Shown: positions 1 through 44,688 of the stretch, in pieces | Numbering within the stretch: the first letter of the stretch is position 1 | How the letters are laid out: every line of letters starts with the position of its first letter | Source: a virus | Length of the DNA: 44,688 bases | IMG/VR virus record: IMGVR_UViG_3300020171_000056 | Coordinates: 1-44,688 of that record | Reading direction: 5' to 3' (one strand) | Position numbers and translations under genes: made by a program | Notes under the pieces: model-generated | What the model was told of the DNA's origin: nothing | Database searches by the model: none | What the model saw: the letters and a program-made list of their open reading frames with translations, nothing else

Positions 1-135
1 GTAAGAGTTTCTTTTGTATGTATCTTTTTTGATGACAGGTGATTATCAATATTGATTACAGGCGTTATCTTTTTTGATGACAGTGTAATCTTTTTTGATA
101 AGGGTATCCATTTATCGAAGTCCTTGATAAATCTA
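1..135. repeat. Terminal direct repeat, left copy (circular genome closure)
   Basis: Bases 1-135 align with 44554-44688. They are identical from base 10 onward and differ at positions 7 and 9. Joining the ends at an offset of 44,553 keeps the replication gene in frame through the junction, so the contig represents a circular or circularly permuted molecule. The repeat is best read as assembly overlap, not a biological terminal redundancy, although the two mismatches show the ends are not simply the same reads. Confidence 0.9.
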
Positions 136-413
136 TATCCTGTGATGTTACTGTCATCATTTTTGATAACAGCTATAATCTTTTTTGATGACAGGTGATT
201 TAAAGCCCTTAATACGTTTTGTCTTTTAATTCCGGTCATATTGGCAAATTGGGAGAGAGATATTTTATCTTCTTTTTTGTGCCATCCATAGGTTTTGCGG
301 ATTATCACCCAAAGGCATTGCATTTCTTCTCCTGATAACCTGATCTTAGCCAAAGCATCCACAATATCATTGGCAAGAGCTATATACCCGTCTTCTTTTT
401 GAGGATTGGCCAA
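1..413 (-). CDS. Replication initiator, lambda O-like, N-terminal part (continues at 44553)
   Basis: This is the N-terminal 137 codons of a protein of about 249 residues that crosses the contig junction and ends at 44217. The start is read as TTG at 413. The protein then begins MANPQKEDGYIALANDI, the usual opening of the phage replication protein O N-terminal domain, followed by a winged-helix region (CLWVIIRKTYGW, then LSQFANMTGIKRQNVLRAL). Proteins of this family bind iterons inside their own gene and recruit the replicative helicase. Here a run of iterons lies within the coding sequence at 22-200. A minus-strand promoter sits upstream at 551-579, and a short leader ORF ends 8 nt before the TTG. 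The rare start codon and probable translational coupling suggest low expression. Confidence 0.85.
   Translation of the reverse strand, partial: MANPQKEDGYIALANDIVDALAKIRLSGEEMQCLWVIIRKTYGWHKKEDKISLSQFANMTGIKRQNVLRALNHLSSKKIIAVIKNDDSNITGYRFIKDFDKWIPLSKKITLSSKKITPVINIDNHLSSKKIHTKETL
22..200. repeat. Iteron array, putative replication origin inside gene O
   Basis: A 17-bp repeat with consensus ATCTTTTTTGATGACAG occurs at 22-38, 67-83, 88-104 (ends AAGGG), 156-172 (ATCATTTTTGATAACAG) and 178-194. The starts are 45, 21, 68 and 22 bp apart, close to multiples of about 22 bp, so the copies fall on one face of the helix. Four copies encode (L)SSKKI-type residues in one register. The copy at 156-172 is read in a different frame, so the DNA rather than the peptide is conserved. 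Lambda carries its origin iterons in the same place, inside gene O. Confidence 0.8.
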
Positions 414-421
414 AATTAAAC

Positions 422-532
422 CTAACCACAAACAAAAAGGCCGAGGCTGGACATGGCTTCTCTCGGACGAAAGAAGAGGGTGAACGACCTCGACCTTAAT
501 GTCTGTGGGTTTTTTTGAGTTTGAATATCCAT
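422..532 (-). CDS. Leader ORF upstream of the replication initiator (36 aa)
   Basis: A 36-codon ORF starts at ATG 532, about 12 nt after the predicted transcription start, with AGGGTG as a modest ribosome site. It ends with TAG at 422-424, 8 nt before the TTG start of the initiator. The product is basic (RSRSFTLFFRPREAMSS) with no domain I recognise. The position suggests translational coupling to the initiator. A small GC hairpin (441-466) followed by a short T run on the minus strand could attenuate transcription, but that is weak. Confidence 0.45.
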   Translation of the reverse strand: MDIQTQKNPQTLRSRSFTLFFRPREAMSSLGLFVCG

Positions 533-550
533 TTACTTCACCCTGCCACT

Positions 551-579
551 ATTCTAAAAAATCTTTTTTGATTTGTCAA
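551..579 (-). promoter_or_regulatory. Sigma70-type promoter for the replication operon
   Basis: On the minus strand, -35 TTGACA (574-579) and -10 TAGAAT (551-556) are separated by exactly 17 bp. The expected start is near 544. The spacer holds ATCTTTTTTGAT (561-572), which matches the first 12 bases of the origin iteron, so the initiator may bind and autoregulate this promoter. Confidence 0.75.
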
Positions 580-848
580 GTCTTTTTTTGGGCCTATATT
601 TAGTGCCATTTTTTGTCAACCTTTGACAATTTTTGGTTAACCTGAATTGTTTAATGAAATCCACCAGATGCCAGATTTTGACCTAAAAACTATATGTAAA
701 GAAGTCAAAACTCGGCAGCTTGTATCATCACTTCACAAACTCCTAAAAACTGAGGTTTTTTTAATGAAATCAACTACTTAAAAAATACTTTAAAATAATT
801 TAAGACTTGGCACGGCCTATGCTTTAAATAGGTCAGGAGGACAAAAAA
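580..848. other. Divergent intergenic region between replication and early operons
   Basis: No convincing gene is visible. It holds a perfect 7-bp inverted repeat, TTGTCAA-CCT-TTGACAA at 613-629, which resembles an operator and includes -35-like hexamers on both strands. TTTTGAC and GTCAAAA form a wider inverted repeat near 676-710. Two copies of TTTAATGAAATC (near 650 and 760) and of CCTAAAAACT (near 682 and 742) add short direct repeats. A promoter for the plus-strand genes must lie here, but I could not fix a convincing -35/-10 pair. Confidence 0.5.
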
Positions 849-1031
849 ATGAAAGTTAAAAGATATTTTATGAAATTTGGTGAAGGGATAGCAGAAATGC
901 CAAACGGCGAGCACTGGGTTTGCAGTAAACAAATTTGGAATGAAAAACCAAAGGAATTGGAAACCTCTCCATTGCCCCACGGAGTTATTGATAAATTCCA
1001 ATGGATTAATCTCTGGGCATATAGAAGATGA
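849..1031 (+). CDS. Small phage protein, unknown function (60 aa)
   Basis: First gene of the rightward early operon. AGGAGG stands 8 nt upstream of the ATG. The product is basic with aromatic residues spread through it (KRYFMKFGEG, HWVCSK, WINLWAYRR). I recognise no domain. Its stop overlaps an upstream ATG of the next frame, but the next gene probably starts later, at 1061. Confidence 0.7.
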   Translation: MKVKRYFMKFGEGIAEMPNGEHWVCSKQIWNEKPKELETSPLPHGVIDKFQWINLWAYRR

Positions 1032-1060
1032 ATCAAATAAAAACGAAAGGAGAAAAGAAG

Positions 1061-1234
1061 ATGAGGCATAAAAAATATTGGGTACAGAACGTTAGAACAT
1101 TAGAAGAATTAGTCCTTGACGCAGACAATCTTAAGGAAATATCACAAAAGACAAGTTGGGAAAGAAAACTCATCAGAATTATGAAAGTGTATTATCGTAA
1201 GGGAGAAAAGGGTAGTTTAATTTTATCTTATTAA
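1061..1234 (+). CDS. Small basic protein, unknown function (57 aa)
   Basis: I chose ATG 1061 over the in-frame ATG at 1028 because AAAGGAG lies 8 nt before it. The protein opens MRHKKYWVQNVRTLEELV and is rich in lysine and arginine, mostly predicted helix. No domain is recognised. Confidence 0.65.
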   Translation: MRHKKYWVQNVRTLEELVLDADNLKEISQKTSWERKLIRIMKVYYRKGEKGSLILSY

Positions 1235-1282
1235 CCCCAAACCCCAGGCCCCCCAACAGATCATCGGGGAAGGAGAAAGAAG

Positions 1283-1531
1283 ATGAGAGTACCCACAGTA
1301 CATTTAAACGGCACGGGGAAAGACAGATTAATTGAGGGATATTTAAATGCTCATACCTCACTGCGGGATGCTCAAAAAGCGTTAGAAGAAATAGAATTTA
1401 ATCCCAGGGATTATTATGTCCAGGGACCCGAAGCATGGGAAGAAGCAAAAAGAGAAATGAATATCCGTTTTGAAATAATAGCAAAGGTACAAAACGAAAT
1501 AGATCAAATTTTAGAAGCTATCGACAAATAA
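1283..1531 (+). CDS. Small helical protein, unknown function (82 aa)
   Basis: A good AAGGAG ribosome site precedes the ATG. A CCCC/GGGG hairpin (1251-1269) ends directly against that site. The acidic C-terminal two thirds (DAQKALEEIEF, EAWEEAKREMN, KVQNEIDQILEAI) looks like two long helices, possibly a coiled coil. No known family is recognised. Confidence 0.7.
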   Translation: MRVPTVHLNGTGKDRLIEGYLNAHTSLRDAQKALEEIEFNPRDYYVQGPEAWEEAKREMNIRFEIIAKVQNEIDQILEAIDK

Positions 1532-1561
1532 CCCCTAACCAAGAAAGGAGATTGAATAGAA

Positions 1562-1735
1562 ATGGACGACATCAATAAATGTGAAATCTGTAAATATTAT
1601 CGGGGATTAGTTGAGGTACCCAATGGGTATCCAGGGCTAACCAAAGAGAAGATTGATTGTTTTAAATTTGGATATCTTGATCTATTAACAGATCCTGAAA
1701 CCTGTAAACTCTTTGAAGAGAAGAAAGGAGATTAA
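1562..1735 (+). CDS. Small cysteine-containing protein (57 aa)
   Basis: AAAGGAG precedes ATG 1562. The protein has CEICKYY near the N terminus and two further cysteines (DCFKFG, ETCKLF), which could bind one zinc ion. Phage early regions often encode small proteins of this kind; the target is unknown. The stop overlaps the ribosome site of the next gene. Confidence 0.65.
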   Translation: MDDINKCEICKYYRGLVEVPNGYPGLTKEKIDCFKFGYLDLLTDPETCKLFEEKKGD

Positions 1736-1738
1736 AAG

Positions 1739-1879
1739 ATGAGAGAAAAACCTTATATCATAGTTGATGCTGTATCGCTTCAATGGCTATGCTCAAAATG
1801 CAGAGTATCGGTTGAAGTAATAAGAGAAAAAGGTAAGAAGCTCTTATGTCCAAAATGCAGAACAAAATGGAGGAGCTAA
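1739..1879 (+). CDS. Mini zinc-ribbon protein (46 aa)
   Basis: ATG 1739 lies 8 nt after AAAGGAG, which itself overlaps the end of the preceding gene. LCSKC and LCPKC are 25 residues apart, forming a complete four-cysteine zinc ribbon. The first 20 residues are a short hydrophobic strand-like segment. Function is unknown; a nucleic-acid or protein adaptor role is an inference from the fold only. Confidence 0.65.
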   Translation: MREKPYIIVDAVSLQWLCSKCRVSVEVIREKGKKLLCPKCRTKWRS

Positions 1880-1883
1880 AATC

Positions 1884-2498
1884 ATGAGAGAACTTACCGT
1901 TAAATATCAAGGTGAATGTAAGAAATGCGGTCAGTCTTTAGAGATCGGTCAACCAGCCATGTATGAGAAGAGTATGGGAATATTTTGTGTTGGATGCGAG
2001 CCTGAAGAAATTGAGGAGATCCGGGCATTTAGACTTGAGAAGGCCGGGCGAAAAGCAGAGAAATATGAGGAGTGGGCAACGAAAAGAGAATGCAAGGCTA
2101 ATGCTCAGCTAAACAGTAACCCAGAAACACGCCACGATTGGGCCTTTATTACACAACCAGGGCATATCCCAATGAGGGCACGGATGAATAAGGCCGACGA
2201 TAAAGCAATTGAAAGCCTCCAAGTTGCCGAGGGATTCAGGGAGAAGGCCGAGAACCTGCGAAATGTTCGGGTGGCTGGGGATGCAGAGAGGAACAGACAA
2301 GCAAAAAGAGAAGCACTTGACCAACTCATTAGTAAGGGAACCAGAGTCATTGACGCTGTTTTTGGGGAAGGAGTAGTTTTGAGTATTCACAAGAAATCAT
2401 ACCGGATTCAATTTATTTCTAAATGCGGGCCAGATCAATTTTTCACCTGTGCCAGAGATAAAAGCTATGTCAGGCCGTTATCAAATCCCTCTATTTGA
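1884..2498 (+). CDS. DUF3560-like protein with N-terminal zinc finger (204 aa)
   Basis: Residues 11-40 carry CKKC and CVGC, a zinc-finger-like segment. A charged helical region follows, then HDWAFITQPGHIPMRARMNK, close to the QPGH-and-arginine core of DUF3560 proteins found in phages and plasmids. The last 60 residues (FGEGVVLSIHKKSYRIQF) look like a small beta-barrel, KOW or SH3-like. The biochemical role of DUF3560 is not established. It overlaps none of its neighbours and is the longest gene in the first 5 kb. Confidence 0.65.
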   Translation: MRELTVKYQGECKKCGQSLEIGQPAMYEKSMGIFCVGCEPEEIEEIRAFRLEKAGRKAEKYEEWATKRECKANAQLNSNPETRHDWAFITQPGHIPMRARMNKADDKAIESLQVAEGFREKAENLRNVRVAGDAERNRQAKREALDQLISKGTRVIDAVFGEGVVLSIHKKSYRIQFISKCGPDQFFTCARDKSYVRPLSNPSI

Positions 2499-2516
2499 GT
2501 GGAAAGGAGAAAGAAA

Positions 2517-2660
2517 ATGAAGAAAGATTATATAAAATTTTATCCCGTATGTGTTCTAAAAAGGTTTTTGAAGTATGGGGATATTACAACAGAAGATTTT
2601 AAAAAACTTGTAAAAAAAGAATATTGGCCTAAAGAATTAAAGGCAGAAAGGAAGGAATAA
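2517..2660 (+). CDS. Small basic protein, unknown function (47 aa)
   Basis: ATG 2517 follows AAAGGAG with normal spacing. The product is lysine-rich (KKDYIKFYPVCVLKRFLKYG, then KKLVKKEYWPKEL), predicted helical. No domain is recognised. It is followed by a 15-codon ORF that is too short to call. Confidence 0.6.
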   Translation: MKKDYIKFYPVCVLKRFLKYGDITTEDFKKLVKKEYWPKELKAERKE

Positions 2661-2707
2661 ATGAAAATCATCTGTTGGCCTAAAATTGCCAAGAAAGGAG
2701 GAACCAA

Positions 2708-2878
2708 ATGAACAGCACAGACAGAATGGAACTTGATGTATTGAGAAAGGGCATGTGGGAATTATTTTGTAAGGTAGCCAGGGTCCCTGACCATCAAAAA
2801 GAGATCGAGATTTTTATCAGGGTCATGGATCGGCATCAGGAGATAATTTCCCAGGATGGCCGGGAGGTGGCAGAATAA
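2708..2878 (+). CDS. Small helical protein, unknown function (56 aa)
   Basis: AAAGGAGG lies 6 nt before ATG 2708. The protein is an amphipathic helical sequence (MELDVLRKGMWELFCKVA, EIFIRVMDRHQEII) without cysteines pairs or known motifs. The stop TAATG overlaps an alternative start of the next frame. Confidence 0.65.
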   Translation: MNSTDRMELDVLRKGMWELFCKVARVPDHQKEIEIFIRVMDRHQEIISQDGREVAE

Positions 2879-2913
2879 TGGTCAAGAATCTTTGGAGAAA
2901 AGGAGAGGGAGAA

Positions 2914-3111
2914 ATGAATAAAATACAAAATCCAGTTGTAGGTGACAAAGTTGGATTTAATAATCCAAACTTAATGAATCACAAAGGAGTTATCGTTGCA
3001 ATAAAAAAAGGCAGTTGGGGTTCAGATTGCGTTGTAAAGTGGACTCAAGGATGGCCGTCTTTCGGTCCTATTGAAAGCGAAGAATGTCTATTCAATCTAA
3101 GAAGATTGTAA
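2914..3111 (+). CDS. Small SH3/KOW-like protein (65 aa)
   Basis: ATG 2914 is preferred over the in-frame ATG at 2878 because AAGGAG precedes it. The sequence GDKVGFNNP, HKGVIVAIKKG and CVVKWTQGW alternates strands and turns in the manner of a KOW or SH3-like barrel of about 50 residues. Such mini-domains often bind nucleic acid; here that is an inference from the pattern only. Confidence 0.65.
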   Translation: MNKIQNPVVGDKVGFNNPNLMNHKGVIVAIKKGSWGSDCVVKWTQGWPSFGPIESEECLFNLRRL

Positions 3112-3136
3112 TTATCAAGGAAAGGAGGGATGAGGA

Positions 3137-3418
3137 ATGAATAAAAGTAAAATTAAAGGGGATACGTTTGAGCGGAGTATAATTCACGAGGCCGAGGCGT
3201 TAGGATTAAAAGCCTATCGGAATAGGATGAGTCGTGCAGCTCCTGGCGAGAGTTGGGATGTGAATGTTGCGGGTCGGCGCCTTGAGTGTAAGAAGAGGAA
3301 GGCAGGATTTAAGAATATTCGGAAATGGATAATCGGGAACGACGGAGTAATTTTGGGGGCCGATAGAGAAACGGCATTAGTCGTTATCCGGTTAGAAGAT
3401 TATTTAAAATTATTGTGA
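3137..3418 (+). CDS. Predicted PD-(D/E)XK endonuclease, resolvase-like (93 aa)
   Basis: The protein has the layout of a minimal PD-(D/E)XK nuclease: a helix with a conserved glutamate (TFERSIIHEAEALGL), a strand with the metal-binding aspartate (SWDVNV), and ExK in LECKKRK. A helix-strand end follows (DGVILGADRETALVVIRLEDYL). The arrangement resembles small Holliday-junction-resolvase-like nucleases of phages. It may act in recombination with the products at 6137-7779. AGGAGG precedes the start. Confidence 0.7.
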   Translation: MNKSKIKGDTFERSIIHEAEALGLKAYRNRMSRAAPGESWDVNVAGRRLECKKRKAGFKNIRKWIIGNDGVILGADRETALVVIRLEDYLKLL

Positions 3419-3429
3419 GGAGGATTAAA

Positions 3430-3627
3430 ATGAACCGCTGCCAAAAGTGTCAGGGGTTAATGGAAAAACGGCATGAATTAGGGGAGGGGATCTGGTTTAT
3501 GGACATCGTATGTGCCAATTGTGGCTGGAGGCTGTGGCCTCAAGAAATATTAGATCAAAGGGCAATAGCAAGAGCTGTGTTTTTTGCCAATTCCAAGGCC
3601 AGGAAAATGCGAAATGTGGCGTACTAA
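3430..3627 (+). CDS. Zinc-ribbon protein (65 aa)
   Basis: GAGGAGG precedes ATG 3430, so the in-frame ATG at 3415 is not used. CQKC (residues 4-7) and CANC (about 29-32) form a zinc ribbon, followed by a basic helix (DQRAIARAVFF, SKARKMRN). It resembles many short phage zinc-ribbon proteins of unknown function. It ends just before the independent promoter at 3647. Confidence 0.65.
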   Translation: MNRCQKCQGLMEKRHELGEGIWFMDIVCANCGWRLWPQEILDQRAIARAVFFANSKARKMRNVAY

Positions 3628-3646
3628 AAATAAATAAAAATAACGC

Positions 3647-3675
3647 TTGACAAATGATAAAAACTTTATTAAGAT
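3647..3675 (+). promoter_or_regulatory. Sigma70-type promoter of a leaderless gene
   Basis: TTGACA (3647-3652), 17-bp spacer, TAAGAT (3670-3675). The ATG of the next gene begins at 3683, exactly 7 nt after the -10 hexamer, where transcription would start. No ribosome site precedes that ATG. Confidence 0.7.
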
Positions 3676-3682
3676 AATAAAT

Positions 3683-3847
3683 ATGAAAATTAAAGTTGAT
3701 GTTTATAAATGCTTGCGGTGCGATTATCAATGGGTTTCAAGGCTTGACCGACCACCTAAACAATGTGCTCATTGCCACTCTACAAGATGGAGTATTCCAA
3801 GAAAGGGGAAACATGGAAACAGAAAGTTGGGATGTCCGGTGTCTTAA
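3683..3847 (+). CDS. Zinc-ribbon protein, probably leaderless (54 aa)
   Basis: ATG 3683 lacks a Shine-Dalgarno sequence and falls on the predicted +1 of the promoter at 3647-3675. The product has YKCLRCDYQWVSR, then CAHCHSTRWSIPRKGK. This is the widespread small zinc-ribbon family with two CxxC pairs and a basic tail, found in many phages and bacteria, function unknown. Having its own promoter inside a run of co-transcribed genes suggests expression independent of the early operon. Its 3' end overlaps the next gene by 35 nt. Confidence 0.7.
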   Translation: MKIKVDVYKCLRCDYQWVSRLDRPPKQCAHCHSTRWSIPRKGKHGNRKLGCPVS

Positions 3848-4316
3848 TTCCATCCGGCAAGAAAAGAAAGAAGCTGAAAAATATTACGGAATCAGGATTA
3901 ACCTAACCGATATTCAATGTTCTTTTTGTGGAAAATCGTGGAATTTTTTCCATATTTGCGGAGGCACAAACCCAGAAAGACGAAATGAAATAGAAAGAAT
4001 AAAAGAAGAGTGGAATAGACCTATTTCGTTAATGGGTATTGGCGGTTGGAGACAGGAATTAGGCATTGAAGTTGGGATGTCAAAAGAAGAAGCTCTTGAG
4101 AAATTTACAGCGTGGCAACTTAAAAAGAAAACCTGCCAGCGTTGTGAAGGTGACAAATATTTTGAATATTGCCCGATTCGTTTAGTTTGCAAGGAGGCGA
4201 ACGATGTCAGAAATGTTGAAGGGGATGATAACAGAAGCCGAATTAATGAAATTAATGGGTCTAAAACCCTCGGAATTGAGTTATCTTCGGCTCGGAAAAG
4301 GGTTTCCCTTCGTTAA
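3813..4316 (+). CDS. Cysteine-rich protein, unknown function (167 aa)
   Basis: ATG 3813 follows AAAGGGG; the longer frame from 3696 would overlap most of the preceding gene. The protein has CSFCGKSWNFFHICGG, then a helical segment (RRNEIERIKEEWN), then TCQRCEGDKYFEYCPIRLVC, giving two probable metal sites. The last 38 residues overlap the ATG of the HTH gene at 4204 by 113 nt, and that tail looks less protein-like. A frameshift near 4200 or a real overlap are both possible. Confidence 0.6.
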   Translation: METESWDVRCLNSIRQEKKEAEKYYGIRINLTDIQCSFCGKSWNFFHICGGTNPERRNEIERIKEEWNRPISLMGIGGWRQELGIEVGMSKEEALEKFTAWQLKKKTCQRCEGDKYFEYCPIRLVCKEANDVRNVEGDDNRSRINEINGSKTLGIELSSARKRVSLR

Positions 4317-4464
4317 ATTAACAATGAGAACGAGGGTTTACCTTGAGGATGACTTAATGCAATGGTTTAAAGGACATAGGGTTATCCTAAATCGGGATAT
4401 ACTACCCGCCTTTGTACCGCCAGATACCGACAAGACGGGCTCAGATGGATCGCTACGAAGGTAG
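4204..4464 (+). CDS. Helix-turn-helix protein, excisionase/AlpA-like (86 aa)
   Basis: AAGGAGG precedes ATG 4204. Residues 8-58 fit the HTH_17 (excisionase/MerR-type) pattern: ITEAELMKLMGLKPSELSYL, then a wing with TRVYLEDDLMQWF. Such proteins act as excisionases or transcription regulators. No integrase is present, so a regulatory role in the early operon is more likely. The C-terminal 25 residues are extended and polar. Confidence 0.7.
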   Translation: MSEMLKGMITEAELMKLMGLKPSELSYLRLGKGFPFVKLTMRTRVYLEDDLMQWFKGHRVILNRDILPAFVPPDTDKTGSDGSLRR

Positions 4465-4559
4465 GAGGACGCAGGTTGATGGTAATATTTAAACCCATAG
4501 TAAACCATTAACTATTTCAAATCCCCTGATCCAAAGAGGATTGAGAAGAGGAAGAAGAA

Positions 4560-4715
4560 ATGATTCGGGTTTGTTCATATTGCTGTGAGGTTTTTGGGGA
4601 GAAGGAGCCTTTCGAAAACAAGGAAGAGACTCACGGTATCTGTTTGGTTTGCTTTCCGATAGTGATGAAGGAATTTGAAAATCAAATAAAAGAAATCAGG
4701 GAGGTTGAGAAATGA
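4560..4715 (+). CDS. Mini zinc-finger protein (51 aa)
   Basis: The protein has CSYCCEVFGEKEPFE near the start and HGICLVCFP about 20 residues later, the pattern of a small zinc-finger family often found in phages and at the ends of bacterial signalling proteins. A short helix follows. The ribosome site (AGAGGA) is weak. The gap 4465-4559 holds short inverted repeats (AATCC/GGATT) but no gene. Its TGA overlaps the next ATG. Confidence 0.65.
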   Translation: MIRVCSYCCEVFGEKEPFENKEETHGICLVCFPIVMKEFENQIKEIREVEK

Positions 4716-4810
4716 CCTTCTGGGTCGGCCTTATTATAGGAATTGTTATCGGTTCTTTTTCAACTGTTTTAGCCATTGGACTTTGGGTAATGGCGAAGGA
4801 TGGGAAATAA
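4712..4810 (+). CDS. Single-pass membrane miniprotein (32 aa)
   Basis: ATGA overlaps the stop of the previous gene, and TAATG overlaps the start of the next, so all three are translationally coupled. Residues 3-27 form one hydrophobic helix with small-residue spacing (GLIIGIVIGS). A two-residue N terminus and a short charged tail (AKDGK) suggest an inner-membrane peptide. Function unknown. Confidence 0.6.
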   Translation: MTFWVGLIIGIVIGSFSTVLAIGLWVMAKDGK

Positions 4811-5016
4811 TGACGCCTATAAACACATTGCTCCTTAATGGACATCCAAAGGCTACGGCCATAGTGAGGTTTGACCATTCAGCAGTAATCATCTTTATGG
4901 CCAAGACATTGAAAAGGATTGAGTTCCCTGATGTGAAAAAGATGAAAGAATTTATAGACGAGAAAGGGCTTGAGGTCAACGTGAAACATATCCATCTGGC
5001 AGGGGTAAAGCCATGA
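4810..5016 (+). CDS. Small alpha/beta protein, unknown function (68 aa)
   Basis: ATG 4810 overlaps the preceding TAA, which fixes the start better than the frame from 4705. The sequence alternates strand and helix (KATAIVRFDHSAVIIFMAK, then VKKMKEFIDEKG). No family is recognised. The stop overlaps ATG 5013. Confidence 0.65.
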   Translation: MTPINTLLLNGHPKATAIVRFDHSAVIIFMAKTLKRIEFPDVKKMKEFIDEKGLEVNVKHIHLAGVKP

Positions 5017-5246
5017 AATGTCCCACTTGTAAAAATGCCATCCATATAGACCCCAAACTTGATGTCAGGAGCCTTCTGGCCGTCATTGCCTTCACCCTTT
5101 TAGTAGGTATCCTCGGAGGGCTATTCCTTTACCATGAGTTTTTGATACCGCAATATGAGCAGAGGATAGAGAAGGATAGGGAAATCAAAAAAGACCTGAG
5201 AGATAATTTTGTGCCGAGTCGGCCAGAGCCAAAAAAGAAAGGATAG
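5013..5246 (+). CDS. Membrane-anchored protein with CxxC head (77 aa)
   Basis: CPTC opens the protein, followed by a transmembrane helix at about residues 20-42 (LLAVIAFTLLVGILGGLF) and a charged helical tail. With only two cysteines the metal site would need a dimer. The topology suggests an inner-membrane protein with a helical cytoplasmic or periplasmic tail. Function unknown. Confidence 0.65.
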   Translation: MKCPTCKNAIHIDPKLDVRSLLAVIAFTLLVGILGGLFLYHEFLIPQYEQRIEKDREIKKDLRDNFVPSRPEPKKKG

Positions 5247-5249
5247 AAG

Positions 5250-5486
5250 ATGGAACCAAATTTTAAAAGTAGATACCTTGAATTTAGCCGTACTGGATAT
5301 ACGGGTAAGACTGATATCTGGGATGTTGAATCCAAATCCCAGGGTTCAGTTTTAGGACAAATTAAATGGTATGGACCATGGAGACAATATTGTTTTTTCC
5401 CATCTCCAAATACAATCTTCAACCCCGAATGTATGAGTGATATTTCAAGGATGATTAAAGAACTTATGCAATTAAGGGGGACCTAA
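5250..5486 (+). CDS. Conserved small phage protein (78 aa)
   Basis: This belongs to a recurring small phage family with the pattern LGQIKWYGPWRQYCFFP followed by TIFN and a C-terminal helix (CMSDISRMIKELMQL). It reads as three strands and one helix. The role is not known. It sits 3 nt after the membrane protein and is probably in the same operon. Confidence 0.7.
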   Translation: MEPNFKSRYLEFSRTGYTGKTDIWDVESKSQGSVLGQIKWYGPWRQYCFFPSPNTIFNPECMSDISRMIKELMQLRGT

Positions 5487-5489
5487 CCG

Positions 5490-5600
5490 ATGGATACAAA
5501 ACCCAATTTCTATATTGCCGGCCTCATCTGTGCCGGTGGAGTGGTGATCATGGGGATATTGTTTATAGTCATGGTGATCAAGGCAAGGATTTTTGAGTAA
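5490..5600 (+). CDS. Single-pass membrane miniprotein (36 aa)
   Basis: ATG 5490 begins 3 nt after the previous stop. Residues 8-30 (IAGLICAGGVVIMGILFIV) form one transmembrane helix with a short basic tail (KARIFE). The second such membrane peptide within 800 bp. Function unknown; the ribosome site (GGGGGA) overlaps the preceding gene. Confidence 0.55.
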   Translation: MDTKPNFYIAGLICAGGVVIMGILFIVMVIKARIFE

Positions 5601-5610
5601 ATCCAAACAA

Positions 5611-5642
5611 GGGGCGGGTGGTCGGGGCAAATAGCCCGCCCC
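5611..5642 (+). promoter_or_regulatory. Intercistronic stem-loop abutting a ribosome site
   Basis: GGGGCGGG (5611-5618) and CCCGCCCC (5635-5642) form a perfect 8-bp GC stem with a 16-nt loop. The 3' arm ends immediately before GAAGGAGG of the gene at 5654. There is no T run, so it is not an intrinsic terminator. It may be a processing or translation-control element. Confidence 0.7.
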
Positions 5643-5653
5643 GAAGGAGGTCT

Positions 5654-5905
5654 ATGAGAAAGTATTTGATTAAATTATGGAAGGATGGGGTTAGGTATCG
5701 CTTTCTAAGGTGGTCTGTTCCTTTGATATTATCCCATCATCATGTCAGTAGAAATGGAAGCGGGAGAAAGAAGAAAGGGATTGTGGATATAAATAAAATT
5801 GCCGAAGAGATGGGACACGAAAGCCCGTTGGAGGACCAAATCTCTAACGACTACCGAACTTCCCATCTTCAGGGGAATTTCCCTGGAAAGAATATGGGAG
5901 ATTAA
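5654..5905 (+). CDS. Small basic protein, unknown function (83 aa)
   Basis: AAGGAGG precedes ATG 5654 by 4 nt, so the frame from 5618 is not used. The first half is basic and hydrophobic (KLWKDGVRYRFLRWSVPLIL); the second half is polar. No domain is recognised. It follows the stem-loop at 5611-5642. Confidence 0.6.
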   Translation: MRKYLIKLWKDGVRYRFLRWSVPLILSHHHVSRNGSGRKKKGIVDINKIAEEMGHESPLEDQISNDYRTSHLQGNFPGKNMGD

Positions 5906-5906
5906 T

Positions 5907-6134
5907 ATGAATTTAGATAAACTGGATAACCCAGAGAAATTTATCTTCATGTGGCAATACCGGTTATTAGGACATTTTAAAACTGCACTCATCGAAGCAA
6001 TATGTCGGGCTGACGATGACAATTTAGGGAAATTGAGTTTGGGATTCCCCGATGAAGTAAAGGGATATATTAATTATGCACGGGTTACTGGATGGTGGAA
6101 GGAAGTGCAACTAAAAGCAGAAAAGGAGGAATAA
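5907..6134 (+). CDS. Conserved small phage protein (75 aa)
   Basis: The sequence (KLDNPEKFIFMWQYRLLGHF, then CRADDDNLGKLSLGFPDEV and a WW pair) matches a small family I recognise from uncharacterised phage genomes. It is mostly helical. It lies directly upstream of the probable recombination gene pair, which may indicate a linked role, but nothing in the sequence shows it. Confidence 0.7.
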   Translation: MNLDKLDNPEKFIFMWQYRLLGHFKTALIEAICRADDDNLGKLSLGFPDEVKGYINYARVTGWWKEVQLKAEKEE

Positions 6135-6136
6135 AA

Positions 6137-7030
6137 ATGGATGAATTACAGATTTATGAATCGAAGCCGTTGACGGCAAAGGACATCAAGGGTCAGGTTG
6201 ATTTGATCCAAGATGTAATGAAAAGTGTAATGCGGGATAAGGAGCATTACGGAGTTATCCCAGGGTGCGGGGATAAACCTGCCCTTCTAAAACCTGGGGC
6301 TGAAAAACTGAATCTTACCTTCCGCATGGCTCCCGATCCCGAAACAGAAATGGTTGATCTGGGAGGTGGCCACAGGGAATACCGTGTCAAATGTATCCTA
6401 AGAGCGATTGAATCCGGCCGTACCCTCGGAGCTGGGGTTGGATCTGCTTCCACAATGGAAACCAAATGGCGATTTAGGAAGGCCGAGAGAAAATGCCCCA
6501 AGTGTGAACAGGAGGCCATTATTAAAGGAAAACAGGAATTCGGGGGTGGTTGGCTATGCTTTGGTAAGAAAGGAGGTTGTGGGGCCAAATTTAAAGATGG
6601 AGATATGATAATTGAGAGCCAGACGGTAGGACGTGTAGAATATGATAATCCTGCCGATTATTATAATACCTGCTGGAAGATGGCGAAAAAGAGAGCCCTT
6701 GTGGATGCTGTTCTTACAGTTACGGCTGCTTCAGACATCTTTACCCAGGACGTTGAAGAAATGGTTGAAAATGGAACGATAGATCCCAAACCCTCCACCG
6801 AACCAAAGAAAGAAATTGAATCTCCTGCACCTCCATTGCAAGGTGAAATCAATTTCCTTGAAGAAATGAAGCGGTACAAGGTGAAGGTAGGTCAGGTTAA
6901 GTTTGGTGAAATCCTGACCGGTCGTTATTCCGCGATGAAACTGGAAGATGTTAAACCCGAAGATCAACCCTTGATCCTCAAGGAGATGGAAGAGGCATAT
7001 CAGGCACGAATAACGAAGGAGAAGAAATAA
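6137..7030 (+). CDS. Conserved phage protein, possible ssDNA-annealing recombinase (297 aa)
   Basis: AAAGGAGG precedes ATG 6137. The core (HYGVIPGCGDKPALLKPGAE, then REYRVKCILRAIESGRTLG) and the late conserved block YYNTCWKMAKKRALVDAVL with ASDIFTQD belong to a common phage family. An internal zinc site uses CPKC and two later cysteines in GGGWLCFGKKGGCGAKF. The last 80 residues are a linker and helices. It sits in front of a Cas4-like nuclease with overlapping ATG, the usual layout of annealase-exonuclease pairs, so I infer a recombination role; the family itself has no confirmed activity known to me. Confidence 0.6.
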   Translation: MDELQIYESKPLTAKDIKGQVDLIQDVMKSVMRDKEHYGVIPGCGDKPALLKPGAEKLNLTFRMAPDPETEMVDLGGGHREYRVKCILRAIESGRTLGAGVGSASTMETKWRFRKAERKCPKCEQEAIIKGKQEFGGGWLCFGKKGGCGAKFKDGDMIIESQTVGRVEYDNPADYYNTCWKMAKKRALVDAVLTVTAASDIFTQDVEEMVENGTIDPKPSTEPKKEIESPAPPLQGEINFLEEMKRYKVKVGQVKFGEILTGRYSAMKLEDVKPEDQPLILKEMEEAYQARITKEKK

Positions 7031-7779
7031 TGCCAGCCAGAAATTATAGACAAAAAACCACAGGCAAGGCCGTCAAGGGAGTTACCACCATCCTCAGTAT
7101 TTTATCCAAACCGGCTTTGATATTTTGGGGATATAAGCAAGGAATGAGCAACTTTGATAGATTGATGGTCGAAATCGCCGTATTATCGAACATGACAATA
7201 AAAGAAGATCCTGAAAATTTGGATAAGATTATTCAAAATTTTAAAATAACTGGCCTTTATGATAAACGAGACAAGGCTGGTAATGCTGGAACCCTTGCTC
7301 ATTCCTTCGTGGAAAACCACATAAAGGGATTACCTGAACCCTCAACAGGTGGGATTACACAGGATGTAATTGATAAGGCCGAGGGATGTTATTTGACCTT
7401 TTTGGATTGGGAAAAAACAAACAAACTAAAGGTAATTGCCTCTGAAGTTGAATTGACCTCTGAAAAAAATGCCTTCGGGGGAACGATCGATGATGTAATA
7501 CAAACGGCCTTAACCCCCCAAGGAATGGTTGATATTTTTGACTTAAAGACGGGGAAAGATATTTATTTGGAAGCAAAGATTCAGGTAAAAAGTTATTCAA
7601 AACTTTGGGAAGAACATCATCCTGAATTGCCGGTATCGGGTTTTCACATCCTTCGATTAGGAGAAAGCGGGGAATTTACGCACAAGTATTTCCCGTCTCT
7701 GGATGAGGGATATTGGAAAATCTTTTTAGACTTATTGGATGTCACAGAAACCCTCTCACAACTCGGAGAGAAATTATGA
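7030..7779 (+). CDS. PD-(D/E)XK exonuclease, Cas4/RecB-like (249 aa)
   Basis: The nuclease core is visible in order: GTLAHSFVENHIKG (helix near residue 88), SEVELTS (strand), GGTIDDVI with the catalytic aspartate, DIFDLKTGKD with the DxK motif, and the QVKSYSKLW helix of the RecB/Cas4 group. Enzymes of this kind resect DNA ends to feed a strand-annealing protein, here probably the product at 6137. The A of the ATG overlaps the last base of that gene's stop codon. Confidence 0.8.
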   Translation: MPARNYRQKTTGKAVKGVTTILSILSKPALIFWGYKQGMSNFDRLMVEIAVLSNMTIKEDPENLDKIIQNFKITGLYDKRDKAGNAGTLAHSFVENHIKGLPEPSTGGITQDVIDKAEGCYLTFLDWEKTNKLKVIASEVELTSEKNAFGGTIDDVIQTALTPQGMVDIFDLKTGKDIYLEAKIQVKSYSKLWEEHHPELPVSGFHILRLGESGEFTHKYFPSLDEGYWKIFLDLLDVTETLSQLGEKL

Positions 7780-7904
7780 CCCAAAAGGGTTCTAACCCTA
7801 AACCCCAGAAACCTCTATGTTTTAATAGCAAGGAGAAACAAGGTTATTGTGGACCGTGCATGTGGAATTTTAAATGCAAAAATAGACGGGTTAAAGGGAA
7901 ATAG
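7776..7904 (+). CDS. Small cysteine-containing protein (42 aa)
   Basis: ATGA at 7776 overlaps the nuclease stop. Four cysteines (PLCFN, YCGPCMWNFKC) within 30 residues and a basic tail (KNRRVKGK) suggest a compact zinc-binding peptide. Function unknown. Confidence 0.55.
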   Translation: MTQKGSNPKPQKPLCFNSKEKQGYCGPCMWNFKCKNRRVKGK

Positions 7905-7939
7905 ATATGCCTAAGAATTACAAAGAAAGGAGGGGATCT

Positions 7940-8101
7940 ATGTTTGAGTTACCTATTGATTTAATTCAGTGGATTGAAGAGATGTGGCCTATTATTTCAA
8001 ATCGTACTATTAACAAGGCAGAGGCAAGTTTATCTAACTGTGAGGCCCAAATGTACTGGGCAGGAACAATAATAAGGATTGATCTGAAACCACTTAAATA
8101 A
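7940..8101 (+). CDS. Small protein, unknown function (53 aa)
   Basis: AAAGGAGG precedes ATG 7940, so the upstream ATG at 7907 is not used. The product (MFELPIDLIQWIEEMWPI, then a strand-rich end) has no recognised domain. Confidence 0.6.
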   Translation: MFELPIDLIQWIEEMWPIISNRTINKAEASLSNCEAQMYWAGTIIRIDLKPLK

Positions 8102-8109
8102 TAATAGGT

Positions 8110-8170
8110 AGGTGGTCGGGAGTTTCTTGGGAGCCTCATCACTTCCTCCTCTTCTCCTGGCTATCCACCT
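8110..8170 (+). promoter_or_regulatory. Intercistronic stem-loop upstream of a ribosome site
   Basis: AGGTGG (8110-8115) pairs with CCACCT (8165-8170), and GGAG (8119-8122) can pair with CTCC (8154-8157) inside. The 3' arm lies 3 nt before GAAAGGAGGG of the gene at 8189. The same layout recurs at 5611, 8378 and 10717. Confidence 0.45.
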
Positions 8171-8188
8171 TTTGAAAGGAGGGAAAAG

Positions 8189-8377
8189 ATGGATACTTGG
8201 TATGAGTTAAATATTAAATTACAGATGGAAGCCCTTATCTCTGAGAGGGAAGGTATGATTGCAGAGAATCAACAAAGAATTCATCTTGAGCAAAGTATGG
8301 CTTTTACCGAGGATTCGTTTCAAAATAATGCAAATGGATTTACCCGATTACTGGATGAGATTAGAAGCCATGGATAA
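8189..8377 (+). CDS. Conserved small phage protein (62 aa)
   Basis: GAAAGGAGGG precedes the ATG. The helical sequence (WYELNIKLQMEALISEREGM, AENQQRIHLEQSMAFTEDSF) belongs to a small family I have seen in other phage early regions, with no known function. It looks like a helical hairpin. Confidence 0.7.
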   Translation: MDTWYELNIKLQMEALISEREGMIAENQQRIHLEQSMAFTEDSFQNNANGFTRLLDEIRSHG

Positions 8378-8493
8378 AGGGTTAGAGAGTGCATCAGAGA
8401 TCCCACTCCGTAACCAGTCGGTCTTGTGAGCTGGATCGCACGGCGAGCAAGCAATAGCAAGAGGGATAGGCCACCTGACACTCTCTAACCTTT
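8378..8493 (+). ncRNA. Structured RNA element with 15-bp closing stem
   Basis: AAGGGTTAGAGAGTG and CACTCTCTAACCTTT, 87 nt apart, form a 14-15 bp stem with one G-U pair. Inside, ATCCC (8400-8404) pairs with GGGAT (8463-8467) and continues past one A-A mismatch into CT/AG. CCGT (8408-8411) pairs with ACGG (8440-8443), and CCAG (8414-8417) with CTGG (8431-8434). The nested helices are consistent with one fold. It fills the gap between two genes and ends 3 nt before the AAAGGAGG of the next. It has no tRNA cloverleaf. It may be a 5' UTR regulator or a small RNA excised from the early transcript. Confidence 0.65.
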
Positions 8494-8506
8494 AAAGGAG
8501 GAGAAG

Positions 8507-8671
8507 ATGAAATATGGGCATGATTGGATCCCTCATCCTAAGTGGAGTTTGGCCTACCAAAATTGGTTTATTTGTGTAAATTGTGGAAAGGAATATCAAT
8601 CTAAAATCATACCATCTACATTATCACAAGACGAGTGTTTAGGTATAAAAAAGGAGGAATCCAATGAGTGA
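8507..8671 (+). CDS. Small cysteine-containing protein (54 aa)
   Basis: AAAGGAGG directly after the structured RNA element precedes ATG 8507. The protein has aromatic residues (HDWIPHPKWSLAYQNWF), then CVNCGKEY and one late cysteine, a possible zinc ribbon. If the upstream structure regulates translation, this gene is the target. Its end overlaps the next gene by 8 nt. Confidence 0.6.
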   Translation: MKYGHDWIPHPKWSLAYQNWFICVNCGKEYQSKIIPSTLSQDECLGIKKEESNE

Positions 8672-8873
8672 GCAAGAGAAGAAGTGGGGAGAGGAAGCGA
8701 AAGAATATTTTAATAAATTAGATGATCCATGTAACCAAGGCAGTTACTTTTATTATGTGGAAGGTTATCTCCAAGCCTGCAAGGTAAGGCAGGAGAATAG
8801 TAATAAGGAGATTGAGAGGTTGGTGGGAGAAATTAAACGGTTGATGATAGTTCATACCGTTTATGAGGAGTAA
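8664..8873 (+). CDS. Small helical protein, unknown function (69 aa)
   Basis: AAGGAGG precedes ATG 8664. The sequence shares its pattern with the start of the gene at 9329: MSEQEKKWGEEAKEYFNKLD with YFYYVEGYLQACKVRQEN here, and MSEEEKWKKEY with YFQACRKRQEE there. This suggests that one derives from duplication of the other's N-terminal module. A coiled-coil end follows (IERLVGEIKRL). Confidence 0.6.
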   Translation: MSEQEKKWGEEAKEYFNKLDDPCNQGSYFYYVEGYLQACKVRQENSNKEIERLVGEIKRLMIVHTVYEE

Positions 8874-8879
8874 GAGAAA

Positions 8880-9056
8880 ATGAACGAGCCAAGCATAAAA
8901 CACCTTGATTCTGGATATGCTTTAATTTGGTATTCTAAAGAGTGTTTTGCGCAAATTCCCATGGGATGGGAGGGCAAAATACCAGATGAATATATTTTTA
9001 ATCCTGCATGGAACAGAGAGAGAATTAATGAAGGAAGGAGGAATCTCAATGAATGA
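8880..9056 (+). CDS. Small protein, unknown function (58 aa)
   Basis: ATG 8880 is 6 nt past the previous stop, with GAGGAG somewhat far upstream. The sequence (HLDSGYALIWYSKECF, MGWEGKIPDEYIF) is strand-rich. No family is recognised. It overlaps ATG 9049 of the next gene by 8 nt. Confidence 0.55.
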   Translation: MNEPSIKHLDSGYALIWYSKECFAQIPMGWEGKIPDEYIFNPAWNRERINEGRRNLNE

Positions 9057-9336
9057 ACGGATAAATGCTCCAGTCCAAATGCCCCATAGTGGACGAGTTC
9101 CACATGGTATTAGATTTCGTGTGCCTTGGCGGATACATAAAAAAGCATGGGAGGAATATGCAAAGCATTATTCTGATCAATCAGCAGAGAAAATAGCAGA
9201 CCGAGGAGGGTTTGGTCTTGAGGAGTTAATTTATTTTTTAGCTGGCGAAAATCCATACACAGTTTTAACAGACGATAAAATGGCAACCGATTTTTTTAAC
9301 AAATATGAAGAAGAAAAGAGGAATCCCAATGAGTGA
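9049..9336 (+). CDS. Protein of unknown function (95 aa)
   Basis: AGGAAGGAGG precedes ATG 9049; the longer frame from 8947 would overlap the previous gene. A basic segment (RVPHGIRFRVPWRIHKKAW) is followed by a helical, acidic region ending NKYEEEKRNPNE. No family is recognised. Confidence 0.65.
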   Translation: MNERINAPVQMPHSGRVPHGIRFRVPWRIHKKAWEEYAKHYSDQSAEKIADRGGFGLEELIYFLAGENPYTVLTDDKMATDFFNKYEEEKRNPNE

Positions 9337-10252
9337 AGAAGAGAAATGGAAAAAGGAATATCTACAACTTCCTCATTATATAAGACATCCTGCTCCATAC
9401 GGGGAGGAGATTTATTTCCAAGCTTGCCGAAAGAGGCAGGAGGAGATTAACTTGCTACTAAATTTCATCCCTGATGGATTGGAAAAAGCCGAGGAAGAAC
9501 TTAAAGATCCCATTAAACTCTCAGAGATCCTTCGACCAATGGGATTTGTGGTTGTGCCAATGGATCAGTGGGATGTTTACTCAAAAGCTGAGGAGAGGGC
9601 TGATAAGGCTGAGGCCAGAATGTTAGATCAGGTTGAAATTAATGTAAAACAATTAGTTACCAATACCTCCTTATTACAATCAACTAAAATTCTCGAGGTG
9701 AGGGCTGAAAAACTCCAGCAAAGATTGGACTTAGAAAAATTATCCTATAATGGGATGGAACAATTACTTATTAGAGAGAGAAAGAGGGCTGATAGAGAAA
9801 CGGTTAGCGTTAATGAATTAAGTTTAGCTAACCAGGAACTTGAACTTCGCCTCAAGAATATTAAGGAGGACATTAAGAGTTGGGATATTCCACAATACTA
9901 TAAGAATAAGGTCCTTGAGGAAGTGAAGTCCGATCTCAAAAATTATACTTCTCCTATTGAACTATTATCATTGATAAAGCAATTAACGGAGAGGATTAGG
10001 AAATTGGAGGCTGAATTAAATCGGGAAATGACTTATAAGGAAGCATTAGAACAAACTGAAAAAGAGAGAGAACGATTAAGCAAATTATTAATTGAAGCCC
10101 GAACGGAAATTGTAGAATTGAGGGCCACCCTTGCCTTAATCAAGGCCGATGAGAGTATTGGCAAATTAGTGGTTGAGTGTAATTGTAACCATGATGGGGA
10201 GTTTGATGCAGGACAAAGGCATTGTAGAAAATGCGGGGAATATTTATTTTAA
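9329..10252 (+). CDS. Coiled-coil protein with C-terminal zinc ribbon (307 aa)
   Basis: ATG 9329 follows AGAGGA and overlaps the preceding gene by 8 nt. Residues 1-50 share a short module with the protein at 8664. Residues 90-280 are long heptad-rich helices (for example LTERIRKLEAELNREM and EKERERLSKLLIEA). The last 25 residues hold CNCNHDGEFD and CRKCG, a zinc ribbon. It may bridge proteins or DNA. The stop codon TAA lies within the first half-site of attC-like site A. Confidence 0.65.
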   Translation: MSEEEKWKKEYLQLPHYIRHPAPYGEEIYFQACRKRQEEINLLLNFIPDGLEKAEEELKDPIKLSEILRPMGFVVVPMDQWDVYSKAEERADKAEARMLDQVEINVKQLVTNTSLLQSTKILEVRAEKLQQRLDLEKLSYNGMEQLLIRERKRADRETVSVNELSLANQELELRLKNIKEDIKSWDIPQYYKNKVLEEVKSDLKNYTSPIELLSLIKQLTERIRKLEAELNREMTYKEALEQTEKERERLSKLLIEARTEIVELRATLALIKADESIGKLVVECNCNHDGEFDAGQRHCRKCGEYLF

Positions 10253-10291
10253 CGCAAAGGTCAGCGGCGTTTTGCACGTCCGCTCGAATGA
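10247..10291. repeat. Partial attC-like site (site A)
   Basis: TTTTAAC (10247-10253, R''-like) is followed by TCAGCGGCGT (10261-10270), which pairs with ACG-T-CCGCT-C-GA (10276-10287), leaving single unpaired T and C bases. A 3' GTTRRRY core is not present, so this looks like a decayed or truncated attC. The hairpin ends 4 nt before the ATG at 10292. Confidence 0.4.
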
Positions 10292-10405
10292 ATGGAATGG
10301 GCAGATGCAATGATCAGTTTAAATGATGCTCTTGAGGAAGCGAAGAACTCTGGAATAACGAAAGATGAAGTGCTTAAAGAAGTGGATAACGTCTTTATAG
10401 AATGA
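10292..10405 (+). CDS. Small conserved phage-type protein (37 aa)
   Basis: ATG 10292 lies just after the site A hairpin, with no clear ribosome site. The helical product (WADAMISLNDALEEAKNSGI, then EVLKEVDNVF) resembles short phage proteins I have seen. It ends 2 nt before attC-like site B, so it occupies the position of a cassette gene. Confidence 0.55.
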   Translation: MEWADAMISLNDALEEAKNSGITKDEVLKEVDNVFIE

Positions 10406-10406
10406 A

Positions 10407-10507
10407 ATATAACGTAGAAGTGAGTTGCGGCCAATGATTAAGAATCGGGCTATTTTAAAAACGATAACACCCAATTATTGGCCGTCAACTCCAGTGATGG
10501 GTTATGC
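10407..10507. repeat. attC-like recombination site (site B)
   Basis: R''-like ATATAAC (10407-10413) and R'-like GTTATGC (10501-10507) enclose a 14-bp stem: GAGTTGCGGCCAAT (10422-10435) with ATTGGCCG (10477-10484) and CAACTC (10486-10491), leaving T10485 extrahelical. Unpaired spacers of 8 and 9 nt separate the R and L boxes. Length 101 bp is in the attC range. The R' GTTATGC is the exact complement of GCATAAC at the end of the following cassette. Confidence 0.7.
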
Positions 10508-10524
10508 TTTTATAAGGAGATTCC

Positions 10525-10713
10525 ATGAAAGTAAAGGAGTTAATGCAAAAATTAAGTGAATATAATTTTGATGCTGAAATGTCTGTAATTGCCCATAATT
10601 ATAAAGAAGAGTTCTCAATAACATATGGGAGTGGATCAGAAGGTGAAACAAAAGAAAATTGCAAAGAGGTTAATTTTTATGTTGATCGCCTCTGTCAAAG
10701 TGAAAGAGCATAA
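10525..10713 (+). CDS. Cassette-borne small protein (62 aa)
   Basis: AAGGAG precedes ATG 10525. The protein opens MKVKELMQKLSEYNFDAEM, close to a widespread small phage family that begins with a helix and a D-A-E strand. Function unknown. The gene lies inside a unit bounded by GTTATGC (10501) and GCATAAC (10708), the 7-bp complementary ends expected of an integron gene cassette. Confidence 0.7.
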   Translation: MKVKELMQKLSEYNFDAEMSVIAHNYKEEFSITYGSGSEGETKENCKEVNFYVDRLCQSERA

Positions 10714-10795
10714 CGTCCCGCATGACCTGTGCGGGCAGGAGGTATCATGAAAAAGCAGAAGACTATCACGCATCAGGTCGATGCGGTTGTTAGAT
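10708..10795. repeat. attC-like recombination site (site C)
   Basis: R'' GCATAAC (10708-10714) and R' GTTAGAT (10789-10795, full match to GTTRRRY) enclose a 12-bp stem: CCGCATGACCTG (10718-10729) with CAGGTC (10774-10779) and ATGCGG (10781-10786), leaving G10780 extrahelical. Spacers are 3 and 2 nt. The inner loop also holds a CCCGCA/TGCGGG hairpin next to the ribosome site at 10737. The R' is the exact complement of ATCTAAC at 10975. Confidence 0.7.
10717..10735 (+). promoter_or_regulatory. Stem-loop next to a ribosome site
   Basis: CCCGCA (10717-10722) pairs with TGCGGG (10730-10735), loop 7 nt, one base before AGGAGG of the gene at 10747. It is an alternative pairing to the longer attC-like stem of site C, so the two structures are mutually exclusive. 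Confidence 0.5.
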
Positions 10796-10980
10796 GGGTT
10801 TGGTCTTTGTATTGTTTTTTCTTTGATCATAAGTGGGTCATCCAGGGCGGTCGCCAATGTCCCAAGGTTGAATACGATTGCAGTCAAAATGTCTATCGGT
10901 GCGCCCATTGTGGTGATTGGGATTATGGTGAAGAAGGTGGCCCAACTTGGCATGAGTGCACTTTTCATTGTTCCATCTAA
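10747..10980 (+). CDS. Cassette-borne protein with zinc-binding C terminus (77 aa)
   Basis: AGGAGG precedes ATG 10747. The protein has an aromatic N-terminal segment (VVRWVWSLYCFFFDHKW) and a cysteine-rich end (QCPKVEYDCSQNVYRCAHCG, then HECTFHC), a pattern I recognise from small phage proteins. The first 16 codons lie inside attC-like site C, so the original cassette gene may have started later and acquired this start on insertion. The stop overlaps ATCTAAC of site D. Confidence 0.65.
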   Translation: MKKQKTITHQVDAVVRWVWSLYCFFFDHKWVIQGGRQCPKVEYDCSQNVYRCAHCGDWDYGEEGGPTWHECTFHCSI

Positions 10981-11015
10981 CCATTGATTAACAGGCCATT
11001 TTGCCTGATAACAAT
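10975..11015. repeat. Partial attC-like site (site D)
   Basis: ATCTAAC (10975-10981) fits RYYYAAC and complements the GTTAGAT of site C. It is followed by ATTG-A-TTA-A-CAGGC pairing with GCCTG-A-TAA-CAAT (stems at 10983-10996 and 11003-11015, one unpaired A and one A-A mismatch). No GTTRRRY follows before the LAGLIDADG gene, so the 3' half is missing or replaced. Confidence 0.5.
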
Positions 11016-11038
11016 TCAATCCTAATCACAAAGGAGAG

Positions 11039-11515
11039 ATGAATAAAATGGAATACCACAAGATCGAAAAACTTACAGAAATTCAAGTCGCATATTTTGC
11101 GGGACTTCTCGACGGAGAAGGTTGTGTGCGAATCGGTAAATTCAGGAACTCGTCTGGTGTTACACGATACCGTGCCTATATAGTTATTGCCATGACAGAT
11201 GTTCGTCCGATTAATTGGCTGGTGAATACCATCGGCGGCAAGAAATATATTGACAAAAAGAAGCGATTTGGTAATTCAAAGATATGTTTTTGTTGGACAT
11301 TAAACGCAAAAGAAGGATCAACTATTCTTCGTCGTACATTACCCTATCTTTTGGTCAAATCTGAACAGTCTCGCAATTTCATTGCTTTCGCAGAGACGCT
11401 GACAGGTAGGGGTGGGCGGGGGATTAACAAACCCATATCACAATCTTTATTGAAAACTCGTGCCCAAATGTTTTTGGTTAGTCAATCTCTCAACCAAAAG
11501 GGGAAGACAACATGA
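11039..11515 (+). CDS. LAGLIDADG homing endonuclease (158 aa)
   Basis: The LAGLIDADG helix is visible as VAYFAGLLDGEGCVRIGK near residues 18-35. With one such motif the enzyme should work as a homodimer. The rest (RAYIVIAMTDVRPINWLV, KKRFGNSKICFCW) fits the family fold. AAAGGAG is closest to ATG 11039; ATG 11048 is an alternative. The N terminus reads YHKIEKL, nearly the same as YHKIETL of the RNA ligase just downstream, whose ATG overlaps this gene's stop (ATGA). This suggests the endonuclease gene captured the target gene's 5' end. Confidence 0.8.
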   Translation: MNKMEYHKIEKLTEIQVAYFAGLLDGEGCVRIGKFRNSSGVTRYRAYIVIAMTDVRPINWLVNTIGGKKYIDKKKRFGNSKICFCWTLNAKEGSTILRRTLPYLLVKSEQSRNFIAFAETLTGRGGRGINKPISQSLLKTRAQMFLVSQSLNQKGKTT

Positions 11516-12144
11516 ATGACATTACTTATCATAAAATCGAAACATTATTTGAGCGAGACGAAAAAACATTCAAAGTTAATCCCTTTAAACTCAAGAACCT
11601 TGTTTATGGGATTTTTAAAAGTTGGCAGTTTACTGAAAAAATTGACGGAACGAATATCCGCATAATTTGGCAGAATGGTAAACTTAGTTTTGGAGGAAAG
11701 ACAGATAACGCACAAATACCAGCCGATTTAATTAAGCATTTATATGAGATTGTGAGTGCCGATAAGTTGAAAGAAATCTTTCCTGATACTTCTGCGGTGA
11801 TTTATAGGGAAGGATATGGGGCAGGGATACAGAAAGGCGGAGGATACAGTAAAACAAAGGAATTTATTGTCTATGATATTTTAGTTGATGGTAAATGGTG
11901 GTTGAATTGGGAAAATACTTGTGATGTCGCAAATAAACTTGTACTAAAAACTGTTCCTTTTATTGGGAATATGACACTTGAGGAAGGCGTAGAAATGGTT
12001 AGGGGAGGATTCTGTTCCATACTTGCAAAGGAAAATACTGGGGAAATTATACCAGCAGAGGGGATCGTTGGCCGAACCATAGAAACCTTATTTGACAAAA
12101 AGGGAAGTCGAATAATTATAAAATTAAAAACAAGGGATTTTTAA
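11512..12144 (+). CDS. RNA ligase, Rnl2-like (210 aa)
   Basis: The nucleotidyltransferase motifs are all visible: motif I FTEKIDGTNIRI with the lysine that carries AMP, motif Ia region REGYGAGIQKGGGY, motif III/IIIa FIVYDILVDGKW, motif IV AEGIVGR, and motif V IIIKLKTRDF. Length is that of the catalytic core alone. Phage RNA ligases repair tRNAs cut by host anticodon nucleases; no polynucleotide kinase is seen here. It is the last gene of the rightward early run and ends about 60 nt before the convergent lysis-region genes. Confidence 0.85.
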   Translation: MNDITYHKIETLFERDEKTFKVNPFKLKNLVYGIFKSWQFTEKIDGTNIRIIWQNGKLSFGGKTDNAQIPADLIKHLYEIVSADKLKEIFPDTSAVIYREGYGAGIQKGGGYSKTKEFIVYDILVDGKWWLNWENTCDVANKLVLKTVPFIGNMTLEEGVEMVRGGFCSILAKENTGEIIPAEGIVGRTIETLFDKKGSRIIIKLKTRDF

Positions 12145-12204
12145 TAAACAGGCCAGTTACCGATTCAAGGGGAATATGGGAGATGAGGTGATTGACTTAT
12201 CTTG

Positions 12205-12417
12205 CTACTTTTTTTCACGTTCCAGACAGTTTAGGAGTTCCATTTTTGCCCTATGGCACGAGTCGAGAAGGTCCTGATATACCGATGTCTTGATAATTGA
12301 ATAACCCTCCGGTATCCCGCTCGATGGGACTGGCTTCGGATTAGTGATGCAACTACCTCCCATCAAGTAGAGCAATAAAAGCGATAGTAATACCAGATAA
12401 ATCTTTGCCTTCCGCAT
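12205..12417 (-). CDS. Small lipoprotein, candidate o-spanin (70 aa)
   Basis: AAGGAGG precedes the ATG. A signal sequence (KIYLVLLSLLLLYL) leads to GGSC, with Cys23 as the probable lipidated residue, followed by a proline-containing stretch (NPKPVPSSGIP). The size, lipobox and 65-nt overlap with the upstream gene resemble Rz1-type outer spanins, though the lipobox is not canonical and no clear i-spanin partner is seen. Confidence 0.55.
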   Translation of the reverse strand: MRKAKIYLVLLSLLLLYLMGGSCITNPKPVPSSGIPEGYSIIKTSVYQDLLDSCHRAKMELLNCLEREKK

Positions 12418-12613
12418 TGGGAGCCTCCTTTATAATCTTGATTAATTCCAATTCATATTCCCGTAGTGCCTTCTGCCTTTTGATTGGGTCATCCGCAGTA
12501 AGACGAAGGATGAGCTCAAGTCCTTTGTCCACGATTCCAGGGATAGCCCCCGCACCTCCAGAGACCATCCCCCCAACAATCTTCCCAACTGTTGTCAACA
12601 ATTCATCGGCCAT
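12353..12613 (-). CDS. Small protein of lysis region, unknown function (86 aa)
   Basis: A glycine-rich N-terminal segment (GKIVGGMVSGGAGAIPGIVD) is followed by a charged helix (ADDPIKRQKALREYELELIK). It may be a weakly hydrophobic holin-associated or spanin-partner protein. No firm family is recognised. GGGAG precedes the ATG. Confidence 0.55.
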   Translation of the reverse strand: MADELLTTVGKIVGGMVSGGAGAIPGIVDKGLELILRLTADDPIKRQKALREYELELIKIIKEAPNAEGKDLSGITIAFIALLDGR

Positions 12614-12616
12614 ATT

Positions 12617-12799
12617 CTACTCCCAGATTACCGCACCCTTTGTCACAAGGCGAATGACAACACCAAGGGCCTGAGTTGCAATCCCTAAATAGAGTGCCCA
12701 GGATGATTCGCCCATCACCCCTGCTCCGATTAGGATTGAACCGATCAATCCTAATCCCTGGATCCAGATCGTTTTTGAAAAATACCATTTTTTATTCAT
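12617..12799 (-). CDS. Two-helix membrane protein, putative holin (60 aa)
   Basis: The protein opens MNKKWYFSKTIW and has two hydrophobic helices (GLGLIGSILIGAGVMG, then ALYLGIATQALGVVIRLVT), ending in the basic-acidic tail KGAVIWE. This layout is common among short phage membrane proteins encoded beside lysis genes. A holin role is likely but not proven. AAGGAGG precedes the ATG. Confidence 0.6.
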   Translation of the reverse strand: MNKKWYFSKTIWIQGLGLIGSILIGAGVMGESSWALYLGIATQALGVVIRLVTKGAVIWE

Positions 12800-12926
12800 T
12801 TTTTTCTACCTCCTTTTTTGATTTAAGATATTTGATCAAAATATTTATAAGCGACCAAAGGGTCAAATCAATTCCGATATTCTTTCTGTCTTTTTGCAAC
12901 TGTTTAAGTTCTTGAATTATATTCAT
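12792..12926 (-). CDS. Small helical protein (44 aa)
   Basis: An ORF of 44 codons from ATG 12926 overlaps the putative holin by 8 nt, and its end carries that gene's ribosome site. The sequence (IIQELKQLQKDRKNIGIDL, then LWSLINILIKYLKSK) has one amphipathic helix. The start has only a weak ribosome site. It may be membrane-associated. Confidence 0.5.
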   Translation of the reverse strand: MNIIQELKQLQKDRKNIGIDLTLWSLINILIKYLKSKKEVEKNE

Positions 12927-13165
12927 TTTCTTTTCAATAGATAGTTAACTTCTTTTTTGCAGTTATCAGGAATTACAGACAACTTTCCATGACTTCCATA
13001 TCCTTCAAACTTGCCGCATTTGATACAAACCCTAACCGAATGGGGACAAAACCCTTCTGGATATTTTTTAGCCAATCCCTTGCTTATTCGATCCGGCATT
13101 TTAAAACATTGGCCGCAAATATTGTTGTCTTTGGTGACCTTTATCCACTTATGAAATAGGCACAT
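12923..13165 (-). CDS. Cysteine-rich small protein (80 aa)
   Basis: ATG 13165, preceded by AAAGGG, is preferred to the GTG at 13180. The protein has CGQC, then CPHS and CIKCG, giving a probable zinc ribbon, with a lysine-rich C terminus. Function unknown. The overlaps with both neighbours suggest one transcript. Confidence 0.55.
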   Translation of the reverse strand: MCLFHKWIKVTKDNNICGQCFKMPDRISKGLAKKYPEGFCPHSVRVCIKCGKFEGYGSHGKLSVIPDNCKKEVNYLLKRK

Positions 13166-13299
13166 TATTTCCCTTTCCACTTTATGGTTACAATCGAATC
13201 TTTATCCTTCCACCCAAACCGATGCCACCCCTTGTGGCCATAAGGGAGTTCACACTTAGCATTAATGATGGGAAAAACGATTGCGTTTTTGCAGGTCAT
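13165..13299 (-). CDS. Small protein, unknown function (44 aa)
   Basis: ORF from ATG 13299 to TAA 13165-13167, starting 4 nt after the preceding gene's stop and sharing the base at 13165 with the next ATG. The product (MTCKNAIVFPIINAKCEL, then GWHRFGWKDKDSIVTIKWK) is strand-rich with two cysteines. No strong ribosome site is seen, so translation may be coupled. Confidence 0.5.
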   Translation of the reverse strand: MTCKNAIVFPIINAKCELPYGHKGWHRFGWKDKDSIVTIKWKGK

Positions 13300-13303
13300 C
13301 TCT

Positions 13304-13648
13304 CTATTCAATCTGAGGAATACCATTTTTAATTGTAAACTTCCATGCCGATAATGCAGCCTCTAGTCTTTCTATAAATGTCACTGGTATTGACCCCTCA
13401 AAGTAAATCGCCAAGGATTTATTTAGATATGATAACCTATCAATCAGTAAAGCATTTAGATCCCCAGCATCGGGGAAATTACCCTCTACAATAGCAATCT
13501 GTTGATCCCAAGGAAGCTGCCAATTACCTTTAACAATCCTGAAATAATAGTTAATAATTATATCCATTACTTTGAGTACTGTCAGATGATATTCCTCACC
13601 ATTAAAATTGATAGATGATAAAAGTTTCAAGCCTGTTGTCCATTCCAT
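13304..13648 (-). CDS. Protein of unknown function (114 aa)
   Basis: AAAGGAGG precedes the ATG. The protein is mainly helical (LTVLKVMDIIINYYFRIVK, LIDRLSYLNKSLAIYF). No family is recognised. It lies in the lysis/accessory group. Confidence 0.65.
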   Translation of the reverse strand: MEWTTGLKLLSSINFNGEEYHLTVLKVMDIIINYYFRIVKGNWQLPWDQQIAIVEGNFPDAGDLNALLIDRLSYLNKSLAIYFEGSIPVTFIERLEAALSAWKFTIKNGIPQIE

Positions 13649-13665
13649 AGGATCCTCCTTTCATA

Positions 13666-13872
13666 TTAGTTTGCATATGCCCAATTTCTAAAATTCAGAT
13701 AATCTTTTTGCCACCCTAAATATACTTTGATTCCCCTTTCTACATAATATGGATAAGTCCTAATTCTATTATTGGTTGAATAACATCTTTGGAGTATATT
13801 CCTCCATACATTATGTAAAGGTTCAACGTTTCCATTTCTTGCAAAACCATGTTTAAAATTCATTTTATCCAT
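13666..13872 (-). pseudogene. Remnant of an HNH/AP2-type homing endonuclease (68 aa)
   Basis: The segment HNVWRNILQRCYSTNN, then YYVERGIKVYLGWQ and FRNWAYAN matches the N-terminal part of HNH endonucleases with the (W)xGMxxRCYN...GRGIxVxxxW pattern. The chain stops where the next strand and the HNH core should begin, so it is truncated. It overlaps or abuts the end of the DUF5675 gene. Confidence 0.6.
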
Positions 13873-13873
13873 C

Positions 13874-14293
13874 TCAATCTGTAATATTGAGCCATACTTC
13901 CTCACCCTGCAAAAGTGCAGATAGAATTTTGACTGATAAATCCCTTAACGCATCCGCACTGCGGATTATACTCCTCGATTGACGATCAATCTCTTTTCCA
14001 ACCGCTATACAACCTTCGATTTCTTCTGGTTTATTGGCAATATCAAATCTAATCCCTTTAAACTGTGGAACATCTAAGACATGAAGCATCAGACATCTAT
14101 GTCGATCTGACCAATCAATGATAATTTGATATCTCCCTTTTGGAATGGCTGTTTTACCTGGGATTTTAATTCCGCCTTTTTCGAGTTCTCGGTCACAGTC
14201 CTCGAGAGAAAAACACTCAAACGAACCATTCACATAAATACTTCCTAACCTTCTATCATTATTTTTCTCTTTGATAATTAATTCAAGGTTCAT
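13874..14293 (-). CDS. DUF5675 family protein (139 aa)
   Basis: The sequence follows the family pattern: LGSIYVNGSFECFSLED, GKTAIPKGRYQIIIDWS, LMLHVLDVPQFKGIRF and EEIEGCIAVGKEID. Proteins of this family occur in phages and are often near lysis genes; some are suspected peptidoglycan-active enzymes, but I know of no established activity. Since no standard endolysin is seen in this genome, it is the best endolysin candidate by position. Overlaps the preceding gene by 4 nt. Confidence 0.75.
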   Translation of the reverse strand: MNLELIIKEKNNDRRLGSIYVNGSFECFSLEDCDRELEKGGIKIPGKTAIPKGRYQIIIDWSDRHRCLMLHVLDVPQFKGIRFDIANKPEEIEGCIAVGKEIDRQSRSIIRSADALRDLSVKILSALLQGEEVWLNITD

Positions 14294-14469
14294 CCAAATT
14301 TCTCTTTTCCTTCGATGTAACCTATATAACTGGCGACCTGTTTTTTAATGGTATCATTCTGAATCCTGGCGCCCTCCAGATCCCCAGCGTCCAGGTATTC
14401 GGAAAGCCTGTCACTTGAGTCCCGTAAGACACTCATCGAGACATGAATCCACATATCGAGATTTGTCAT
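14290..14469 (-). CDS. Small helical protein (59 aa)
   Basis: ATGA at 14469 overlaps the stop of the upstream gene, and its own TGA overlaps the DUF5675 start, so the three are coupled. The product (MWIHVSMSVLRDSSDRLSEY, GDLEGARIQNDTIKKQV) is helical. Function unknown. Confidence 0.6.
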   Translation of the reverse strand: MTNLDMWIHVSMSVLRDSSDRLSEYLDAGDLEGARIQNDTIKKQVASYIGYIEGKEKFG

Positions 14470-14705
14470 TTTCCGTTCCGCAGATATTCGTTAATTCTAT
14501 CCACCTTATCAAACAGTTTCCCTTGGCCTTCTACTAAGATATTAAATTTTTCATCTATTGATTTACTGACGACATCAAAAACAGATTTATCCAATTTCTT
14601 CTCATCGAGTTTATCAACCTTACTTTTTAACCCGAGGGCGGTTATAATCCCTATAAAGATTCCACTAATCCCCCCCCCACCCATTGATTCAAGATCCCAT
14701 GCCAT
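14466..14705 (-). CDS. XhlA-like membrane coiled-coil protein (79 aa)
   Basis: One glycine-rich transmembrane helix (GGGGISGIFIGIITALGL) is followed by a charged coiled coil (KVDKLDEKKLDKSVFDVVSK, then KLFDKVDRINEYL). The arrangement resembles haemolysin XhlA-type holin partners, though with the membrane segment at the N terminus. Confidence 0.55.
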   Translation of the reverse strand: MAWDLESMGGGGISGIFIGIITALGLKSKVDKLDEKKLDKSVFDVVSKSIDEKFNILVEGQGKLFDKVDRINEYLRNGK

Positions 14706-14722
14706 ATCAACCCCCGATCCGA

Positions 14723-14977
14723 TTATTTTTTATCTTTTAATTTCTCTTCCTTCTGCTTCTTCAGGGCATCAATTTCCATCTGTAACCTTTGAGCCTGTCC
14801 CTGAATGGTAGTCACTCTTTCCTGAAGATATCTAAACTCCCATTGAAGGGATTGAAGTTGAATTTCCTTTAGGGCAATTTGGGTGTCAAGATCATCTGCC
14901 TTTACGTTAAAAGGACTGAGAAAAATGATGCCCGTTAGAACAAGTATAATTACAGATAGTGCGATTCGGATTCTCAT
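14723..14977 (-). CDS. Exported coiled-coil protein (84 aa)
   Basis: GGGAGA precedes ATG 14977. A signal peptide (MRIRIALSVIILVLTGIIFL, cleavage after NVKA near residue 28) leads to a coiled coil (LKEIQLQSLQWEFRYLQERV, then LQMEIDALKKQKEE). The mature chain would lie in the periplasm. It resembles the exported coiled-coil protein at 34878 in design, not in sequence. Confidence 0.65.
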   Translation of the reverse strand: MRIRIALSVIILVLTGIIFLSPFNVKADDLDTQIALKEIQLQSLQWEFRYLQERVTTIQGQAQRLQMEIDALKKQKEEKLKDKK

Positions 14978-15203
14978 AATGAAATCTCCCTTCTTCATCA
15001 TACCAAGTGTGAGTAGCCATCAACGTTGAACTACAACCTCTTTCGTAGACCCTGCTTTTTAATCCTTGTTCTTTACAAACAGGGCATTTCCCATCCCAAG
15101 TATCTATCATTAAAATTCGTCCAAGTAAATCTTCATTCGATTTTGCAATTCCAATTCCTATCAGGATCGCCAATATCACGGCCAGACAGAACCACTTTTT
15201 CAT
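14907..15203 (-). CDS. Exported or membrane-anchored zinc-binding protein (98 aa)
   Basis: An N-terminal hydrophobic helix (WFCLAVILAILIGIGIA) is followed by a mature domain with CPVCKEQGLKSRVY and CNYTCSNGHHF, a four-cysteine site. Related small phage proteins with the same CPVC and SNGH blocks exist. It overlaps the next gene by 71 nt. ATG 15206 is an equal alternative start. Confidence 0.6.
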   Translation of the reverse strand: MKKWFCLAVILAILIGIGIAKSNEDLLGRILMIDTWDGKCPVCKEQGLKSRVYERGCSSTLMATHTWYDEEGRFHYENPNRTICNYTCSNGHHFSQSF

Positions 15204-15526
15204 CATTCCACCCCCAATATCTGTTGAACCTGAGCCTTCTTAGCCTCTGTTGCTATCTCGTACTTCTGTTGGATAGAAGAAGTTCTCTCGGCCTTGACCT
15301 TGTTGAATACCTCAGCCAACTTATCATCAATGAGTTTTTGAATGAACTGAGTCTCGTTCATCTTGGGGATGGTCTCAATGGGAGTGGTGGTTTCGATTTC
15401 TTTCCCATCCACTATCTTTTTGGTAACAACATTGGTAGTGACGGTGTTGGCCTTGATCCAATCCTTGACAGCAACGGCCATTAACTGTTCGCCTTGGTTG
15501 TCTAATTTAACTGTATAATCTGCCAT
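15203..15526 (-). CDS. Protein of unknown function (107 aa)
   Basis: AAGGAGG precedes ATG 15526, excluding the longer frame. The sequence is a helix-rich chain (KDWIKANTVTTNVVTKKIVD, then FIQKLIDDKLAEVFNKV). It sits directly downstream of the fibre-like gene and could be an assembly accessory, but nothing in the sequence shows this. Confidence 0.6.
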   Translation of the reverse strand: MADYTVKLDNQGEQLMAVAVKDWIKANTVTTNVVTKKIVDGKEIETTTPIETIPKMNETQFIQKLIDDKLAEVFNKVKAERTSSIQQKYEIATEAKKAQVQQILGVE

Positions 15527-15536
15527 ATTATCCTCC

Positions 15537-17492
15537 TTATGGTGTGGCATTACTCCAATATGGTATCCAGGATAGTGTTCCATTGACATAAATTGGAGCC
15601 CATCCTGTATTCTTTGTAGTTGCTGCCTGTCCACCACCGACGACATAAGCGTTAGTTGTAGTTGTATCGGACTTACCCAAATATAGATTTCCTCCAACGT
15701 ACACATTTCCCCCCTGAACCTCCTTCAGAGAGATATCATCCAGCGTGAACCCACCACCAGTAGAGGTTACGGAGATAACAAAGTTCCCAGGAGAGACAGC
15801 ACTGAGGAAGTAAAGGGTTTGAGTGCCAGCAGCGAGAGTAAGGGTCTGTTGTGTAGTTGCAATCCCAGTGGTTAGAACTGCCGTACATCCAGCGGTCACA
15901 GAGGAGACAGGATAAACCAATTTATACCAGCGATTGGCTCTGACCGTGATAGCAAGATTGCCAGAGGTTTGGGTAAGAGTTCCAGTCCCGCCTGCATGGG
16001 TATAAATTGCTGCACCACCTGTATCGTCAAATCCACCAGCCACATCCCATTTGGCATGGGTGGTAAAACCTGTCTCGTTGAGGGATTCACTACCGAGAGT
16101 CCCATAATTTAGAACATGAACGCCCCCGCCACCGATTATCTGCCTAACTCCATCCTCCGATAAAATATGTAAACCAGCTTGAGCAGTTCCATTACTCACA
16201 TCGGCAACCCAAAATTGAGCCATATCAATAGGAGATGTAGTAGGAGCTGTGCCTGAACCAATGCCGAGGACGTTGGCTGCGGAGGTGCCAAAGGTGGCGG
16301 TGTTGATGCCAACGTTGCCGGAATAATCAATCCTTACCCGTTCCAAACCCTGTGTAGACAACTCTATATGGCCTGTAGCGTTAACATTACCAGCCCCAAA
16401 CTGGATTCTTCCACCCGCTCCTGGATATTCATTTCCATATAATTTTATAAAACCGCCACGTGCAGAACTTAGTGTTCCTCCTCCTGAAATACTCAAGGCC
16501 CCATCATCAGATCCATCTTCAGTTGCAACGGATATGGTAGGAGATCCTGTTGATGGAAAAGATAAAATGGAAGTTGGTGCCGTCGTTCCGATGCCGACGT
16601 TGCCGCCGCCTGTTATTCTCATTCGTTCTTTTATGTAGTCAGCTAATTCTTTAGTTCCAAACGCAAGGTATCCAGCATCATTACCGTCCCCAGCAGCTTC
16701 TTTTGCCCCCAATATTCCAGCATATGTAACAACGACATTGGTTGCTGTATTATACTTTCCTCCAAACCCAATTCCCCCGCCAATGTTTTGAGCCGCAGTA
16801 TTTTCAGAAGTGACTAATAACGGAATATTAGTAGTTCCAAAACCAAACAGATACCCGCCACTTAACGCAGTCACTGATGCGGAAAATACGCCGCTTGACG
16901 GAGTATTTAGTAAAATCGTGCCACCACCACCCCGAACATCAAGCTTCGTTGTCGGCCCCGTCGTCCCGATCCCAACATTTCCCCCAGTCGGCTGCAATAT
17001 CACATAACTCGTTGTCTTAGTCGCTGAGGATGTCCCCTCAATCGTGATGTCACCGTCGGCGGCAGAGGAACCGTAAATGGTAGGGAATATCGGGGTCGAG
17101 GTAGTCTTTACCGCCTGGTCGAACCAATCGGCGAGGGTAGGATTGCCGGAGAGAGTGATTGTTCGATCTGCATCTCCAGTAGTAAGAGTTAATGTTTTAT
17201 TTCCAGTAATATTTGAACCAGGGGCAATTGTAAGATAATGACTCGCATTAGTATCGTATATCCTGAGTCCAGTATTTGGGAATATTGAATTGCCCATGTT
17301 TGTTAATTCTATTGCTGATGTACCATTACCAACATAAAATTTATCATCATCAATGTCATAGCATATCACACCATCAGCAATGAATACGGAACAATCCGTA
17401 GTCCTAATTGGGGGTATAGGGGCGGGTGGAATGGCCCACGATATTGAGGCAAACAGAAGAAATATTAATATTGAAATACAGAACTTTTTCAT
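15537..17492 (-). CDS. Fibre-like protein with signal peptide (651 aa)
   Basis: AAGGAGG precedes the ATG. Residues 1-20 are a clear Sec signal peptide (MKKFCISILIFLLFASISWA). The mature chain has fibre or adhesin features: NGTSAIELTN, TLTLTTGDADRTITLSGNP, and repeated GGNVGIGTTGPTTKLDV-like segments (three copies), ending in GNVYVGGNLYLG and WIPYW. These are typical of beta-solenoid or trimeric phage fibres. No C-terminal chaperone domain is seen. A signal peptide is unexpected for a virion protein, which should assemble in the cytoplasm. Confidence 0.7.
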   Translation of the reverse strand: MKKFCISILIFLLFASISWAIPPAPIPPIRTTDCSVFIADGVICYDIDDDKFYVGNGTSAIELTNMGNSIFPNTGLRIYDTNASHYLTIAPGSNITGNKTLTLTTGDADRTITLSGNPTLADWFDQAVKTTSTPIFPTIYGSSAADGDITIEGTSSATKTTSYVILQPTGGNVGIGTTGPTTKLDVRGGGGTILLNTPSSGVFSASVTALSGGYLFGFGTTNIPLLVTSENTAAQNIGGGIGFGGKYNTATNVVVTYAGILGAKEAAGDGNDAGYLAFGTKELADYIKERMRITGGGNVGIGTTAPTSILSFPSTGSPTISVATEDGSDDGALSISGGGTLSSARGGFIKLYGNEYPGAGGRIQFGAGNVNATGHIELSTQGLERVRIDYSGNVGINTATFGTSAANVLGIGSGTAPTTSPIDMAQFWVADVSNGTAQAGLHILSEDGVRQIIGGGGVHVLNYGTLGSESLNETGFTTHAKWDVAGGFDDTGGAAIYTHAGGTGTLTQTSGNLAITVRANRWYKLVYPVSSVTAGCTAVLTTGIATTQQTLTLAAGTQTLYFLSAVSPGNFVISVTSTGGGFTLDDISLKEVQGGNVYVGGNLYLGKSDTTTTNAYVVGGGQAATTKNTGWAPIYVNGTLSWIPYWSNATP

Positions 17493-17505
17493 TTTACCTA
17501 CCTCC

Positions 17506-17982
17506 TTAATTCGCTATGAACGTCAAAATGCAAGTACCAGCCGCACTATTAATAAGATTATTAGATAAGACAAAAGTCAAATCCCCCCTGATAATAGGAT
17601 ATTGCCCCAGGATTCCGAGTGCTATGTTTACCATCTCCGTATTAGATGTATCCCGATTCATCAGTAATCCACCCGCAAGATCGATACTATCCGCATCATT
17701 AATAACAATGTCATAATTATCTGTGGGTGGTCCCGCTCCTGGATTAGTCTCTGCCGAATAAAGATACCATCCTCCAATTCCGTAAGTGGCAGCTGTGATG
17801 GTGGTACTGGGGACTGTTGCCGCATCCACACTCGCCACCCACGAAAGGGTTATCACCTTCCTCGTTGGTTGGGTCAGTACATAAATGGTGGATTGGGTAA
17901 TTGTGACAGTTCCTGGAGTAGCAGCAAAAACGGATTCTGCCATGATAAAAATTAAGAATAAAGCCAACAGTAACTTTTTCAT
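17506..17982 (-). CDS. Secreted beta-rich protein (158 aa)
   Basis: AGGAGG precedes the ATG. A Sec signal peptide (KLLLALFLIFIMAESVFA, cleavage near residue 20) precedes a strand-rich domain (GTVTITQSTIYVLTQPTR, VITLSWVASVDAATVP, then DSIDLAGGLLMN). It looks like a single beta-sandwich. It lies between the large internal virion gene (4-nt overlap) and the fibre-like gene, so it is probably co-expressed with late structural genes. Confidence 0.65.
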   Translation of the reverse strand: MKKLLLALFLIFIMAESVFAATPGTVTITQSTIYVLTQPTRKVITLSWVASVDAATVPSTTITAATYGIGGWYLYSAETNPGAGPPTDNYDIVINDADSIDLAGGLLMNRDTSNTEMVNIALGILGQYPIIRGDLTFVLSNNLINSAAGTCILTFIAN

Positions 17983-20900
17983 TTTGTGCCTCCTTTTAAG
18001 GTGCCATAATAAAATTCCATAGCTTTTTCTAATCGTTTAATTTGGCCTGAACTTAGAGACTGTTCAAACAAACTTCTATCTCTTTTTGACAACCCCGATA
18101 AAGGATTCATCCTATCTAATGATTCTTCAATCCCCTTTGCAGTTCCCCCAAGAGTAAAATATTCATACATATATTTGTTTGTTGCTTCTTCATCTTTATA
18201 TCTGATAGCCAATTTGAGATTATATAAAGCATTGCCTTTAGGTGTGAGCCAGAAACCTTCTGCTCCTTTCCCTTGTTCTTTTAACCATCTTCTTTTAGTT
18301 TCTTGAATATCAGCATAAGCTCCCTGCCCAGGATCGGCAGTATAGACAAAGAAATTCTTTAGACTTTCTTGGTATCCCTTTGATGGTAAACCTGCGATTG
18401 CTTTATATTCATTATCAAGTCCTAAACTTCTTGAAAGATAAAGTCCTCTATCTCTGATAGTCCCAGGTTTAAAAACATCAGGGAATAAGGTTCTTCCCGT
18501 GATAAGTTCGGCAGGGACCTTAATCTGGGGTGTTAAACCTTGAACGATCACATTAACAGGAGATTTAACCATATCCTCGGCAATCTCTTTTAAAGTCATT
18601 TCTCCCTTCATCCATTTGTCAACATATTTAGGAGAATCATCTAATCCAAACCATTCAAGAAAATCCCCCAATGCTCCGATACGATTAAAATAAATAATAT
18701 TACCTTCTGAATCTCTGCCAAAAATGATATGAGGATTAGATTTAACATCCTCTGCAAGATCATCTTCTTCTTCTGGGAACATTGTATGATTCCAAACCTG
18801 TAAGGCAGTCCAAAAAGCCGTTGCGGAGATAAGAAATTTCCCTACCTTATAGGCCATATAAGGAGTTTTGGCGACCGTTCCTAACATCTTCTTCCCTGCC
18901 GTTTCTGCCAACCTACCATCTGATGCTGCATTCTTAGCAAATTGAACATACCGCTTAAGGTTAAGTTCCTTCCATGACCAAAAAGGATACCAATATTCTC
19001 TGATATTTTGGCCCATTACAGAGATTCGGTCATAAGGTCCGATAAGATCATTTGAAAGCCAGTAGGCCCGATCTCTATTATCTTTCAATCCCATAATTTC
19101 ATCGGGTTTAGAACCTCCAAAATTATTAGGTCTGCCTTCAGGGTTTTTCTCCATCTGTTTGAGATAATCAAGATAGTTCCCATATCTTAGAATAGTCTCT
19201 CTAAAGGTATTTGTAACCCTCACTGTCTTCCAATATTTCTTCCAAACCCGATAAGGAATTTCTGTGATTCCGGGAGTCTGTTCTTTGTAAAGTCTTTCAA
19301 ACGTCCATAGACTTTGAAGATCACCCATCTCTTGAGCGAATAATGTAGAATCGAACCCTCCACGATCAAAAAACTCTTTGAGTTCTCCGGTTATTTCTTT
19401 CTTTCCGAAAAGAACATCTCCCAATTCTTTTGTTGCCTGTGGAGTTTTTAAGAATCCTCTTGGATTTCCCACGAAAGAGGCATCAGCGTCCCCCGTCATG
19501 TTCCTTGCTTCATATTTTAAGTATCGCCTGGGAGCAAAAAGAAACCATGCCTTGATACCCCTCATCAATGCCCTATCTGCATCCCCAAGAACACCTTGGC
19601 CTTTTGTCTTTACCAATTCATCAAGGGTCTTGGCAACTTCTTCTTTAACTACAAACTCTTTTCTTCTCCCACCAATAGCAAGAGATTGCCTTAAATCTGC
19701 TTCGGTTATTCCAAGCTCTTTCAATGCTCCTGTGTGAAGTTTTTCCGCTAATTTAGCGGGGATAGAATCGACCATGTAAAATACATTTCCCTCTCTTGGT
19801 TGCCATGTAACATATCCCTTTGGAATTGCATCATGCCAATCTTCTAATCCTTTAATCTTGGCATCCTTTTGGACTTGCTTAGTAATACTATAATTCTTAT
19901 CAATATCCTTAATCGTTCTTGCTACCTGAATGTCATAAAGCATTTGAGACATGACTTCATATTCGGGTTGAATAAAGTCACGGTTAATATTCAACTCCGT
20001 TCCTTTTCTTGCCTTTAAGAATCCTCTTGATGAAGGGGTTTTAAGTTTCTTCCCAGTTCCAAATAACCCTTGCAGATTGGTATATTCTAAAACTTGATGT
20101 CTGAAATAATCCTCATTTTTGAGTCTATCAGAAACATCAAATCCTATGTCATCCATTGCCTTTATGTATTCATCCTTGACTGTATCCCACATTGTTTTTC
20201 TTTTAATGAGAGCATCTTGGATAATAGGACTTCGGTCTATAATGGCGTTTACCCTATCTCTCTCTACCTTAATGGTATCTTTATCGAATCCCCAAGGTAA
20301 ATCATGCCCTTTCTCGGCCTCTCTTGAGAGATCATCGAGAATCACCTTACGAGTAAAAATATCATAATCTTCAGCCTTTAATCCCGATAAGGTCTTTGAA
20401 ATTTCCATTACAGAATCATACGAAGCAACCCCCTTCTGTTTCTGTAACTTTGTCAGATCAAATTGGAGTTGAGCAAACTCCTTATTTCTTGGAATATACT
20501 CATAAGGTCTGGTCATCTTGTGCCACATATCAGTAAAATACTCTCCTACCCTTGCGATAAACGGTTCTTTTATGGGGACGGATTCCTGATAAGATTTTTC
20601 TATAACAGGATCGGTAAATTCAAAGGTTGGCGGTTTAGGTGGTTGTCCTATTGTAACTTTACCAGCCTGTTCTTCTGCCCTAACTTCCTTGCGTAATGTT
20701 TCTAAACCCCCCGGTTTCCCGCTCAACTCACCCGTTTGAGTATTGAGCCACCAATCAGATTCTTTTGCAAATCTGGCTTCATCTTTCGTTTCCTTTACAT
20801 ATTTATCTTCTGCAAATTTCTTTTGGGGTGCCGTTAATTCATCCCAACTTACGCTCTTCCATTGTTCTTTCACCCCCTCAACCTTCGCTTCTGGTTTGGG

Positions 20901-21848
20901 TTCTACGGGTTTAACTTCTTCTTTTATTTCAGGTTTTGCTTCAGCCAGTCTCTTTGCCTCTAATTTAGCCTCTACCCTACCGATTTCACCCTTCATATTC
21001 TTGGCAATATCTTTTAAACCCATCCTACCGCCTGGTATTAAACCTAACCCGAATCCTGTGGCGGTTGATTCAATTAATTGATCGGGATTTACTTTTCCCG
21101 TTGTGCCTAACTGTTTTGCTGTATCTTCAAGTCCAAAGATAGTTCCCAGAATAGGTGCTTTAGCATAAATAGAAAACGGCCCTACAGCATGAAAAATAAG
21201 ACCTAATAGGGCAACCTCTGCCGCTTTCGTAATAGCACCTACGGTTTCACCCAAGGCACTCGCACCTTCTTTTTTAGCTTCTGCCGCTCCTAATATTGCA
21301 GGGTAAGTAAGTAACGAAGCGAGACTAATCCCAAACTCTAACATCCCAGGCCCAAGACTACCTACAAATTTACCTATAAATTCATTTATAAAATCAGGTG
21401 GTGATTTAGAGACCAATGCCTGCCAATAATTAGAATTTTCTTCAAATTGATCTCCCATCTTTTTTAATAGATGAAGTCTTTCTTCTGGAGGAATAGGTTT
21501 TCCTCCAACCTTTATCCTTTTTTGTTCTGCATACTCAAAAATAGTATCAAAGTTTGTAAAAAGAGAACCCAACTGTCTATTGAGAGATCCTGCTGCACTA
21601 TACCAGAGTTTCCCAAATGGTGTACTGATTCGGTCAAAAATATTCGCTAAATCATCCTGTGGAGGGTCTTCGTCCATTGATCTTGTTTTCTGCCAATCGT
21701 TTACAAACTCATCAATCTTGAAAGAAGGCGGTTCAGGTTGATAAGGTTTATCCTTTAATGTAGGACTGATTTGCGGTGATCCAAGAATGGATTCAACACT
21801 CAATTGTTCTTCCGGTTTAGTCCCCAATACTTCTTCAACTGTCTGCAT
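17979..21848 (-). CDS. Large internal virion / ejection protein (1289 aa)
   Basis: The longest gene. The first 320 residues include hydrophobic and glycine-rich helices (GPGMLEFGISLASLLTYPAI, VALLGLIFHAVGPF). A lysine/glutamate linker (EIKEEVKPVEPKPEAKVEG) follows, then helical regions up to the C terminus (VGKFLISATAFWTALQVW). The middle resembles large polyvalent-type phage proteins. Position after two other internal virion genes matches T7 gp16. It probably enters the host at infection and helps form the channel. No lytic transglycosylase motif is evident. Confidence 0.7.
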   Translation of the reverse strand: MQTVEEVLGTKPEEQLSVESILGSPQISPTLKDKPYQPEPPSFKIDEFVNDWQKTRSMDEDPPQDDLANIFDRISTPFGKLWYSAAGSLNRQLGSLFTNFDTIFEYAEQKRIKVGGKPIPPEERLHLLKKMGDQFEENSNYWQALVSKSPPDFINEFIGKFVGSLGPGMLEFGISLASLLTYPAILGAAEAKKEGASALGETVGAITKAAEVALLGLIFHAVGPFSIYAKAPILGTIFGLEDTAKQLGTTGKVNPDQLIESTATGFGLGLIPGGRMGLKDIAKNMKGEIGRVEAKLEAKRLAEAKPEIKEEVKPVEPKPEAKVEGVKEQWKSVSWDELTAPQKKFAEDKYVKETKDEARFAKESDWWLNTQTGELSGKPGGLETLRKEVRAEEQAGKVTIGQPPKPPTFEFTDPVIEKSYQESVPIKEPFIARVGEYFTDMWHKMTRPYEYIPRNKEFAQLQFDLTKLQKQKGVASYDSVMEISKTLSGLKAEDYDIFTRKVILDDLSREAEKGHDLPWGFDKDTIKVERDRVNAIIDRSPIIQDALIKRKTMWDTVKDEYIKAMDDIGFDVSDRLKNEDYFRHQVLEYTNLQGLFGTGKKLKTPSSRGFLKARKGTELNINRDFIQPEYEVMSQMLYDIQVARTIKDIDKNYSITKQVQKDAKIKGLEDWHDAIPKGYVTWQPREGNVFYMVDSIPAKLAEKLHTGALKELGITEADLRQSLAIGGRRKEFVVKEEVAKTLDELVKTKGQGVLGDADRALMRGIKAWFLFAPRRYLKYEARNMTGDADASFVGNPRGFLKTPQATKELGDVLFGKKEITGELKEFFDRGGFDSTLFAQEMGDLQSLWTFERLYKEQTPGITEIPYRVWKKYWKTVRVTNTFRETILRYGNYLDYLKQMEKNPEGRPNNFGGSKPDEIMGLKDNRDRAYWLSNDLIGPYDRISVMGQNIREYWYPFWSWKELNLKRYVQFAKNAASDGRLAETAGKKMLGTVAKTPYMAYKVGKFLISATAFWTALQVWNHTMFPEEEDDLAEDVKSNPHIIFGRDSEGNIIYFNRIGALGDFLEWFGLDDSPKYVDKWMKGEMTLKEIAEDMVKSPVNVIVQGLTPQIKVPAELITGRTLFPDVFKPGTIRDRGLYLSRSLGLDNEYKAIAGLPSKGYQESLKNFFVYTADPGQGAYADIQETKRRWLKEQGKGAEGFWLTPKGNALYNLKLAIRYKDEEATNKYMYEYFTLGGTAKGIEESLDRMNPLSGLSKRDRSLFEQSLSSGQIKRLEKAMEFYYGTLKGGTK

Positions 21849-23441
21849 TTATTTAACCTTAAATTTAGTTCTTAAAATCTGTGCTGCCTCATCATACGTC
21901 AACTTTCCACTTTTATAATCATACTGGACTTCTTGTATGGTTTTGTACTCTTTTTTCTGAATTGGTTGCACCTCAACCTTCTTTTCTTTTCCTTTCTTCA
22001 AACTCTCAAAATATTCCTTATTCTCTTTTGCTGTAAAATCCTGTCTTTCTGCAATGGTGGTTTGAAAGGTAATTGCTAATTCCTCAGATTTCATCTGAAT
22101 ATCTTTGGGGGTAATCGGTTTATCTGCCTTTCTTTGCTTATCAACCCAATCGTCTAAGGCATTCATAGCCTTAGTATAATTAGCCGATTGTAACGGTGGA
22201 ACTTCTGCTAACATACCACCATAAGGCATAATCTGACCTTTCATATAATCATAAGCCCTTGATTTGGATTTGTTTATGGATTTATCTTGTTCTGTATCGA
22301 GGCGATCTAAAAGTTTCTGTCTCGTACCCTTTGTGAACTCATAAGACATGATATAATTTCTGATGGTCTTTGGATTCACTTCTTTGGAAATTAGTTCATT
22401 TACAAAGGCATAGTTACTACCTTCGATAACAGGATCAATCTCATCCTCTTTTACTTTTGAAGCAGATTCAATTGAAGTTGCCCATGTCCTTTTTTCGTCT
22501 CCCGTCAAATATCTTGACTGTTGAGCAAGAGAATAAGCCTGGGTATATTCCCCCTTCATAAATAGATCCCCAACCTGCCTATCCTCATCGTCATGTGCTA
22601 ACTTCTGTTGTTCTTTCAATTTCTTCTCTTGCTCATTCCCAAATATCCTAAATGCTGCATTGGCCTTCTCTATCTTATCCTGTCTCTGTTTAGGTAATAG
22701 ATCAGGAAGATATTTTGAATCTTGAAGGTTAATATAGGCTTGTCCTGGATTTGCCATTATTGCTTTATCGGCTTTCACATCGGCTAAGTCAGAAGCAACC
22801 GTTTTAGCAGACTTTTCAAAAGTCCTTAATTTATCATCAATCCATAATGGATCAATAGGGTTTTTCCCCCTTAAAATCTCCCCCTGTATTTCTAATTCAT
22901 TCTTTATAATTTTCCTTTTTGTAGGATCATCCGTATCGGCATAATCCTGATAGGCTCTATCCAAAATCGCCCCAAAAGCGATCTTGCCCCTCTTATTCAT
23001 TACATCATATTTCTTAGCCTTTATTGTGTTTCTTAAATGGAATGCCTCTTGATTAAAACCCTTTTCAAAAGCCAAATTTAAAGCTGGACTTGGTTCTTTG
23101 GGACTGATTCGCCCCCTAAGAGAAGTTATTTCGTTCTCAATGTCTTTGTCGAAATTCTCATAATCTGTCCGACCTTTAAATTTATCGGCTATCCCCAAGC
23201 TTTCGTTTTTTAATGTGTTATCCAATTCAACGGCCTGTAGAGCATCAGAAGCTATCCGTTCCCGTTCTTTTATCTGGTCAAATACATTGGCGGCGCGTAA
23301 CCCTAATCCTTCGATCTTCTCTCCTGCCTGAGACATGGCCTCAAAGGGTCTTGATGCCTGTTGTGGAGATATAGGCACAAGTCCAGATTTACTCGGTAAT
23401 TCTTTTGTTGAATAGAATCTTGGAAGAAGTTTAGTTGCCAT
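21849..23441 (-). CDS. Internal virion protein, T7 gp15-like (530 aa)
   Basis: A long, almost entirely helical, charged protein (FDQIKERERIASDALQAVE, then EKKLKEQQKLAHDDEDRQV) without membrane segments. It starts with PRFYSTKELPS, as do other internal virion proteins of podovirus-like phages. It lies between the gp14-like and gp16-like genes, as in T7. It ends one base before the next gene's start. Confidence 0.75.
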   Translation of the reverse strand: MATKLLPRFYSTKELPSKSGLVPISPQQASRPFEAMSQAGEKIEGLGLRAANVFDQIKERERIASDALQAVELDNTLKNESLGIADKFKGRTDYENFDKDIENEITSLRGRISPKEPSPALNLAFEKGFNQEAFHLRNTIKAKKYDVMNKRGKIAFGAILDRAYQDYADTDDPTKRKIIKNELEIQGEILRGKNPIDPLWIDDKLRTFEKSAKTVASDLADVKADKAIMANPGQAYINLQDSKYLPDLLPKQRQDKIEKANAAFRIFGNEQEKKLKEQQKLAHDDEDRQVGDLFMKGEYTQAYSLAQQSRYLTGDEKRTWATSIESASKVKEDEIDPVIEGSNYAFVNELISKEVNPKTIRNYIMSYEFTKGTRQKLLDRLDTEQDKSINKSKSRAYDYMKGQIMPYGGMLAEVPPLQSANYTKAMNALDDWVDKQRKADKPITPKDIQMKSEELAITFQTTIAERQDFTAKENKEYFESLKKGKEKKVEVQPIQKKEYKTIQEVQYDYKSGKLTYDEAAQILRTKFKVK

Positions 23442-23453
23442 TAATATAACCTA

Positions 23454-23984
23454 TCAAAAGTTTTGCCCTTCTCCACCCCATCCATAATATGATGGAGTAG
23501 TTTTGGAAGTAGTTTTACCCCTACCATAATAACCAAGTCCAGCCTGACCTAATCCTGTAAGAAAAGTTGATCCTGCACCCCATGCACCTGCACGTGAAGC
23601 CTGTTTGCCATAAAATCGATTCATTCTTGCCTCATTCAGAGAACGGGTGGCCGAAACTTCACCACCATATTTTATAAACTCAGCCTCCCTTTCCCCTTCT
23701 TCAGCGGTACTCATCAATGTCAACAATGGACTTCCACTGGCAATATCTACGCCAGCGGCCCCATAAAGAGCCCTTTGGGTTCCCATTAGTCTCTGTAATT
23801 TCGCCCTATGGACTTCTTCTTCCCTTGCGGCCCCCGCCCTTGCTACTCCGGCCTCTGATTCTGCCACTCTTGCACTATAGTCATAAGCCCCTTTTTGTGC
23901 CTGTCCTGCTCGATACTGACCAAAGGCAGACATCCCAGTACCTACCAATGATACACCCAAAGCAATAAGAGGAAGTACAGCCAT
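23454..23984 (-). CDS. Internal virion protein, T7 gp14-like (176 aa)
   Basis: ATG 23984 overlaps the TAA of the preceding acetyltransferase-like gene and has GGAGGAG at good spacing; ATG 23990 is too close. A hydrophobic N-terminal helix (VLPLIALGVSLVGTGMSAFG), alanine-rich helices (ARVAESEAGVARAGAAREE) and a late Gly-rich segment (GAGSTFLTGLGQAGLGYYG) fit T7 gp14-type ejection proteins. Confidence 0.75.
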   Translation of the reverse strand: MAVLPLIALGVSLVGTGMSAFGQYRAGQAQKGAYDYSARVAESEAGVARAGAAREEEVHRAKLQRLMGTQRALYGAAGVDIASGSPLLTLMSTAEEGEREAEFIKYGGEVSATRSLNEARMNRFYGKQASRAGAWGAGSTFLTGLGQAGLGYYGRGKTTSKTTPSYYGWGGEGQNF

Positions 23985-24451
23985 TAGCATCTCCTCCCAA
24001 ATAACAAAACCGTCTCCCCATTAGGTCCGTATCCTTCCATCCCATCGGGAGTCTCGTTTTTAAATCCAAGGTGAACAAGAAAACGCTCACATGCTTCAAC
24101 ATTAGGTAGACCAGTATTTACTAAAGCCTGCACCCTTTTTAACCCCTTCTCTGCAATTATTAGACTAAGGTAATGTATGATTGCCTTATACGTTGTCTTT
24201 TTGTATTTATAGAAAAGTGAAGATAGAAGTGTCCATGCCTCTCCTTTATTTTTATCCAATAACACTACTCCTGCACAGCCTACAATCTGTTCATCAATGA
24301 CCAATGTGAATGCGGGACCCTCTTTCTTCCATCCTTCTGCCCACTTTTCCCAATCAGGGAATTTAGATAGCCAAGTATCTTCTTCCCTGACATTTCGATC
24401 AAGGATGTCATAGGCATGAACGGGTTCGTATTGAATAATTTCAATCTTCAT
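23984..24451 (-). CDS. GNAT-fold protein at the T7 gp13 position (155 aa)
   Basis: The sequence follows the N-acetyltransferase (GNAT) order: AFTLVIDEQIVGCAGVVLL (strands), GEAWTLLSSLFYKYK, AIIHYLSLIIAEKGLKRVQA, then NVEACERFLVHLGFKNE. The classic acetyl-CoA loop (Q/RxxGxG/A) is not visible, so the enzyme may be inactive. Its place between tail tubular protein B and the gp14-like protein equals that of T7 gp13, which belongs to an acetyltransferase-like family (DUF2833). A structural role in virion assembly is therefore as likely as catalysis. Confidence 0.7.
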   Translation of the reverse strand: MKIEIIQYEPVHAYDILDRNVREEDTWLSKFPDWEKWAEGWKKEGPAFTLVIDEQIVGCAGVVLLDKNKGEAWTLLSSLFYKYKKTTYKAIIHYLSLIIAEKGLKRVQALVNTGLPNVEACERFLVHLGFKNETPDGMEGYGPNGETVLLFGRRC

Positions 24452-27158
24452 TGAGCGAGACCCTCGGAACTAATGCCAATATCGTCATTGGAAGAGGTTT
24501 ATCCTGTTTAATATACAAGGTCGCATCATCTTTCCAATCCCCTGGGAATCTAAATTGTGCATCCATTGTATTCAGTTCACCATCTTCAAGGTCTAAAACT
24601 TCTTTTAAATTGGTCGAATCTGGGCCAACCTCAACCCCTTCTCCGGTCTCATAGAAACAACAAGTCAGGTAATTTATCTTTTGTTTTTTACCCCTTGCTG
24701 TTCCTAATTGACTCCCCGCATGAATCTTCATAGGTTCCACGATAGAGGTAAAGGGCAGACCAACATGAATTTGATTCCCGTAATAAGTCAATGTTACAGC
24801 TCCCGCAGCACTTACCGACAATCCAGTATCAACCACTCCATCGACAAGGGCATCTACCGTTTCGCTCCCAAGATGGAGAAGATCAGGAGCGGTGAAGGCA
24901 TTTTTCACTATCTTGATTGTTCCTCCAGAACTCCACGCCGTATAAAGTTGTGAATCAACACCAGAAAGTTGGAACGTTCTACTTGCAATATTTACAGTCC
25001 CTACTGTATGGGCAGTTGTTGAGGGATCTGATTTATTAACCTCCGTCATTCCCACCACACCTGATATATTCACCTTATCTCCAGCGGTGAGAATATAATC
25101 CAATTCCTGAACCGAGATACTCGAAAAACTCACGGTAGAAGTAGCCCCCGGGGTTATTATGAGAGATCCCGCATTGGTGGCCGTGATGTAGTCAATGATG
25201 TCAAAAGTTCCTGCTGCGGGAATGGCAGTACCAGCCGTTCCCCCAAGAGTATATGCGCAGGCAGAACCCCCACCCGTCCCTACCAATCTAACCTTATAGG
25301 CGTGTGCGGCAACTATCGTGGCCCCAAGGGTAGCAGTTATGGCAGTAGCATCGCTATTTGTATGATCTAAATTACCATTCAAAAACTTCCATTTTACCCC
25401 ATCATCATTCCATCCAGCCGTAGCAAAATCCACCAATTCCACCCCATCGGTAGGCCATGCTGCCACAGTAACCACTGCGGTTGCCGCTTTTGAAATTCCG
25501 CTTATACTTGCCGGTTCTCCCCCATCATAACTTAGTCCTGAATGCACAAAGAAACAGTCTTTTATTTGAGAGAAGAATTCTTGGGGTTTAAAATACTCCA
25601 CATATCTTTTAACCAACCCTAATATTGTTCTATTCACTATCATCCACACCTGATCCTCTTGGCTGTCCTGACTTACCACGGCAACGGACTCAAATAATCC
25701 ATCCGTCACCACCCTGAACCATGCAAACACCTTTTCACTTAGGTCACACACAAACCCTAATAATTGCCCATCATTTCTTATCGCCCACAAGATTGACATG
25801 GGTTCCTGTTGATAACTCATATCTTTTATCCCAGACAGGGCCATCGTAGAACCTAACGTAATGTGTCGAGCCAATCTTGTCATATCTGAAGAAAGATATT
25901 TGTCAGTTCCAAAATCAAAGGTTAACTGTCTAACGGTCAACCCCGATCTTGTTACCCAGAATATAAAGTCCCCCACCACTTGAGGTTGGATATTTTGGAC
26001 TCCGGTGTAGATATGTTTTTTGGCATTTGGTGGGTCAGTAGTAGGAGTGGTGGGGACATCAAATTTCCATACCCCTCCGGTTGTTCCTATCATCACGGAA
26101 TCTTCCCCTATCATCCACCTGATTCTATCAACCTTCCCCGATACCAATGAATATTCTTGGCCGGCAGAATCATCAGTAGCATCCGGAGTGAAATCCTCAT
26201 AATCCGCAACTTTCGATATAAAGATTGTCTGGGGATGGGAATTCATACCGGCAATTAGAAGTTTTTGACCGAAAAAAGCTCCACACGAAGGACAATGATC
26301 GGCAGTTCCAACAACGGTTTTCTGAACAGTTCCCGCACTCGTCCAAGCAGTATAGTCAGTTGAATTTATCCCTGATAATTGGAATGTTCCGGCGGCGGAA
26401 TTGGGACTTGCAACGGTAAAAAAGGTATCATTAATTTGCGTCATTCCTAAAACACTCGTGATATAAACAATATCTCCGGCTACAGGGAAATCAATTTTCA
26501 CCCATTTCTCCGCAGTTAAATCCGTTGAGAATGTCCCCGAAGTGTGCGCTATAAGACAATAATAATAATTTGCGGTATTGACCCTGATATTACCTATCAC
26601 ATAAGAAGTGGCCGTGACCCATGCTGTAATCGTGACCGTAACAACACACGGATTGGCTTTGGTGGCATTTGTAATAGTTAATGGTTTCTGGGTGGCGGCA
26701 ACATAATCGGTAAGAGTCCAAGAAGTATGAGCAGTACGAGTAAGTTTTTTGGGTGCATAGGATGGATGGAATATATACATGACATCGGCAGACTGAATGA
26801 ATTTTAACTGAAATAGGTCGGCTTCGAGATAAGGGCTACTAATTTCATAGACATTAACTCCATCCATTATGATTCCGCTATTCATGTAGAATCGGATATA
26901 CTGATCTCCAAATTCTATGGCATAGGCTTGAGCTGTGGAAAAATGGAATGGAATTAGTCTTGCTCTCTTACTCGACATTTTTAACGCCCCCACATAGTAT
27001 GTCCCGGGAACCCTGGAGGCTCCCCCCTCCACGAAAGGGAGCATGTTCTCCAATGTTCGACATCCTGAAAAATATTTGGATATGTCGCTTCTTGCGTCAA
27101 TTTTGGGCGAAATCTCGCCCCCATTAAAATTGTTCAATAGTGGCGAGGCATTAGGCAT
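24441..27158 (-). CDS. Tail tubular protein B, T7 gp12-like (905 aa)
   Basis: The N terminus (NNFNGGEISPKIDARSDISK, then CRTLENMLPFVEGGASRVPG) is the hallmark of phage tail-nozzle proteins of the gp12 type. I chose ATG 27158 (GAGG upstream) over 27173. Two inserted copies of a beta module (GDIVYITSVLGMTQIND...TFQLSG and GDKVNISGVVGMTEVNK...TFQLSG) lie near residues 230-280 and 690-750. It forms the distal tail tube. Its first codons are duplicated beyond the HNH gene at 27910-27966. Confidence 0.85.
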   Translation of the reverse strand: MPNASPLLNNFNGGEISPKIDARSDISKYFSGCRTLENMLPFVEGGASRVPGTYYVGALKMSSKRARLIPFHFSTAQAYAIEFGDQYIRFYMNSGIIMDGVNVYEISSPYLEADLFQLKFIQSADVMYIFHPSYAPKKLTRTAHTSWTLTDYVAATQKPLTITNATKANPCVVTVTITAWVTATSYVIGNIRVNTANYYYCLIAHTSGTFSTDLTAEKWVKIDFPVAGDIVYITSVLGMTQINDTFFTVASPNSAAGTFQLSGINSTDYTAWTSAGTVQKTVVGTADHCPSCGAFFGQKLLIAGMNSHPQTIFISKVADYEDFTPDATDDSAGQEYSLVSGKVDRIRWMIGEDSVMIGTTGGVWKFDVPTTPTTDPPNAKKHIYTGVQNIQPQVVGDFIFWVTRSGLTVRQLTFDFGTDKYLSSDMTRLARHITLGSTMALSGIKDMSYQQEPMSILWAIRNDGQLLGFVCDLSEKVFAWFRVVTDGLFESVAVVSQDSQEDQVWMIVNRTILGLVKRYVEYFKPQEFFSQIKDCFFVHSGLSYDGGEPASISGISKAATAVVTVAAWPTDGVELVDFATAGWNDDGVKWKFLNGNLDHTNSDATAITATLGATIVAAHAYKVRLVGTGGGSACAYTLGGTAGTAIPAAGTFDIIDYITATNAGSLIITPGATSTVSFSSISVQELDYILTAGDKVNISGVVGMTEVNKSDPSTTAHTVGTVNIASRTFQLSGVDSQLYTAWSSGGTIKIVKNAFTAPDLLHLGSETVDALVDGVVDTGLSVSAAGAVTLTYYGNQIHVGLPFTSIVEPMKIHAGSQLGTARGKKQKINYLTCCFYETGEGVEVGPDSTNLKEVLDLEDGELNTMDAQFRFPGDWKDDATLYIKQDKPLPMTILALVPRVSLNED

Positions 27159-27194
27159 TTTTATTAACCTCAAAAATAACTTTTATAATACATA

Positions 27195-27223
27195 TTGACA
27201 TTGCAAAGTACTCATGTTATATT
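27195..27223 (+). promoter_or_regulatory. Sigma70-type promoter of the leaderless HNH gene
   Basis: TTGACA (27195-27200), 17-bp spacer, TATATT (27218-27223). The ATG at 27231 begins 7 nt after the -10 hexamer, at the expected +1. No ribosome site is present. The same distance occurs at 3675/3683 and 43570/43562. Confidence 0.8.
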
Positions 27224-27230
27224 GATTTTT

Positions 27231-27935
27231 ATGTATCGAGCAATTTGCCCTGTTTGTAAAAATGTTTTTGAAACTAAAGCATCTGAGCTTCAAATATTTT
27301 GTAATCAAAAATGCTACCATCAATATCGAAAAGGTAAACCTCTTCATAAAAAAGGAGTTATTAAAAAATGTGAAAATTGCAATAAAGATTTTTATGTTAT
27401 TCAAAGCAGAAAAGATGAGGCCAGATTTTGTTCTTATAAATGCTTGGGAGAAACAAACTTTCTTATTAAAAAAATGACACACATTAAGGGAAATTGTCTT
27501 CAATGTGGGAATCAATTTGAATATGATAGGGTTGGAAAGGGAGCTACAAGAAAATATTGTTCCTCTAAATGCCAGAGACAAGTTAGATATTATTCTAAAC
27601 AGGTTCCGTTGAATTGTATAAAATGTGGAAAAGAATTTAGAGTTTTTAAAGGAGCCCGATATAAAAGAAAATACTGTTCTAAGGAATGTAGAGATCAAGA
27701 TCAAAGAGATAATGGGAAAATCACACAACGAAATGGAGTTAGACGATATTTTCAAAGAAGAGATTTGATTAAAGAATGCCAAAACTGTGGATATAATGAA
27801 CATCCAGAGATTCTTGGCGTTCATCATAAAGACCTTAACCCGAAGAATTATTCTCTGGATAATTTGGCTGTTCTCTGTCCTAACTGTCATAGTTTGTGCC
27901 ATAATCATTTTATAAATCATCCTTGTCCCCATTGA
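27231..27935 (+). CDS. HNH homing endonuclease with zinc ribbons, leaderless (234 aa)
   Basis: The gene opposes all surrounding tail genes. The protein has a series of CxxC-x(n)-CxxxC ribbons (CPVC/CNQKC, CENC/CSYKC, CLQC/CSSKC, CIKC/CSKEC) for DNA binding. The C-terminal HNH core is CQNCGYNEH, LGVHHKDLNPKNYSLDNL, then LCPNCHSLCH. It sits between two tail genes that share an N-terminal module. The last codons CCC CAT TGA lie within a copy of the tail gene's 5' sequence read on the other strand. A longer minus-strand ORF in the same place is a shadow. Confidence 0.85.
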   Translation: MYRAICPVCKNVFETKASELQIFCNQKCYHQYRKGKPLHKKGVIKKCENCNKDFYVIQSRKDEARFCSYKCLGETNFLIKKMTHIKGNCLQCGNQFEYDRVGKGATRKYCSSKCQRQVRYYSKQVPLNCIKCGKEFRVFKGARYKRKYCSKECRDQDQRDNGKITQRNGVRRYFQRRDLIKECQNCGYNEHPEILGVHHKDLNPKNYSLDNLAVLCPNCHSLCHNHFINHPCPH

Positions 27936-27966
27936 AATTGTTGATTAAAGGAGTCGCATTGGGCAT
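27910..27966 (-). pseudogene. Fragment of a tail tubular protein B gene (first 13 codons)
   Basis: From ATG 27966 the minus strand reads MPNATPLINNFNG and then runs into the HNH gene and a stop (18 codons). The intact gene at 27158 starts MPNASPLLNNFNG. Over 40 nt the two share about 31 bases, with most differences at third codon positions. The short GGTTAAT just upstream is shared as well. This is the 5' end of a homologous tail gene, cut at the point where the HNH gene is inserted. Confidence 0.75.
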
Positions 27967-27968
27967 AA

Positions 27969-29459
27969 TTAACCACCAAGTATCCAGGATTGTTGAACAA
28001 TACCATCACTTTTATTGCGTTTTTCTATCCAACATCTCCAAGGAGAAACATTCTCATATACACATACCCAGAAATCATTCCCGTCAATAATACAACCTCC
28101 ATGCCATGTTGTTTTGTTAGTATCTGCCTCTTTTGTCCAGATTACAGAAGCACCATCCAAAGCAATACATTGATAGAGAGCAACATATTTACTTATACCC
28201 ACATTGTAATATTTCCCAGATACATACAAGTAAGTTCCATCATTGATAATGTCATAAAGTTCATCAACTTGACCAACTACATAGTCTTGAGTTCTTGTCC
28301 AATTTATTGTCGTTATGTTTGATAATGGTCTACTTTGTGTAACCAATTTACCATCCCATGTACCACCAGCACCAACTACATTAGCTCCAATTATTGTATT
28401 TTTGCGAAAACCTGATATCCCGCTATATTTACCTGTGTAAGAAGTGAAATCCTTAGATAATTTCTCCATAGCAAGATTCCCACTACACTCTCCAGCAAGA
28501 TATAAGTAATTATCTGAATGGAGTATAATACTACCCCAAACACCCTTTATTAAAGGAAGATCATAACTACTAACAAACGCTCCCGCCTTTGTTAGTTTGA
28601 TTATAGCAGTTGGACCACCATCTTGAAGAATTTTTAGTCCAACAATATATAAATAATCATTGTCTTGTGTAAGAGATGACATTGATGTGTTATTCGCACC
28701 ATTCACAAGCCAATATGTCCAGTCAACTACAGCAAGGTTGGCCTTACTTCTTCTTTGAACAATGCCATTCGTTTTTCCAGTAGTTAGATTATATGCACGA
28801 CCGACAGTATATACATAGTTTGCGTCTACAATAACATCCTGAAAAAATTCGAGATTTACAGCACTAACACTAAAATTCGTAATGCCAACACTTTCTTGAT
28901 GATATAACGAAGGAAGAGATCGTTTTTCAACATATGCTTTATAATCTATTCCGTCATTCCACCAACCACAAAGATAAAAATCATTACTATCTTTAACCAT
29001 TTCCCATGGAGAATAGTAAGCAAGGGGGTTAATTGTAAATTCAGCATTCACCACCTTATTCTCATTCATAAGAAGAGATCGTGTTACCAATCCCGTCCCG
29101 TCTCCAGACCATGCCACAAATGACATTCCAGAATCAGGAGTCGCTGTGAGAACGACTGTTATCCCATCCACAAAGAAAGCGTAACATGATGACCCGCAAT
29201 CAATCCCCACCACATCACTTGTCACTACTCCCGTCCCAGTCCCACTCTTCGTTACCCTTATATTCCATCCCTCATCCGTTTTCACCGGCCTCACATAATA
29301 AGTCCCAGGTACTCTCGCCACCCCACCTTCAATGATCGGCATGGCATTTTCAAGAATCCTGCACCCTCTGTAATAATCCTTGAGGTCTGCACGGGCATCA
29401 ACTATAGGAGTCAATTCTCCCGAACGGAAATCATTGATGATAGGAGTTCTTTTAGGCAA
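27969..29459 (-). CDS. Chimeric tail protein: nozzle anchor, InlB-type repeat, beta-propeller (496 aa)
   Basis: Residues 1-58 (NDFRSGELTPIVDARADLKD, then CRILENAMPIIEGGVARVPG) match the N terminus of the tail tubular protein B encoded next to it. Residues about 66-125 (SGTGTGVVTSDVVGIDCGSS, then VVLTATPDSGMSFVAWSGDG) match the bacterial divergent InlB B-repeat. The rest has six or more repeats of the type D-x-D/N-x-Y-x-Y-x-x-G (DNDYLYIVG, SDNYLYLAG, NDGTYLYVSG), as in a beta-propeller. The anchor would attach an alternative receptor-binding or decorating domain to the tail. Confidence 0.75.
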   Translation of the reverse strand: MPKRTPIINDFRSGELTPIVDARADLKDYYRGCRILENAMPIIEGGVARVPGTYYVRPVKTDEGWNIRVTKSGTGTGVVTSDVVGIDCGSSCYAFFVDGITVVLTATPDSGMSFVAWSGDGTGLVTRSLLMNENKVVNAEFTINPLAYYSPWEMVKDSNDFYLCGWWNDGIDYKAYVEKRSLPSLYHQESVGITNFSVSAVNLEFFQDVIVDANYVYTVGRAYNLTTGKTNGIVQRRSKANLAVVDWTYWLVNGANNTSMSSLTQDNDYLYIVGLKILQDGGPTAIIKLTKAGAFVSSYDLPLIKGVWGSIILHSDNYLYLAGECSGNLAMEKLSKDFTSYTGKYSGISGFRKNTIIGANVVGAGGTWDGKLVTQSRPLSNITTINWTRTQDYVVGQVDELYDIINDGTYLYVSGKYYNVGISKYVALYQCIALDGASVIWTKEADTNKTTWHGGCIIDGNDFWVCVYENVSPWRCWIEKRNKSDGIVQQSWILGG

Positions 29460-29469
29460 CCCAATCTCC

Positions 29470-29805
29470 TTACACTACAATGGACTCGCCCTCGATTGTA
29501 ATGGTTAAGGACGTTGCGGCACTCGCACCACCAACCAAGAAGGTTGTACTGGTCAATTTTAAGGCACAGTAATAATCGTATGTGTCATAGGCCGCTATCG
29601 ACTTATCATAGAATAACTCCGTACCTGCCCCATTGGTTCCAGTTGCACCTAAGAAAATCCTGAACGTAACTGCGCCAGCCGTCTTATTTACGATGTGGAT
29701 ATGACGAACAATGTCATAGACCAATGCCGATGCTGGAACATAAATATCAGTCGTATAAGTACTGGTTAACGCTGCCGGTCCATAAAGTTTCTTAATTACT
29801 GCCAT
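29470..29805 (-). CDS. Small beta-rich virion protein (111 aa)
   Basis: Strands alternate across the protein (TYTTDIYVPASALVYDIVRH, HIHIVNKTAGAVTFRIFLG, then TSLTITIEGESIVV). Similar proteins lie in the tail-fibre region of other podovirus-like phages. It could be a fibre adaptor or head-decorating protein. AGGAGG lies upstream. Confidence 0.65.
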   Translation of the reverse strand: MAVIKKLYGPAALTSTYTTDIYVPASALVYDIVRHIHIVNKTAGAVTFRIFLGATGTNGAGTELFYDKSIAAYDTYDYYCALKLTSTTFLVGGASAATSLTITIEGESIVV

Positions 29806-29817
29806 GTTCCTTGCCTC

Positions 29818-30330
29818 CTATGGTTTCGTATGTCCCAGATCTGCTGTAGCCAAAACCCCCAACACATTGACACTAACCCTCCAATAATGTGGAGGATCGG
29901 CCACATCCCTTAAAACCAATCCCTTTGTTGCAAGGTCAATAATCACATCGTCAGTCGTGTCTACTCCTTTAGTTGTTCTGGATGCTGCACTTAATCCCGC
30001 ATAACCACTTGCCGCATCTTTTTCTGATTCTTTTTGATATTGCGGATGATCATCATCTGCAAAAGACCCATGTGCCCCCATCCTTAAACTTAAATTATTT
30101 TCCTCTGCATCCTCTCCATCAATCCCGGGACGACCAGATAGGCCAGTCAATCCAGTAGGACCCCTTAACCCAGGTCCAAACTGAGAACCTACCTCAATAT
30201 CTTCCCCATCAATACCAGAAGTACCACGATCTCCCTTAGAACCAACATCTCCTTTGGTCTGAACTACCGTGCCGTCACCAAGTACGATGTCATTATCAGC
30301 ATTTAACTTGAACTTCTTAACCCTTCTCAT
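29818..30330 (-). CDS. Collagen-like fibre protein (170 aa)
   Basis: Gly-X-Y repeats (GDVGSKGDRGTSGIDGED and GLRGPTGLTGLSGRPGIDG) make a collagen-like stalk at residues about 26-75. FADDDHPQYQKE follows, a motif frequent in phage tail fibres, then a beta-rich end (TDDVIIDLATKGLVLRD). It probably forms a trimeric fibre or stalk. Starts by overlapping the preceding stop by 4 nt. Confidence 0.75.
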   Translation of the reverse strand: MRRVKKFKLNADNDIVLGDGTVVQTKGDVGSKGDRGTSGIDGEDIEVGSQFGPGLRGPTGLTGLSGRPGIDGEDAEENNLSLRMGAHGSFADDDHPQYQKESEKDAASGYAGLSAASRTTKGVDTTDDVIIDLATKGLVLRDVADPPHYWRVSVNVLGVLATADLGHTKP

Positions 30331-31487
30331 CCTCTACCAGCGTTTGTCCATGTAGAATTTTTTTCTGTCTTCCAATCTTCAATAACATCGAAATAATCAA
30401 GAGATTGATTAATTTCATCGGCACGATTTAAAGCCAAGAAATATAATTCCATCATTCCCTTAAACTTCACCATCCCTTCGGTTAAATGGATAGCCAGTTC
30501 CGCTGCCAATCGAAAAGCCAAAGCATTTATAAAACTCGGAGTAAACAGGGTTACATCCGCCACCTTTCGTATATAAGTCAAAACTAATTCTTCACCAGAT
30601 GCTTCATTATCATAATCCGTGACAAGACATAAGGTTGACGAGGGTGTGACTTCTTCCCAATAGGTAGTCTCTATTGCTGGAAATTTACTGGTATTGGCGG
30701 CGGTTCCGGTAATATTCAGAATACACTTATAAACCTTATCTCCATTCCCCATAGGTACTGCGGCAATATCGATCCCCGTAGTGGGATAACTTGCAAGGTA
30801 GGCCGCATTTTGGGTAACTGTCCATGCAGTAATATCTACCCCATCTACAGTACCTCCAGCAATCGCTCTGATTGCTGTCTGAATCAATGCTGCTGTATTT
30901 TTGGCTCCCGTTGCATTAGCTAATTTTATGGTGATGGTATGTCCAGAAGCTGTTACCGCCAAGGTATCAATCGTATTACTTTCACATTCTATATCTATAA
31001 AGGTAATGTCTGCCTGTTTATACGTTCCTGCGATATACAATATTTTCTCTGATCCAACGTTTATTTCCGCATATCTACCAATTCTGACCCGTGAAGCTGC
31101 TGCGGATGTATAAGCACCGGCTCCTGCTGGGTTGAACTCTGCAATGCCCCCCGATCCACCAATGACATCCATCGTCTCAAATTTATATGGATACCCACTG
31201 GGATAGATGCTGGGATCATCTGAAGTTCCTAATCCTATTCGTAAAAAATCAGTAGGGACAAGATAAGCAAAATCGTAACCAGATGGAGGAACTTCAGCGA
31301 CCATGCCAATGGCTGATCTCTTTTTGGCAAACTTCCAATCCTTTTCGGCGAGGACTTCATCCCTTATATATTCCCATATAGCAGCGGCGGCAAGTGCTTG
31401 AGATGAATCCTCAGTCATAGATCCGATTCTTTTTACACCTATTCTATTGAGTGCAAGGTTTACTATACCAACTTGTGTGTAAGCCAT
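30327..31487 (-). CDS. Tail tubular protein A, T7 gp11-like, with insertion (386 aa)
   Basis: The start (VGIVNLALNRIGVKRIGSM, then VLAEKDWKFAKKR and YLVPTDFLRI) and the end (VLTYIRKVADVTLFTPSFIN, then MMELYFLALNRADEINQ) are typical of the gp11 adaptor between portal and tail nozzle. The family is about 200 residues. The extra 150 or so in the middle (DTLAVTASGHTITIKLANA, then AWTVTQNAAYL) form an inserted beta domain that may project from the tail neck. Confidence 0.8.
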   Translation of the reverse strand: MAYTQVGIVNLALNRIGVKRIGSMTEDSSQALAAAAIWEYIRDEVLAEKDWKFAKKRSAIGMVAEVPPSGYDFAYLVPTDFLRIGLGTSDDPSIYPSGYPYKFETMDVIGGSGGIAEFNPAGAGAYTSAAASRVRIGRYAEINVGSEKILYIAGTYKQADITFIDIECESNTIDTLAVTASGHTITIKLANATGAKNTAALIQTAIRAIAGGTVDGVDITAWTVTQNAAYLASYPTTGIDIAAVPMGNGDKVYKCILNITGTAANTSKFPAIETTYWEEVTPSSTLCLVTDYDNEASGEELVLTYIRKVADVTLFTPSFINALAFRLAAELAIHLTEGMVKFKGMMELYFLALNRADEINQSLDYFDVIEDWKTEKNSTWTNAGRG

Positions 31488-31488
31488 G

Positions 31489-31785
31489 TTATTCCTCCAT
31501 TTCCATTTCTTCTTCCATCTCTAAGGGTTTTTCTTTCTCATAAGTGGAATCGGATTCGGATATTTTTAAATTTCCAATATTTCTAACAATATCTATGGGA
31601 CTTGAAGGTTGATTTGTTTTTGGGATAGGTTGAGGATGAGATTCTGATTCATAAGATTTAGTTTCAACATTCTCAATCCGCCTTTTAAGATCACCTATCT
31701 CCTGACCTAATGACAAAATTTCCTCATCCCTTCTAAGACTCCTTCGAGAACGAGAGCCACCTGTCGCAAATTTTAATTTTCTCAT
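31489..31785 (-). CDS. Small charged protein, unknown function (98 aa)
   Basis: The N terminus is very basic (GGSRSRRSLRRDEEI), a coiled coil follows (LGQEIGDLKRRIENVE), and the end is acidic (LEMEEEMEMEE). The first gene after the terminator at 31796-31842. No family is recognised. Confidence 0.6.
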   Translation of the reverse strand: MRKLKFATGGSRSRRSLRRDEEILSLGQEIGDLKRRIENVETKSYESESHPQPIPKTNQPSSPIDIVRNIGNLKISESDSTYEKEKPLEMEEEMEMEE

Positions 31786-31795
31786 TTTCTACCTG

Positions 31796-31842
31796 AAAAA
31801 AGGGGACAAGGGTGAAAGGAGAGGAATAAAGCCCCTTGCCCC
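31796..31842 (-). terminator. Rho-independent terminator after the capsid cement gene
   Basis: On the minus strand GGGGCAAGGG (31842-31833) pairs with CCCTTG-T-CCCC (31812-31802), one bulged base, followed by six T residues (31801-31796). It separates the scaffold-capsid-cement unit from the downstream tail genes. Confidence 0.75.
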
Positions 31843-31867
31843 CAGGAGAATCTATTATTAATAAATC

Positions 31868-32278
31868 TTAGGTTGATCCATCCACGTCTGGGCCAAACCA
31901 TGCGGTCATAGCTCCCGCAGTTGGTGTACCGGTAACATCAATCCACATACTTGCGTACTGGAGTAAATCAGCCGGAGGACATGGAACAAAGATATGTCTC
32001 CCCAGTGTCATACCTGCAACAGCAAAGTATCTCCCGATGACCTTTGTCGTTGGGGTATCACCTGCACCGGTAACTATCCAGAGTTCACAAGCAGTCATCA
32101 CACCTGCATAGGCAGTTGTGAGCACGCAATGAAGGCCGAACTTCAAACCTGCTTCGACCTGTGGCGTAGTTACCCCGAAATTAATTACGTTCCCTTTGGT
32201 TGTGTAGGCGTATTCATCCCCACCATTCCCAAGGGCAGCAGCACTAAGAAGCTGAAATTTATAATCATTGATAGGCAT
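31868..32278 (-). CDS. Capsid cement/decoration protein, Bbp16-like (136 aa)
   Basis: A strand-rich protein (NVINFGVTTPQVEAGLKFGL, MTACELWIVTGAGDTPTT, then MWIDVTGTPTAGAMTAWFG) directly downstream of the major capsid gene. The position and pattern match Bbp16-type capsid cement proteins of Bordetella phage BPP-1 relatives. It would stabilise the mature head. Confidence 0.7.
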   Translation of the reverse strand: MPINDYKFQLLSAAALGNGGDEYAYTTKGNVINFGVTTPQVEAGLKFGLHCVLTTAYAGVMTACELWIVTGAGDTPTTKVIGRYFAVAGMTLGRHIFVPCPPADLLQYASMWIDVTGTPTAGAMTAWFGPDVDGST

Positions 32279-32310
32279 CTTAAATTACCTCCTTGATAAA
32301 TTTTTCGTTT

Positions 32311-33330
32311 TTATAAAATGGCCGTATGAGTACTCATCTTCTCAGCCATTCTTACAGGGACACCCCTGAACCTAAGAACTCTGCGACCAAAGACATCATT
32401 GTTGGGATCAACGGTATAAAAGGCGTTGCTCTTATTCATAGCTGCGATGTCCATCTGGGTTTTGATCGCTCTTGGAACGTAGATAACAGCATCGTTTCCG
32501 CCACCAGGAAGGTTATTGATAACCTCTACAAGATGTTCAGGGTTAAAAATGTTATCCGTTCCACTTGGTTCAATATTCGCAAGTCTCTGGACATATCTTT
32601 CGTCTTCGATATTAAGACCGAAATATAAACTCATAAATGTCCGATAAGCCTGCATGAATTTAGGAGTACTCAATTGGGTATCTGACATAACGGCTGTAAC
32701 TTCCCCTAAATCCCTAACGGAAATACCAGCCACAAGATTGGCGGGATAAATTCCAAAAACCTTACCTTCACCCCATTCAACAACCAGAATGTCGTTTATG
32801 GTTCCGTCCCCACCTGCCAGTTTCACATTGACAGGCCAGGTTGTATCTCCGTTTGGATAATGGGTAGAAACATTGAATCTGGTTCTTAACCCGTCCCAAG
32901 CGTTAGGATCTGTGGCCTTTGTCCCGGAAATAATCAAAGTTTCCGCCGTCTGGGTCATTGCCTCTAATTTAATGGTATCTCTTTCTTGTCTCCACTGCTT
33001 AGGGTTCGGTTGAATGTCGCAAAGAGTCTTGTCAACCTCCCCATAATCTTCGATCATTGCGATTCCTTCCGAATATGGGGTTGAATGGACAGCCGTAGGG
33101 GCAACACCCTGGTTAAATCCTCTCGTAGCAGGAGTATTTAAATATGTAACTCTTGCCCCGATATTGCTAAACATCTGATTCGATGGTTTCATGGGCATAT
33201 CCTGAAAAAAAGGACATTTCCGAGCTAAAACATTGGCTGCCCATATATATTTTGCCTTCTCATCCAAGGACGTATAACTATTCACAACGTCCATAATGGT
33301 ATTAACACCAACTACAGCGATGGTTGTCAT
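32311..33330 (-). CDS. Major capsid protein, Bbp17-like (339 aa)
   Basis: The protein has the features of a podovirus-type HK97-fold capsid subunit: SNIGARVTYLNTPATRGFNQ, an E-loop-like segment (IAMIEDYGEVDKTLCDI), the central helix (RDTIKLEAMTQTAETLIISG), and the end VFGRRVLRFRGVPVRMAEK. It lies between scaffold and cement genes. AGGAGG precedes the ATG. No capsid protease is seen, in keeping with a separate scaffold. Confidence 0.85.
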   Translation of the reverse strand: MTTIAVVGVNTIMDVVNSYTSLDEKAKYIWAANVLARKCPFFQDMPMKPSNQMFSNIGARVTYLNTPATRGFNQGVAPTAVHSTPYSEGIAMIEDYGEVDKTLCDIQPNPKQWRQERDTIKLEAMTQTAETLIISGTKATDPNAWDGLRTRFNVSTHYPNGDTTWPVNVKLAGGDGTINDILVVEWGEGKVFGIYPANLVAGISVRDLGEVTAVMSDTQLSTPKFMQAYRTFMSLYFGLNIEDERYVQRLANIEPSGTDNIFNPEHLVEVINNLPGGGNDAVIYVPRAIKTQMDIAAMNKSNAFYTVDPNNDVFGRRVLRFRGVPVRMAEKMSTHTAIL

Positions 33331-33353
33331 TGAAATTTACCTCCTATTGAATT

Positions 33354-34109
33354 TTATCCGCCTTTCATTGACGGCGTTTTATCGTAGATCATGGCTGGCT
33401 TGACTTCTCCGCCACCTCCTCCAGCACTTGATGGACTCCAATCTTCGCCAGTCTTTTTTGCAATAACGAATAAGGCCCTCATAAATACTGGAACTTGCCA
33501 TGCTTCGGCCTCCTTATAGGCTTCGTCAAAGTCTGTCCCCATAAGTTTGTTCCAGAATCTTTTTGTCAATTCCCTTCCGGCCTTGTATTCTTCTTCAGTC
33601 TTAAACTCGGCCCGGAATTTCTTTTCGTTCTCGACTTTTTCTTCCTCGGCCATCTTATTCTCGGCTTCGACCATTCCAGAAACGAAAGAGTTCCATTCTT
33701 GTCCGATTCCTTTTGCTGCATCTTTTGGGACATGGTATTTATGGAAAATCCCTTGTGCCCATTTGACCATTTCGGGACTGTTCTCTTTCCCTTCGATCTG
33801 TGGAAATTCGTATCCTTCTGGTTTATCTGGAACGCCTATTGCCTTGTGGTAGGTCGATACTTCTTCTGGTGTTGATTTGTCGTTCAGTTTGGGGATTGAA
33901 TTATCCAGTCTTGTTTTTATGGAATCACGATCTGTCTTAATTTCCAGGGCCGATTTAACAAAGTCCCCTGGCTTCTGGAAGGTTTTAACAAACTCATGTT
34001 CCTTAAACTCATCTGGAAGTGCAGCCCGCCATCCCAACGATTGTGATTGTGCTTGTTGATCTGCTACGACTTGATCCCCACCTTGGGTCACTTGTCCTTC
34101 ATCTGCCAT
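33354..34109 (-). CDS. Scaffolding protein (251 aa)
   Basis: AAAGGAGG precedes the ATG. The acidic, helical protein contains WRAALPDEFKEHEFVKTFQK, then KPGDFVKSALEIKTDR and IGVPDKPEGYEFP, the hallmark of phage scaffolding proteins of the DEFK/YxxP type. Residues 150-190 are a strong coiled coil (MVEAENKMAEEEKVENEKKF). It sits directly upstream of the capsid gene, after the terminator at 34141-34181. Confidence 0.85.
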   Translation of the reverse strand: MADEGQVTQGGDQVVADQQAQSQSLGWRAALPDEFKEHEFVKTFQKPGDFVKSALEIKTDRDSIKTRLDNSIPKLNDKSTPEEVSTYHKAIGVPDKPEGYEFPQIEGKENSPEMVKWAQGIFHKYHVPKDAAKGIGQEWNSFVSGMVEAENKMAEEEKVENEKKFRAEFKTEEEYKAGRELTKRFWNKLMGTDFDEAYKEAEAWQVPVFMRALFVIAKKTGEDWSPSSAGGGGGEVKPAMIYDKTPSMKGG

Positions 34110-34140
34110 AAAATGTTTCCTCCTTTGTTGGATTTGAAAT

Positions 34141-34181
34141 AAAAAAAGGCCCGCCAGGGTTCTTATTCCCTGAAACGGGCC
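34141..34181 (-). terminator. Rho-independent terminator upstream of the scaffold gene
   Basis: On the minus strand GGCCCG (34181-34176) pairs with CGGGCC (34153-34148), with an inner CAGGG/CCCTG helix, followed by seven T residues (34147-34141). It lies between the Com-like gene and the scaffold gene. No promoter is visible between it and the scaffold ATG, so it may be leaky or regulated. Confidence 0.8.
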
Positions 34182-34219
34182 TCGTAGACCTCTCTTTAAA
34201 TTAGGCTATCGAATAGCTC

Positions 34220-34408
34220 TTATTTCTTACACGCTACGGCTATATTTCTTTGTATCACATCCTCCATTTCGCTTGGTCTTAATCGGTTTCCATAATCCTG
34301 TAAGAAATTTTTATAACCACACTTACCACATTGGATTTCAAGAACACCCTCCCACCATTTCGCCTTAAACAACAATCTTCCACACTTCACACATCGGATT
34401 TCAGTCAT
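34220..34408 (-). CDS. Com-like zinc-finger protein (62 aa)
   Basis: ATG 34408 is preferred to 34426; it overlaps the TGA of the upstream gene. RCVKCGRLLFKAKWWEGVLE, then IQCGKCGYKNFL matches the Mu Com family, in which a zinc finger binds the mRNA upstream of mom and activates translation. No mom-like gene is seen here, so the target RNA is unknown. Confidence 0.7.
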   Translation of the reverse strand: MTEIRCVKCGRLLFKAKWWEGVLEIQCGKCGYKNFLQDYGNRLRPSEMEDVIQRNIAVACKK

Positions 34409-34554
34409 AGTTTCTTCTCTATACAATCAATAATAAAAGTGATTGAAAATAATAACATAAACATCCAAATACCAGCGTGAATATTATGTTGCCAAAAACC
34501 AAAACTTATAGAAGCTATTCCCTGTATAAATCCTACAAATAAATAAAAAGTCAT
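34405..34554 (-). CDS. Two-helix membrane protein (49 aa)
   Basis: ORF from ATG 34554, overlapping neighbours at both ends by 4 nt (ATGA). AAAGGAGGGG precedes the start. Two hydrophobic helices (FYLFVGFIQGIASISFGF, then GIWMFMLLFSITFIID) with a short basic tail. Function unknown. Confidence 0.65.
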   Translation of the reverse strand: MTFYLFVGFIQGIASISFGFWQHNIHAGIWMFMLLFSITFIIDCIEKKL

Positions 34555-34748
34555 TTCCCCTCCTTTTTCTTTTTCTTCTCTTCGGTCTCGTCCATTCCGA
34601 TGTCACTTTGCCAGAACCCCCCACCCTGTTTCTTTCTCATATCCATGACAGGTTGTTTCTTGTCAAAGTTAAAGTCTTCGGTATCAATCCCTTGTTCCTT
34701 TAACTTCTTTTTCAAATATTCTTTAATAGCTTTTTTATAATCAGCCAT
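34551..34748 (-). CDS. Small lysine-rich protein (65 aa)
   Basis: A basic helix (YKKAIKEYLKKKLKEQGID) is followed by polar residues and a lysine/glutamate tail that encodes the next gene's ribosome site. No family is recognised. Overlaps the upstream gene by 8 nt. Confidence 0.6.
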   Translation of the reverse strand: MADYKKAIKEYLKKKLKEQGIDTEDFNFDKKQPVMDMRKKQGGGFWQSDIGMDETEEKKKKKEGK

Positions 34749-34878
34749 GTTTCTTCTCTACCCCTGAAATTGTTCCCTTATTGAGTGAGGCATAAAAAAC
34801 GGATTCGGCCTTTTTCTTGCTTCCATACTGCTTCTTCATGGCCTTAAGAATCTTGTTACCTTTCTTCGTGAGAGGCAT
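34741..34878 (-). CDS. Conserved small phage protein (45 aa)
   Basis: MPLTKKGNKILKAMKKQYG, then KKKAESVFYASLNKGTISGV, is a short protein common in podovirus-like genomes near portal and capsid genes, function unknown. TAATG overlaps the previous gene. Confidence 0.7.
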   Translation of the reverse strand: MPLTKKGNKILKAMKKQYGSKKKAESVFYASLNKGTISGVEKKHG

Positions 34879-35165
34879 TATTTCTTCTTCTCCTCCACCT
34901 TCGGCTTTGGTTCCTCTTTCTTTGGCTCCATAGCCTTCAACTGACCATTCAAGTCATTTAATTCCTTTGTGACTTCTTTCAGGTAAGTCTGCCCTTCGTT
35001 AAACTGCTGTTGCATAAGAGAGAGTTGGGCATTAAGTCTTGCCACCCGCTCCTGTGCCAAATCTCGCTTCAGGGTGAGGACCTCTTTTGAGTCTTCACCC
35101 ATTGCGAATAAAGGTAGAGAGAGAACTAAACCAACCAAGATAATTGCTACCAATAACTTTTTCAT
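34878..35165 (-). CDS. Exported coiled-coil protein (95 aa)
   Basis: A Sec signal peptide (KLLVAIILVGLVLSLPLFA, cleavage near residue 22) is followed by a long coiled coil (LKRDLAQERVARLNAQLSLM, then LKEVTKELNDLNGQLKAM) and a Lys/Glu/Pro tail. It would reside in the periplasm. It is in the same transcript as the large secreted fibre-like protein upstream. Confidence 0.65.
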   Translation of the reverse strand: MKKLLVAIILVGLVLSLPLFAMGEDSKEVLTLKRDLAQERVARLNAQLSLMQQQFNEGQTYLKEVTKELNDLNGQLKAMEPKKEEPKPKVEEKKK

Positions 35166-35201
35166 AATCGTTTCTCCTTTCGATTGTTAAGGGTTCACTT
35201 C

Positions 35202-37940
35202 TTATGTCTGAACTGCCGTTCTTGATACTTCAAACCATTCTGTGCCGTTACTGATGAACCTTATCGTATAATACTTCCCTGCACTCGTTCCAAGGGTTAA
35301 TGTGCCCGTTGAATGTATTAACGTTGCGTGGAAGGTGACTATCTCATCCCCTGCTCCTGCCGTTAGGAATATAATTGTGATTTCATCTCCGGCGGTTCCA
35401 CCAGCAGAGGCTGTCATGGTTACGTCTTCATTATCGGTAGCTGCATATGTATAGACGTTCGATAACCCAACCGTAAGAGCAGCGGCGGCTGTTGGCGTAA
35501 TAACACTGGCGGCAGATGCAAGTTGAACTTGCCCTGTCCTCGCTGGCATAGTAATAACTGATGTCCCCGCAGCTACTACTGGTTGTAAGGTAACTGTTCC
35601 CGAAGTGCTACCATAGAATATAGCTTGACCTAACACGCTATTGACAGTTCCAAGGGTTAAAGAAGCTGTCGCCGTGGCCACCAAGGTGGGAGCGGTGAAT
35701 TTTAGATTTGCCGTCCATCCGGTTGACGCACTCGTTAGGGTGTTACCCTGGTTAGCCTGTGCGTAAATTACTGCCGAATCCGTCAGGTAAACATGGCCCC
35801 ATTCTAAGTCTGCGGTTCCAATTGTGGACCCCCCCGCAGCACTTGGGGTTATAGAGGTTGTAAAGGTAGGAGCCGTAAACACGTTGACTCCCGTAAATGT
35901 CTGCCCTGCATCTGTCCTGGCAAGAGTGGCCGAAGTCCCTGGAAAGGTATAAGTCTGTCCCGCCGTTCCTGTAAAGATTGAACTCCCTGCGGTGAAGGTG
36001 TGGCCATTCAGCGTTAAGACTACCGTAGCCCCAGTAGCACCAACCGTAAATCCTCCTGCTCCCGCTGATAAGGTTCCCGTGATAATAGTATTAGGTGTTA
36101 TTGTTACACCAGTTGCTCCACTTGCCCCTATCTGGATAAGTTCGCCCGAATCCACTCCTATAACCGATATATCTGTTCCGGTGGGGGCGGCCTCACTCAT
36201 TATATAAGTTGCATTAGAGAGTCTGATAGCTCCCGCATCCGCAGGATCAGCGCCAAGAGCAATGGCTCCAGTCCCAATAGCGAAATTTCCAGTCGTGATA
36301 TCAATATTGCCAGCACTTACTAGGATATCACCATTGGTAAGAGTAAGAGCATCGGTTCCGGAGGCATTACCCGCAATCACAGTCGCACCGTATCTCTTGA
36401 TGGTGAAATCGGAAGCTATCCCATCGAAACAATTAATATAACTACCGGTGAATCCAGCCCCATCCGTCACGGCGAGATAAATGGCGTCTCCCGTCAATAT
36501 TCCCGCACCGGCATTGGTGTAGGAAATTCCCTTACCAGAAGTCTGAGTGCTGGCCACGATAGCAATCGTTGATGCGGTGGTAGCACTATCTGCAATTTTG
36601 ATGACAGAACCAGAAGTTCTCGTCCCACCAGCGGTAATATCCAATATATCCGATGTGACCAAAATGCTATTAAGAAGTGTCACCAAGTCGCCTTCGGCTG
36701 TATCGGTTATACTGAGTTGCCCACCCGCCATGGTTAAATCTACGGCGGCGGGAAGACTAACTAATGTGGCCTTACCAACACCACCAAGGGTAATAGCTCC
36801 CGTACCGGCAAGTGTCCCTATTGATACTCCTCCTGCTCCCGTCCCATTTAGAGTTAATGTGGTGGCAGCAGATTTGGCCGATATAGCGTCCTGAAGTATT
36901 GTAACCCCCGATAAAGTACCAGTAGTGGTAAAATTGCCACTTGCGTCAATGCTCCAGGCAGTATAAGTAAATCCACCAGTTGTTCCAATTATGTTGTTGT
37001 CGCCTACGCTCAAGGCATTGGTAAGGTCGGTATCTGTGAGGATAATAGCCGTAGTCAATGCTACATCAGGACTTATGGTGAGTGCCCCAGTTGCAAGCAG
37101 TTGAATATTATTGGCTGTGATAATCAAATCCTCAGCTGCCGTAACCCCATCGTCCGCCGCAAGGGTGAGGGCAGTTCCAGCCGCCGTTGTAATCCCACCA
37201 GCACCTACGAAAGTAAGAGCGGTAGCCGTGAGGGTTGTCGAACTTACGTTCAAGCTATGCCCCACTATCGCTCCCGTCATATCAACGGAAAATTCAGTGT
37301 TCGCTGAGCTGTTATCTCTCGCCAAGATGTAATACCCATCGGTATCATCATTATCCAGATAGTCCAGTCGCAACAGGACATTAGTGGCAGTGATATCTGC
37401 GGCGGAATTATAAATCTGAATTCCATCAACAGAAGTGCTTGCCATCGTACCATAGAGCAATTTCCCGTCCGTAGGAGTGCCCGTCAACTGTTGGATATAG
37501 ACGATTGCAAAGTCCCCCATATTACCAGTATTGAGAAACTGGTTCTGGTTGGCTGCGATAGCCGACCCCGTAAATGTGTTGGTATATGTTCCTAACGTTA
37601 TGGAGGCGGTTGCAACCGGATCACCCACCTTATCCCAAGCTGGAGTACCGGCTTGCAATAAATTTGTCACCGTCCCTGCGACATCCTTGAAATATAAGGT
37701 CTGTACCGATCCCCCGCCATCCAAGACATAAAGCCATCCGTTATCGGTAGGGGGATTTGTTGATGGAGTAGTTATCTCTGGTAACTGAAGTGTACCAAAA
37801 GATCCCAATCTCCATGCCTTCCCTGTTTTCCCAACAGCTCCAACTTTATTCTGCTGTGGGAGAAATTCTTGTTCACAGTATGCCGCAATCGGCAAGAAAA
37901 CCAATCCTAATACCATTAAAATTCCTAACCACTTCTTCAT
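35202..37940 (-). CDS. Large fibre-like protein with signal peptide (912 aa)
   Basis: A Sec signal peptide (WLGILMVLGLVFLPIAAYC) leads to a very long Thr/Ala/Gly-rich beta-repeat chain. Segments such as AWRLGSFGTLQLPEI, then TFPGTSATLARTDAGQTFTG, GQVQLASAASVITPTAA and the end YYTIRFISNGTEWFEVSRT are typical of phage tail fibres. The gene lies between portal/Bbp19 and scaffold genes, an unusual place for a fibre. A possible lipobox-like cysteine at about residue 22 (AAYC) could anchor it to a membrane. Confidence 0.7.
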   Translation of the reverse strand: MKKWLGILMVLGLVFLPIAAYCEQEFLPQQNKVGAVGKTGKAWRLGSFGTLQLPEITTPSTNPPTDNGWLYVLDGGGSVQTLYFKDVAGTVTNLLQAGTPAWDKVGDPVATASITLGTYTNTFTGSAIAANQNQFLNTGNMGDFAIVYIQQLTGTPTDGKLLYGTMASTSVDGIQIYNSAADITATNVLLRLDYLDNDDTDGYYILARDNSSANTEFSVDMTGAIVGHSLNVSSTTLTATALTFVGAGGITTAAGTALTLAADDGVTAAEDLIITANNIQLLATGALTISPDVALTTAIILTDTDLTNALSVGDNNIIGTTGGFTYTAWSIDASGNFTTTGTLSGVTILQDAISAKSAATTLTLNGTGAGGVSIGTLAGTGAITLGGVGKATLVSLPAAVDLTMAGGQLSITDTAEGDLVTLLNSILVTSDILDITAGGTRTSGSVIKIADSATTASTIAIVASTQTSGKGISYTNAGAGILTGDAIYLAVTDGAGFTGSYINCFDGIASDFTIKRYGATVIAGNASGTDALTLTNGDILVSAGNIDITTGNFAIGTGAIALGADPADAGAIRLSNATYIMSEAAPTGTDISVIGVDSGELIQIGASGATGVTITPNTIITGTLSAGAGGFTVGATGATVVLTLNGHTFTAGSSIFTGTAGQTYTFPGTSATLARTDAGQTFTGVNVFTAPTFTTSITPSAAGGSTIGTADLEWGHVYLTDSAVIYAQANQGNTLTSASTGWTANLKFTAPTLVATATASLTLGTVNSVLGQAIFYGSTSGTVTLQPVVAAGTSVITMPARTGQVQLASAASVITPTAAAALTVGLSNVYTYAATDNEDVTMTASAGGTAGDEITIIFLTAGAGDEIVTFHATLIHSTGTLTLGTSAGKYYTIRFISNGTEWFEVSRTAVQT

Positions 37941-37970
37941 CTCTCTACCTCCTTTTAAATTGTTAATATT

Positions 37971-38261
37971 TTAGCCATTAAATAAACCATTTAAAGATTT
38001 CTCAATATTTTCTCTATCCAAAACTCCGCACCTAATTAAGATCGAAACCCCAATATTGTGTTCCGAAATCTGGGCCTGGTTATATTCAAGAAATTGTCCA
38101 TAATGACAAAAAGTAAGTAGAATGTCTCCGAGAACTTCTCTACCCATTTCTGAGTTAATAAAAATATGCCGGTATTTCTGTTTGATCTCATAGTCTGAAT
38201 CAACTTCTTTCCCGATATTCTTTATTTCTTGACCAGGCCATTCGTTTTCTTCATCTGCCAT
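37971..38261 (-). CDS. Bbp19-like protein (96 aa)
   Basis: The core YRHIFINSEMGREVLGDILL, then LTFCHYG, is the signature of the small Bbp19 family encoded next to the portal in BPP-1-like and other podoviruses. Its ATG overlaps the portal stop. The role is unknown, probably in head assembly. Confidence 0.75.
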   Translation of the reverse strand: MADEENEWPGQEIKNIGKEVDSDYEIKQKYRHIFINSEMGREVLGDILLTFCHYGQFLEYNQAQISEHNIGVSILIRCGVLDRENIEKSLNGLFNG

Positions 38262-40027
38262 TATGCCTGACCTTCTTGTCCTTTCCCCATCATCATGTCC
38301 AATGCACTTCCTGGTTGAACTTCTTTGCTTGTCCTTTGAACTACTTTCCCTACCTGTTCGGCTTGTTGAAGAGCCTCAGCCATTTCTCTTTTCTGTTGCC
38401 TAATCTCTCTGATCTTTTTAATCTGTTCTTCCGTATTCAAACAACTTGCAGGCCACGAAACAGCATCCAAACCAGTTCTAACGGTCTCTTGAATATTGAT
38501 TTCATCCATTGCTTCTGGTGCAACAACAGATAATCTTCCAAGAAATTCCATCCCTGCGTTAATCCCGTGGAGTACGAAAATTCTTTTCTGAGCTTGAGCG
38601 AGTGGCCCTAAATAATCCGTCTCTATGGCTGTCCCTTCTCCCCTGCTGGCAAGAATATTCACATATTCCTGGAGTATGGCGGGAATCTCGGGCATCCTAC
38701 CCGCTCTTTCTTCAATATTACAAACCCTGTCGTGAACAGGATTAAGCGTTTCGCTATGGAGTCTGCCTATTCTTACGCCTAAAATTGCGGCCTGCTCTGA
38801 TTGCATCCCCAATACCTGAGTAGCCGTCATTTCAACCTTCTCAAATGCTGCTTGAGATAACATCAAAAAAAAGTTTACATGAAAATATTCTCTAATTATT
38901 TTATCAGATCGTTCCTGTTGTTCCACCCCATAGGGAAGTTGAATATTTGTGTAGAGTGGTTTGGGCATATGTTTCTCGGTAAAATTTTCATAAAATGTCC
39001 AGCCATCGGGACCTTTATTGATTTTTCCCCTTAAATCAGCAGGGGCTATCATCGGAGGTTCAACGGCTCTATGGCCTGCTTTTAAGTTGGTTTTCGCTAT
39101 TTGATTTGACTTTAATATTTCAACTAAGGCATCCCAAGAGGGCGATCTGCCATACGGTCTTTCGTCATTGTTGATTCTATATCTCCAGGTAATAGAAGAG
39201 AGATCGTCTGTTCCTGTTTCTTCGATCAGTTTCTTTGTGGTTTTATAAATCCAGAGGCTTGCAAATGGTTTGCTCCGTGCATCAAGCCTTTCACGATCAT
39301 AATCCTTGCGTGGATGCCGAACTCTAAGAATTTCCTTTTCATCATATGGATTTTTTTCATAAATATTTTTAAAATTCTCATCGGCCTTCTCCATTTTTTC
39401 TAAACCAAATCGATCAACAAGATTACGAAGACTTATTTTATAAACCCTGTAATTGGTATCCACCATCCCATAACGATCCTCAGCAATGTAACATTCTCTA
39501 AAATGAGGCACATTAAAAACTATTCTTCCCGCAGAAATATCTTCTTCAATATCGAAAGTGACCGTCCCGATGGTTAACCCATCATCAACAAAGTCAGGAT
39601 AAAGATCATAAAAATTGCTTCTCAAAAAGGCTGCCCTTCCAACCTCTTCCCTGTCAAGAAGATAATGTTTAATCTCTGGATACTCATCCATCCTTTTTCC
39701 TGACCATGCCCGCATACCCGACCATCTCGGAAAATTAAACTTTCCTGGAAGAGCATATTCAAACCAACGAAAGTGTTGACTCACCGTATAACCGCAAAGA
39801 CCATCTCTCATTAGGTTTTTGGCGGTTATCGCCGTTCCATCATAAACCTCACTTCCAGTTTTACCACCTTTTGAAATTTCTGAATCTCTAATTTTTCTTC
39901 GACCATGATTGACGTAGGTAATAACATCGTCAACCATCGACTCGAACGGTAGTCTGACCTTTTCTAAGGCGGTAAGGTTTTTTAAAGCATCGTCAACTTT
40001 TTGTTGATCATCTCTGGTATCGGGCAT
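38261..40027 (-). CDS. Portal, head-to-tail connecting protein (588 aa)
   Basis: The protein fits the podovirus head-tail connector family: RLPFESMVDDVITYVNHGRR, GSEVYDGTAITAKNLMRDG, PHFRECYIAEDRYGMVDTN, then GRSPSWDALVEILKSNQIAK and MTATQVLGMQSEQAAILG. It forms the dodecameric ring through which DNA enters and leaves, and length is normal for the family. ATG overlaps the preceding TAA. The C-terminal 60 residues are a glutamine-rich coiled coil. Confidence 0.9.
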   Translation of the reverse strand: MPDTRDDQQKVDDALKNLTALEKVRLPFESMVDDVITYVNHGRRKIRDSEISKGGKTGSEVYDGTAITAKNLMRDGLCGYTVSQHFRWFEYALPGKFNFPRWSGMRAWSGKRMDEYPEIKHYLLDREEVGRAAFLRSNFYDLYPDFVDDGLTIGTVTFDIEEDISAGRIVFNVPHFRECYIAEDRYGMVDTNYRVYKISLRNLVDRFGLEKMEKADENFKNIYEKNPYDEKEILRVRHPRKDYDRERLDARSKPFASLWIYKTTKKLIEETGTDDLSSITWRYRINNDERPYGRSPSWDALVEILKSNQIAKTNLKAGHRAVEPPMIAPADLRGKINKGPDGWTFYENFTEKHMPKPLYTNIQLPYGVEQQERSDKIIREYFHVNFFLMLSQAAFEKVEMTATQVLGMQSEQAAILGVRIGRLHSETLNPVHDRVCNIEERAGRMPEIPAILQEYVNILASRGEGTAIETDYLGPLAQAQKRIFVLHGINAGMEFLGRLSVVAPEAMDEINIQETVRTGLDAVSWPASCLNTEEQIKKIREIRQQKREMAEALQQAEQVGKVVQRTSKEVQPGSALDMMMGKGQEGQA

Positions 40028-40233
40028 TAATCTCCCAACTTTTCTTTTAATACCGTTGGCGCCGTGGTTATTCCCTGTTCGCTTGTCTTTATCGTGCTTG
40101 CCATACCTTTTCTTTTTCTTATCCGTTCCGCTTCTCTTGCCGCCGCTTCTTTGGCAGCCGTATCGTCTGCCGCAGGAGGTGCAGGTGGCATTATCGGTTC
40201 CGGCATTTTTGGTTTACTGAATAATGTTGCCAT
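40027..40233 (-). CDS. Small Ala/Pro-rich protein (68 aa)
   Basis: Proline-rich N terminus (KPKMPEPIMPPAPPAADD), an alanine-glutamate helix (KEAAAREAERIRKRKGM), then a threonine-rich end. Similar proteins lie between terminase and portal in related phages. Function unknown. The stop overlaps the portal start. Confidence 0.65.
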   Translation of the reverse strand: MATLFSKPKMPEPIMPPAPPAADDTAAKEAAAREAERIRKRKGMASTIKTSEQGITTAPTVLKEKLGD

Positions 40234-40237
40234 AATT

Positions 40238-40561
40238 TTACCCTAATGTTTCCTTCCGTATACTATAACCTGAAGATTCTTCGGTTCCCGCCAGTAACCC
40301 ACCTCCCAATGCCGGTTTCTTTTTTTTCTTCCTTAATTCTGCCTCTGCCGCTGATGCTGCTTCGGTTTCTGTCATCGGACCTCCAGGGCCATAATCAATT
40401 TTCCCACCTCTCGACAGAAGTTTCGTAGGATCTGTAGTCCATCCTCTTCTCGGATCCCAGGGTGTTCCCTCTTCTTGTAATCTCTTTCGTGCTTCGATTT
40501 CGGGTTTAAAAATACCGAAGCCCCCTCCCCCTATTCTACTTTTACCACCCATTGATCCCAT
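40238..40561 (-). CDS. Gly-rich protein next to terminase, unknown function (107 aa)
   Basis: Glycine-rich segments (GGKSRIGGGGFGIF and GGLLAGTEESSGY) flank a charged middle (ARKRLQEEGTPW, EAELRKKKKKPAL). GGAG precedes the ATG. No family is recognised. Confidence 0.6.
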   Translation of the reverse strand: MGSMGGKSRIGGGGFGIFKPEIEARKRLQEEGTPWDPRRGWTTDPTKLLSRGGKIDYGPGGPMTETEAASAAEAELRKKKKKPALGGGLLAGTEESSGYSIRKETLG

Positions 40562-40570
40562 AGAAATCTC

Positions 40571-40783
40571 CTAAAGTTTTCTGCCACACTGAGGACAAAA
40601 GTTAGGTTTAATCGTTCTATTCCCAGAGTCGATTAAGTTAATCACATCTGGAAACGTCCATGTTTCACACCAGCAATTCGCCTTCTCTTTCGGTTCATGG
40701 TGACAATGATTATGGGGGTCTTTCAATAAATGACTACCCTTCAACCAATCCCTACATTCCCAACAAAGTTCACTCTCGGTCAT
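40571..40783 (-). CDS. Zinc-binding small protein (70 aa)
   Basis: Cysteine and histidine positions (CWECRDW, HNHCHHE, CWCETW, then FCPQCGRKL) can hold two zinc ions. AAAGGAG precedes the ATG. Located directly downstream of the large terminase gene. Function unknown. Confidence 0.65.
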   Translation of the reverse strand: MTESELCWECRDWLKGSHLLKDPHNHCHHEPKEKANCWCETWTFPDVINLIDSGNRTIKPNFCPQCGRKL

Positions 40784-40795
40784 AATATTCTCCTT

Positions 40796-42475
40796 TCATG
40801 CCAGCCCATAAGTGAGAGGGTTATAATCTTCTTGTTTCGCTTCGGTGATCGTTTCTAAAAATGACCTCATCGGATCTTGTTCGTATGCCTCTGACAGATT
40901 CTTAACTGCAACCTCAAAATAATTGGTAGCATGACGATAATGATCCGCCCCAAGTTTCCGATACCGATAAATCTTGGTTCCTCTTTTTTCATCTTCTTCA
41001 AGAATTTTTGCGATATTACTCATCTGCTTCGCATATTCTTCAAGGGCAGCATTCTTTCGAGGAAAAATATATTCTCCTCTTTTTATAGCCATATGGGTCT
41101 GATCGCAAATCTCGGTTCGGGCCAACTCCATCATCCCCAAATCAAAGTCTTGTTTCAAACCTTCCTTGATCTTGTCCTTGTAGGTGCAGAGAATAACGGG
41201 GAATCCAGCGTTTTTCTTAAACTCCCTGGCCTTCCTTGTTTCGGGATAACAATCAATGGCGGCCTGTCTCACGTTAAATCTCTTCCCAAGTTCAACAATG
41301 TCCTCAAATTCGGGAACGTCACCTACCCAAAGGATTTTCTTCTTTGCCGTCCATTTCATTTTCTTGCCAATAACGATATGGAGTGTTTTCCCAACATCAA
41401 TTCCCATCCCACAGGGTCCCCATCGATCCTCGGTTGCCATTAGATGAGTGCCACAGCAAGAAAAGATGTCGTTTACCGTCAATCTATTTTCGGCGGCGAT
41501 ATACGCCATTGCGAGTTTTGAATTATAAACCTCCTGGAGATTACCATTAGGGGGATTTTCAAATAATCTTAAAATTTCTCCCGGGTCGATATAAAGAGAA
41601 TTTAATTGAGAGATCCAGTATCCTTCAAAGTCTTTGACAGACGGAACCTGGGCAATCCATTCTCCGTCTTTTGGGAAAAGACCACCGTGATTATCAGAAC
41701 CACATTTTACGCAAGCCCTATAAGCTACTCCTTTTTTAAACTTTACACATTCGGGAAAATCAAGCTCAAGGCAACAATCCCGCCCACATTGTTCACATTT
41801 AATCATCCAAATCTCTTGGTCTGATTCATTATAAAGACGATCTATCCCATAATCAGGAATCGTTGGCGTTGAAAGATATGCTTCCTCTTTCACATCAGAA
41901 TGGCTGAATCTCTCAAGGGCAATAGGGATCATGGACTCATCCATTAAATCAATTTCATCAAAAACAATCTTATCAACCGCCCTTGATCTCAATCCCGCAC
42001 TTTCTTTTTTTAATCCTTGAATTTTTTGTGTCGGCCTTGCCCCATGAAGAAAAAGGTTTGATTTCTGTATCTGCTTAATATTCACCGCTGAAGTATCTCC
42101 AATAAACCTTCCAATGTGATAGGGATTATTCTGAATCAAAGGTTTAAACCTTGATTTAGAAAACTCCGAAACATCATCATCGGTAGGAAAAAGGTAAAGA
42201 ACTCCCTTTAAATAAGTTCCCACAATCATACCATGAATATCAACAATTATCTCTCCTTCCGTAAATCCCATCTGAGCACCTTTCTTTGTTGCTTTTTTGT
42301 GTGCCTTTGATGTCATCGGTCCTATTAAATATTCGTGCCCCTTTAATTCAAATACCCCGGCCTGCAACTTAATCTTATTGTAATACGCCCAATACCAAGC
42401 GTTGACCAAAGCAAGATCAGAGTTCTTTACCTTCTGGTCTTTTACTTTAGGTTTTGGTTTAAGCAGTCTTCCCAT
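40796..42475 (-). CDS. Terminase large subunit, GpA-type (559 aa)
   Basis: The ATPase has a deviant Walker A (KKGAQMGFTE, near residue 65) and Walker B VDKIVFDEID (near 170). A zinc motif CEQC/CVKC follows. The nuclease domain begins at GMGIDVGKTLHIVIG and has further acidic residues (AAIDCYPETRK). The protein packages DNA into the prohead through the portal. I prefer ATG 42475; ATG 42487 lies four codons upstream. It overlaps the small gene upstream by 17 nt. Confidence 0.88.
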   Translation of the reverse strand: MGRLLKPKPKVKDQKVKNSDLALVNAWYWAYYNKIKLQAGVFELKGHEYLIGPMTSKAHKKATKKGAQMGFTEGEIIVDIHGMIVGTYLKGVLYLFPTDDDVSEFSKSRFKPLIQNNPYHIGRFIGDTSAVNIKQIQKSNLFLHGARPTQKIQGLKKESAGLRSRAVDKIVFDEIDLMDESMIPIALERFSHSDVKEEAYLSTPTIPDYGIDRLYNESDQEIWMIKCEQCGRDCCLELDFPECVKFKKGVAYRACVKCGSDNHGGLFPKDGEWIAQVPSVKDFEGYWISQLNSLYIDPGEILRLFENPPNGNLQEVYNSKLAMAYIAAENRLTVNDIFSCCGTHLMATEDRWGPCGMGIDVGKTLHIVIGKKMKWTAKKKILWVGDVPEFEDIVELGKRFNVRQAAIDCYPETRKAREFKKNAGFPVILCTYKDKIKEGLKQDFDLGMMELARTEICDQTHMAIKRGEYIFPRKNAALEEYAKQMSNIAKILEEDEKRGTKIYRYRKLGADHYRHATNYFEVAVKNLSEAYEQDPMRSFLETITEAKQEDYNPLTYGLA

Positions 42476-42677
42476 CCCCACCACCAATATTCGGAATATT
42501 CGTCAAAGGCACTATCTGAAAATTAACGGTAATCCCCGCCCCAGATATCTGAACCATCGGATTTATCCTGCAATTCCACCTTGCAAGAATTCTTTGAACA
42601 TCTATTAAACAGTTCTTTGCCCTTAAATCGGCTGAAATCGCTTCCTCCACTATCTTATCAGACTTTACTAATTCCAT
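42459..42677 (-). CDS. Small protein upstream of terminase (72 aa)
   Basis: AGGGAGG precedes the ATG. The product has a helix (ELVKSDKIVEEAISADLRAK) and a strand-rich end (RINPMVQISGAGITVNFQIV). It could be part of the packaging module by position, but no family is recognised. Confidence 0.65.
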   Translation of the reverse strand: MELVKSDKIVEEAISADLRAKNCLIDVQRILARWNCRINPMVQISGAGITVNFQIVPLTNIPNIGGGDGKTA

Positions 42678-42943
42678 AAAACCTCCCTTTCATTAATATT
42701 TCTAAATACTTACCTACTAAATAAGAAAATAACCCCCTTACCTAACCATTAACTTAACCTTTTGTGCCCCTTCATTAGTCAATGCACACGTGAACGCAAG
42801 GTATGTTTCACGTGGAACACTTCCTAAAATCGAAAATCCCCAAAAACCGTAGGCACAGAAGGGATAGGGGTTTAATTGAGGCCGGTGGCTCGCCCTGGCC
42901 CCCCTCCCCCCTCCTAAGAAAGAATGCTTATTCCTGCCTGCGC
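42678..42943. other. Noncoding region carrying parS
   Basis: No gene is supported here; the ORF on the minus strand from 42977 is not convincing. Besides the parS site, there is a second CACGTG core (42787-42792) 22 bp from the parS core, followed by AA as in parS. A GGCC-rich inverted repeat lies near 42880-42900. Confidence 0.5.
42804..42819. promoter_or_regulatory. Perfect bacterial parS site
   Basis: The 16 bases read TGTTTCACGTGGAACA; on the minus strand TGTTCCACGTGAAACA, an exact match to the chromosomal parS consensus TGTTNCACGTGAAACA. Host ParB binds this sequence in most bacteria. It lies in a noncoding gap. No ParA or ParB gene is seen in the phage. The chance of an exact match in 44.5 kb on both strands is about 1 in 10,000. 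Confidence 0.8.
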
Positions 42944-43045
42944 TCATGTCTTGGTCACTCTCCCGCAGCGATCGCACTTGTAATAGGTGCCCGTCTTGTC
43001 GTGACCCCAGAACTTATACTCCCCACCACACAGACCACAAAGCAT
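42944..43045 (-). CDS. Mini zinc-ribbon protein (33 aa)
   Basis: AGGTGG precedes ATG 43045. The peptide MLCGLCGGEYKFWGHDKTG ends with YYKCDRCGRVTKT, giving two CxxC pairs in a complete zinc ribbon. Its codon pattern and ribosome site suggest a real gene though it is very short. It lies downstream of the small terminase gene. Confidence 0.6.
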   Translation of the reverse strand: MLCGLCGGEYKFWGHDKTGTYYKCDRCGRVTKT

Positions 43046-43055
43046 ATCCACCTAA

Positions 43056-43148
43056 TCACCTATCGATAACGTCTGATAATAAAGAATTATGACATGATCC
43101 AATCGCCAGCAAACCCTTGTCAATCCTCAATCCCTCAGTTATCCACAT
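43056..43148 (-). CDS. Small ORF downstream of the small terminase gene (30 aa)
   Basis: ATG 43148 has GGAGG 9 nt upstream; an in-frame ATG at 43157 is also possible. The product (MWITEGLRIDKGLLAIGSCH) has no known motif. It fills the space between the terminase gene and the mini zinc-ribbon gene. Confidence 0.4.
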   Translation of the reverse strand: MWITEGLRIDKGLLAIGSCHNSLLSDVIDR

Positions 43149-43190
43149 TGGTATCATCCTCCAACCCCTGCCAATAGCCACCTTGCCAAA

Positions 43191-43562
43191 TCACTTTTTA
43201 GCCCCCTTACCCTTGCGGATCTCATCCACCACCCGAGAAGCAATCTCTTGGAGGTCTTTAATCTCCTCTGGGGATCGGGAAGTGATCATCTCGCCCGTTA
43301 TCCGGTGCTCCTCGGCTGGATAGTCGCCCCGCAGCTTGTGGGCATCAATGCGGGCACGTTGCTGAATATCAAGGGCAGGAACGCCATCGGAATAAATGAT
43401 CATGCCTTTATCATTAAACACCTTAATTTCTTTAGCTTTTAGCTCTTTTTTAAGAGATTTTGCAAGATAAGGAAGAGTAATGCCCTCGGCGTCAAGAGCT
43501 TCAATGAGCGGGGAAAGGAGTTCAGCTTCAATTTCTTTTTTAATCTGAGAATCTTCAACCAT
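43191..43562 (-). CDS. Terminase small subunit-like protein, leaderless (123 aa)
   Basis: The helical sequence ITLPYLAKSLKKELKAKEIK, then VPALDIQQRARIDAHKLRGD and YPAEEH, resembles phage small-terminase or homeodomain-like DNA-binding subunits that select the packaging site. Position upstream of the large subunit agrees. ATG 43562 has no ribosome site and begins 7 nt after a -10 hexamer, so it is probably translated from a leaderless mRNA. Confidence 0.6.
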   Translation of the reverse strand: MVEDSQIKKEIEAELLSPLIEALDAEGITLPYLAKSLKKELKAKEIKVFNDKGMIIYSDGVPALDIQQRARIDAHKLRGDYPAEEHRITGEMITSRSPEEIKDLQEIASRVVDEIRKGKGAKK

Positions 43563-43569
43563 TAAACTT

Positions 43570-43597
43570 ATTGTATAGGCTTATTTAGCTTTGTCAA
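43570..43597 (-). promoter_or_regulatory. Sigma70-type promoter of the small-terminase gene
   Basis: On the minus strand TTGACA (43597-43592), 16-bp spacer, TACAAT (43575-43570). The ATG at 43562 starts after 7 nt, on the predicted +1. This is a candidate main promoter for the leftward late region. Confidence 0.75.
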
Positions 43598-43633
43598 GGG
43601 GTCGAGTTTTAAATATTGGTTTATTACGGCAGA

Positions 43634-43867
43634 TTAGCGATGTTTGACAGGTTTATATTTTTCCTGTTTTTGAAGAAATTTAAGAATTAAAGAAGGGAAT
43701 GTATAGAGTTTTAGTTGTCTATGGGGGGTTTCTCCTCTGTATCGGTAGAAGATTATACCAGCCTTTTTCATTTTAGGAATATAATTTACCTGGACAGTTC
43801 CGGGAGATAGTCCTAAATATTCAGCGATCTCTTTTGTTCCTTCGAGAGCGTGTTCAGGTACTACCAT
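43634..43867 (-). CDS. Helix-turn-helix protein (77 aa)
   Basis: AAAGGAGG precedes the ATG. Residues 8-50 (LEGTKEIAEYLGLSPGTVQV, then NYIPKMKKAGIIFYRYRG) form an HTH with a wing. It may control late transcription, since it lies between the replication genes and the late promoter. No repressor-type dimer domain is present. Confidence 0.65.
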   Translation of the reverse strand: MVVPEHALEGTKEIAEYLGLSPGTVQVNYIPKMKKAGIIFYRYRGETPHRQLKLYTFPSLILKFLQKQEKYKPVKHR

Positions 43868-43912
43868 AATGGTCCTCCTTTAGTTGTTCGACTTGGCGTT
43901 GGAGTTCTTTTC

Positions 43913-44239
43913 TTATTGTAAAGCTCCTTGATCGGCGAAATAGATTTTCCTTTGTTTTAGTTTATTATTTTCAATCCAATATTGAATATCATAAATCATC
44001 ATAGCAACGACCCTGCCATGTTTTAGACCATCATTTTCTCTAATCTCAATTTTTTCTACTGGTAAAGAATTTTCATATCGCATGGTTTCTAAGTCTTTAA
44101 AGCATTTAACAATTTCAGCTTTATATTCAGGATGTTTTTTATAAAACTTTGCTTGTGCTGTTACCAGTTCAGGTCCTGACAATTCATGGGTATAACATCG
44201 GTAATCGATATAATTTTTAGGTGGGTTTAGGATATTCAT
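43913..44239 (-). CDS. Protein of unknown function overlapping the initiator gene (108 aa)
   Basis: ATG 44239 lies 23 nt inside the end of the initiator gene, so the two are likely coupled. The protein is mixed helix and strand (SGPELVTAQAKFYKKHPEYK, then GRVVAMMIYDIQYWIENNKL). In lambda, gene P (helicase loader) takes this place; the sequence does not resemble it, so that role is only a suggestion. Confidence 0.6.
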   Translation of the reverse strand: MNILNPPKNYIDYRCYTHELSGPELVTAQAKFYKKHPEYKAEIVKCFKDLETMRYENSLPVEKIEIRENDGLKHGRVVAMMIYDIQYWIENNKLKQRKIYFADQGALQ

Positions 44240-44688
44240 TTTTTCTCATCCTTTCTATTTCCCAAAGTCTACGATCCATGGGGTCGGTTGGTTGGGTATC
44301 CTGGGTTTCATCTTCCCATCTTTTGTTTTTTATCCAACGTTCTGGGTCTGGCCATTCTGGGCAGAATTTATTTTCAGAGTTTAAATTTTCTTTATATTCT
44401 TTTTGCTGGTTGAGGGCTTGGATTACTATCTCGAGATCAGGTTTAATCTTTTTCCATTGTTTAAAGGCGTTGGGTTTACCAACTTTTTTAGGGTATTGAT
44501 CCCAGAAAGAAAGGAAATTCGAGCTATATTCTTTCTTTTGTATAGTTTCTTTTGTAAGAATATCTTTTGTATGTATCTTTTTTGATGACAGGTGATTATC
44601 AATATTGATTACAGGCGTTATCTTTTTTGATGACAGTGTAATCTTTTTTGATAAGGGTATCCATTTATCGAAGTCCTTGATAAATCTA
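44217..44688 (-). CDS. Replication initiator, lambda O-like, C-terminal part
   Basis: This holds the 3' part of the gene that starts at 413. The stop is TAA 44217-44219. Residues after the iteron-encoded segment (FWDQYPKKVGKPNAFKQWKK, then NKFCPEWPDPERWIKNKRWE) are the conserved C-terminal region found in phage O-like and DnaD-like replication proteins. Bases 44554-44688 repeat 1-135. At the junction this copy reads KDIL where the left copy reads KETL. Confidence 0.85.
   Translation of the reverse strand, partial: RFIKDFDKWIPLSKKITLSSKKITPVINIDNHLSSKKIHTKDILTKETIQKKEYSSNFLSFWDQYPKKVGKPNAFKQWKKIKPDLEIVIQALNQQKEYKENLNSENKFCPEWPDPERWIKNKRWEDETQDTQPTDPMDRRLWEIERMRKNEYPKPT
44554..44688. repeat. 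Terminal direct repeat, right copy
   Basis: Matches bases 1-135 at an offset of 44,553, with two mismatches near the left end. Includes the first three iterons. The adjacent segment TTTCTTTTGTA at 44547 and the start of the left copy hint at a small tandem-repeat difference between genome variants. Confidence 0.9.

Follow-up and report, generated by a model that had tools for sequence, protein, structure and literature searches.

A probable reversed CALIN with two intact attC cassettes in the early operon of a metagenomic phage

The stretch from position 10253 to 10980 of the IMG/VR virus record IMGVR_UViG_3300020171_000056 (44,688 bp, 41% GC; the whole record was analyzed and is referred to here as the window) is very likely a reversed CALIN that lies in a phage early operon and comprises two intact cassettes and one degenerate unit. 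CALINs are clusters of attC sites without an integron integrase, and the arrangement in the window corresponds to this definition, the two attCs being separated by 200 bp and the record lacking an integron integrase; as intI is missing, a complete integron (intI plus attI) is not present. The original prediction, namely cassettes of the integron type that have attC sites but lack an integrase, is thereby upheld, both by the matches to a covariance model of attC sites and by the absence of integrase profiles from the record. The genes are antisense to the attC sites of the array, all of which are located on the minus strand, a point that was absent from this prediction. The presence of attC sites in phages without an integrase is not new, since CALINs in virulent phages, together with IntI1 activity, were published in 2023 (Qi et al., 2023; PMC9892861), and phage-borne attC arrays are so far known from a handful of phages.

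The virus record and the genes around the array

The window contains genes for a terminase, a head-tail connector, a tail fibre, an exonuclease, a LAGLIDADG protein and an RNA ligase, and scans for Rfam families and tRNAs returned no matches in it. Neither an integron integrase nor a tyrosine or serine recombinase was found in the record, which may be incomplete, and a profile search showed that TIGR02249 and PF00589 are absent from its whole length. The array is part of a + strand early operon and is flanked on one side by the stop codon of a 315-aa ORF (ORF 9305; 9305..10252, +), whose TAA ends at the outer array edge 10252|10253, and on the other by a gene for a LAGLIDADG homing endonuclease (11039..11515, +; PF00961, phrog_5046), which is the first gene past the array. 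The same early operon includes a gene for a phage exonuclease (7030..7779, +; phrog_298), a family that also flanks the array of the viral locus L134. The GC content is 0.408 in the array vs. 0.404 in its flanks.

No DNA relatives of the window were detected among 50,697 phage records, and searches of IMG/VR detected homologues neither for the cassette proteins nor for ORF 9305. The terminase large subunit (40796-42487) is very divergent, with one 47% relative in IMG/VR (L002) and about 26% to cultured phages. A search of related phages for the same genes with and without the attC boundaries had been proposed along with the original prediction: five phages possess a homologue of the gene at 6092-7030, these contain no attC and have no other early genes in common with the window, and no relative of the window phage with an empty or altered array was found, the nearest relatives having one gene in common.

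Anatomy and recognition of the attC sites

Read on the minus strand, site B (10407..10507) consists of R'' GCATAAC, L'' GAGTTG[A]CGGCC, L' GGCCGCAACTC and R' GTTATAT, and site C (10708..10795) contains R'' ATCTAAC, L'' CCGCAT[C]GACCTG[A]TGCG and R' GTTATGC. Both have the boxes of an attC (AAC / GTT, with cleavage at G|TT) and an imperfect L''/L' stem with extrahelical bases in L'' on the minus strand. A single extrahelical base had been expected for each of them; site B has one clear case (A) and a possible second by alignment, and site C has two (C, then A six bases on). The proposed box consensus RYYYAAC/GTTRRRY describes GTTAGAT and ATCTAAC, the other boxes being of the form RYRYAAC or GTTRYRY. 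The central loop of site C contains the Shine-Dalgarno sequence and the ATG of gene C.

Four boundary sites had been postulated, and B and C are retained as such. Site A (10247..10307, minus strand) is a degenerate attC with an altered R'' (GCCCATT), in which the L''/L' stem and the R' box G|TTAAAA are kept, so that it resembles an attC in its boxes by R' only; its motif GTCCGCTCGAATGAAGGGTTGGGC is also found in the attCs of L043. Site D (10975..10981, minus strand) is an R' box GTTAGAT that forms the start of the first cassette, with complementarity to R'' of site C at 7/7 positions but neither a stem partner nor a second box. Since the ends of unit A are non-complementary and D is without an attC, part of the array is eroded.

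When the whole 44.7 kb was searched for an AAC and a GTT joined by a stem, site C ranked first and site B second, and none of 600 dinucleotide shuffles contained two sites as strong as B and C at a distance of <=3 kb or, even at a looser threshold, a chain of matching cassette ends. Additionally, two models were derived from arrays at 80 integron-integrase loci (L009-L088): R1 was built from 43 attCs with the central loop trimmed, and R2 is a full-length covariance model of 145 attCs from IntI loci and known integrons that were gathered with R1. In an unfiltered search of both strands of the window, R2 called site C (10708-10795; 41.0 bits, E 6e-8) and site B (10407-10507; 40.0 bits, E 1e-7) at full length on the minus strand, at exactly the positions originally given for them, the model E-values being rough, and the next-best match in the window scored 12.5 bits. 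For comparison, R2 assigned 38.4, 32.4 and 31.8 bits to the attCs of phage TJE1 and 36.2, 35.7, 33.3 and 26.5 bits to those of phage PH101. R1 detects A and C, with site A as its highest-scoring match in the window (10253-10295, 14.7 bits), and misses B because of the long loop of this site; R2 recovers B but drops A, for which it makes no call, and gives no attC call at D.

Orientation and layout of the cassettes

As attC boxes are palindromic in outline, it is the extrahelical bases, together with the model, that indicate polarity. Where real arrays lie to the left of a + strand intI, the bulges are found in the right arm on the + strand, which is L'' read outward. The bulges of B and C are placed as in these intI-anchored arrays, and the canonical strand of both sites is therefore the minus strand. 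With the cassette genes on the + strand and the attCs on the - strand, the genes are antisense to attC, and the window departs from the typical cassette, in which the gene is co-directional with its attC and the attC is positioned at the 3' end. The crossover G|TT on the minus strand corresponds to TAA|C on the plus strand, and the cassette edges are found at TAA|C at 10252|10253, 10412|10413, 10713|10714 and 10980|10981. The crossover TAAs at 10252, 10713 and 10980 serve as the stop codons for ORF 9305, gene B and gene C, respectively.

Cassettes B and C each read C-attC-RBS-gene-TAA. In cassette B (10413..10713, 301 bp), the attC is followed by the strong RBS AAGGAG and a 62-aa ORF (gene B; 10525..10713, +) that belongs to no family, has no significant matches in homology searches and stops with TAA on the crossover point. 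In cassette C (10714..10980, 267 bp), the strong RBS AGGAGG and the ATG are located in the attC loop, and the 77-aa Cys-rich ORF (gene C; 10747..10980, +), for which weak Rhizobium phage homologues were the only ones found (35%, E 1e-3), likewise takes its TAA from the crossover point. The TTRRRY end of a cassette should be complementary to its own R'', and both cassettes match at 7/7 positions, in agreement with the originally reported pairs GTTATGC (10501) / GCATAAC (10708) and GTTAGAT (10789) / ATCTAAC (10975). The assignment of GTTAGAT at 10789 as a boundary of the gene at 10747 is to be discarded, as this box lies inside that gene and the true edges are at TAA|C. Unit A (10253..10412) combines the degenerate attC with a 31-aa ORF (10310..10405, +) that has no clear Shine-Dalgarno sequence; its ends are not complementary, and the unit is therefore probably not excisable.

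Cassettes in viral and bacterial arrays

Viral loci were chosen by their attC motif: IMG/VR was searched with three attC-half patterns, R2 was applied to the resulting loci, and neighbouring sites were retained if the cassette ends matched 4/4 at the variable positions. This gave 186 viral cassettes, among them those of the window, TJE1 and PH101, and some loci stem from one contig or metagenome, so that not all are independent; the bacterial control comprises 70 integron cassettes from one scan. The longest ORF that has a ribosome-binding site was taken to define the direction of a gene, the cassette ORF calls being simple. By this measure, antisense and sense genes are found at 116:30 in viral cassettes (56:10 in the first sample, 60:20 in the second) vs. 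16:46 in bacterial integrons, and the majority per locus is antisense or sense at 47:11 vs. 3:19 (Fisher p 4e-8). Terminase-bearing records together with PH101, TJE1 and the window show a ratio of 71:16. If the longest ORF is used without the RBS requirement, the bias in the second viral sample is weaker (53 antisense to 47 sense), and the long flanking ORFs of the viral loci lean antisense to attC with a noisy 188:120. If a GTTA box is present, the crossover is the exact end of the longest antisense ORF in 65/149 viral vs. 3/56 bacterial cassettes, and a length below 350 bp is found for 88 of the 186 viral cassettes vs. one of the 70 bacterial ones. Of the 71 viral records searched (40 + 31), one, L199, has an integron integrase that passes the family cut-off. 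In this 45.8 kb viral contig, the sole classifiable cassette is sense.

The gain or loss of a cassette can be followed in the related viral contigs L102 and L162, which have common flanks and differ by one exactly bounded 607-bp cassette (L102:8923-9322, L162:12806-13811). L102 reads attC, G|TTAGGC-CCCATCAATCCC, and in L162 a near-identical attC precedes the 607-bp cassette, which includes an attC of its own and is followed by G|TTAGGC-CCCATCAATCCC. This last sequence sits in a 127-bp stretch that is identical between both contigs, the downstream flank is identical and the insertion is exactly at G|TT; the homology of the pair stops on the crossover, as required for cassette gain or loss. Such precisely bounded differences between related viral contigs and the recombination of similar phage attCs with IntI1 (PMC9892861) support the earlier proposal that the genes can be mobilised as cassettes, in principle. 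In other homologous blocks among the arrays, the ends are often a few bases away from the crossovers.

The antisense cassette ORFs are spread over 51 PHROG families, most of which are matched once, and the sense cassette ORFs match 28 families, among which methyltransferases and RtcB are dominant; a minority of ordinary sense cassettes is thus also present in the viral sample. Exceptions to the reversed layout are L265 and L305, two viral contigs with a terminase in which the arrays have a mainly sense orientation. Dense arrays that combine 7-12 attCs and small antisense genes, in viral contigs that have no integron integrase over the cut-off, are found at L154:6642-9590, L187:9978-13824, L196:110-4153 and L226:591-6684 and in L093 and L134, which are one 66-kb contig. 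Some viral arrays are located near terL and portal genes (L187), RecT (L226, L125) or an exonuclease (L134). The genes for exonucleases or RecT-type annealing proteins close to arrays are at L134:9565-10194, L226:7310-8188, L125:2339-3391 and 7030-7779 of the window; they could be mere early-operon neighbours or, possibly, reflect a link to single-stranded DNA.

Proposed origin and alternative explanations

Integron integrases act on the folded bottom strand of attC. For the array in the window, it is proposed that an integron integrase would be supplied in trans by the infected host and would fold the attC bottom strand, which is here the coding strand of the genes. Cassettes would have been inserted at a G|TT target made by the stop codon of ORF 9305 (GTTAAAA on the minus strand), an event that would leave this ORF intact and place the cassette genes under transcription by the phage; the predicted empty site is TTTATTTTAA|CCATTGATTAACAGG. 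As each cassette takes its TTRRRY along, every gene would have a stop codon of its own. The cassettes of the window may be mobilised by a host integrase in trans, and, to judge from other arrays, cassettes of the reversed type may be exchanged among phages. The coding strand is the lagging-strand template if a gene is co-directional with the fork, and it is exposed in R-loops. As the bottom strand coincides with this strand, one may speculate that the reversal could raise recombination and, in addition, tie expression to the phage operon.

Several other origins have to be weighed against a reversed CALIN of this kind. In an ordinary capture, the cassettes would be copies from a host chromosomal integron that are now inert relics in the phage, and the degenerate site A, the lack of a site at D and the resemblance of the attC types to those of proteobacterial chromosomal integrons agree with this scenario. 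It is nevertheless unlikely, as cassettes B and C have remained intact and the ends of each match perfectly, most bacterial integron genes are sense, and the genes of the window are antisense with crossover stops, a combination seen for the longest antisense ORFs of bacterial cassettes in 3/56 cases. The pick-up from a host integron that had been suggested initially is thus not established and, given the antisense genes and the matches of antisense viral cassette ORFs to phage protein families, less likely as stated. Far less probable still is a function of the hairpins as RNA elements of phage mRNAs (leader stem-loops, processing sites or terminators) in place of recombination sites. Their position in leaders, the stem of C that surrounds the RBS and start codon, and the slightly more stable fold of the coding strand (-34.4 and -29.4 kcal/mol for two sites on the + strand vs. 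-30.7 and -28.2 kcal/mol on the other strand) would suit such a role, but it predicts neither the 7/7 matching of the boxes nor the canonical extrahelical bases and the 40-bit attC match, and units in other contigs are gained or lost exactly at G|TT. A dual role of the hairpins as RNA element and attC is possible. That the record, a metagenomic virus contig, is an assembly chimera in which an integron fragment was fused to a phage contig can practically be dismissed in view of the uniform GC content, the co-directional operon with its RBSs, the edges exactly at TAA|C and the many similar viral contigs, several of which have arrays near terL, portal, RecT and exonuclease genes.

Beyond the reversed CALIN itself, it is tentatively suggested, with a chance somewhat short of even, that phages keep a cassette pool of their own, which would be characterized by short units, an attC in the 5' leader and a crossover-built stop codon. 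If so, the genes would be expressed in phage operons and lie antisense to Pc once in a host integron, the recombinogenic attC bottom strand would be the coding strand, and accessory genes would be exchanged between phages via host integrases; for small accessory genes, this exchange represents a testable prediction. The reversed layout with a stop codon provided by the recombination site suggests that the cassettes are adapted to phage operons and would give gene-finding and integron software a rule to tell phage cassettes from host cassettes.

Comparison with known systems

The sedentary chromosomal integrons at the 80 IntI loci (L009-L088) resemble the window in attC anatomy and in the matching of neighbouring cassette ends. 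In contrast to the window, they have longer cassettes (median 535 bp) in which the genes are predominantly sense, and an antisense ORF that ends at the crossover is rare among them. Insertion at an attG would account for the entry of a cassette at a lone G|TT outside of an integron. Such an event would be visible as an empty site in a relative whose sequence continues across G|TT, and no relative with the genes that flank the array was found. The term attG is used in PMC12901181.

Published phage CALINs are those of Tetrasphaera phage TJE1, Pseudoalteromonas phage PH101, Polaribacter phage P12002L and MW202573, and the attCs of TJE1 were tested with IntI1 (PMC9892861). The window shares with them an attC cluster, the absence of an integrase, small phage genes and comparable model scores. 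The cassettes of TJE1 and PH101 are described as "oriented in the same direction", and the text of this study contains nothing on gene direction relative to attC polarity or on crossover stops (PMC9892861); in the open-access journal literature that was searched, no other report of the reversed layout was found. TJE1 differs from the window in that its genes are sense with attC. According to R2, PH101 and MW202573 are like the window, with genes antisense to the attCs: all CDSs annotated in GenBank in the attC regions of PH101 (L181:25919-27987) and MW202573 (L340:2069-3738) are antisense, and the MW202573 CDS at 3460-3675 ends exactly at a crossover.
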